Part shown: positions 1 through 40,995 of the stretch, piece by piece
How positions within the stretch are numbered: the stretch's first letter is position 1
How the letters are laid out: each line of letters starts with the position of its first letter
NCBI GenBank assembly: GCA_021414205.1
Contig: JAIOOW010000003.1
Location: 259,370-300,364 of the forward strand
Direction of reading: 5' to 3'
DNA length: 40,995 nucleotides
Source: Candidatus Anderseniibacteriota bacterium
Lineage (GTDB): Bacteria > Patescibacteriota > Andersenbacteria > UBA10190
Program-made: the position numbers and the translations under genes
Notes under the pieces: model-generated
The model's input: only the letters and a program-made list of their open reading frames with translations
Database searches by the model: none
Told to the model about the DNA's origin: nothing

Positions 1-1
1 T

Positions 2-361
2 GCAAGTATTATTGAAAAAGAAGTATTTCACACAGAAGATTTGCCACCTGTTGCGGGAATTTTTTGGAAACGATTAGATGAAAGTCTTGGGCTGTATGCA
101 GACTCAACGATTCGATACGCACTTCAGAAAGGCGATGAATTAACTGTTACGGATTTGGCGACAGATTCCCCATACAACACGAGAAAGTATAAAGACTTAC
201 CACCAACGGCAATCGGCAATCCTGGGCTTATCGCTATTCAAGCAGCATTGAACCCGCAAAAAACAGATTACTATTACTACTTAACGACTCCAGATGGAAC
301 AACCGTGTTCGCCAAAACAAACGACCAGCATAACGCGAACAAAGTAAAATATTTGAAATAA
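2..361 (+). CDS. mltG: MltG/YceG-like endolytic transglycosylase, C-terminal fragment (5' truncated by window edge)
   Basis: Frame is open from base 2: ASIIEKEVF...FWKRLDESLGLYADSTIRYAL...LPPTAIGNPGLIAIQAAL.P...DYYYYLTTPDGTTVFAKTNDQHNAN, matching the MltG C-terminal motif pattern. Confidence 0.85.
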   Translation, partial: ASIIEKEVFHTEDLPPVAGIFWKRLDESLGLYADSTIRYALQKGDELTVTDLATDSPYNTRKYKDLPPTAIGNPGLIAIQAALNPQKTDYYYYLTTPDGTTVFAKTNDQHNANKVKYLK

Positions 362-384
362 GTTGCATTTTTAGGGGTTTTCTG

Positions 385-490
385 GCAATCTACGTATTAG
401 TCATCCAAAGACCAGGGGCGCCAATAAGACCTCTGCAGGATAATGTATTCTGGCTTCTACTGAGTACAATCTATCTGAAATTGGTGACTG
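385..490 (+). promoter_or_regulatory. Putative ribosomal protein L10 leader (autoregulatory 5' UTR)
   Basis: Position directly upstream of rplJ-rplL and an AAAGACCAGGGGCGCC...AATAAGACCTCTGCAGG block resembling L10-leader elements; not folded or searched with a covariance model. Confidence 0.5.
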
Positions 491-511
491 TTAATCCAGG
501 CTAATTATTTT

Positions 512-1036
512 ATGCCACTTACAAGACAACAAAAAGAAACGCGCGTGGCGGAAGTAAGCGATGCAGTACAAGCTTCGGTTGGTACCGTATTTCTTGCGTA
601 CGATGCGCTCAATGTTGCGGATGTAAATGAGCTACGGGATAAGCTGTTTGAAACGGGCTGCACTATGAGAGTTGTTCCAAAACGACTTCTGAAGATTGCG
701 CTCGCAGCAAAACAGTTCGGTTTTGACCCAATGGCGCACGAAGGCCAAATGGCAATCATTACCGGAAATGATCCTGTATCACCTGCAAAGGTGCTCTTTG
801 AATTCGTGAAGGGGAAGGAAAATCTTCGACTTGTTGCCGGCATTCTTGAAGGGAAAGAAATTACCACTCAAGAAGTTACCGCGCTCGCGAAGTTGCCAAG
901 CAAGGAGCAATTACTCGGCCAATTGGTTGGAGTGCTTGCAGGTCCAATGCGTGGTATGGCGCAAGTACTATCCGGAGTGCCTCGCGCAACCGTATATGTG
1001 CTGACAGCTATTAAAGATCAAAAAGACGGAAAGTAA
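512..1036 (+). CDS. rplJ: 50S ribosomal protein L10
   Basis: Sequence MPLTRQQKETRVAEVSDAV...; followed directly by L7/L12. Confidence 0.95.
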   Translation: MPLTRQQKETRVAEVSDAVQASVGTVFLAYDALNVADVNELRDKLFETGCTMRVVPKRLLKIALAAKQFGFDPMAHEGQMAIITGNDPVSPAKVLFEFVKGKENLRLVAGILEGKEITTQEVTALAKLPSKEQLLGQLVGVLAGPMRGMAQVLSGVPRATVYVLTAIKDQKDGK

Positions 1037-1061
1037 TTAATACGTAATTTATAACAATCCT

Positions 1062-1466
1062 ATGGCAGACGAAAAAGAAGCAGTAGTAGTTCCTGAAAAG
1101 TTTCAGGCTATTGTAAAGCAAATCGAAGAAATGTCCGTGCTTGATTTATCAGAGCTCGTGCACGTTCTTGAGGAGAAGTTCGGAGTATCTGCAGCAGCAC
1201 CAGCAATGATGATGGCAGCAGGTCCGGCAGCAGCAGCTGAAGAAGTTGCTACAAAATCTTCGTTCAACGTTGAAATTACTGATGCGGGAGCACAAAAGAT
1301 TGCCGTGATCAAAGCAGTTCGAGAGCTTACACAAATGGGCTTGAAGGATGCGAAGGATCTCGTAGACAAAGCTCCAGTAGTTGTAAAGGAAAATGTTGCG
1401 AAAGAAGATGCTGAAGCAATGAAAGCAGCGCTTGAAGCAGCAGGAGCAAAGGTAGAACTTAAATAA
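1062..1466 (+). CDS. rplL: 50S ribosomal protein L7/L12
   Basis: Ala-rich hinge and C-terminal [47 protein letters not shown]. Confidence 0.97.
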
Positions 1467-1489
1467 TTCTCACCTCGCTTTACAAATCA

Positions 1490-1511
1490 CCCCGCTACGG
1501 CGGGGTTTTTT
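1490..1511 (+). terminator. Rho-independent terminator after rplL
   Basis: CCCCGC-TACG-GCGGGG followed by TTTTTT. Confidence 0.9.
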
Positions 1512-1515
1512 GTTG

Positions 1516-1521
1516 TATACT
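1516..1521 (+). promoter_or_regulatory. -10 box TATACT, 6 nt before ATG 1528
   Basis: TATACT-TTTCGT-ATG. Confidence 0.55.
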
Positions 1522-1527
1522 TTTCGT

Positions 1528-3006
1528 ATGGGAAAGGAAACAATTTCAGAAAATACTCCGAGCGTGTTGCCAGATGATTATGCAGACGTTCGTCCGCTTA
1601 CGGCTGTGCCTGATTCAACGTCAGAAATGCCCGTTTACACTGGCCCGGGAGTAGAGAATGGCGAAGAACAAAGTTCCGAATCGCCGAAAAATCTTTTCAT
1701 GCAAGCATATGAAGCAGTTCGTACTACGGACAAGGTTTCTACTATTGTCGACAACGTAGCAATTTGGTGGAAGGGCAGGCATATCGATGCGATAGAAAAG
1801 GATATTCAGCGATTAGAGGCATTGGCCAGCACTCAGAGTGCGGAAGCTAGTCGGCACGAACAGCGTTTGCAGGCAAGCAATGACGCAGCTTTGGAATTAG
1901 GGAGAATCAAGAACGAACTTGGGGTAAATCAAGTTGATCATTCGCAAGCTGCTAATAGAGGTGATGAATATGCGGCAGTGAAAGCACGTGCAGAATCCCA
2001 CGCAGCAACGGCAGAAAACATAAATAGGGAGCTTGCTAAAAAACGCGAATTGAAAGAGCAATTCGAACGCGATCGAGAGGGTGCTCGAGGGCGCGTGGCA
2101 GAGAGGTTTCAAAATAATATCAATGCGAATATTGAGGTTATCCGCAATATTGATAGCCAGGTAGATCAAATGCAGCAGAATCTTGGCGTAGCAGATAAAA
2201 TCGTGGCAAGTCTGCAGGAAAAGCAAGAAGTGGCTCGGGCGTTTCTGAATAATCCAAGTACGTTGTCCGTAGACAAGCAGATGGCGAAATCGCTCGTTCA
2301 GGACCTTGAGGGAAGGATTCAAGATATGAAGAGCGCGATGCAAATTCAGCAAGAAAAGATTGCAGTGTGCGATCGTAAAAAATCGACTCTTGAAAATCAG
2401 AAATTAACATGGGAAGCAAGAATTGCAAAAAAACCAGAACAGGCGAAGGTGGGCAATGAAGAAGTGTCGGACACTGAAAAAGAGGAAAGCTTTGTTGCGG
2501 AAACTACGAAGCAGATTACTGAACGCGAAGATGCTCTGATGGGGGATGAGGCAGAAACTGCGACGATCGAGAAGGATCCTCGCGTTGTTATGATAGAGGA
2601 GCTGCGTGATTTGATTCATCAGCCTGAACTGGAAAGGTATGATAGCCCCGATTTTCAGGACGTGATTCTTGAAAATGGGACGCCGGAAGAGAAGGTGTTA
2701 GTGCGTACCTACGGGATGTTTACAAGAATGTTTAATTTTTTAGAATCTTCTTCGGGGCATAACCAAGAGAGTGAGGAGCTAGACCCTGTTTCTTTTGCTC
2801 GAGAATATGATGAAGTTATAGATGATTATATTGATAATCCTGAAATAGCATTATTATTTGATTCTGATAATCGCGAGAATATAGAAAAGGGGAATGGGAC
2901 TCCGGAACAACAGTTTTTAGTAAAGCTTTTTATGTTTTTTGAGTACATATTTAGCTCAATGGATATTCGGACGGAATCCAAAAAATCAGATAAAAATCTT
3001 ATATGA
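1528..3006 (+). CDS. Hypothetical coiled-coil protein with duplicated C-terminal motif
   Basis: Long ORF; ATG 1528 preferred because of the adjacent -10 box; heptad-rich centre (Q/E/K/A); repeat NGTPEEKVLV.../NGTPEQQFLV.... Confidence 0.7.
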   Translation: MGKETISENTPSVLPDDYADVRPLTAVPDSTSEMPVYTGPGVENGEEQSSESPKNLFMQAYEAVRTTDKVSTIVDNVAIWWKGRHIDAIEKDIQRLEALASTQSAEASRHEQRLQASNDAALELGRIKNELGVNQVDHSQAANRGDEYAAVKARAESHAATAENINRELAKKRELKEQFERDREGARGRVAERFQNNINANIEVIRNIDSQVDQMQQNLGVADKIVASLQEKQEVARAFLNNPSTLSVDKQMAKSLVQDLEGRIQDMKSAMQIQQEKIAVCDRKKSTLENQKLTWEARIAKKPEQAKVGNEEVSDTEKEESFVAETTKQITEREDALMGDEAETATIEKDPRVVMIEELRDLIHQPELERYDSPDFQDVILENGTPEEKVLVRTYGMFTRMFNFLESSSGHNQESEELDPVSFAREYDEVIDDYIDNPEIALLFDSDNRENIEKGNGTPEQQFLVKLFMFFEYIFSSMDIRTESKKSDKNLI

Positions 3007-3248
3007 TGACCGATCCTCAAATGCAATTAGCGGGAATTACGCAGGCGTTACAAGGTGCGGACGTGTATTTGCGCGGCGTTGATTCATTTCTCAAGCAAAT
3101 TGATATGCGTTTACAGGCATCAGAGGCTGAGCGCGTCAAGAAGCAAGTAGAAAACGATATAGAAATTACAAATATTGTAAGTGGTATGCACGATACAGCT
3201 CGACAGTATTTCGTGCAGTGGGAACAGGTGAGGAGTTCTGAAAAATAA
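3003..3248 (+). CDS. Small hypothetical helical protein
   Basis: ATGA overlap with the preceding ORF, suggesting translational coupling. Confidence 0.6.
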   Translation: MMTDPQMQLAGITQALQGADVYLRGVDSFLKQIDMRLQASEAERVKKQVENDIEITNIVSGMHDTARQYFVQWEQVRSSEK

Positions 3249-3249
3249 T

Positions 3250-5385
3250 TTACGGCGCAGGCGAAGCTACTGTTCCATCGGTAAGGGATACATCTACAAT
3301 ATCCGTTCCATCTAATGCATACAGATGCGTTTCATCAGGAGATATAGTGATGTCTGACAATGACTTTGCCGTATCAATATACAGCTGCCGTACCAGGGCG
3401 CCTTTCTTTGTGAATATAACGACGCGTTTATTTATTGGATCAAGAACGTACAAATTTTGCATTGTATCTGTTGTGTAGATGCGAGTGGCGCTATCGAGCG
3501 CAGGGCTTACGGGGGCTTGGGTAAAGTCGGTAATTGCTCCTCGGAAGAATTTTGCGATCTTTCCGCCAGCAGATAGGGTGTATAGATTGCCATCTATTGC
3601 AAAGCTTTTAATGTCACCAGATTGCTGAGATGCATCTGTTATCCAGGGTGTTCCGCCGATAAATCCTTTTAATGTCTTGTTGTAGGCGAAGATATTTTTT
3701 TGAGTAGCATCGTAAATGTATAAACGATTGCCGAATACTGCTAAGTCCGTAATCTGCGGTTTTGCATTCGGGAATGCGATAGTTTGGCTGGTCAGCGAAT
3801 TATCTTTTGTATCAAAGAGGGCGAGGCCAATCGGGTCAGTGTTAAATAGAATTGTTTTGTCTGCGGATTGCATTGTTCCGCTGGTAATAAATCCAATGCC
3901 AGATGTTGTTTGGTGTACGGGTGTTGCCTTACCGTCGGACGAAAGTTTGATAATTGTATTCGTATCTGGATTGGCAGTATAGATGGCGTTATCTACGAAG
4001 AATATTCGATTCGGAGACTTATTAGATGTTGCTGAAGCAACACTGCCAAGCACATGACTGTTTGTTGTCGTTGTTCGAAAAATTCGTTGAATTTTATCTT
4101 TTTGCGTTTGAATATCGTTCTTAAGAGTCTCAGTTTCTTGCACGTATATATGCTCGGTAGTTAATTGGTCTGCAATTTTTTGCGCATCATCCAGTAATCC
4201 GGTTGCTTGTGTTCTGTTGTCGTAAATTAATGCAGTATTTGCAGCATCGACTTTTGTTCTTGCTTCGTGAAGCTGTTCGCTCGCAGCTTGGATTGCTTGG
4301 TCTGATGCTTGCTTGTGCCTGAGAAGAACAATGCTGACACCTAGCGCAATCAGGAGAAGCACCGCAATTCCCGCAAATAATTTACTTGAACCAGGAAGCT
4401 TCTTAATATTTCCAACAGTTGATTTGAAAGAAAGCTTGGGAACTCGAAGCGTACTCGCCTTCTTGGTTGCTTCTTTAGACGCTTCTGCAACAGCCCTTCC
4501 GCCTTGCGCGGATCCGCGTTTAAGCATTGGCCAGATGCGTTTTTTGGTAGCATTTCCTACTGCTTTTAATAAAGAGGATACAAACACCAAGGCTTGCTGA
4601 AATGCTGATTTTTTTACCAAGAGCGGCGTGCGAGGCTGAATGGTCGATGCGTCCATCCCGACGGGCTGCGCTGATCGTTTTAATGGAACTTCTTGTTTCG
4701 CTGTTGCAATATATTGCGGTAGCAGCGTCACTACGGTCACAGAAAGAGGCGCCTTATGGTCCTGATCTAAATAGAGTTGCTCCAGGCGAGAAGCAATGGT
4801 CGATGCGGAATGTTCGAGAGAAAATCTGCCAACATCTACGGATCTGAATACGGAATCAAACGTTGAAGATGTAAAAAATAAGCTGTCTCGTGTCATTACG
4901 GTGCCGCTTGCCACTTGTGAGAATGTTTTAAGCGGATCTGTGATAGGGAAGTGGGACAGTCCTTGAGAAATGTTTGTAACCACGGATTTGCGCGCTAGGA
5001 ATACTGCGCCGGCTCCTGCAACGCTTACATGGAGCTGGGACCCGGCAAGTACGCCTACGGCTACATGAAAATGTCCCATCCAGTCCCGCACTCCGGAATC
5101 TGCCGTATCGTGCAAAATTAAGTTTGCTTGGTGGAGTGCCATTTCGAAGCTTGTAGCTGAAGAGCGCGAAGGGTCGCGGTAATACTCTCTTTGGATCGCA
5201 GTAATAATAGAATCTAATAACGGCTTGCCTACGCCGTCTCGGTGTTCGATTTCTCCTGCAGCAAATAAGAATCCAAGACGCGTCTCAGCGTTTGTCGGTT
5301 CAAATAAATACGTTTCGCATACCATTGAGCTATCAGTGGAAAGAACGAGTTCCTCTGCCGAAGGCTGAATGACTTCTTGTTCCAT
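3250..5385 (-). CDS. Membrane protein: N-terminal PP2C-phosphatase-like (degenerate) domain, one TM helix, coiled coil, C-terminal beta-propeller/NHL-like repeats
   Basis: N-term FAAGEIEHRDGVG..LLDSII..I...YY....SFEMALHQANLILHD; TM LFAGIAVLLLIALGVSIVLL; repeated blades such as RIFFVDNAIYTANPDTNTIIKLSSDGKA, NRLYIYDATQKNIFAYN, QNLYVLDPINKRVVIFTKKGALV, THLYALDGTDIVDV. Confidence 0.65.
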   Translation of the reverse strand: MEQEVIQPSAEELVLSTDSSMVCETYLFEPTNAETRLGFLFAAGEIEHRDGVGKPLLDSIITAIQREYYRDPSRSSATSFEMALHQANLILHDTADSGVRDWMGHFHVAVGVLAGSQLHVSVAGAGAVFLARKSVVTNISQGLSHFPITDPLKTFSQVASGTVMTRDSLFFTSSTFDSVFRSVDVGRFSLEHSASTIASRLEQLYLDQDHKAPLSVTVVTLLPQYIATAKQEVPLKRSAQPVGMDASTIQPRTPLLVKKSAFQQALVFVSSLLKAVGNATKKRIWPMLKRGSAQGGRAVAEASKEATKKASTLRVPKLSFKSTVGNIKKLPGSSKLFAGIAVLLLIALGVSIVLLRHKQASDQAIQAASEQLHEARTKVDAANTALIYDNRTQATGLLDDAQKIADQLTTEHIYVQETETLKNDIQTQKDKIQRIFRTTTTNSHVLGSVASATSNKSPNRIFFVDNAIYTANPDTNTIIKLSSDGKATPVHQTTSGIGFITSGTMQSADKTILFNTDPIGLALFDTKDNSLTSQTIAFPNAKPQITDLAVFGNRLYIYDATQKNIFAYNKTLKGFIGGTPWITDASQQSGDIKSFAIDGNLYTLSAGGKIAKFFRGAITDFTQAPVSPALDSATRIYTTDTMQNLYVLDPINKRVVIFTKKGALVRQLYIDTAKSLSDITISPDETHLYALDGTDIVDVSLTDGTVASPAP

Positions 5386-5450
5386 GAAAAGAAGTATATC
5401 ATTAGTTGTTGCATATTACAGGTGTGGCGCGTACACTTTATAGCAATTAT

Positions 5451-6089
5451 ATGGCACTGAAAACATTCCCGCTTGAAAAGATTTTTGGGTCCCGTACAAG
5501 GGTAAAGATTATTACCTTGTTTACGACAGGGGTAAAACGGCCGTATTTTGTGCGTGAAATAACTCGTACTGTCAATGAGCGCCTTAATGCAGTACGTCGA
5601 GAGCTTATGATTTTGGAAAAAATCGGCATGCTCACAACCTATGAGGATAAGCGTCGAAAGTATTATTTAGTGAATGAATCGTTCCCATTATACGACGAGC
5701 TTGCGTCTATCATGAAAAAAGTTGGTCCTGGCGTAGAGGATGCTCTCTTCAAGCATATCGATCGCGTTGGCGAAGTATTTTATGCGTGCGTGAGCGGATA
5801 TTTTACCGGCAATCCCGGATCTCCTACAGACTTATTTATTATCGGGAATGTGGACGAGAAAAAACTAGAGCAATTTGCAAAGAGCATTGAAGCGCAGATC
5901 GATCGAGAAATCAGTTATACGCCAATGACGCTGAGCGAATATGAGTATAGGGTAAATTTCAACGACATGTTCCTGCGACAAATTTTTGGCGGTGCTCACA
6001 AAGAATTATTAAACATGCTCCCTCCGAATTTGCGCCCCGAAGAGGCGATGAATAAAAAATCTCGAAACGTAGTTCGAGATATCGCGTAA
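5451..6089 (+). CDS. Winged-helix regulator fused to a minimal nucleotidyltransferase-like C-terminal domain
   Basis: FGSRTRVKIITLF...YFVREITR...NAVRRELMILEKIGML...KYYLVNESFPLYDEL, then SGYF..NPGSPTDLFIIGNVDEKKLEQFAKSIEAQIDREISYTPMTLSEYEYR. Start 5451 fits -10 TATAGC plus 6 nt. Confidence 0.65.
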   Translation: MALKTFPLEKIFGSRTRVKIITLFTTGVKRPYFVREITRTVNERLNAVRRELMILEKIGMLTTYEDKRRKYYLVNESFPLYDELASIMKKVGPGVEDALFKHIDRVGEVFYACVSGYFTGNPGSPTDLFIIGNVDEKKLEQFAKSIEAQIDREISYTPMTLSEYEYRVNFNDMFLRQIFGGAHKELLNMLPPNLRPEEAMNKKSRNVVRDIA

Positions 6090-6105
6090 AGCATTTTCGC
6101 GCGAT

Positions 6106-6714
6106 ATGGCATCAGCGCACCCAAAAACCCCTCGGCTCATGGCTCTATCGCGCACGTTATTTGCGCTCTATGTTGTGTATTATGCCTTGGATTGGCATTT
6201 CGGATGGCTGTTGGGGAATCGGCTCAGTATTGTATGGCTGGGGTACCTAGTGGTTATTTATATTATTGCCGAGCTTATATATAGAGCATTCAAAAGGCGT
6301 GGGGTTGACCTGGTGTATGCATTTCCAATTTTGTTTATAGAAAGCCAGATCGATTTTGCTTCTATTATTTTTAGGAGTCAGGATAGTTTGAACACGATGA
6401 TCATCAACCGTTTTGAGCATTTTATTATGTATTTGCTCGTTACATACGTGGTATCGCAATTCTTTTTCCGTTATTTACCAAGTAAGGTGTGGAGTGAACA
6501 TCCGTACTATACGGCAATACTTATTTTATCTGTTGCGCAGACGATCGGTGTTATTAACGAAATTTTCGAACTTTTTATGGACGCGAATTTCGCAACCCAT
6601 GCAATTGGCCCGCGTTTTGATACGAATTTGGATTTACTCATGAACTTTCTCGGCTCCAGCCTCTTCCTGTGCGTGCAACTGATTTTAATTGAAGCGAAAA
6701 AGGCGAGATCGTAA
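6106..6714 (+). CDS. Integral membrane protein, weakly DUF2238/YjdF-like
   Basis: Several hydrophobic helices with RFEHFIMYL, NEIFELFMDA, GPRFDTNLDLLMNFLGS. Confidence 0.55.
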   Translation: MASAHPKTPRLMALSRTLFALYVVYYALDWHFGWLLGNRLSIVWLGYLVVIYIIAELIYRAFKRRGVDLVYAFPILFIESQIDFASIIFRSQDSLNTMIINRFEHFIMYLLVTYVVSQFFFRYLPSKVWSEHPYYTAILILSVAQTIGVINEIFELFMDANFATHAIGPRFDTNLDLLMNFLGSSLFLCVQLILIEAKKARS

Positions 6715-6739
6715 AACGTCGTGGTGTAACACGCTATAT

Positions 6740-6768
6740 TTGACAAATATATAAAATAGGAGTATCGT
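6740..6768 (+). promoter_or_regulatory. Predicted sigma70-type promoter TTGACA-17-TATCGT
   Basis: TTGACA AATATATAAAATAGGAG TATCGT; near-identical copy at 19347-19375. Confidence 0.65.
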
Positions 6769-6819
6769 AATCCCACTCGGTTTTTCTCGAATTTCCACTC
6801 CCGAACAAAGGATCCCGTC

Positions 6820-7785
6820 ATGCGTCGCCCTACGAATGCTCTTTCACATCACGATTTCGTTCAGCTGAGTCAAACCTGCAAACCACATGAGATTATGGTT
6901 TGTTACCATTCAACTTTTGATTTTCCGGCTATCTTTGACCAGTACATTCCGGAACTCACGGAATACTGGCAAAGAGAAAGCCCCGAGTTAAAAGATTTCC
7001 CATCAATTGTTCACCTCAATGATGTTGTGACTTATCTAGGTGAAGGGGGAGCGGCCCCAGGCATGCTTCTGCGATACTGTCAGACAAGCTACTTTCGGTT
7101 CTTGTTCAGCAACTATAGTCTGGATATTAAGCTGTCTGATGGAACAACATTGCGCCAGCTTCTTGGGACTGATCAAGTGGGGGAAATGAAATTATCCCCA
7201 ACTTGCATGGGGGCTTCGCGCAAAACGTTCTTGTTTCCAGATCTTGGGAACAGTCTCGGTATCACAATTTCGATCGCTACCGTTGATGAGCAATTCATCA
7301 TCGCAAAACGAAGCGAGGCGTGTAAGAGTCTCGCTCGGGACAAGGGGAACTGGCTCTGCGCGGTTGGTACTCAGATCAAGCGTCATCAGCAACGTTTTCT
7401 CGGAGAAGATGGCGTCCCATATCCACACCTTTCCGCACAAGAAGGGCTGAAAGATGAAATGGGGCAAGCAATCGCAGCAACATGCGGACCATTGGTCTGT
7501 ACGGGAATCGTGTATCGAAACGATTTCCAGCACTGCGAACTGTTGTACCAAACAGAAAGCTCGCTTCGAGGAGATGATCTGATCCGAATGTGGAAAGAAA
7601 CAGAAGTGCCAGATCGACGAGAATTCGCCGAGATTCTATGCATGGATGTTCGTACGCCGGATCAACTTCTTGTACACCTCAGCGATCTTTCGAACGCTTG
7701 GTCGCCTCAACATGCAGCCGGAGCAATCCACTATCTTGCTTCAAAGTTTCCGGAAGCGATGTCGGGATTCGGACTCTCGTTCTGA
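6820..7785 (+). CDS. Hypothetical protein, distant/degenerate Nudix-hydrolase-like
   Basis: SD AAAGGA upstream; FIIAKRSEACKSLARDKGNWLCAVGTQI...AQEGLKDEMGQ resembles a Nudix fold with a degenerate Nudix box. Confidence 0.55.
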   Translation: MRRPTNALSHHDFVQLSQTCKPHEIMVCYHSTFDFPAIFDQYIPELTEYWQRESPELKDFPSIVHLNDVVTYLGEGGAAPGMLLRYCQTSYFRFLFSNYSLDIKLSDGTTLRQLLGTDQVGEMKLSPTCMGASRKTFLFPDLGNSLGITISIATVDEQFIIAKRSEACKSLARDKGNWLCAVGTQIKRHQQRFLGEDGVPYPHLSAQEGLKDEMGQAIAATCGPLVCTGIVYRNDFQHCELLYQTESSLRGDDLIRMWKETEVPDRREFAEILCMDVRTPDQLLVHLSDLSNAWSPQHAAGAIHYLASKFPEAMSGFGLSF

Positions 7786-7800
7786 CTGATCAGCTAAACC

Positions 7801-7839
7801 AACGGATTACATTTCTTTTTGAAGTGTAATCCGTTTTTT
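7801..7839 (+). terminator. Rho-independent terminator
   Basis: AACGGATTACA...TGTAATCCGTT then TTTT. Confidence 0.85.
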
Positions 7840-7880
7840 CTTATAGATGTGCATAAATCGTGGGTTATGGCTATTGCGCA

Positions 7881-7936
7881 GTGGTACCTGGTGGGAGTAA
7901 TGTGGATACACGTGGATAAATGTGGGGAAAAGTGGT
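7881..7936 (+). promoter_or_regulatory. MraZ-type operator: six GTGG repeats at about 10-nt period
   Basis: GTGG at 7881, 7891, 7902, 7912, 7922, 7932, upstream of mraZ. Confidence 0.75.
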
Positions 7937-7963
7937 GACCACCTGTGTATAACTAAATATATT

Positions 7964-8395
7964 ATGTTTATAGGCGAATACAATCACTCGATAGATGAAA
8001 AGGGCAGAATGAATGTTCCTGCGAAGTTTCGTCGTGACTTGGCAAGCGGTGTGGTTGTTACTCGCGGGTTGGATCACTGCCTCTTTGTATACCCGAAATC
8101 TGAATGGGGAGTGATGGCGGAAAAATTATCCCGCTTACCGGTAAGCCAGAAAAAGAGCCGTGCATTTGCGCGCTTAATGTTGGCCGGTGCAATGGATGTT
8201 GAGCTAGACGGGCAAGGGCGTGTGATGCTGCCGGAATACTTGCGCAAATATGCAGACGTAAAAAAGCATGTTGTTGTTGCAGGGTTGTATAACCGACTTG
8301 AAATTTGGGATGAAGATGCTTGGCAAGAATACCGAACGAAGACGGAACTTGAAAGCGATGACATTGCAGAAAGTATGAGCGAACTTGATATATGA
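7964..8395 (+). CDS. mraZ: Transcriptional regulator/division protein MraZ
   Basis: MFIGEYNHSIDEKGRMNVPAKFRRDL...GRVMLPEYLRKYA. Confidence 0.95.
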   Translation: MFIGEYNHSIDEKGRMNVPAKFRRDLASGVVVTRGLDHCLFVYPKSEWGVMAEKLSRLPVSQKKSRAFARLMLAGAMDVELDGQGRVMLPEYLRKYADVKKHVVVAGLYNRLEIWDEDAWQEYRTKTELESDDIAESMSELDI

Positions 8396-9351
8396 GCGAG
8401 CACATCCCTGTATTAGTAAAGGAGGTAGTAGATTTACTGGATCCAAAACCAGGCGATATTTTGTTGGATGGAACGCTCGGCCATGGAGGACATTCGCGTG
8501 CGTTCTTAGAAGCTGCTGGCGATGACAGCAAGGTTATCGGCATCGATGCAGACGAAGAGGCGCTTAAAGATGCTAAGGAGAACCTTAAAGAATTTGGCGA
8601 TCGCGTAACGTATATTCGTGGAAATTTTTACGATGTTCCAGAAACGCGTGTCACGAAAGAACTATTTGATTTGGGTATTGGTAGTCATCAGATTGCAGAT
8701 GAAGCTCGAGGATTTTCATTCTCTGCGGAGGGGGAGCTTGATATGCAATATGGGCCGCATGCCGACTTGCCGGATTCGAACATTCCATCATTGAACGATT
8801 TCGCGCGAAAAATAGGGCATTATCCGAATGCGCACGAACTGGTGAACGGGCTGGCGCCACTAGCATTATCTGATCTGATTCGAATATATGGTGAGGAGCG
8901 ATATTCAGGTGTTATCGCAAATGCGATTGTGGCTGCTCGCCCGATCGATGGCGCAAAAAAGCTAGCGCAAATAATTGCAGATGCTGTTCCGAAAACATAC
9001 GAACATGGGCGCATTCATCCGGCAACGAGAACGTTTCAAGCGTTGCGCATTGCAGTGAATCGTGAGCTTGAAGTGCTGGAAGCGGCATTGCCCAAAGCAG
9101 TAGAGATCTTAGAAGAAGGGGGCGTTCTTGCTGTTATTAGTTTCCATAGTCTTGAAGATAGGATTGTAAAAAATTATTTTCGCGAGCAGGCAAAATCCTG
9201 CGTGTGCCCGCCGGAGCAAATCGTATGTACATGCGATCATCCACCAACACTCGCAATTCTTACGAAGAAACCGATTACGGCAGGGGAAGGAGAAATTGAA
9301 AAAAATCCGCGTGCCAGATCGGCGAAACTAAGAGGGGCCCGGAGAATATAA
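8392..9351 (+). CDS. rsmH: 16S rRNA m4C1402 methyltransferase RsmH
   Basis: HIPVLVKEVVDLL.P.PGDILLDGTLGHGGHSRAFLE; DLGIGSHQIADEARGFSF; VISFHSLEDRIVKNYF. ATGA overlap with mraZ. Confidence 0.95.
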   Translation: MSEHIPVLVKEVVDLLDPKPGDILLDGTLGHGGHSRAFLEAAGDDSKVIGIDADEEALKDAKENLKEFGDRVTYIRGNFYDVPETRVTKELFDLGIGSHQIADEARGFSFSAEGELDMQYGPHADLPDSNIPSLNDFARKIGHYPNAHELVNGLAPLALSDLIRIYGEERYSGVIANAIVAARPIDGAKKLAQIIADAVPKTYEHGRIHPATRTFQALRIAVNRELEVLEAALPKAVEILEEGGVLAVISFHSLEDRIVKNYFREQAKSCVCPPEQIVCTCDHPPTLAILTKKPITAGEGEIEKNPRARSAKLRGARRI

Positions 9352-9407
9352 GAGGAAACAGGCAAGTAAACAAACAACATTAACACACATATCAAACACA
9401 AAACCAT

Positions 9408-9800
9408 ATGACACAAACACGACAACAAGTTATAACACCTCGCGCATCCCGTACTTCTCGCAGTACGCGATCGTATCGCTTATCGAGTCAGCGCGGATCT
9501 ATCGATCATGGTACGGCTGCTGCGATGTTTGGGATTGTGGCGGTGGTATTAGTGGGAATGTTTAGCTTTTTTTATCTGCAACAGGTAGTGCGCACGGCAT
9601 CTCAAGGGGCAGATATCAACCAACTTGAATCGCAATTGTCGAGCTTGAAAGAACAGCAAAAGACCCTTGAATTAGATGGCGCACATTTACGGTCTTTGCA
9701 AACGATTCAAGATCAGACAGGTTCAATGAATTTGGTGCCGGCTGATTCTGTATCATATCTTGCTCCAACAGATGGACGCGTCGCAGTGCTCATAAAATAA
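9408..9800 (+). CDS. FtsL/DivIC-like division protein
   Basis: Basic N-terminus, single TM, short coiled coil; position between rsmH and ftsI. Confidence 0.65.
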   Translation: MTQTRQQVITPRASRTSRSTRSYRLSSQRGSIDHGTAAAMFGIVAVVLVGMFSFFYLQQVVRTASQGADINQLESQLSSLKEQQKTLELDGAHLRSLQTIQDQTGSMNLVPADSVSYLAPTDGRVAVLIK

Positions 9801-11714
9801 ATGGCCAATAAAACGCATGTACGCACTCAAATATTGATCGCAGGGGGATTTATTCTCCTTGCGATACTGATTGGACGATTAGCGGATCTTCAGCTGATTC
9901 AGCATTCTCATTTCATGGAAATTGCGGACGCTCAAAGAAAGCGTGCATCTGATTTGCAGCCTCATCGAGGAACAATCTATGTGCAAGACGGTAAGGGCGG
10001 GGATTTGTTCCCGATTGCAAGCAATAAGCAGGCCTGGATCGTGTATGCTGTTCCTCGGAACATGAAAGATCCGCGCAGCGTTGCTGACGCGTTGGCCCCT
10101 GCGCTGGTTCAGTACCATGAGCGTCAAGAGAAGCAGAAGCAGGACATTATTCAAAATACTGGGCAGAATGATTACCTGGCATTGCACCCGTCGCCTAGTC
10201 CAGAACCCGGTGCTGACCAGCCTAGCCCAAGCCCGTCCCCGGAGCCGGAAGATCAATTAATCTCTGATACTGCAAATCAGTTGTATGAAAAATTTGACCA
10301 GAAAACAGATCCGTATGAACCGCTCTTAAAGCCATACGAAGTGTTGGATGATGATTTTTTGGCATTTCTTAAAGACAAACAATTTCCCGGCATAGTTCTT
10401 GAGCAAGAAGAAGATCGTACGTATCCGGAGGGTACGCTATTTGCGCATGGAGTCGGGTATGTAGGATTGGACGGAGCAGCGTCTACGGGCAGATATGGTA
10501 TTGAAGGATATTTCGATTCGATATTAAAAGGAGATTTAGGATTTTTGTCTGGTGAGCGCGGTGCTACCGGCGGAATTATCGGAGTTGCGAAAAATGAATT
10601 CAAGCCTGCTACGGATGGATCCGATGTTGTGTTAACGGTCGATCGGGTTGTGCAGGCATTTGCGGAAGAAGAGTTGAAGAACGGGGTTCAGAAGTATAGA
10701 GCGGACAGAGGCAGTATTCTTGTCATGAATCCGAAAACGGGGCAAGTGCTTGCCATGGCAACGTACCCCACATTTGATCCGAATATGTACTATGCGGTGC
10801 GAGACGCAAAAGTGGAAACCAACCCCATAGTTTCTGACAGCTTTGAACCTGGGTCTATTTTAAAGCCGGTTATTATGTCGGGGGCAATAAATGACAGTCT
10901 TGTAACGCCAGACACTACGATGGTCGATAACGGGCCTGTGCATATCGGCAAATATACAATTAATACGTTCGATGGAAAGCATCGCGGCGTGCAGACAATG
11001 ACGAATATTCTTGAGCAATCCAATAACGTTGGGATGGTGTGGGTTGCGCAGAAGATGGGGTCTGAGCGCATGTACGATTATTTGAGGCGGTTTGGAATTG
11101 GAGAGAGGACGGGAGTTGAACTTGATGGTGAAACGCAGACGAACCTCCCTGAGCCACAAACGTGGGGAGAAACAAAGCAGGCTACGACAGGATTCGGGCA
11201 AGGAGTTGTTGTTACGCCCATTCAGGCATTAAATGCAATTGATGCTATAGCAAATAATGGTCAATTAATGCAACCTCATATCGTAGACAGTATTAAGTCG
11301 CCCGATGGAACAACGAAAACAATAGCTGCAACTCCTGTTCGTCAAGTTATTACCCCTGAAACGGCTTCGAAAGTATCTGCAATGATGGTAAGTGTTATCG
11401 AGAACGGAGTAGGGCGATCCGCGCGCATTCCGGGATACTATATGGCCGGCAAAACTGGAACGGCGCAGGTTGCGGATCCTGCAACCGGAAAATATTCTAC
11501 GGAAAATAAGATTATTACGTTTGCGGGATTTGGTCCCGTTCCTGATCCGCAATTTTCTATCCTAATTAAATTGGATAATCCATACGGTCTTTCGTTTGCG
11601 TCGGGTACGTCTGCTCCGATGTTTAAGGATTTGGCATCGAAGCTGCTGACGTATTATCAGGTGCCTCCTTCGTACGATGCGTCTGCGCCGCAAAGTAAAT
11701 TCCAAGTGCCGTAA
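9801..11714 (+). CDS. ftsI: Penicillin-binding protein 2/FtsI-type transpeptidase
   Basis: SxxK (EPGSILKP), SxN (EQSNNVG), KTG (AGKTGTAQV) motifs; N-terminal TM. Confidence 0.93.
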   Translation: MANKTHVRTQILIAGGFILLAILIGRLADLQLIQHSHFMEIADAQRKRASDLQPHRGTIYVQDGKGGDLFPIASNKQAWIVYAVPRNMKDPRSVADALAPALVQYHERQEKQKQDIIQNTGQNDYLALHPSPSPEPGADQPSPSPSPEPEDQLISDTANQLYEKFDQKTDPYEPLLKPYEVLDDDFLAFLKDKQFPGIVLEQEEDRTYPEGTLFAHGVGYVGLDGAASTGRYGIEGYFDSILKGDLGFLSGERGATGGIIGVAKNEFKPATDGSDVVLTVDRVVQAFAEEELKNGVQKYRADRGSILVMNPKTGQVLAMATYPTFDPNMYYAVRDAKVETNPIVSDSFEPGSILKPVIMSGAINDSLVTPDTTMVDNGPVHIGKYTINTFDGKHRGVQTMTNILEQSNNVGMVWVAQKMGSERMYDYLRRFGIGERTGVELDGETQTNLPEPQTWGETKQATTGFGQGVVVTPIQALNAIDAIANNGQLMQPHIVDSIKSPDGTTKTIAATPVRQVITPETASKVSAMMVSVIENGVGRSARIPGYYMAGKTGTAQVADPATGKYSTENKIITFAGFGPVPDPQFSILIKLDNPYGLSFASGTSAPMFKDLASKLLTYYQVPPSYDASAPQSKFQVP

Positions 11715-11715
11715 T

Positions 11716-12816
11716 ATGCAAACGCTCTTTAATCGCATTGCATGGTTTCGAATGGAACAATATTTGTTGCGTCACAAATTGTGTCGAATTGCTATAGCGG
11801 GAACATATGGGAGGACGCTTGTGGCGCATATGGCGTATAACGCGATGCGACAACATCGGCATGTGAGATTGGGGTACGCGGTAGAAGATGTATCAGATAT
11901 TCCGCTGGGCGTACTTGGACGCGATCACGAGACGGAGCATGGAAATATCATTACGTTTTTGACGGGCGTGTGGCAAAGAGAATTGCACGAGAAAGAGCCT
12001 GATACGATTATTACGGAATTGCCGGTATTGCAGCCTGGCTTTATCCCATATGCTGCGTCGAAAATTCTTCCGAATATAGTTGTAATGCATCATATTGTGA
12101 CATTCGAAGAAGAATATCGCGATGCGCTCAAGTATCTTGCGCGCGATGTTGTCATTATTGCAAATGCGGATGATGAGGTCGTTATGGATGTAGTGCGGGA
12201 ATCGGATCTGAAAATTATTACCTATGGCAGGAGTAAGGATGCGGATATTAGGATTGCGCGAACAGTGCGTGGGGATGCGCAAACGGGGATTTTTATTACT
12301 ATTCATGCGCACGGCGTTGATCATGAATTATTTTTGCCAAACTTGTTTGTAAAAGAACATGTATCCGCGTTTGCATGCGCATTAGCATGTGCGTATGCCA
12401 CGAAGATTCCAATTCCAGAGGCAATGCGCGGAATTCAACACATGGTACTTCCGGAGGGTGCTTTACGAAAGCGAGAGGGAGAGCGTGGCGAGACAATTAT
12501 TTCTGAATATGTTGAATGTGTAGATCAGATGCTGGAATCCATGAAGTCATTCCAGGCATTGCCGCATGCTGGCAGAAAGATAGTTATGTTACAAGATATT
12601 GTGCCTATGGGCGCGCAAGACTGTGAGCGCATCGGCGAGCAGCTAACTAAGTCAGCTACGTTAATAGTCTTCATCGGGAAGGCCATGCGCCAGGTTCAAG
12701 ATGTTGTGCATAGATCAGGCGAGAAGATAGACACCCACTGGTTTGCTACGCGCAGCGAGGCGGTGGCGTGGCTTAGTCCTCATATAACGGGTAGCGACAT
12801 GATTCTGGACATATAG
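11716..12816 (+). CDS. MurF-like Mur ligase homologue with altered P-loop
   Basis: IAIAGTYGRTLVAH in place of GTxGKT; central PDTIITELP...; dcw position after ftsI; LPEGALRKREGERGETIISEYVECVDQMLESMKSFQALP region. Start after the ftsI stop. Confidence 0.6.
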   Translation: MQTLFNRIAWFRMEQYLLRHKLCRIAIAGTYGRTLVAHMAYNAMRQHRHVRLGYAVEDVSDIPLGVLGRDHETEHGNIITFLTGVWQRELHEKEPDTIITELPVLQPGFIPYAASKILPNIVVMHHIVTFEEEYRDALKYLARDVVIIANADDEVVMDVVRESDLKIITYGRSKDADIRIARTVRGDAQTGIFITIHAHGVDHELFLPNLFVKEHVSAFACALACAYATKIPIPEAMRGIQHMVLPEGALRKREGERGETIISEYVECVDQMLESMKSFQALPHAGRKIVMLQDIVPMGAQDCERIGEQLTKSATLIVFIGKAMRQVQDVVHRSGEKIDTHWFATRSEAVAWLSPHITGSDMILDI

Positions 12817-12834
12817 AGTAAAACCCTTTATAAA
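12806..12834 (+). promoter_or_regulatory. Predicted promoter of tRNA-Glu, TGGACA-17-TATAAA
   Basis: Hexamers at 12806-12811 and 12829-12834, 8 nt before the mature tRNA 5' end. Confidence 0.5.
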
Positions 12835-12842
12835 CAATCCAT

Positions 12843-12914
12843 GGCTCCATCGTCTAACGGCTAGGACATAGCCTTCTCAAGGCTAAGATAGGGGTTCGAT
12901 TCCCCTTGGAGCTA
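12843..12914 (+). tRNA. tRNA-Glu (CTC)
   Basis: GGCTCCA/TGGAGCT acceptor (G1-U72 wobble), anticodon stem TAGCC/GGCTA with loop TTCTCAA, T-arm GGGGTTCGATTCCCC; CCA not encoded. Confidence 0.93.
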
Positions 12915-12919
12915 CACGT

Positions 12920-15409
12920 ATGATAAAAGATCGGACGCTCGTATATGTCGTATTGATTGTTTGTATCTTTTTTGTAACCAAGTGGACATTTCAGGGTGCA
13001 TATTTTTTAAAGGACTTGGTAATTAATACTATTCCGCTTGAGAATTTGTACGGACAGATACAACGTGCAGGGCAGTCGCCACTGTGGGCCCCTGAATTAG
13101 CAGGCGGATACCCGCTACTGGCAAGTGCGCAATTGGATTTTTGGTATCCGCCGCATATGATTCTTCGTCAGTTTTTACCTGGAGTGTGGACATTAAATAT
13201 CTCTCTTCTTTTGCATGCATTACTCGCTGCAATAGGAACATTTCTCTTTTTAAAATATAACAAACTTACGAGCATTGCCGCAGGCATGGCAGCGGTGTTA
13301 TTTCCGTTCGGAGCTACATTCGTTGGGAAGTATTCGTCGCTTAATTTAGTGTTGCCATTCATGTGGGCGCCGCTGCTTTTTCTTTTGCTGCAATTGTTTA
13401 TGGAGCAAGGAAGACTCAAATATTTTACGATGTGGGTCGGCGCTACTGCGTTATGTATTCTCGTTGGGCATCCCCAAATGGCACTTTATGTATTAATGAG
13501 TGAAGTGTTATTTATAGGCTGTCTCACTGCGTATTCGTGGGATAGATGGAAAAGAGCAGTGGGAGCGCAGTTAGGAATTGTGCTGGCGATCGCCATGTGT
13601 TCGTTTTATCTGTTGCCGATCATTTATAATATACCAGATACGGATCGTGCCACAGGCACACTTCATGCAAATGCTGTCGGGATGTTTGATTATCAATTTA
13701 CCCCCAAAGCTTTTTTGGGTTTGGTGTTACCGCATCCATTTGGGCATGATGGGGCGTATCGTGGGCCCACGAATGAAAGCGAACTTTCCTCTTACCTTGG
13801 GCCAATTGTCGTATTATTGGCATTCCTAGGAATATGCACTAGCAGGCGAAAATTTCCGGCGGTGTGGCTAGTATCCGTTGTTTTGATAGTTGTAGGGCTT
13901 ACGCTTGCGATAGGTGGGTATTCGCCGGTATTTCGGTGGCTTGTTGCGCATGGATTCAACTATTTTAACGCTCCGAGTCGTTTCTTTTTTTATGTTGATA
14001 TCGGGCTAGTTTTTTTTGCTGCTGCCGGATTAGATTTTTTCAGAAGTTTTGCAAAGCCATGGTTGGCGCTGGCAGCTGTATTGCCGGTCCTATGGGTTGG
14101 CTGGGGCTGGCATCAAGGCGTGCCGTGGGAATTTACTCAGGAGCCGGCAATGGTGCGATTGTTGCAAGGGCAGGGATTCGCGAGAATTTTTTCTGGAGAT
14201 ACTATTGCCGAGAATGCTCCTGATAATGATTTTGGTATTAAAGCATATAATTTGATTTGTGATACATGCGTGTATCGACAAACATTTGTGTCGCCATTTG
14301 ATCGTATAAATGGTATTGCGATACAGGTTGCCAGCGTTCATATAGGCACTGGAACTTTGAAGCTTACACTATATGACGGCAGTGGTAAGAAACTTCGCGA
14401 AGCAATAATAGGAAATAAGGATCTTGTTGATAGTCAATGGAATACTGTTCCGTTTCAGGTAGTAGAACATGCGCAAGGTCAATCGTTTTATTTCGAAATC
14501 AGGTCTGATATGCCGCGTATTCAAGCTCCTCGACTTTTAATTCATACCAATCCAAATCAGCAGTATGATCCGAGCGGCAGATTGTATAATTGCATTAAAG
14601 CTGGATGCCTTGAAGTAAAAAACTATGATGCAGCTTTTAAAATTATTGCTTCTTCTCAAGCGGTTTCGTATTACGATGCACTCGCCCCGTATGTTTCAGC
14701 TGGCTTCGGTATAGGCACGATGCAATGGGCAGGATCATTACCGATAGGTGTAGTAAAAGAATATTTAAAACCGCTTGGTACCTGGGGAGATCCATGGGGC
14801 CCAGGAGCGCGAGCTATCATTAATAGATTTGCCACTACGCATTTTATTGGAATATTCCCGCCATACCGATATGCAGAAAGTTTAAATGGCACATCGTATA
14901 TCTCTAGTGTGCCGATCGGTGATCAATTTTTACGGTTATATCGAAATGACGAAGCGTTTCCTCGTGTACAGTTTGTGCAAACAGTGAAAGCATTATCGGA
15001 TACAACGGATCAAATAAATACGATTATGAAATTGCCAGCTACCGATCAAAAAACGGTAGTAGCTGACGTTCCTAGTGATGCAGTATTTTCTCTAAGCGGT
15101 AATGCGGCACATCTTATACAAGATGGGCGCACAAAAGTAATTATTCAAACACAGCAAGATAGTGATGGGTTTTTGGTATTGCGCGACTTATTGCTCAAAG
15201 ACTGGACCGCGACAATAGACGGTCATCCCGCGCACATATATCGTGTGGACGGGCTGTTTCGAGGAATAGAAGTTTCCGCTGGGTCTCATGTTATTTCTTT
15301 TGAATATAAACCTCGATGGATTGGCCTTGCGGTGTGGTCATTAGGTATATCGCTAAGTATATTTTTGATCCTCGCGTGGATTTCAATAAAAAAGAAAACC
15401 GGACGGTGA
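12920..15409 (+). CDS. YfhO-family polytopic membrane protein
   Basis: LWAPELAGGYPLLASAQLDFWYPP, multiple TM helices, C-terminal LLLKDWTATIDGHPAHIYRVDGLFRGIEVSAGSHVISFEYKP. Confidence 0.8.
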   Translation: MIKDRTLVYVVLIVCIFFVTKWTFQGAYFLKDLVINTIPLENLYGQIQRAGQSPLWAPELAGGYPLLASAQLDFWYPPHMILRQFLPGVWTLNISLLLHALLAAIGTFLFLKYNKLTSIAAGMAAVLFPFGATFVGKYSSLNLVLPFMWAPLLFLLLQLFMEQGRLKYFTMWVGATALCILVGHPQMALYVLMSEVLFIGCLTAYSWDRWKRAVGAQLGIVLAIAMCSFYLLPIIYNIPDTDRATGTLHANAVGMFDYQFTPKAFLGLVLPHPFGHDGAYRGPTNESELSSYLGPIVVLLAFLGICTSRRKFPAVWLVSVVLIVVGLTLAIGGYSPVFRWLVAHGFNYFNAPSRFFFYVDIGLVFFAAAGLDFFRSFAKPWLALAAVLPVLWVGWGWHQGVPWEFTQEPAMVRLLQGQGFARIFSGDTIAENAPDNDFGIKAYNLICDTCVYRQTFVSPFDRINGIAIQVASVHIGTGTLKLTLYDGSGKKLREAIIGNKDLVDSQWNTVPFQVVEHAQGQSFYFEIRSDMPRIQAPRLLIHTNPNQQYDPSGRLYNCIKAGCLEVKNYDAAFKIIASSQAVSYYDALAPYVSAGFGIGTMQWAGSLPIGVVKEYLKPLGTWGDPWGPGARAIINRFATTHFIGIFPPYRYAESLNGTSYISSVPIGDQFLRLYRNDEAFPRVQFVQTVKALSDTTDQINTIMKLPATDQKTVVADVPSDAVFSLSGNAAHLIQDGRTKVIIQTQQDSDGFLVLRDLLLKDWTATIDGHPAHIYRVDGLFRGIEVSAGSHVISFEYKPRWIGLAVWSLGISLSIFLILAWISIKKKTGR

Positions 15410-15428
15410 GGTCCGGGGTTGGAATTGA

Positions 15429-15872
15429 TTATGTTGTTTTTCTGGCAATTGAGAGGCTGTCGCTGTTTCTGAGGATCGTTACTTCGTCGCGAGTGATTAT
15501 GATATAGCTGATGTGCGTTGCGTTTTCTTTGAGATCGCAATCGGCGGGGATTTCAGCATTCATTTCGTACATGAGCACAGAAGATTCATCAACAGTCGTT
15601 GTTAGGTCTGTGCCCCAATATGCGTATACTCGATAGGTTACGGTAGTTGCGGAGGTTCTTTGGCACAGAACCCACCCAATGCCCCCGCAATTAAGACACG
15701 CGCACTTTTTCGTAGCCACGGTCTCAGTTGATGCATTGGTAATCTGATGTTCGATATAAGAGTCTCTAGAGCGAACAAGGAGGAGGATTGTTGGCGGTCG
15801 TTCTCTGTCTGGGAGTTGTGGATAGAGCGATTCAAGTGGAGGGAATTCTGTTTGGGGAGTGAGGAGTGTCAC
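15429..15872 (-). CDS. Hypothetical protein with Cys cluster (CACLNCGGIGWVLC)
   Basis: GTG start at 15872 preferred, with SD AAAGGA; the longer GTG at 15935 would start inside a palindrome. Confidence 0.55.
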   Translation of the reverse strand: MTLLTPQTEFPPLESLYPQLPDRERPPTILLLVRSRDSYIEHQITNASTETVATKKCACLNCGGIGWVLCQRTSATTVTYRVYAYWGTDLTTTVDESSVLMYEMNAEIPADCDLKENATHISYIIITRDEVTILRNSDSLSIARKTT

Positions 15873-15922
15873 GTCGCGATTCCTTTCTTTTTGTATGTAA
15901 TTGGAGAGAACAATTTGAGCAA

Positions 15923-15952
15923 AAAAATAACCCACATATGTGGGTTATTTTT
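15923..15952 (-). terminator. Perfect 30-bp palindrome with A/T tracts (intrinsic-terminator/attenuator-like)
   Basis: AAAAATAACCCACAT|ATGTGGGTTATTTTT; lies in the 5' region of the minus-strand gene. Confidence 0.7.
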
Positions 15953-15983
15953 GAAACGATATTTGTTTCTTGCGTTTTTGCAT
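15945..15983 (-). CDS. Candidate 12-aa leader peptide MQKRKKQISFQK
   Basis: ATG at 15983, TAA at 15947-15945 inside the palindrome; promoter TTGACA (16018-16013)-16-TATGAT (15996-15991) with 7 nt from -10 to ATG. Confidence 0.35.
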   Translation of the reverse strand: MQKRKKQISFQK

Positions 15984-16152
15984 CTGAATTATCATACACC
16001 TGCAATATAGAATGTCAAAACATACTACCTGCAGGTAATGGAAATATGGTTGCAAATAGCTTGCTGATATGGTACAGACATAGAGCGGAAAACTAGCAAA
16101 GGGCTAGGAATACGACAGCTCTTTTGGGAATACTGATAACGGAGATAGCTCA

Positions 16153-16605
16153 ATGTCTAAGCAATCGGAATGCGAAGTTCGCGAACTGCGCCTAGGGGAC
16201 TTGGTGCCGGGAAGTGGTTTTTTCGAAACTCTTACTCATCTGCGCAAGGATCCTAAGATTGATTACGATCGGATGATTGAAATCTTTCAAAAGCGGGCTG
16301 AGCACGGAGTCGTTACCTACGTCATCGTGGTTAACGAGAGGATTGTTTCAACTACTTCAATTGTGTTTGAGTATAAGTTCATCCACAATGGCGGGCTCAT
16401 TGCTCACGTGGAGGATGTAGCTACGCGAGAAGGGGCCGAGTACGAAAAGCATGGCTATGCAAGCATGCTGCTCCAAAAAGCCATCGCTCTTGCGAAAGAG
16501 CGAGGAGCTTACAAGCTCATCCTTGATTGTAGCTGGACTAATGTGATCTTTTACGTCAAGCAAGGCTTACGGCCCATCGAAGTTTGTATGCGCATCGATC
16601 TCTGA
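16153..16605 (+). CDS. GNAT acetyltransferase, GNA1-like (glucosamine-phosphate N-acetyltransferase type)
   Basis: EYKFIHNGGLIAHVEDVATREGAEYEKHGYASMLLQKAIALAKERGAYKLILDCSWTNVIFYVKQGLRPIEVCMRI; SD GGAG. Confidence 0.75.
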   Translation: MSKQSECEVRELRLGDLVPGSGFFETLTHLRKDPKIDYDRMIEIFQKRAEHGVVTYVIVVNERIVSTTSIVFEYKFIHNGGLIAHVEDVATREGAEYEKHGYASMLLQKAIALAKERGAYKLILDCSWTNVIFYVKQGLRPIEVCMRIDL

Positions 16606-16614
16606 GGATGCGAC

Positions 16615-16655
16615 AAGCGCCCCCGCGCGTGAAAACATGCGGGGCTTTTTTATTT
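16615..16655 (+). terminator. Rho-independent terminator
   Basis: CCCCGC...GCGGGGCTTTTTT. Confidence 0.75.
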
Positions 16656-16778
16656 TTAAAATTTGTCAGATTTTATTTACACATAAAATTGAAAATACAT
16701 GAAGAAAATATGAAGTAGTGCTATTATTATACAAACGCACTATATGCACACCGCGAATATCGAAGGAGGTGAGTGGAT

Positions 16779-17159
16779 ATGCTAAAGAAAATGGCTAACG
16801 TATTTGGCTGGGTACTCCTTACCATTGGAGTTTTGGGATTCGTTCCTGGAATTACAACTAACGGGCACTTACTGGGAATTTTCGATGTAAACACGCTACA
16901 TAATCTCGTCCATCTCATTTCTGGACTTGCAGCGCTTTACCTTGCAAGCAAGGGAGAGGCTCAAGCTCAGCTCTTCTTCAAAGTGTTTGGAGTTGTATAT
17001 GGATTAGTTGCGGTATTAGGGTTCTTCGGTGGCGACGCTCCGGTGCTTGGATTAATCTCCAACAACACTGCAGACACATGGCTTCATGTTGTCATCGCTG
17101 TTGTAGCGCTATGGCTTGGGTTCGGACCAAAGAAATCAGAATCAATGCAAGCTGCATAA
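16779..17159 (+). CDS. DUF4383-like small membrane protein
   Basis: Very strong SD AAGGAGGTGA; four hydrophobic segments with NLVHLISGLAALYLA. Confidence 0.7.
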   Translation: MLKKMANVFGWVLLTIGVLGFVPGITTNGHLLGIFDVNTLHNLVHLISGLAALYLASKGEAQAQLFFKVFGVVYGLVAVLGFFGGDAPVLGLISNNTADTWLHVVIAVVALWLGFGPKKSESMQAA

Positions 17160-17174
17160 TAGAGCTTGGATACA

Positions 17175-17208
17175 AAACAGTCTCGCACCTCTCTGCGAGG
17201 CTGTTTTA
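17175..17208 (+). terminator. Rho-independent terminator
   Basis: AAACAGTCTCGCA-CCTCTC-TGCGAGGCTGTTTTATTT. Confidence 0.85.
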
Positions 17209-17273
17209 TTTCACTTGTGAGTGATGCATACAAAACGTACACTAGAAGAAACTAATCTTTTATATATCTACCT

Positions 17274-17876
17274 ATGCCATTTACTCTTCCAAAACTTCCA
17301 TACGAATTTAATGCGCTTGAGCCGCACATCGATGCAAAAACGATGGAGATCCATTACACGAAGCATCACCGGGCGTATACGGATAAATTAAATGCTGCTA
17401 TAGAGTCGCACCCGGAATTAGCAGAAAAAAGTATAGAAGAATTATTGCAGAATCTTGATGCCGTTCCCGAAGATATTCGAAAGGCTGTACAAAATAACGG
17501 AGGAGGATTTTACAATCACGGATTATTTTGGGAGATGATGACTCCTGAGTATAAAGAACCAAGCGCAGAGTTTTCTGAAATAATGAACAATGCGTTCGGA
17601 TCGCTAGAAGATTTTAAAACAAAATTTACCGAAGCTGCAACAACCCGATTTGGAAGCGGATGGGCGTGGTTAGTAAAAAACGCAGATGGGCAATTGGAAA
17701 TTATGTCGACTGCTAATCAGGACTCGCCGATTTCAGAAGGGAAAAAAGTGCTATTAGGGTTGGATGTTTGGGAGCATGCGTATTATTTGAACTACCAAAA
17801 CCGCAGACCGGATTATATTACTGCGTGGTGGAATGTTGTTAATTGGTCAGAAGTAGAAAAAAGATACAACGCTTAA
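17274..17876 (+). CDS. sodA: Fe/Mn superoxide dismutase
   Basis: [70 protein letters not shown]. Metal specificity not resolvable. Confidence 0.95.
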
Positions 17877-18265
17877 TTTAGTGTCGACAATATTTTCGTT
17901 GCCTTGGTAACGTCGTTTTGAATTGCGGAAATTAATTCTTCGCTTGATGCAAATTTTTGCACATCTCGAACCTTCTCTATAACAGTAAACGAGATTTTTT
18001 CACCGTATAAATTTCGCGGTTGAAAATGTATAATATGCAGTTCTACTGACGAAGATGCGCCTGGGAATGTTGGGCGCGGGCCTACGTGAAGTGCTCCCGC
18101 ATAGAGGGTCGGGTCGCCTGCGATCATTGCCCGAGTCGCAAATACGCCTTCTTCTAACTCTACCGAACTATCATCGAGCGTAATATTCGCAGTAGGAAAG
18201 CCGAGGCCTGTTCCGCGCTGATCGCCCTTTTCAACAACTCCAGAATGCCATGTTCCAGTAAACAT
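17873..18265 (-). CDS. Stand-alone riboflavin kinase (RibF C-terminal domain only)
   Basis: [11 protein letters not shown]...[10 protein letters not shown]...HVGPRPTF...[28 protein letters not shown]. Confidence 0.85.
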
Positions 18266-18289
18266 ACAACATACGGTATAGTTATTCGT

Positions 18290-19306
18290 ATGGATATACA
18301 AACATTACTAGCTGTTATTATTGCGCTTGGGGTCGGCGTGGCAATTATGTGGTTTATGAATAAGAAAAAAGAAGGTATTGACCCAATGCAGGTACAAATG
18401 CTGGAGCAGATGAATAGAATGCAGGAGCAGATTGACCGGCGCCTTGTGGAGCAAGTGCGAGCTACGAATGAAAGCAAAGACTTTATGGTAAGCAGATTAA
18501 GTTCTGCTGAGCGAACGGTTGCATCAGTAAGTGCAGGATTAGGGAAGTTGGAGCAGGCAACAGCAACTTTGCAAAAAACGAGCAATGAAATTGTGTCGTT
18601 TCAACATTTATTAAAAGCGCCCAAGATTCGCGGAAGTTTCGGAGAAGTATTATTAGGAAATTTATTAGCAGATGTATTGCCGGCTGATCGATATGAATTG
18701 CAGTATACGTATGCGGATAGCAGGGAAATTGCTGATGCTATTATCCGCTTGCAAGATGGATACATAGTGGCAGTGGATGCGAAATTTCCGTTTGCAAACT
18801 ACGAAGCATTTATGAAGGAGCAGGATAAAGATTCGCGAGCGAGCCTGAGAAAAACATTTATTCGCGATGTGAAAAAGCATATTTCAGATATTTCTCAGAA
18901 ATATATTTCTTCTCACGAAAAAACGCTTGATTATGCATTTATGTACATTCCAATAGAAGGTGTGTACTACGAAACAATGGTGCACGATGAAGACGGTGCG
19001 TCATTATGGGAATTCTGTTTAGCAAACAAAGTTGTTCCGGTATCACCCAATAGTTTCTTGGCATATTTGCAGACGGTGCTCGTTGGTCTTCGAGGCATGA
19101 AAATAGAGCAAAAGACGCAAGAAATTCTCCAGTACATCGGAACGCTTCGTCAGGATTTCGGCAAATTCTCAGAAGATTTTGTTACAGTAGGTAAGCACTT
19201 AAGCAATGCAAAGACCAAATATGACGATTCAAATAGGCGATTAGACAAGCTTTCGAATAGGTTTGAACAGATTGACGGCGGAGACGACGTGGTGAAGTTG
19301 AATTAG
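18290..19306 (+). CDS. rmuC: DNA recombination protein RmuC
   Basis: RGSFGEVLLGNLLADVLP...VAVDAKFPFANYEAF...DYAFMYIPIEGVYYETM. Confidence 0.9.
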   Translation: MDIQTLLAVIIALGVGVAIMWFMNKKKEGIDPMQVQMLEQMNRMQEQIDRRLVEQVRATNESKDFMVSRLSSAERTVASVSAGLGKLEQATATLQKTSNEIVSFQHLLKAPKIRGSFGEVLLGNLLADVLPADRYELQYTYADSREIADAIIRLQDGYIVAVDAKFPFANYEAFMKEQDKDSRASLRKTFIRDVKKHISDISQKYISSHEKTLDYAFMYIPIEGVYYETMVHDEDGASLWEFCLANKVVPVSPNSFLAYLQTVLVGLRGMKIEQKTQEILQYIGTLRQDFGKFSEDFVTVGKHLSNAKTKYDDSNRRLDKLSNRFEQIDGGDDVVKLN

Positions 19307-19346
19307 TGTATATTGGCTTAATAAAGAGTAATATAATCTATTTATA

Positions 19347-19375
19347 TTGACAAAATTATAAAATAGGAGTATATT
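19347..19375 (+). promoter_or_regulatory. Predicted promoter TTGACA-17-TATATT
   Basis: TTGACA AAATTATAAAATAGGAG TATATT; matches 6740-6768. Confidence 0.7.
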
Positions 19376-19424
19376 AATTGAGCACGGTAACTCCAGCTCA
19401 TTTGAACACAAGGAAAGATTGGTT

Positions 19425-19670
19425 ATGGCTACTGCAGTAATGACTCTTTGGGAAACGGCCCCAGTTGCTGAATTGAAAAGAAGAATTCGGGAGCTCATGG
19501 ATGAAACGAAATCAGATGACGCGTTCCGAGACGCAATTATTCAGGAGTTTGGATACTCTGGAAAAAGATCGACTATCTTGATCGATGGAGAACGCTCGTC
19601 GAATGGATTCCCAACGACAATGAGCGTGATTTTGAGTCATGAACCTGAGCCAATCATTGTCAGCAAGTAA
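19425..19670 (+). CDS. Small hypothetical protein
   Basis: Own promoter, SD AAGGAAAG, downstream terminator. Confidence 0.55.
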   Translation: MATAVMTLWETAPVAELKRRIRELMDETKSDDAFRDAIIQEFGYSGKRSTILIDGERSSNGFPTTMSVILSHEPEPIIVSK

Positions 19671-19749
19671 GCGTTGTTCATTCAACCCGCTAAGGCGTCG
19701 GCATAAAGGAATTCGCCGATTGCAATACATCACTTAGCGGCAAGCCAAT

Positions 19750-19785
19750 CAGCCCACGTGGATTTTCACGGGGCTGTTTTTATTT
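19750..19785 (+). terminator. Rho-independent terminator
   Basis: CAGCCCACGTG-GATTTT-CACGGGGCTG then TTTTTATTT. Confidence 0.8.
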
Positions 19786-19852
19786 ACCAAATTGTTTCAT
19801 ACTAAAGGTAGTTTCAGGTTTCGAGGTTCTTTTTTTAGAACGGGAGGATGCC

Positions 19853-20032
19853 GTGTGGAAACTGATCACGTCTGTTGTCTCGCTTGTATCAATTGGAACG
19901 GGTGCGTCCGCGCTTATTGATGGCGCTTCCGTGCCGATGACGCACTTGGCATTGATGTTCGTGGAAGTGGTGATATTCGTTATGGGGGTATTCATTCACT
20001 TCTGCATGCCGCCGTCCAACCAAGTAGCGTGA
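19853..20032 (+). CDS. 59-aa small membrane protein, GTG start, not in ORF track
   Basis: SD GGGAGG; VWKLITSVVSLVSIGTGASALIDGASVPMTHLALMFVEVVIFVMGVFIHFCMPPSNQVA*; followed by a terminator. Confidence 0.6.
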   Translation: MWKLITSVVSLVSIGTGASALIDGASVPMTHLALMFVEVVIFVMGVFIHFCMPPSNQVA

Positions 20033-20060
20033 AGCATGCGCGTTGCGCCGTACTACAACA

Positions 20061-20096
20061 AAAGCCGCTGAGGGTTTCCTCAACGGCTTTATTTTT
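20061..20096 (+). terminator. Terminator between the small ORF and convergent lexA
   Basis: AAAGCCGCTGAGG-GTTT-CCTCAACGGCTTT then ATTTTTAT. Confidence 0.85.
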
Positions 20097-20099
20097 ATA

Positions 20100-20720
20100 T
20101 TACGCCTTCTCTTCGTATCTCCTGATGACTCCTCGTACGATTCCTTGGATAGTCGGATTTTTTACGTAAATCGGTTTCATCTTTTTATTTGCAGGTTGCA
20201 GGCGGATTCTCGTCTTTTCTCGGTAGTATCGTTTTAATGTTGCGTTTTCATTATCAACAAGCGCCACAACAACGTCACCGTTCTTCGGATAAAAGTTTCG
20301 TTCGATTATAACGAAGTCGCCATTTAAAATACCGTCATCGATCATGGATTCGCCCTTCACGCGTAGCGCGTAGCAGTTTAAATTAGGAAGCAGTTCGAGC
20401 GGTACGGTAATAGATTCTCGCTCTTCGATTGCTTCAATTGGCGAGCCCGCTGCAATCATTCCAACTAACGGAATTTCAATGCCTTTTGTAAAAATATTGG
20501 ACTTGTTTGTAAGTTCTACGGATCGCATTTCTCCGTTGCGGATCTTAAGGTATCCCTTATCTTTTAATTGCTGTACGTGTGCGTACGCAGTTGCGGGAGA
20601 TTTAATTCCCATTGCCTTCATGATGTCTCGGTAGCTGGGTGCGTAGTTATGTGTTCCTAAAAATGCTCGAATCGCATCGAGTGCTTCGCTTTGTTTTTTG
20701 CTGAGGTCTGAAAGTGCCAT
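20100..20720 (-). CDS. lexA: SOS repressor LexA
   Basis: N-terminal wHTH, cleavage region VGMIAAGSP, catalytic GESM...Ser and VDNENATLKR Lys. Start 20720 fits -10 TATACT plus 6 nt. Confidence 0.93.
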   Translation of the reverse strand: MALSDLSKKQSEALDAIRAFLGTHNYAPSYRDIMKAMGIKSPATAYAHVQQLKDKGYLKIRNGEMRSVELTNKSNIFTKGIEIPLVGMIAAGSPIEAIEERESITVPLELLPNLNCYALRVKGESMIDDGILNGDFVIIERNFYPKNGDVVVALVDNENATLKRYYREKTRIRLQPANKKMKPIYVKNPTIQGIVRGVIRRYEEKA

Positions 20721-20812
20721 ACGAACAGTATACCAACAAACAGAAAAAAGCATGCATCACCTTTTCCACATATGATCTTGGAATTTTTTGAAAAGCAGGT
20801 AGTATTGTGCGT

Positions 20813-21280
20813 ATGCGAGTGGTTCTAGATACCAATGTTCTTATCGACGGCTTTAATGACGATTTTTGCTCTGAGGCAAAGCTTATTGATGCTGTCACGG
20901 CAGGGGACCTCACGGCCATTGCTTCATCTAAAATGGTGAATGAATACCGCCTTATTTTGCGAAGGCTTATAGACGATCGGGAGTATCGGACAAAGCTGGA
21001 GAACTTTTTTGCGATGCTAGAAGATGTAGATCCGGAATACGTTGATGCCGTTATAGATGACGAAGAGGACTTAAAATTCCTGGAAGCGGCAATCGGCGGA
21101 GAGGCGGATGCAGTAGTGACATCTGACAAACATTTGCTCGATGTGGGGGAAGTTGATGGTGTTCGTGTTATTACGCCGGATGAGGCATGGAGGCGTGCGG
21201 AAGATGAAGCAGGCGGCGCGCAGGAATGGAACAGTCTTGTGCAAGGGTGGGGAATTAATTCTCACGATAAAGAGGCCTAG
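20813..21280 (+). CDS. PIN-domain protein
   Basis: MRVVLDTNVLIDGF...EYRLILRRL...DDEEDLKFLEAAIGGEADAVVTSDKHLL. Confidence 0.8.
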   Translation: MRVVLDTNVLIDGFNDDFCSEAKLIDAVTAGDLTAIASSKMVNEYRLILRRLIDDREYRTKLENFFAMLEDVDPEYVDAVIDDEEDLKFLEAAIGGEADAVVTSDKHLLDVGEVDGVRVITPDEAWRRAEDEAGGAQEWNSLVQGWGINSHDKEA

Positions 21281-21281
21281 T

Positions 21282-22538
21282 GTGAACACTGCCACTATTT
21301 GGAAGGGGATTATTATGCTGGGGGCGCTTAGTCTTGTTCCGTGCTCTTCTTTTGCTGCACCGGCAACAGTGGATTATTCAAGTCAGATAGAAGAGAAGCA
21401 GCAGGAGATTGATGCGCTAAATAAGAAGATAGCGGACTTATCGAGTAAGCGTTCGCAAACTGCAAGCGAGGCAGATAAAATTGCGGTAACGCTTGAGCAA
21501 TTAAAAGCTGACCTGCAGCGCGCCAATGCGCAGTTAGCAAAAACGCAAGTCACTATATCGAATGTAAAATCGCAAAGCTCTGATACGAGTGCAAAGGTGA
21601 GCGATTTAGAAAAACAGATCAATGCAAAAAAGGAAGAATTAGATGCATTAGTGCGTCAGCTCTATGAATTTGAACAAGTTCCGCTCGTTCAAGTATTTTT
21701 CGATTCGCAAAGCTTAAGCGACGTGTTAAGTCAGCGCGATGCGTATGCCTTGCTGCAGCAGCGTGCCGTTGGCTTGCTTGCCGACATGCATAGTAAGCAA
21801 GACGATCTGCAGCAGCAAAAAAGCGAGCTTGATAAGCAGGCGGATGATTTGACGCAACTCCAGCAGCTGCAAGATGCTCAGGCGCAAGATTTGGCAGACA
21901 AGAAGAGTGCGCAGAAGCAATTTTTGCAGCAAAAACAACAGCAGCAGGCGCAATACGAAAGCTTGCTCGCTGACGCGCAAGCTGCTCGGGATGAAATTAA
22001 GAGGCAGGTGTTTACTCTGCAGAACGGGAGTATAAAAATTTCATTAAATACGGCAAATGACATGGCAAAATTTGCAGGCAAGGTTACGGGGGTTCGGCCC
22101 GCACTTATTATTGCAGTATTGAAAGTGGAGTCTGGTGTTGGTTCGAATTTGGGTTCAGGATCATTCCCTACTAACATGCCGCTTATAAGGAATCAAGAAG
22201 CATTTTTACGCATTACGAAAAAGCTTGGAATTGATCCGTATAAAGCACCGCTATCTCGAGCGGGCGCTATGGGGCCTGCGCAGATTATGCCGACCACATG
22301 GGAGGGTATGGAGCCTCGAATCGAGCAGCTGATGAATAAGCAGCCGGTGAACCCATACGAGCTCGCTGATGCATTCGTTGCAACAGGAATCTTTCTAGCG
22401 GATCGGGGTGCTGCCGACCCGGCACAAGAAGCAGAAGCGTTGCAGAAATATGTGGGCGGAATCTACTGGCAAGGGCAATCGTGGTATAGTGACAAGGTCT
22501 TAGCGGTTGCACGTGAATATGAAAATCAAGGGTTATAA
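21282..22538 (+). CDS. Secreted coiled-coil (PcsB/EnvC-like) plus lytic transglycosylase-like protein
   Basis: Signal-like N-term (GTG start), long Q/K coiled coil, C-terminal ALIIAVLKVESGVG...RAGAMGPAQIMPTTW. Confidence 0.75.
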   Translation: MNTATIWKGIIMLGALSLVPCSSFAAPATVDYSSQIEEKQQEIDALNKKIADLSSKRSQTASEADKIAVTLEQLKADLQRANAQLAKTQVTISNVKSQSSDTSAKVSDLEKQINAKKEELDALVRQLYEFEQVPLVQVFFDSQSLSDVLSQRDAYALLQQRAVGLLADMHSKQDDLQQQKSELDKQADDLTQLQQLQDAQAQDLADKKSAQKQFLQQKQQQQAQYESLLADAQAARDEIKRQVFTLQNGSIKISLNTANDMAKFAGKVTGVRPALIIAVLKVESGVGSNLGSGSFPTNMPLIRNQEAFLRITKKLGIDPYKAPLSRAGAMGPAQIMPTTWEGMEPRIEQLMNKQPVNPYELADAFVATGIFLADRGAADPAQEAEALQKYVGGIYWQGQSWYSDKVLAVAREYENQGL

Positions 22539-22863
22539 CCTGAAAGGCGTATCAGTCGTATTGGCCAGCAGCATCCTACTGAATCTTGTTCTTTGGATTC
22601 TCGTGTTAACGACGTTCCCTAAAGGCGACCCATCCGCAATTTTGCATTACACCGCCGGGGTGGGGATTGATTTTGTCGGAAGTCCATGGCAAATTTTCGT
22701 ATTGCCAAGCATCGGGCTTGCAATGCTTATTATTAACGTACTTCTCGGGCTATTCGTTCGGGCAGTAAGCGAAGTGGCGTTTTGGATATTTTGGACAAGT
22801 ATGCCTATCCTTGAGGCTATGTTAATCGGGACGTATATCATATTACTTCGGTTTAATTCGTAA
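22519..22863 (+). CDS. Small membrane protein
   Basis: Three hydrophobic segments; start overlaps the end of the upstream CDS. Confidence 0.6.
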   Translation: MKIKGYNLKGVSVVLASSILLNLVLWILVLTTFPKGDPSAILHYTAGVGIDFVGSPWQIFVLPSIGLAMLIINVLLGLFVRAVSEVAFWIFWTSMPILEAMLIGTYIILLRFNS

Positions 22864-22867
22864 CAAT

Positions 22868-24409
22868 ATGCAGCAGTTTGAAATTCAATTTGACGGTGTG
22901 GCGCTTCGGCGCAGGATGTGGGAAATTATTCCAGGGCTTTTGTCGTGGTCGACGTTAATAGGGCTTGGCTTACTAGCATTTGCTATTCCGTATTGGATTG
23001 CAATTTTTGTGATTGCGTACGACGTGTATTTGCTCGTGAGGATCGTATATATGTCGGTACATCTGTTGTATGCATATCGGAGATTAAACGAATATAAGCA
23101 TGTTGATTGGATACGGAAGCTACAGGAAGAAAAAGCGGACATGGATTGGAATAAGATTCAGCACATTATCGTTATCCCTACGTACGATGAATCGTTGCAT
23201 GTGTTGCGCACGTCTATTAGCGCGCTCGCGAAAACGGATTTCCCCCATGATCGCATGCACGTTGTGATCGGATTTGAAGATAGGGCAGGAGAGTCCGCAA
23301 AAAAACGAGCCGCGGCGCTGAAAAAGCAATTCGGAACAACATTTGGAACATTTATTACATCGTTCCATCCGGATGGAATTCCTGGGGAGAAGAAAGTAAA
23401 GAGCGCCAATGCTACGTGGGCAATTCAGCAAATGGAAGAGAGTTTAAAAAAGAAGCGTATAAAAGACGAATATATTCTTGTCAGTAATTTTGACAGCGAC
23501 ACTGTTGTGTCCGCAGAATATTTTTCATACCTAACGTACGCATTCCTGCATGCGGAGAATCCGTACCAGGCAAGTTATCAGCCTATTCCGGTATATAACA
23601 ACAATTTATGGGATGCTCCGTCGTTTTCACGAGTTATTGCAATGGGGTCTACGTTCTGGCAGATGATCGAATCGACGCGTCCGGAGCGCTTGGTGACGTT
23701 TTCGAGCCATTCGATGACGCTTGTTGCGTTGAAGAAGGTTGGATACTGGCAGCGAGATGTTATTTCAGAAGACTCTCGTATCTTTTGGCAGTGCTTGCTG
23801 ACGCATAACGGCAACTATAGGACTGTGCCCTTATATATCACTGTTTCCATGGACGCTGCACTTGCGCCGTCGTGGTGGAAAACATTAATGAATCAGTATA
23901 AGCAGAAGCGTCGCTGGGCATGGGGTATTGAGAATTTTCCATTTTTAATGGAAGGGTTTATTAAAAATAAAAAAATTCCTTTATCAACAAAATGGACATA
24001 TACATGGCGAACGTTGGAAGGGCATTACTCGTGGGCTACTGCAGCAATCATTGTTGCGGTACTCGGTTGGATCCCGGTATTGTTCGGAAATCCAAGTTTT
24101 CATGAAACATTTTTGTCGTATAGCTTGCCGTTTATGACGCGCACACTGATGACGATAGCCATGTCCGGATTGATCATATCTGCAACGCTGACTATTTTAT
24201 TGCTCCCGCATAAGCCGAAGCATTATGGGCCATGGAGGTATGCATTGATTATTTTGCAGTGGGCATTGGTTCCGCTTATTGCAACATTACTTTCTGCATT
24301 CCCCGCGCTCGATTCCGAAACCCGATTGATGTTGGGGCGAGATTTGAATTTTAACGTTATGCAAAAAACACGAAAGCGCGTGACTCGTAAGGGTATAGAA
24401 ACAGTATGA
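22868..24409 (+). CDS. Membrane-bound family 2 glycosyltransferase
   Basis: HIIVIPTYDESLHVLRTSI, FDSD, QYKQKRRWAWG (QxxRW-like), flanking TM helices. Confidence 0.85.
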   Translation: MQQFEIQFDGVALRRRMWEIIPGLLSWSTLIGLGLLAFAIPYWIAIFVIAYDVYLLVRIVYMSVHLLYAYRRLNEYKHVDWIRKLQEEKADMDWNKIQHIIVIPTYDESLHVLRTSISALAKTDFPHDRMHVVIGFEDRAGESAKKRAAALKKQFGTTFGTFITSFHPDGIPGEKKVKSANATWAIQQMEESLKKKRIKDEYILVSNFDSDTVVSAEYFSYLTYAFLHAENPYQASYQPIPVYNNNLWDAPSFSRVIAMGSTFWQMIESTRPERLVTFSSHSMTLVALKKVGYWQRDVISEDSRIFWQCLLTHNGNYRTVPLYITVSMDAALAPSWWKTLMNQYKQKRRWAWGIENFPFLMEGFIKNKKIPLSTKWTYTWRTLEGHYSWATAAIIVAVLGWIPVLFGNPSFHETFLSYSLPFMTRTLMTIAMSGLIISATLTILLLPHKPKHYGPWRYALIILQWALVPLIATLLSAFPALDSETRLMLGRDLNFNVMQKTRKRVTRKGIETV

Positions 24410-25404
24410 TATTTGATACGACAATTGTAACGCCTGGGCATGCAGTGCTTGGCGGGGTGTTGTTCTGCATAACTAATCTCGCGCTCTTTCTTTTTATCCG
24501 ATCTAGGATTAAGAGCTTTTCCGTATATGGGATGCGCGGAACGTACTATGCAGGGTGGGTGCTTGCTACTGTCGTAAGCGTTGCTGCCGTATTTCAGCTC
24601 ACGTCTTTTCGTATGGCGATAGGGTTATTGATTGCTGCGGCATGCATTATTGCATTCGGCACAATTGATGAAAAGAAAAATCTTCCCGCTTGGGAGCAGC
24701 TTGCGATGCAGGCGTTCATAGTCTGCATAGTGATGTACTTTGGCTGGAGGATTCCGTATGTCACAAATATTTTTCATGGTGGCATAGTATTTTTAGGAGT
24801 AGTTTTAGGTTCGGTTTTTACATTTCTTTGGGTACTCGCCTGCATGAACGCGGTAAATTTTCTTGATGGAACGGACGGGTTGGCGCCTGCCGTAACTGCA
24901 ATAGCATGCATTGCCCTTGCCGGAATTAGCCTGCTTCCGGCGACGCAAGATGCTCAAACGTTTGTGTTGGCAATTATTGGTTTTGCCGGAATTGCGGGAT
25001 TCTTCGTATGGAATGCTCCGCCTGCTCGCGTGTATTTAGGAACTACTGGCAGTTGGTTTATAGGGCTATATGTGGCATTGGTTGCGATGATCGGCGGAGG
25101 GAAAATAAGCACGACGCTCATTGTTCTTGCGATACCCATGCTTGATGCACTATTTGTTGTTGCGTATCGAACGTATATGAGGAAGTTCCCGTGGACAGGA
25201 GATACCGTGTCGCACCTGCATCATCGCTTGAGCCGTGCAGGGCTGGGCAAGTGGAGTATCGTATTTTATTGCAGTGCGGGTACGGTGATATTGGGATATA
25301 TCGGCGTTGTGGCATCAACGAATACTAAAATTATTGCATTCGGTATTATTGCGCTATTATTTTTTATCGCAAGTGCGCGTATGATGAAGAGAGTATCTCT
25401 ATGA
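24406..25404 (+). CDS. WecA/MraY-family phosphoglycosyltransferase-like protein, atypical active-site motifs
   Basis: NAVNFLDGTDGLAPAV, YLGTTGSWFIG, DTVSHLHHRLSRAGLG; polytopic. Confidence 0.8.
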   Translation: MIFDTTIVTPGHAVLGGVLFCITNLALFLFIRSRIKSFSVYGMRGTYYAGWVLATVVSVAAVFQLTSFRMAIGLLIAAACIIAFGTIDEKKNLPAWEQLAMQAFIVCIVMYFGWRIPYVTNIFHGGIVFLGVVLGSVFTFLWVLACMNAVNFLDGTDGLAPAVTAIACIALAGISLLPATQDAQTFVLAIIGFAGIAGFFVWNAPPARVYLGTTGSWFIGLYVALVAMIGGGKISTTLIVLAIPMLDALFVVAYRTYMRKFPWTGDTVSHLHHRLSRAGLGKWSIVFYCSAGTVILGYIGVVASTNTKIIAFGIIALLFFIASARMMKRVSL

Positions 25405-25874
25405 GAATGTTACCTGTATGCATTGCGATTTGTGCAATTATTGCATTACCCGTGTTTGCATATTTTTTATTTACGAAACCGACATTGTGCGGAACAGGGC
25501 ACACAGCTCTTTTAAGAACTTCAAAACAAACTCTGCAAGTTTCTATCGCAAGCACGGAGGATCAGCAGAGAAAAGGCCTTGGCGGATGCAAAATGCTGGC
25601 GCGCAAGACGGGCATGTATTTCCCCTTTTCCGTAACCGGTCCGCAGACGTTTTGGATGAAAGGCATGGTTATTCCTCTTGATATGGTGTGGCTGAAGGGC
25701 GGGAGGGTCGTCGGTACTACGCCCAATATTCCATTCCCATCTCCGGACGTCAAAGATGCATTTTTGCCGTTATACCACAGCCCTCAAGACGTGGATGCGG
25801 TTCTTGAAATACCGGCAGGAACGGCAGATTCCTACGGGCTTACTAAAGGTTCCCAGGTAGTGCTGGTGAATTAA
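25401..25874 (+). CDS. DUF192 family protein
   Basis: VSIASTEDQQRKGLGGCKML..KTGMYFPF...FWMKGMVIPLDMVWL..GRVV. Confidence 0.88.
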   Translation: MRMLPVCIAICAIIALPVFAYFLFTKPTLCGTGHTALLRTSKQTLQVSIASTEDQQRKGLGGCKMLARKTGMYFPFSVTGPQTFWMKGMVIPLDMVWLKGGRVVGTTPNIPFPSPDVKDAFLPLYHSPQDVDAVLEIPAGTADSYGLTKGSQVVLVN

Positions 25875-25933
25875 GGGGAAGTCAGTAGAGTAGATTTGAC
25901 TTATAACCCGTTATCTGCAAAAATACATAAATT

Positions 25934-26260
25934 ATGAAAACAGCAGTGATTAAAGCAGGCGGAAGACAGTTTGTGGTCCACGAGGGCGACAAAGTTGTTA
26001 TGGACCGATTACCGTTAGAAGAAGGCGCTAAAACCGTTTTTTCTGAGGTATTACTTTTGGATGATGGCAAAAAAACGGAGCTTGGAGCACCTGTTCTTGC
26101 TGGTGTTTCTGTTGAAGCTACTGTTATTAAGCAGGCTCGACACAAGAAGATTCACGGTGTGAAAATGAAAGCAAAAAAGCGAAACGTGCACTATTTTGGC
26201 CACAAGCAGCACTATACAGAAGTTGAGATCGGAAAAATCGTAACAAAAGCAGCAAAGTAA
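25934..26260 (+). CDS. rplU: 50S ribosomal protein L21
   Basis: MKTAVIKAGGRQFVVHEGDKVVMDRL...KARHKKIHGVKMKAKKRNVHYFGHKQHYTEVEI pattern. Confidence 0.95.
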   Translation: MKTAVIKAGGRQFVVHEGDKVVMDRLPLEEGAKTVFSEVLLLDDGKKTELGAPVLAGVSVEATVIKQARHKKIHGVKMKAKKRNVHYFGHKQHYTEVEIGKIVTKAAK

Positions 26261-26263
26261 CAA

Positions 26264-26287
26264 AGAGCCCCGAAAGGGGTTCTTTTA
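26264..26287 (+). terminator. Terminator after rplU, overlapping the recR stop
   Basis: AGAGCCCC-GAAA-GGGGTTCT-TTTA. Confidence 0.8.
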
Positions 26288-26887
26288 TATCTTCGTCCGT
26301 CCTGAGAATGCAGATTGCAATGTGAGGGCGTCGGCGAATTCGATATCGCCACCTGTTGGTAAGCCTCGGGCTAAGCGGGTGACGGGAATATTAAAATCTT
26401 TTACATATGCCATCAAGTGGCGAGTTGTAGCTTCGCCTTCCATGTTATGTTCTAGCGCAATGATTAATTCTTGGACAGTGCCTTGTTGCAGGCGTTTTTG
26501 TAGTTCAGAAAAAGTCAGCTGATCAATCCCAACACCATCAATAGGAGAGAATAGACCGCCGAGTACGTGGTACAAGCCGTGATACGTTCCTGTTTTTTCA
26601 ATCGCATCTACATCGAGCGGGTCTTCGACGACGCATAGGATTGCTTGATCGCGTGAAGTATCTTTGCAGATTGCGCACTGGTCATCGTCAGATAATGAAA
26701 AGCATATAGAACATGTTTGTACTCTGTCGTGCAGAGTGGCAATGGATTCGGCAAGCTTTGCTGTAACGCCTCGTTGTTGGCGAAGGATGTGAAGCGCCAA
26801 GCGTTGTGCGGACTTTGTGCCGATTCCGGGTAAGCGTGTTAATTCTTGTGTTAACTCCCGGACTGCTTTTGGAAGGACTGCGGACAT
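26285..26887 (-). CDS. recR: Recombination protein RecR
   Basis: LPGIGTKSAQRLALHIL; Cys motif CSICFSLSDDDQCAIC; TGTYHGLYHVLGG. Confidence 0.95.
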   Translation of the reverse strand: MSAVLPKAVRELTQELTRLPGIGTKSAQRLALHILRQQRGVTAKLAESIATLHDRVQTCSICFSLSDDDQCAICKDTSRDQAILCVVEDPLDVDAIEKTGTYHGLYHVLGGLFSPIDGVGIDQLTFSELQKRLQQGTVQELIIALEHNMEGEATTRHLMAYVKDFNIPVTRLARGLPTGGDIEFADALTLQSAFSGRTKI

Positions 26888-26890
26888 ATG

Positions 26891-28267
26891 TTATGCAGGA
26901 ACTTGTTCAGTGGGGAACGGCTCCTCAATATGGAATTGTTCCATTTCGGTATAGCTTACGATTTGCGTGTTGAACTGCAATGGAATTTCTCCAGTAGGAC
27001 CGTTTCTATGTTTTTCAATCAATAAATCAACTTCCATTATTTCCGGGCGTTCATCACCTTCCCAATCATGACGATGCAAGAACAGCACCATGTCGGCATC
27101 CTGTTCGATACTTCCGGATTCACGAAGGTCAGATAGTTTCGGGCGCTGATCGGTACGCATTTCAACAGCGCGAGATAGCTGAGACAGTGCGAGTACGGGA
27201 ACCTGGAGCTCAATTGCGAGCTTCTTTAAACCTCGAGAAATAGCGGATACTTCTTGTACACGATTGTCCGTATAGCGGGAGGACTCCATCAACTGCAAGT
27301 AGTCAATAATTAATAAATCTAATCCGTGCTCTGTTTGCAATCTGCGTGCCATCGTTCGCATTCCCATAATGTTTGAAGATGCATTGTCGTCGATAAATAG
27401 TGTTGCTTGCGACAATTCGCTGATTGCATCCCCTAATCGGACAAAGTCATCATCATTACCTCCGGTTGCAAGCTTTCCGGTGCGCAATTTCCATAAATCA
27501 ACATGAGCGTGCGACGCGAGCATGCGGTCTACTAACTGGTCCTTGCTCATTTCTAGGCTGAATATGCCAACCTTATGGCCTGCAAGCGCGGCATGGCGCG
27601 CAAAGTCCAGTGCAAGCGTTGTTTTTCCAACGCTCGGGCGGGCAGCAAGAATAACAAGGTCAGACTTTTGCCAGCCTGCTATCTTTTTATCTAGAGAAGG
27701 GAATCCGGTAGGAACTCCGCGCAGCGCCCCGTCTCCTTTGTGTAATTTATCGATACGGACAAAGGCATCTTCAAGCGCTTCTGATAACGGGGTAAAGTGG
27801 TCGACTTTATGGCCTTCGGAAACTTGGAATAAGCGATGCTCTGCTTCATCTACTACTGTTTCAATATCTTCTGCTTCATTAAATCCAAGCTCTGCAATAT
27901 CGGATGCTGCGGAAATCAGCTTTCTTCGCGTTGAGGTTCGCTGAACTATTCGCCCATAGTGAACAACATTTCCCGCAGTCGGAACGGTTGTTGCGAGGTA
28001 GGTAATAGTTCTCTTACCGCCAATATTTTTCAATTCTTTCTTTTCCTTCAGCCTATCTATAAGAGACAAGATGTCGATCGGGCTTCCTTTTGCATACAGT
28101 TCCATAATCGCCTCATAGATAACTTGATTATTGTGATGATAAAAATCTTCCGGATTAATCCAGTCTGCAATTTTAATAATTGCATTTTTATCAATCAAAA
28201 TGCTTCCCAATACGGATTCTTCCGCTTCGGTACTATGAGGAGCTATTCGAAGTTCTTTACCAGGCAT
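26891..28267 (-). CDS. dnaB: Replicative DNA helicase DnaB
   Basis: PHSTEAEESVLGSILID; ARPSVGKTTLALDFARHAA; no intein. Confidence 0.96.
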   Translation of the reverse strand: MPGKELRIAPHSTEAEESVLGSILIDKNAIIKIADWINPEDFYHHNNQVIYEAIMELYAKGSPIDILSLIDRLKEKKELKNIGGKRTITYLATTVPTAGNVVHYGRIVQRTSTRRKLISAASDIAELGFNEAEDIETVVDEAEHRLFQVSEGHKVDHFTPLSEALEDAFVRIDKLHKGDGALRGVPTGFPSLDKKIAGWQKSDLVILAARPSVGKTTLALDFARHAALAGHKVGIFSLEMSKDQLVDRMLASHAHVDLWKLRTGKLATGGNDDDFVRLGDAISELSQATLFIDDNASSNIMGMRTMARRLQTEHGLDLLIIDYLQLMESSRYTDNRVQEVSAISRGLKKLAIELQVPVLALSQLSRAVEMRTDQRPKLSDLRESGSIEQDADMVLFLHRHDWEGDERPEIMEVDLLIEKHRNGPTGEIPLQFNTQIVSYTEMEQFHIEEPFPTEQVPA

Positions 28268-28334
28268 ACGTATTACTCACTATATCTGTCTCTACTAAAG
28301 ACTGTTAGTGGATAAGGTGTGGAAATTCGTGTAA

Positions 28335-29744
28335 TTATATGCGAACAATGCGTGGCCCTTGTGGCGTGTCTTCAATCCGGTAGCCTTGTTGAGCAATTTC
28401 TTGGCGAAGTGCATCGGCGCGCATGTAGTTTTTTGCTTTTTTTGCTTCTTCTCTGTCTTGTGCGAGAGCGGTAATAGGGTCCGGAATTGTTTGGGTCATT
28501 GTTTCTTTTTGTAGGGGTTCAAGAATGCCGATTACGCTATCCATGTTCAGTAATTGAGAAGATAGCTGAGATGCAAGTTTAGTATTATTTGCATCTAGTG
28601 CCTTGTTTAATTCTTTTATTGTTTCGAGGAATATTGCGAATGCTTTAGATGTGTTGAGGTCATATTGGAGGGCGGATACAAACTCAGAAGGTGCTAGTCC
28701 GCCCTTCTTCCAATTAGAAAGGGGAAGGCGCGCTAACACTTTTTTAATACTTTCTACATGCCCTTGGAATTCATCTAATAATTCCCACGAAAAGTCGATA
28801 GGGGAACGGTAATGATGTGCGAACACTAGTAATCGAAACGCCAATGGGGAATAGTTTTTTTCTTTCAGTGTGTCTATTGTAATAACTTCTCCTTCGCGTT
28901 TTGCCATCTTTTTGCCGGCAAGCATTAAATGCCGATTGTGCATCCAAATATTTACAAACGGCTTACCCGTTGCGCCTTCCGATTGCGCAATTTCATTTTC
29001 ATGATGAGGAAAGCGGTTATCTTCACCGCCGGTGTGAATATCTATTGTTTCGCCAAGCTCTTCCATGCTCATGGCGGAACATTCAATATGCCAGCCTGGG
29101 TATCCTTTACCCCATGGGGAATCCCATAGCTGAAGATGCGTATCGTCGATCATCCAGAGCGCAAAATCTTGCGGATGTTTTTTCTCGTTTCGCACTTCAA
29201 CTCGGTGCCCTGCATCTATGTTTTTTATATCATTGCCGGAAAGCTTCCCGTAATCCGGAAACGTCGAGATATCAAAATATACGCCAGAAGATGTTATGTA
29301 TGCATGCTTATTTGCAAGTAATGTTTCGATCAACGTAATCATGCTTTGTATATGTTCGCTTGCACGCGGATATTGGTCAGTATGCTGAATGTTTAATGCG
29401 TCGATATCTTGGAAAAATAATTCAGTCTGATATTTGGCAATATCTTGCGGAGTTTTTTGTTGCGCCTTTGCTTCTTTTTCTAACTTATCTTCACCCTCGT
29501 CTATTTCATCTTGCGTTAAATGGCCAACGTCGGTGATGTTCGTCACGTCATGAATTTGATAGCCGAGCAGTAGCAATGTTCTGCGCAAAAAGTCAGCGTT
29601 TAAAAACCTGCGCATATTGCCAATATGCTGGCGCTTATACACCGTAGGTCCGCAGTTATAGATCGTAACAGTATCTGTTGCAGAAATTGGCTTTAATTCC
29701 TCTTGCTCTCGTGTTCGCGAATTGTACAGGTGTATAGGCTGCAT
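28335..29744 (-). CDS. cysS: Cysteinyl-tRNA synthetase
   Basis: IYNCGPTVYKRQHIGNMR; GWHIECSAMS; HTGGEDNRFPHHENEIAQSE; KKMAKREG. Confidence 0.96.
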   Translation of the reverse strand: MQPIHLYNSRTREQEELKPISATDTVTIYNCGPTVYKRQHIGNMRRFLNADFLRRTLLLLGYQIHDVTNITDVGHLTQDEIDEGEDKLEKEAKAQQKTPQDIAKYQTELFFQDIDALNIQHTDQYPRASEHIQSMITLIETLLANKHAYITSSGVYFDISTFPDYGKLSGNDIKNIDAGHRVEVRNEKKHPQDFALWMIDDTHLQLWDSPWGKGYPGWHIECSAMSMEELGETIDIHTGGEDNRFPHHENEIAQSEGATGKPFVNIWMHNRHLMLAGKKMAKREGEVITIDTLKEKNYSPLAFRLLVFAHHYRSPIDFSWELLDEFQGHVESIKKVLARLPLSNWKKGGLAPSEFVSALQYDLNTSKAFAIFLETIKELNKALDANNTKLASQLSSQLLNMDSVIGILEPLQKETMTQTIPDPITALAQDREEAKKAKNYMRADALRQEIAQQGYRIEDTPQGPRIVRI

Positions 29745-29811
29745 GTAGTATCCATTGTACGGGGGGATTGGCGCACATTCAACAATTTATGCACTTGGAA
29801 AGGAGACAGAT

Positions 29812-30459
29812 ATGTCTTCAGGGCAACGTTCCTTATCGTTCGATTTGGATGGAGTGGTCTTTCGGGACCAGGCTCCGCAGTTTATTGTATTCATGAAGCA
29901 AGATCGCGGATTGCCGTTTGACGATGATTTGTTTGCTCGAACTCATAGTTGGAGCAAAGCCCTTGGACTGGAAGTCCCGCAGATCAATGAGTTATTTGCA
30001 GATTTTGCAATTCAGGGCCCGCGTCCGGAGTTTATGCCGGGTGCTGAAGAGGCGCTACGAGCGATCAGTAGAAGCGCGATATTGCACTTAAATACTGCGC
30101 GACACGCTCACGCTCTCGATGTTGCGGTAGCAGTTTTGGGCGAAGCAGGGATTATTCATCATTATCAGCATGGGGGAATGTCCAAAAGAAAGGCTATTCC
30201 ATTGTGTCAGCACGAAATTCCAATCCATGCCGAAGATAGCACGGAGGATATTCACCTTATTCTGGAGCAGTCGAATGCTACGGTAATTCAGTTTCCGTCA
30301 TATGCGCCCGGGTCGATAGTTTGCCCCATTCGCCATGAGCGGGTGTATGTACTCCCGTCTCTTCACAAAGCAAAAATTCTTTCACAGGATGAAGTTTTGG
30401 AAGGATGCTGGGCAGAAGTATTGGAGTACTTGGAAATTGACGTTGTCGCTTGTGCATAG
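29812..30459 (+). CDS. HAD-like hydrolase (5'-nucleotidase-type)
   Basis: LSFDLDGVVF; LHLNTAR; AEDSTEDIHLI; SD AAAGGAG. Confidence 0.6.
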   Translation: MSSGQRSLSFDLDGVVFRDQAPQFIVFMKQDRGLPFDDDLFARTHSWSKALGLEVPQINELFADFAIQGPRPEFMPGAEEALRAISRSAILHLNTARHAHALDVAVAVLGEAGIIHHYQHGGMSKRKAIPLCQHEIPIHAEDSTEDIHLILEQSNATVIQFPSYAPGSIVCPIRHERVYVLPSLHKAKILSQDEVLEGCWAEVLEYLEIDVVACA

Positions 30460-30473
30460 CAATGTACGATTTT

Positions 30474-30499
30474 CGCCGCGAGGGATGCGGCGATTTTTT
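30474..30499 (+). terminator. Rho-independent terminator
   Basis: CGCCGC...GCGGCGATTTTTT. Confidence 0.8.
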
Positions 30500-31370
30500 A
30501 TAACACCCGCTTTTTCTTCGCTCTGGCAAAAATGAAAATGAGCACGATGATTAAGAAAGCGATGATTCCCCAGAAAAAGACACTGTCTAGAATTGTTGCG
30601 CCTGATCGATGAGGATTGAAGACATTGATGATAGCCAAAAAAGGGATCGCTAAAATAGAGTATGAGAAAATACTTCGGAGTAGTTCGTTTTCTTGGTGCT
30701 GAAGAAGGGAGTCGTTTGTATTTCGCAATTCTTGCATACTGCTGTGTAGCGCTTGTAAGGTGTACCACATTTGCTCCGCCTGGTTGTGAATATGGGACAA
30801 TACTTCTTGCTCCGGAATAGTGAACGCGTATTGCCGATGGATAGATTGGAACAACCCTTTTTGAGGAAGTGCAATTCGATGAAAGTCTAGAACATCTCGC
30901 GACAGTACGGCGATTTCTTCCACCATTTTGCGTTCGTTGCCATGGAAGATGGCATCTTCCGCAATTTCTACGCGTTTGAGCAAGTGATGGATTTTTTTGA
31001 GCGTGGAAGTATTTAAGCGGTCGATAATGGCAAACGCGAGCGAAAGGGGGCCGGTGCCAGTTTCTTGGTAGGCATCTGGATTATTTGAATAATCTGCAAA
31101 AATCTCATCAAGCATTGGGATTGCTGAGCGAGTAATGGTGACGAGGCTGTCTTTTTGTATAATGAACGCAATAGTTCGGTTTTCTATGGACTTTATCGTG
31201 TGTTCTCGAATTGGGATGTGGATCAGTATTATTTTGTAGTCGCCTCGAACAATAAATTGCGGACCCTGGTTCCCATGCACGATTAATTCGCTGTCTAGTT
31301 TGGACAATTTCGCATCTCGCGTCGCTTGTACGAGATCTTCGTTTGAAGGAGATGAATTATGTTTCCACAT
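30498..31370 (-). CDS. CorA-like membrane protein lacking canonical GMN
   Basis: CorA-type layout: cytoplasmic alpha/beta, long helices, two C-terminal TMs; loop FLAIINVFNPHRSG. Confidence 0.7.
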   Translation of the reverse strand: MWKHNSSPSNEDLVQATRDAKLSKLDSELIVHGNQGPQFIVRGDYKIILIHIPIREHTIKSIENRTIAFIIQKDSLVTITRSAIPMLDEIFADYSNNPDAYQETGTGPLSLAFAIIDRLNTSTLKKIHHLLKRVEIAEDAIFHGNERKMVEEIAVLSRDVLDFHRIALPQKGLFQSIHRQYAFTIPEQEVLSHIHNQAEQMWYTLQALHSSMQELRNTNDSLLQHQENELLRSIFSYSILAIPFLAIINVFNPHRSGATILDSVFFWGIIAFLIIVLIFIFARAKKKRVL

Positions 31371-31375
31371 CGTGG

Positions 31376-31381
31376 TATAAT
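31376..31381 (+). promoter_or_regulatory. -10 box TATAAT, 6 nt before ATG 31388
   Basis: TATAAT-CATATC-ATG. Confidence 0.65.
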
Positions 31382-31387
31382 CATATC

Positions 31388-32554
31388 ATGAATCGAGTGT
31401 CAGTTTTTGCATTGCCGGTACTTATGATAGGCATGTTGGCGTTGGGCGGATGTTCTCGCACGACTCCAGTTCAGCAAACACCACCAGGCGGAACGTATGT
31501 ATCGACAAGTGCTGGTGCGCTATTTGAGCAGTCGGTAAAAACAGTAAATAGTCCCGATACAACAATTGCCAATTACGATTTAGGAAAAATTCATCGCTCG
31601 TTCCAAGATTCTGCGCTGGTGTATATTGCGGCAGGCAAGGATGGAATGGTGATATCTCATGACGATGGCGCAACCTGGGCAACCGTTGCTCTTCCTCTTG
31701 CAGGAACTATAGACGTAGTCCAGACGAAATCCGGAGTACTGCTTGCGTCGGGAGTTGATTCTGCTGGACAGGGGATTGTTACGAGAAGTACTGATGGAGG
31801 AAAAACGTGGCAAAATATGCTCACGCTGCCGATAGATAAAAATAGCAAAACGTTTCAGATTATTAAAGGCGGATCCAGCGCTCCTGCCAGTATTATTGCG
31901 ATGGAGGCAGATTTATTTCAGCCGAATCGCGTGTGGGCAGGGACGAACGACGGAACTATTTTTGCTGGAGAGCAGGACGGAAGAACCTGGAGAAAAGTTG
32001 TTGATATTACGAGCAGGGCTACGCAAATTACGGGCGATAGATCGGGGGCTGGGGTAGTGCGCTTAATTCCGTCCCCATTTAATGCCAACGATATGCTTAT
32101 TATTACGAAAGATAATCGTTTATTGGAATTAAAGGATGGAGCGCTTACTGAAATAAAAGTACCCATTAATTTTGATCAGCAAACTCCCTTTGGCGTAAGT
32201 CTTGGATCTCAAAAAGTATTAAGTGTGTCGTATGTTCCCGGATTCAAGGATGCATTATTTGTGGGTACCGATACGAGCGCTGTGGTTACTCGGGATGGAG
32301 GAAAGAGCTGGATTGCTCTGAAGTTGCCACTGGATGCTTCAAAGACGTTATCAAGTAATGTGGTTACATTAAGTCCTACGAATATCAATCGCATGTTCGT
32401 GATTGCGGACGGTATCGTGTATCGGTCAGAAGATGCGGGCAATACCTGGAATACGACGGATATTGGCCCGGCAGGGTACCCAGTGACGGACATTTCCATT
32501 AATCCTGCAAATGCGGCTCACATGCTTGCGGTAGTTAAAAAACCGTCAGCTTGA
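31388..32554 (+). CDS. Lipoprotein with BNR/Ycf48-like beta-propeller repeats
   Basis: Lipobox LALGGC; SHDDGATWATV, STDGGKTWQNM, TRDGGKSWIAL, SEDAGNTWNTT. Confidence 0.8.
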   Translation: MNRVSVFALPVLMIGMLALGGCSRTTPVQQTPPGGTYVSTSAGALFEQSVKTVNSPDTTIANYDLGKIHRSFQDSALVYIAAGKDGMVISHDDGATWATVALPLAGTIDVVQTKSGVLLASGVDSAGQGIVTRSTDGGKTWQNMLTLPIDKNSKTFQIIKGGSSAPASIIAMEADLFQPNRVWAGTNDGTIFAGEQDGRTWRKVVDITSRATQITGDRSGAGVVRLIPSPFNANDMLIITKDNRLLELKDGALTEIKVPINFDQQTPFGVSLGSQKVLSVSYVPGFKDALFVGTDTSAVVTRDGGKSWIALKLPLDASKTLSSNVVTLSPTNINRMFVIADGIVYRSEDAGNTWNTTDIGPAGYPVTDISINPANAAHMLAVVKKPSA

Positions 32555-32649
32555 TAATCTCAATATTACAGCATATATTAGGGGCGTCGGTTTTCGCATA
32601 AGGGCCGGCGCGGTTCTTTACAATCCCTCTTTTCGTAAAGGATAAAACT

Positions 32650-32952
32650 GTGAATCAACCAGGTATTTTCAAGATTGCTATCTTGCCGATAGTTACGTTT
32701 CTTGGAATAGTCGTCATCGCGAGCTCATTTGGATATCTATACGCCTTTCACGATGTTGAACAAGTGTTGGCAGGTTTTATACTTGGAGGGGCTATTGAGA
32801 TTGGATGGTTGTGCTGGATTGCCTGTGGTCCACCAGGAGAGCGGCGATATGATCAACCGACGCTTCTGAGATTTCTGGTAGGTATCGCCTACTTTATATG
32901 GCCGATTCCTTTAGGGTTTCCGGTGTGGGCAGTACGATTGCTGATTTTTTGA
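32650..32952 (+). CDS. Small membrane protein (GTG start)
   Basis: SD AAAGGA; three hydrophobic segments; terminator downstream. Confidence 0.55.
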   Translation: MNQPGIFKIAILPIVTFLGIVVIASSFGYLYAFHDVEQVLAGFILGGAIEIGWLCWIACGPPGERRYDQPTLLRFLVGIAYFIWPIPLGFPVWAVRLLIF

Positions 32953-32969
32953 TAGCTTGGGGGTGTAAT

Positions 32970-33009
32970 AGGGTGTTTGCTTTCCTAGAAACAGACTCCC
33001 TCTTTTTTT
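32970..33009 (+). terminator. Rho-independent terminator upstream of hrcA
   Basis: AGGGTGTTTG...CAGACTCCCT then CTTTTTTT. Confidence 0.75.
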
Positions 33010-33019
33010 ACTCTTGACA

Positions 33020-33046
33020 CTAGCACTCGATGCGTTAGAGTGCTAA
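33020..33046 (+). promoter_or_regulatory. CIRCE element (HrcA operator)
   Basis: CTAGCACTC-N9-GAGTGCTAA, one mismatch from the canonical TTAGCACTC-N9-GAGTGCTAA. Confidence 0.92.
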
Positions 33047-33055
33047 TATATGCAA

Positions 33056-33769
33056 ATGGATTATCGATTAGCGCACGTACTTCGAGGAGTCGTTGATGAA
33101 TATATTGCCACAGGAAAACCTGTTGGATCTGAGCGCTTACTTGAAATTCTTGGCATTTCCGTGAGCTCTGCAACGATCAGAAATTTGCTGCGCGAATTAG
33201 AAGATTTAGGGTATGTAGAACAGCCTCATACGTCTGCTGGCAGAATTCCTACTGATAAAGGGTATCGATATTATATTGATCAATTAACATTTAAGGATCC
33301 GTCTGAACAGAAAGTTCAATCCATAAAACATAAATATCAGGAATACCAGGAAGAGTTTGATCGCCCAGCACAAGCGCTTGCAACGATGCTTGCGGATATG
33401 ACGCATGCAATGGCTATTACGAGCATGCTCGGGAGCAGGGATATTTATGGATCAGGAATTTCGAAATTGTTTCAATTTATAGACGAAGATACGCAAAATG
33501 CCGTACAGGAAGCATCTATTTTGCTAGATAATATTCATGAATATGTAAATAAATTTGCAGATGCAAATACAGATGCAGCTCACGTATACATTGGGCAAGA
33601 GAATCCGGTTTTTGAGTCGAAGCACACGAGTATGATCGTGCGCACGATGCGCTTGCCCACAGGGGAGACGGCGCTCCTGCTCATCGCAGGGCCGAAGCGG
33701 ATGCAGTATCGCAAGAATGTGGGAACAATAAACGCAGTAGCATCTTTACTTGAGAATACTAATGAATAA
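33056..33769 (+). CDS. hrcA: Heat-inducible repressor HrcA (short form)
   Basis: DYRLAHVLRGVVDEYIATGKPVGSERL...VSSATIRNLLRELEDLGYVEQPHTSAGRIPTDKGYRYYID; downstream of CIRCE. ORF track start is 33050. Confidence 0.93.
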   Translation: MDYRLAHVLRGVVDEYIATGKPVGSERLLEILGISVSSATIRNLLRELEDLGYVEQPHTSAGRIPTDKGYRYYIDQLTFKDPSEQKVQSIKHKYQEYQEEFDRPAQALATMLADMTHAMAITSMLGSRDIYGSGISKLFQFIDEDTQNAVQEASILLDNIHEYVNKFADANTDAAHVYIGQENPVFESKHTSMIVRTMRLPTGETALLLIAGPKRMQYRKNVGTINAVASLLENTNE

Positions 33770-33772
33770 CCT

Positions 33773-34246
33773 ATGAAAGAAAAAAATCACAAAAAACCAG
33801 AGCACGAAGAAGTCGTAAAAGAGCCATTGAAAGAACAGGAATATTTAGCAGGATGGAAGCGGGCGCGGGCAGATCTAGAAAATTTGCAGAAGCGCACAGA
33901 TATCGAAAAACAAACGTACAGGACCTTTTTAAAACGAGACATCGCAGAAACGCTGATACCGCTGGCAGATAATTTTAAATCGCTTGTTGCTCATGCGCCC
34001 GACACGAGCAAGGATCCTTGGGCCGCAGGAGTAGTGCATGTGGCCAGGCAATTCGAGCAGACTCTCGCGGATTTCGGTATAGAGGTAATAGAAAAAATCG
34101 GAGAGGCGTTTGATCCGGCAATTCACGAAGCAGTAGATGAGGTGGGGAGTGAAGATCAAATGGGAAAAGTAGTAGAAGTTGTGCAGGCTGGGTACAAGAT
34201 AGGAGATACGACGATACGGCCAGCAAAAGTAAAAGTAGGTAAATAA
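33773..34246 (+). CDS. grpE: Nucleotide exchange factor GrpE
   Basis: Position between hrcA and dnaK; LIPLADNFKSL...GIEVIEKIGEAFDPAIHEAVDEV. Confidence 0.93.
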   Translation: MKEKNHKKPEHEEVVKEPLKEQEYLAGWKRARADLENLQKRTDIEKQTYRTFLKRDIAETLIPLADNFKSLVAHAPDTSKDPWAAGVVHVARQFEQTLADFGIEVIEKIGEAFDPAIHEAVDEVGSEDQMGKVVEVVQAGYKIGDTTIRPAKVKVGK

Positions 34247-34267
34247 TTTGTCATTAACACATATCTT

Positions 34268-36154
34268 ATGAGCAAAATATTAGGAATCGACTTAGGAACA
34301 ACAAACTCTGCAATGGCAGTAATGGAAGGCGGAAAGCCGACCATATTGGAAAATAGTGAAGGAAATAGAACAACGCCTTCAGTGGTTGCGATGAGTAAGA
34401 CAGGGGAGCGATTAGTAGGAACGTTGGCAAAGCGCCAAGCTGTTGTGAACGCCGCGCAGACCATTTATTCCGCAAAGCGATTAATCGGACGCATGTATGA
34501 TGACCCGACGACGCAGAAGGAAAAAGCAATGCTGCCGTATGCTATTCAAAAAGGTGCGGATGGTGGAGTGGAAATTAAATTTGGAGATAAGTGGGTGCGC
34601 CCGGCTGAGATTGCTGCAATGGTGTTACAGAAATTAAAAGCAGATGCAGAGGCAAAGCTTGGTACAACGATTACCGAAGCCGTTATTACGGTGCCTGCAT
34701 ACTTCGATGACTCCCAGCGCAAAGCAACGAAAGATGCTGGAGCAATCGCGGGGCTTGATGTAAAGCGTATTATCAACGAACCAACGGCAGCTGCACTTGC
34801 ATACGGATTAGATAAAAAGAAAGATGAAAAGATTTGTGTATTTGATTTGGGCGGAGGAACATTCGACGTGTCTATTCTTGAAGTAGGAGAGGATACGATT
34901 GAAGTGCTTGCGACCCACGGTGATACGCATTTGGGAGGAGACGATTTTGACCAGCGCATTATCGACTGGATCGTCAAGGAATTTATGCAAACAGACGGTA
35001 TTGATTTAAGTAAGGATCCGATGGCATTACAGCGTCTCAAAGAAGCTGCTGAACGTGCAAAGTTGGAGCTATCCAGCTCCCAGACGACGGAAATTAATCA
35101 ACCGTTTATCACCACTGGCGCAGAAGGTCCAAAGCACTTAGTGCTTACGATGACTCGTGCAAAGTTGGAAGAAATTGTTGGAGACTATATTGATAAGGCA
35201 TTGGCGATTACGAAAGAAGCGCTTGCAGAAGCAAAGCTGTCAGTATCCGATATTAACGAGGTAGTGCTAGTTGGAGGACAGACGAGAATGCCGAAGATTA
35301 CTAGCGAAGTTGAAAAGATGTTCGGCAAAGAGCCGCATAAGGGGGTAAATCCTGATGAAGTAGTGGCGGTGGGTGCTGCAATCCAAGGTGGAATTTTGCA
35401 AGGAGATGTGAAAGATATTCTCTTACTCGACGTAACACCATTAACGCTTGGACTTGAAACATTAGGAGGAGTCCGAACGCCGCTCATTGAAAAGAACACG
35501 ACGATTCCGACGAAGAAGTCGCAAGTATTTTCAACAGCAGCAGATAACCAGACGTCTGTAGAGATCCACGTTCTACAAGGGGAACGCGAGATGGCTGCAG
35601 ATAATAAATCGCTCGGCAGATTTATCTTGGATGGCATTCCACCAGCCCCACGAGGAGTTCCTCAGGTTGAAGTAACGTTCGACATCGATGCAAATGGAAT
35701 CTTGAACGTGTCTGCGAAAGACAAGACATCTGGAAAAGAGCAGCATATCCGCATCGAGGGAACATCTGGAATCCCGAAAGAGGAAATCGAGCGTATGCAG
35801 GCAGAAGCGCAAAAGTTTGCTGAAGAAGATAAGAAAAAGAAAGAGCAAATCGAAGTGAAAAATGCCGGCGAGCAAACAGCGTACATGGCAGAGAAGGCAT
35901 TAAAAGATGCTGGGGATAAAGTAAGTGCTGAAATCAAGAAAGCAGTTGAAGATAAAGTGGCTGCTCTTAAGACTGCGCTTGCGGGAACAGATAGCGAAGC
36001 TATGAAAAAAGCAACTGACGAGCTGTTAGTTGAAACGCAAAAGATTGGGCAAGCTATGGCGGAAGCTCAGTCAAAGACTGATGCGGAAAAACCAGCTGAT
36101 GCAAAACCAGAAGACCAAAAGCCAGAAACGGGTGAAGTAGTAGATAAGAAATAA
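34268..36154 (+). CDS. dnaK: Chaperone DnaK
   Basis: [19 protein letters not shown]...[15 protein letters not shown]...[10 protein letters not shown]. Confidence 0.98.
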
Positions 36155-36157
36155 TCT

Positions 36158-37267
36158 ATGGCTGCGTCGCAGGATTTCTACGAATTGCTTGGCGTTTCCA
36201 AAACTGCGACGCAGGAGGAAATAAAGAAGGCATATCGAAAATTGGCTCACAAACACCACCCTGATAAAAAGGGTGGTGATGAGGAACAGTTTAAGAAAAT
36301 CAATCAAGCGTATGAGGTGCTTTCGGATACGCAAAAGCGCGCGCAGTATGACCAATTCGGAGAAGCTGGAACAAATGCCGGTGCCGGATATCAAGGCGAC
36401 CCATTTGGAGGATTCGGCGGATTCAATCAAGGCGGCTTTACCATTAACATGGACGACCTCGGGGGGTTTGGTGATATTTTTGATATGTTTTCAGGCGGAG
36501 GAAGGGGTCGATCGAGCCGAAGAAATAGAGGGTCTGATGTTGAAACGGATATTGAAATTTCGTTTCGAGAATCCGCAAAGGGGCTGACGAAGAAAATTCA
36601 GCATCGCATATTTACTACGTGTTCAAAATGCCATGGAAATGGCGCAGAGCCGGGAACGCCCATTGAGACATGCGAAACATGTAATGGCCAAGGTGCGGTG
36701 ACTTCTCGCCACCAAACGCCGTTTGGCGTATTTAATCAGCAAACTGTGTGCCCAGATTGTAAGGGAGAAGGGAAGAAGGCGAAGACTGCATGTACGCAGT
36801 GCCATGGAGAAGGACGAGAGAAAACAGATCGCCTGCTTACCGTTGAAATTCCCGCAGGTATTGCGGATGGCCAGTCAATTAGACTTACTGGAAAAGGGGA
36901 AGCGCCAAAAACTGGAGGTCAGCCAGGCGATATGTATGTTCATGTGCATGTCATGTCGGATAAAGTCCTTGTGCGTGATCGCGATAATGTTCGCTCAACT
37001 GTCGCTATATCCTTTGCGGATGCTGCATTAGGTTGCTCTGTCGATATTGATACTCTTGCCGGCGATAAAGAATTAAAAATCCCAGCTGGCACACAGCCAA
37101 ATAAAGAGTTTGCGTTGCCCGGCTTAGGATTCCCGCATTTACAATCATCTGGAGCAGGGGATCATGTCGTTACTATTCAAGTGGAGATTCCAAAAAGGTT
37201 AAGTAAGAAGCAAAAGGATATTCTCGAAGAATTCAGAAAAGCGCCTAAGAAGGGAATGTTCTTCTAG
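36158..37267 (+). CDS. dnaJ: Chaperone DnaJ
   Basis: J-domain with HPD ([10 protein letters not shown]), G/F region, four CxxCxGxG motifs. Confidence 0.98.
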
Positions 37268-37355
37268 AAATTGACAGTATCGGCAATTTCTATTAATTTA
37301 ATATCGGTAGTTACGAATGGTTCTTTTGATGCCTAACACGGGAAGGGGCTTGATT

Positions 37356-37778
37356 ATGTTTTCTATGCAGTTTTGTGGGTCGCAACAACCGGGCGGTGCT
37401 GATTTTGAAATCATTTTCATTGTTGAGGGGAAGCGGTACGATCTGCGCTGCGATACAGAGGGTCAGCTTGCGTTGTTCGAAAAGAAGGAGATGAAAGACG
37501 AAAGATCGACTTCTGTGTCGTGGATCAAAACCTTGCCTACTCAAGACGATGTGCTCAGACTCCTTCCTCAAGAGCAGCAGTGGACATGGGAGAAGTTGAT
37601 GATCGCCAAAGAGTATTGGTTGCAAGGGTACGACATCGCCGCCCGGGGATACGTCGAATCTGAATTACGCCAGATTGAAAAGGTTCGGCGTTTTTATTCG
37701 TTTTATTCGAGATCATCGGCTTGGGGGGATTTCGCTCGGGGGTTGTTTGGTCGCTTGCAACGACAGCTTGCACGGTAA
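37356..37778 (+). CDS. Hypothetical protein
   Basis: ATG 37356 preceded by SD-like GGGAAGGGG; own terminator. Confidence 0.5.
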   Translation: MFSMQFCGSQQPGGADFEIIFIVEGKRYDLRCDTEGQLALFEKKEMKDERSTSVSWIKTLPTQDDVLRLLPQEQQWTWEKLMIAKEYWLQGYDIAARGYVESELRQIEKVRRFYSFYSRSSAWGDFARGLFGRLQRQLAR

Positions 37779-37789
37779 GCAAAAACAAG

Positions 37790-37828
37790 GACCGCTCTTA
37801 CGGAACGTAGAGCGGTCTTCTTTAATTT
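37790..37828 (+). terminator. Rho-independent terminator
   Basis: GACCGCTCT...AGAGCGGTC then TTCTTTAATTT. Confidence 0.85.
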
Positions 37829-37839
37829 AGGATAACAAT

Positions 37840-38469
37840 TTATTTAAAATTGTCCCAGAAATTGTTGAGCGTATAGACTTGGTCTACTCCGGTTACTTCG
37901 CCTTTTGCTCTAATTACTTGATGTTTAACATCAACGGTGTCGCATCCGACAGTTGAGCCTAAACGCTTGCACACTGTGCTTGGCGTATATTCCATTTTAA
38001 TTTCTGTGCTTTTAATTCCTTTTTCTCGATACGTTGAAGTCATCACGTTTACGGAGATCGTCTTATCGTCCGTGTTTACGTCGGTAACTTTTCCAATGAT
38101 TTCAAATGTTCGGTCGTTGATAGTAAGCTCTGAAACCTTAAACGTATTTCCAACTTTTTTACCCTTCATAACCACTTCTTGGCCAAGCTTAAGCTGTTTC
38201 CAAGATTCTAATCGCTTTACTCCGTTTACATATCCATATACTTTTGCCGTACTGATGCTGTACGCGATATTTTGATTTTTCACTTCTCCAAACGCTTTTG
38301 ATGAGCCTGCTGTTACGGTTACATACACGAGGCTTTTTGTTGGAGCCTTAACGTCCGTAACTCCGCGTAATGTGAACGGGTAGTTGGTGTCTGCGAATGC
38401 TGGTGCAGCGAGTGCAATTGCGAACGCAGCGAATCCTACAAATCCCAGTGAAAGAAAACGTAATTTCAT
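37840..38469 (-). CDS. Secreted paralogue B (signal peptide, DUF5666/OB-like)
   Basis: Signal peptide MKLRFLSLGFVGFAAFAIALAAPAFA; similar to neighbouring ORF. Confidence 0.7.
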   Translation of the reverse strand: MKLRFLSLGFVGFAAFAIALAAPAFADTNYPFTLRGVTDVKAPTKSLVYVTVTAGSSKAFGEVKNQNIAYSISTAKVYGYVNGVKRLESWKQLKLGQEVVMKGKKVGNTFKVSELTINDRTFEIIGKVTDVNTDDKTISVNVMTSTYREKGIKSTEIKMEYTPSTVCKRLGSTVGCDTVDVKHQVIRAKGEVTGVDQVYTLNNFWDNFK

Positions 38470-38490
38470 AAAAGGTAATGGGATGAAGAA

Positions 38491-39117
38491 TTAATATTTG
38501 TTCCAAACTTTAATCGCGTTGTACTGATTGTCTGTGCCGCTTAAGCTGCCATCAACTCTGATCTTTTGGCCGTCGTTTGCAATATCGGAACATCCAATTT
38601 CTTTCCCGGACTGTAAGCATTTAGTTGAGGAGTTATAGGTGATTGTAACGTATGTATTCTTCAGCACTGATTGCTTGTATGATGATGTTTTTACAAGCAC
38701 TTTAAACTTGTCGTTATCATGATCAGTGCTTGCAACAGTTCCTGTCATACTGAATACTCGATCGTTTATTACGAGGCGAGTAACGGTGTATGATTTGTCG
38801 GATCCTGTTCCGAACATCACAACTTCCTGACCAAATTTAATTGCCTTGTAGTTCGTGGTAACAAGTTTGCCGTTTACGTATTTTTGAATCTTGGCTTTAG
38901 AAATTTTGTACGCAATGTTTTTATCTAGTCCGTAATCAATGGTGTCTTGATTAGATGCATATGTGCCAGTTACGTATACTGCATCTTTTGTTGGTGCTGT
39001 AACGTCAACAATACCCTTAACAACGAACGAAGAGCTCGCGTGAGTAGTTGATACAAAGGCTGCTACGAGAGCTATGATACTGAGAGCTCCTCCGATTGCA
39101 ATTCCTGATAATTTCAT
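38491..39117 (-). CDS. Secreted paralogue A (signal peptide, DUF5666/OB-like)
   Basis: Shared VDVTAPTKDAVYVT, NIAYKISKAKI..YVNG, IKFGQEVVM, LVINDRVFSMTG, C...GKEIGC. Confidence 0.7.
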   Translation of the reverse strand: MKLSGIAIGGALSIIALVAAFVSTTHASSSFVVKGIVDVTAPTKDAVYVTGTYASNQDTIDYGLDKNIAYKISKAKIQKYVNGKLVTTNYKAIKFGQEVVMFGTGSDKSYTVTRLVINDRVFSMTGTVASTDHDNDKFKVLVKTSSYKQSVLKNTYVTITYNSSTKCLQSGKEIGCSDIANDGQKIRVDGSLSGTDNQYNAIKVWNKY

Positions 39118-39187
39118 AAAGTTGTTCCTAAAGAATTAATATATTTATATAATACCATAAAATAAGGTGAAGAGCTAGGAGGAAAAT

Positions 39188-39216
39188 AAAAAATCCCGCT
39201 CCAATTTTGGGGCGGG
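39188..39216 (-). terminator. Terminator of the 39236-39775 gene
   Basis: Minus strand CCCGCCCCAAAATTGGAGCGGGATTTTTT. Confidence 0.8.
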
Positions 39217-39235
39217 TAAAAGAGGCGAGACGGGT

Positions 39236-39775
39236 TTATGAGAGGGAAACTTCAGTGCCTTCGCATGCGTTATGTCCAGTAGACGTAAACCAGAGATGAT
39301 CGCAACGCGCATACGCTAATCCGCTGAGCATCTTGTCGATAGTCGGACCGATAGATGCGCGCAGGTGGTACTCCCACTCCCAGTTTCCAACTGTACGATT
39401 GAGTTCCCGAAGTTTTCGAGAAATGTCATAGCACAACGTTCGAGCCGTCGACTCATACTCGAAGCCAAGGATGACCCCATCTTGAAATGATGGAATTAGT
39501 CGAGCTTTTGGGGGAGGGCCTAGCAATGATATGCACCTGTCTACGACGTCCAGGAAGATGCTCTCCGCAGGATCCGTGGCGCTTCGCGGATGGTATATGC
39601 GACGCTTTTCAGCGCCATCTAGGCATAGTGCGATCCACGTTATGTCAGTGTAAAAATGTACACCCCTCAATGCTTGGTTCACCCATTCGCATGGGTGGCA
39701 AAGTATTCTGGCTAAGTATCCTGAGTCGCGATTGTGCGTGCTCACGTCGATATTGAATGTTTGCCAAGGAGACAT
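39236..39775 (-). CDS. Hypothetical protein
   Basis: ORF with own terminator and SD-like AAGGAAAGG upstream. Confidence 0.5.
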   Translation of the reverse strand: MSPWQTFNIDVSTHNRDSGYLARILCHPCEWVNQALRGVHFYTDITWIALCLDGAEKRRIYHPRSATDPAESIFLDVVDRCISLLGPPPKARLIPSFQDGVILGFEYESTARTLCYDISRKLRELNRTVGNWEWEYHLRASIGPTIDKMLSGLAYARCDHLWFTSTGHNACEGTEVSLS

Positions 39776-39860
39776 GTAATAAGCCCTTTCCTTAAGACTG
39801 TGGTTTTGAAAAGGTCAACGACCTTACTCCTAGCTCTTAGGGTACGTATAATGTGGAAAC

Positions 39861-39889
39861 TTGCAATAAGTCATCATTTTACCCATAAT
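39861..39889 (+). promoter_or_regulatory. Predicted promoter of tRNA-Lys, TTGCAA-17-CATAAT
   Basis: Hexamers with a 17-nt spacer, about 11 nt upstream of the tRNA. Confidence 0.5.
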
Positions 39890-39900
39890 ACTAACCACGC

Positions 39901-39972
39901 GCTCATAGCTCAGTGGTAGAGCAGTGGCCTTTTAAGCCAACGGTCGGGGGTTCGAATCCCTCTGGGCGCACA
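39901..39972 (+). tRNA. tRNA-Lys (TTT)
   Basis: GCGCTCA/TGGGCGC acceptor, D-arm GCTC...GAGC, anticodon loop CTTTTAA, T-arm GGGGGTTCGAATCCCTC; no encoded CCA. Confidence 0.95.
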
Positions 39973-39982
39973 CAATAAAAAT

Positions 39983-40008
39983 ACCCCGCTATAAGCGGGG
40001 TATTTTGC
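39983..40008 (+). terminator. Terminator after tRNA-Lys
   Basis: ATACCCCGC-TATAA-GCGGGGTAT-TTT. Confidence 0.9.
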
Positions 40009-40019
40009 TGGGATGGCGA

Positions 40020-40637
40020 TTAATACCCCAGTTTTTCGTTTACGATAATAACAGTTACATTTCGGCCCATATTTGGGTTTTCTTTCTTAAACATCACAAT
40101 TTTATTAAGAGATGTGCCGGAGCCGTATTTTTGCATCATGTGTACGTCCTCAAGTGGAACAACGTATTCTTCTATTCGCTTCAAGCCTTCCATAAGGTTT
40201 GGTACCAGTTTTTGCGCACCAACTACGAAGATTAAGTTTTTCGACGTAAATACGATATGGGGGAGTTGACTGCCTGTGTTAGATGCCACTAAGAATTCTC
40301 CTGTTTCAGAAAGCGCATGCACGCTCCCGAGGTAGAAATCTGAAAGCGATGCTTGCTTACGAAGTTCGCCTTGTTTTGCTTTGTCTTGTTCAGCAAGAAT
40401 TCCTTCATGTAAATTATTCCATCCATGCTGACCAGCTTGGAGGTAGTCTACGAATCCGATTGTTTCAAGCGTTACGGACGATCCGTTCATAACAGATGCG
40501 CCGGCAGGAATCATGGATTTAATTTTTTCTAATGCCTCGGCGCCAGTATTCACAGACACGCCATGAATATTATGTTCCTCTAGTTTTTTGATAGTGTTAG
40601 TTATTTGTTCTGGTGTTGCTAATGTTTCGTAGTTCAT
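40020..40637 (-). CDS. LUD-domain (LutC/DUF162-like) protein
   Basis: ALEKIKSMIPAGASVMNGSSVTLETIG...SLSDFYLGSVHALSETGEFLVASNTGSQLPHIVF...KNLIFVVGAQKLV. Confidence 0.85.
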   Translation of the reverse strand: MNYETLATPEQITNTIKKLEEHNIHGVSVNTGAEALEKIKSMIPAGASVMNGSSVTLETIGFVDYLQAGQHGWNNLHEGILAEQDKAKQGELRKQASLSDFYLGSVHALSETGEFLVASNTGSQLPHIVFTSKNLIFVVGAQKLVPNLMEGLKRIEEYVVPLEDVHMMQKYGSGTSLNKIVMFKKENPNMGRNVTVIIVNEKLGY

Positions 40638-40670
40638 ATGACTGTTATTAATTAAGTGAAGATAAGAGGG

Positions 40671-40958
40671 CTATGATTTAGGCTTTTTTACTGCATGCGT
40701 GAGATTTTTTATAAGTTCTAATAAATACTTGCTATTGACCGTGTAGATGACTTCTTGCCCTCGCCGTTGGTCTGTAACAAGGTTCGAAGATTTGAGCGTT
40801 TTTAAATGTTGAGACATAACGGGCTGCGAAACCTCTACGATCTTTGCCAGTTCTGTAACGCTTTTCGGCCCATCGGCGAGCGCTTCTACGATCTTGTAGC
40901 GGGTGGCATTGCCGATGCCTTTGCCGAATGTTTCAATTTGGTCGCACAGTTCACTCAT
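40671..40958 (-). CDS. ArsR-family HTH regulator
   Basis: GNATRYKIVEALADGPKSVTELAKIVEVSQPVMSQHLKTLKSSNLVTDQRRGQEVIYTVN. Confidence 0.88.
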   Translation of the reverse strand: MSELCDQIETFGKGIGNATRYKIVEALADGPKSVTELAKIVEVSQPVMSQHLKTLKSSNLVTDQRRGQEVIYTVNSKYLLELIKNLTHAVKKPKS

Positions 40959-40968
40959 AAGAATATAA

Positions 40969-40992
40969 ATATATTAGCATAACCTAATATAT
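40969..40992. promoter_or_regulatory. Perfect inverted repeat, candidate ArsR operator
   Basis: ATATATTAG-CATAAC-CTAATATAT directly upstream of the arsR-like gene. Confidence 0.6.
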
Positions 40993-40995
40993 AAT

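Follow-up and report, generated by a model that had tools for sequence, protein, structure and literature searches.

A candidate leader terminator, possibly sensitive to translation, ahead of a lineage-specific Patescibacteria gene

A perfect palindrome lies between a Cys-cluster orphan gene and a divergently oriented GNA1-like acetyltransferase gene in this 0.91-Mb patescibacterial genome (4 contigs). With about even confidence, we read it from the sequence as an intrinsic terminator close to the promoter, within the 5' leader of the orphan, a lineage-specific gene, and as one that is possibly sensitive to translation. The narrower proposal that translation of a leaderless 12-codon mini-ORF in this leader controls readthrough is tentative, and we consider such true translational control rather unlikely. 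If it were true, the locus would represent a highly compact switch that senses ribosomes, in a lineage whose sequence signals point to leaderless starts for many genes; the literature searched yielded no experiments on regulation through leaders in such reduced genomes. Even without a genuine switch, widespread leaderless starts are documented here for the family, and a conserved leader-terminator candidate, better than the present locus, was identified 5' of an RlpA-like gene. Coordinates without a prefix refer to the window, that is, the whole stretch of 40,995 nucleotides analyzed (C3:259370-300364; Table 1), while statistics of a genome-wide type (terminators, promoters, and starts) were computed on 400 kb of contig C3.

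Table 1. Features of the locus and its surroundings, in window coordinates
Feature	Position	Strand	Details
tRNA	12843-12914		
YfhO-like membrane protein	12920-15409	+	
Terminator-like hairpin CCGGACCTCACCGTCCGG-TTTTCTTTTT with T tract	15399-15416	-	Directly 3' of orphan gene
Orphan gene	15429-15872	-	GTG start, 147 aa, Cys cluster
Cys cluster CACLNCGGIGWVLC	15663-15704	-	Within orphan gene
Shine-Dalgarno sequence of orphan gene	15881-15886	-	AAAGGA
T7 tract	15921-15927	-	Minus-strand terminator
Perfect 30-bp palindrome AAAAATAACCCACATATGTGGGTTATTTTT	15923-15952	both	13-bp stem, ATAT loop
T5 tract	15948-15952	+	Plus-strand side of palindrome
Leaderless 12-codon ORF MQKRKKQISFQK	15945-15983	-	ATG 15983-15981, TAA 15947-15945
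Predicted transcription start	15984-15985	-	From promoter spacing; ~7 nt past -10 box, 1-2 nt 5' of ATG
Sigma-70 type promoter TTGACA-16-TATGAT	15991-16018	-	Consensus match 11/12
-35 hexamer TTGACA	16018-16013	-	Spacer 16 nt
-10 hexamer TATGAT	15996-15991	-	
GNA1-like acetyltransferase (GNAT)	16153-16605	+	Divergent from orphan gene; compositionally atypical
DUF4383 gene	from 16773	+	
Superoxide dismutase	from 17274	+	

A terminator-like palindrome between divergent genes

An earlier note on this DNA, made from the letters alone, had described a strong minus-strand promoter followed after 7 nt by an ATG, and a perfect 30-bp palindrome with a T tract whose 5' arm holds a TAA; each of these elements is present. 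Promoters matching the consensus this well exceed chance, with 22 sites in the 400 kb compared with 4-9 in random sequence, and 20 of the 22 are intergenic. Just one perfect palindrome in the 400 kb is longer than the present one, which makes up 30 of the 96 bases of the stretch that had been singled out. Folding of the leader RNA gave a z score of -4.2, and the hairpin core reached -13.6 kcal/mol (about -16 kcal/mol with the full 13-bp stem). Among the genome's terminators, this core energy takes ranks 46-47 of 51, inside their range but close to its weak end. On the minus strand, the predicted G+C-containing hairpin is followed by a U tract, which is the form of an intrinsic terminator, and, provided that the orphan gene is real, it stands between a promoter and a gene. 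Transcripts from the promoter would be expected to meet the palindrome ~35-65 nt after their start; many would end there as an RNA of ~65 nt, and those reading through would serve as the orphan mRNA, translated from its SD-led GTG.

The position of the palindrome is exceptional among the terminators of this genome. Scanning the 400 kb returned 51 strand hits, nearly all 1-35 nt past the stop of a gene on the same strand, and the palindrome is the only hit flanked by divergent genes. The gene table used for terminator positions included ORFs of at least 75 codons, after which several apparently antisense terminators fell at gene ends. With these ORFs included, the palindrome is classed as lying inside a gene solely because of a 76-codon plus-strand ORF (15866-16096), which overlaps the start of the orphan and was judged spurious. 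Searches of the locus against Rfam leader and sRNA families gave nothing near the gathering threshold; matches to sRNA families below it were judged to be generic terminator matches.

An ordinary bidirectional insulating terminator, with the orphan gene (if real) using another promoter, is a substantial minority possibility. On the plus strand, it would keep antisense read-through that originates at the YfhO-like gene from reaching the GNA1-like gene; on the minus strand, it would end an independent short RNA or 12-codon micro-gene. Several of the genome's terminators are bidirectional hairpins of this A-rich, GC, and T-rich make-up, the YfhO-like stop is not followed by a T-rich terminator on the plus strand, and a hairpin 1-35 nt past the stop, or overlapping it, is the usual gene end in this genome, as it is for the mini-ORF; the weak coding signal of the orphan, given below, points the same way. 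A 26-bp palindrome of the same pattern on a viral contig, judged to be unrelated, likewise occupies an ordinary gene-end terminator position, just past a gene stop and among co-directional genes. However, the plus-strand site would lie ~510 nt past the YfhO-like stop, far outside the common 1-35 nt, the minus strand has the better T tract (7 versus 5), and the stretch between the palindrome and the GTG holds no good alternative promoter.

Perfect dyad symmetry through the centre and a location between divergent genes would also suit an operator in the DNA, bound by a regulator that acts on both genes, although this is improbable: the palindrome is unique in the genome, its core occurring nowhere else, which excludes a repeat and makes a shared operator unlikely. 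Moreover, no regulator gene is adjacent, and the A-rich arm, GC core, and T tract match the make-up of the genome's terminators.

A candidate leaderless mini-ORF and its possible role in readthrough

All elements of the leaderless 12-codon ORF claimed earlier were found, with its stop in the 5' arm of the palindrome. Its ATG follows the -10 hexamer by 7 nt with no Shine-Dalgarno sequence, a spacing that coincides with the genome's peak of leaderless starts. TANNNT ~10-12 bp 5' of a start is a published sign of leaderless (TA-led) genes (PMC3160421). In the 400 kb, the motif stands 6-8 nt 5' of the start in 104 of 393 genes, where ~25 would be expected, peaking by position at 46, 35, and 23 genes against ~8 per position; about a quarter of predicted starts thus carry it. 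Relatives (L053-L061) show the same leaderless peak, with 22 of 100 ORFs at spacing 6 compared with ~2. Where strong promoters of the 400 kb have an ATG at 5-8 nt, 7 of 11 begin a predicted gene at that ATG. Because of the rare divergent terminator context, this leaderless signal, and the matching spacing, the combination of a leader terminator with a translatable leaderless mini-ORF is credible. Although the mini-ORF fits the TANNNT peak of the present genome as TA-led genes would, the latter are full genes (PMC3160421), whereas the mini-ORF, at 12 codons, terminates inside a hairpin of terminator type.

With promoter and hairpin held fixed, an ATG 6-8 nt past the -10 box opening an ORF that ends in the arm arose in 0.8% of simulated leaders, or in 2.0% when GTG and TTG starts were allowed for the mini-ORF, both figures being post hoc and uncorrected. 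The codon usage of the mini-ORF gives no coding signal (-0.60 per codon in frame), a score in which 12 codons say little. Four Lys and three Gln codons among the 12 fall in an A-rich stretch and form no run, and an in-frame ATG upstream (15995) would give a 16-codon version. Another ORF of atypical composition (C3:314273-314896, plus strand) has TTGACA-18-AATAAT, a 25-codon ORF at leaderless spacing, and an AAAGGA Shine-Dalgarno sequence ahead of its probable ATG.

The geometry of the leader would place this short ORF for control of the hairpin by a ribosome. With the UAA in the A site, the footprint of a ribosome would extend over approximately 15962-15935, the entire 5' arm, and when this footprint was masked in folding, the hairpin was lost (-25.6 to -7.5 kcal/mol). 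Since masking at the UAA removes the hairpin, translation leading to readthrough is the ribosome-dependent direction that the anatomy allows. As a leaderless message, the mini-ORF can probably be entered by ribosomes; one that reaches its stop would favor readthrough by covering the arm, so expression of the orphan may hinge on ongoing translation. The ribosome-masking attenuation proposed in the earlier note is in this way partly upheld: the terminator form, the leader site, the leaderless spacing, and the arm-covering footprint speak for it, but neither an antiterminator, a regulatory codon run, nor a codon-usage signal was found in the leader. Specifically, the leader offers no pairing partner for the CCCAC arm and hence lacks an antiterminator of the classical kind. 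What could be left is a minimal attenuator, in which a terminating ribosome alone, with no antiterminator RNA, would couple a lineage-specific gene to leaderless 70S translation; we regard this as a doubtful, if possible, arrangement.

Known systems resemble the locus in part. Both ilvB1 and whiB7 of Mycobacterium tuberculosis are upstream-ORF attenuators combining a short upstream ORF with a terminator (PMC13236596), and as in such trp/ilv-type attenuators, a promoter, a short ORF, a hairpin with a U tract, and the gene's own start follow one another here. As in these systems, too, a ribosome footprint of ~26 nt would decide whether the hairpin forms. ilvB1 is described with an alternative antiterminator hairpin and a regulatory codon run (PMC13236596); at the present locus neither was seen, and direct masking at the stop codon is the one option. 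Mycobacterial leaderless polycysteine short ORFs upstream of genes, as they are cited in PMC13236596 and PMC9031893, are reported to control those genes and share with the present case a leaderless short ORF 5' of a gene, whereas our mini-ORF has no cysteine codons; moreover, these cases are described as translation attenuation rather than termination (PMC13236596). We have classed the locus under a familiar type of element, intrinsic terminators located in leaders, and not among ribosome-mediated attenuators, because the antiterminator is absent and no relative examined has the gene or region.

The note had also raised the alternative that the TAA is an in-frame nonsense codon or readthrough stop, to which may be added its arrival through insertion of the palindrome into a leaderless gene that was formerly longer; the mini-ORF is indeed in frame with the orphan, no further stop intervenes, and 30 bp is a multiple of three, but the mini-ORF and the 24 codons from TAA to GTG (-0.14 per codon) both score as non-coding and the GTG has its own Shine-Dalgarno sequence, making this very improbable. 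To our knowledge, no Patescibacteria reassign TAA.

The orphan gene and its neighborhood

The gene that the putative terminator would control starts, as described earlier, with a GTG behind an AAAGGA Shine-Dalgarno sequence and encodes an orphan Cys-cluster protein. Its coding score is weak, with 0.05 per codon being lower than the 5th percentile for genes of similar size and slightly above the 99th percentile for shadow ORFs. In a comparison of frames, the ORF past the GTG scored weakly as coding in its own frame alone (+0.016 per codon; others -0.51 and -0.36). A terminator-like hairpin of its own right after the stop, overlapping the end of the YfhO-like gene, supports the orphan as a real minus-strand transcription unit. 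No homologues were detected in Pfam, PHROGs, NCBIfam, PDB, 380 genomes of the phylum, GTDB contigs, IMG/VR, or phages. An AlphaFold model of the protein made without an alignment had a mean pLDDT of 37.9 and was left unused. The Cys cluster contains CxxCxGxG, which resembles a single repeat from the zinc-binding region of DnaJ, with no family match.

The divergent neighbor matches solved GNA1-type glucosamine-6-phosphate N-acetyltransferases (E 1.6e-14), and a relative that is 37% identical, in a distant genome (G032), adjoins a putative glmS-like ORF. The GNA1-like gene was not found in the 12 closest genomes, and it is as atypical in composition as the orphan. In a genome of the same genus (G001), the interval from the Mur-ligase-like gene to the DUF4383 gene is occupied by different genes; this interval (12816-16773 in the window) is variable. 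Given the atypical composition, the absence from the nearest genomes, and the other genes present in G001, the orphan and GNA1-like pair in this interval was probably acquired. The whole region has no counterpart in 13 genomes, and DNA matches in relatives were short and at chance level.

A conserved candidate leader terminator ahead of an RlpA-like gene

A second leader terminator was observed elsewhere on the contig (C3:106334-106409, minus strand), 65 nt 5' of an RlpA/DPBB-domain gene (C3:105664-106281, minus strand; DPBB_1 E 2.1e-6, with bits slightly below the Pfam cut-off). Here, a promoter is followed within ~10 nt by a hairpin and U6. Like the palindrome described above, it combines a strong promoter with a hairpin and U tract at ~65 nt from the gene. 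In contrast to the present locus, which occurs in one genome and has no match to the model of the RlpA-like leader terminator (R1), it is found in 8 genomes with paired stem changes, and has no mini-ORF. As a candidate leader attenuator or tiny RNA, it surpasses the mini-ORF and orphan locus, showing the look of a selected leader terminator in this lineage, a kind of support that the present locus does not have.

Seven relatives share the promoter and the hairpin (GCCTRAYAG...CTRTYAGGC-TTTTTTGTTG), and the genes 3' of the terminator are homologous in the seven genomes compared. Model R1 was built from six rows, among which two pairs of the stem are changed on both sides. The element has no Rfam match. 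Within the family, R1 matches at 50-90 bits in 8 genomes, and the more distant matches, which score 24-36 bits, probably reflect promoter-terminator pairs of a generic kind.
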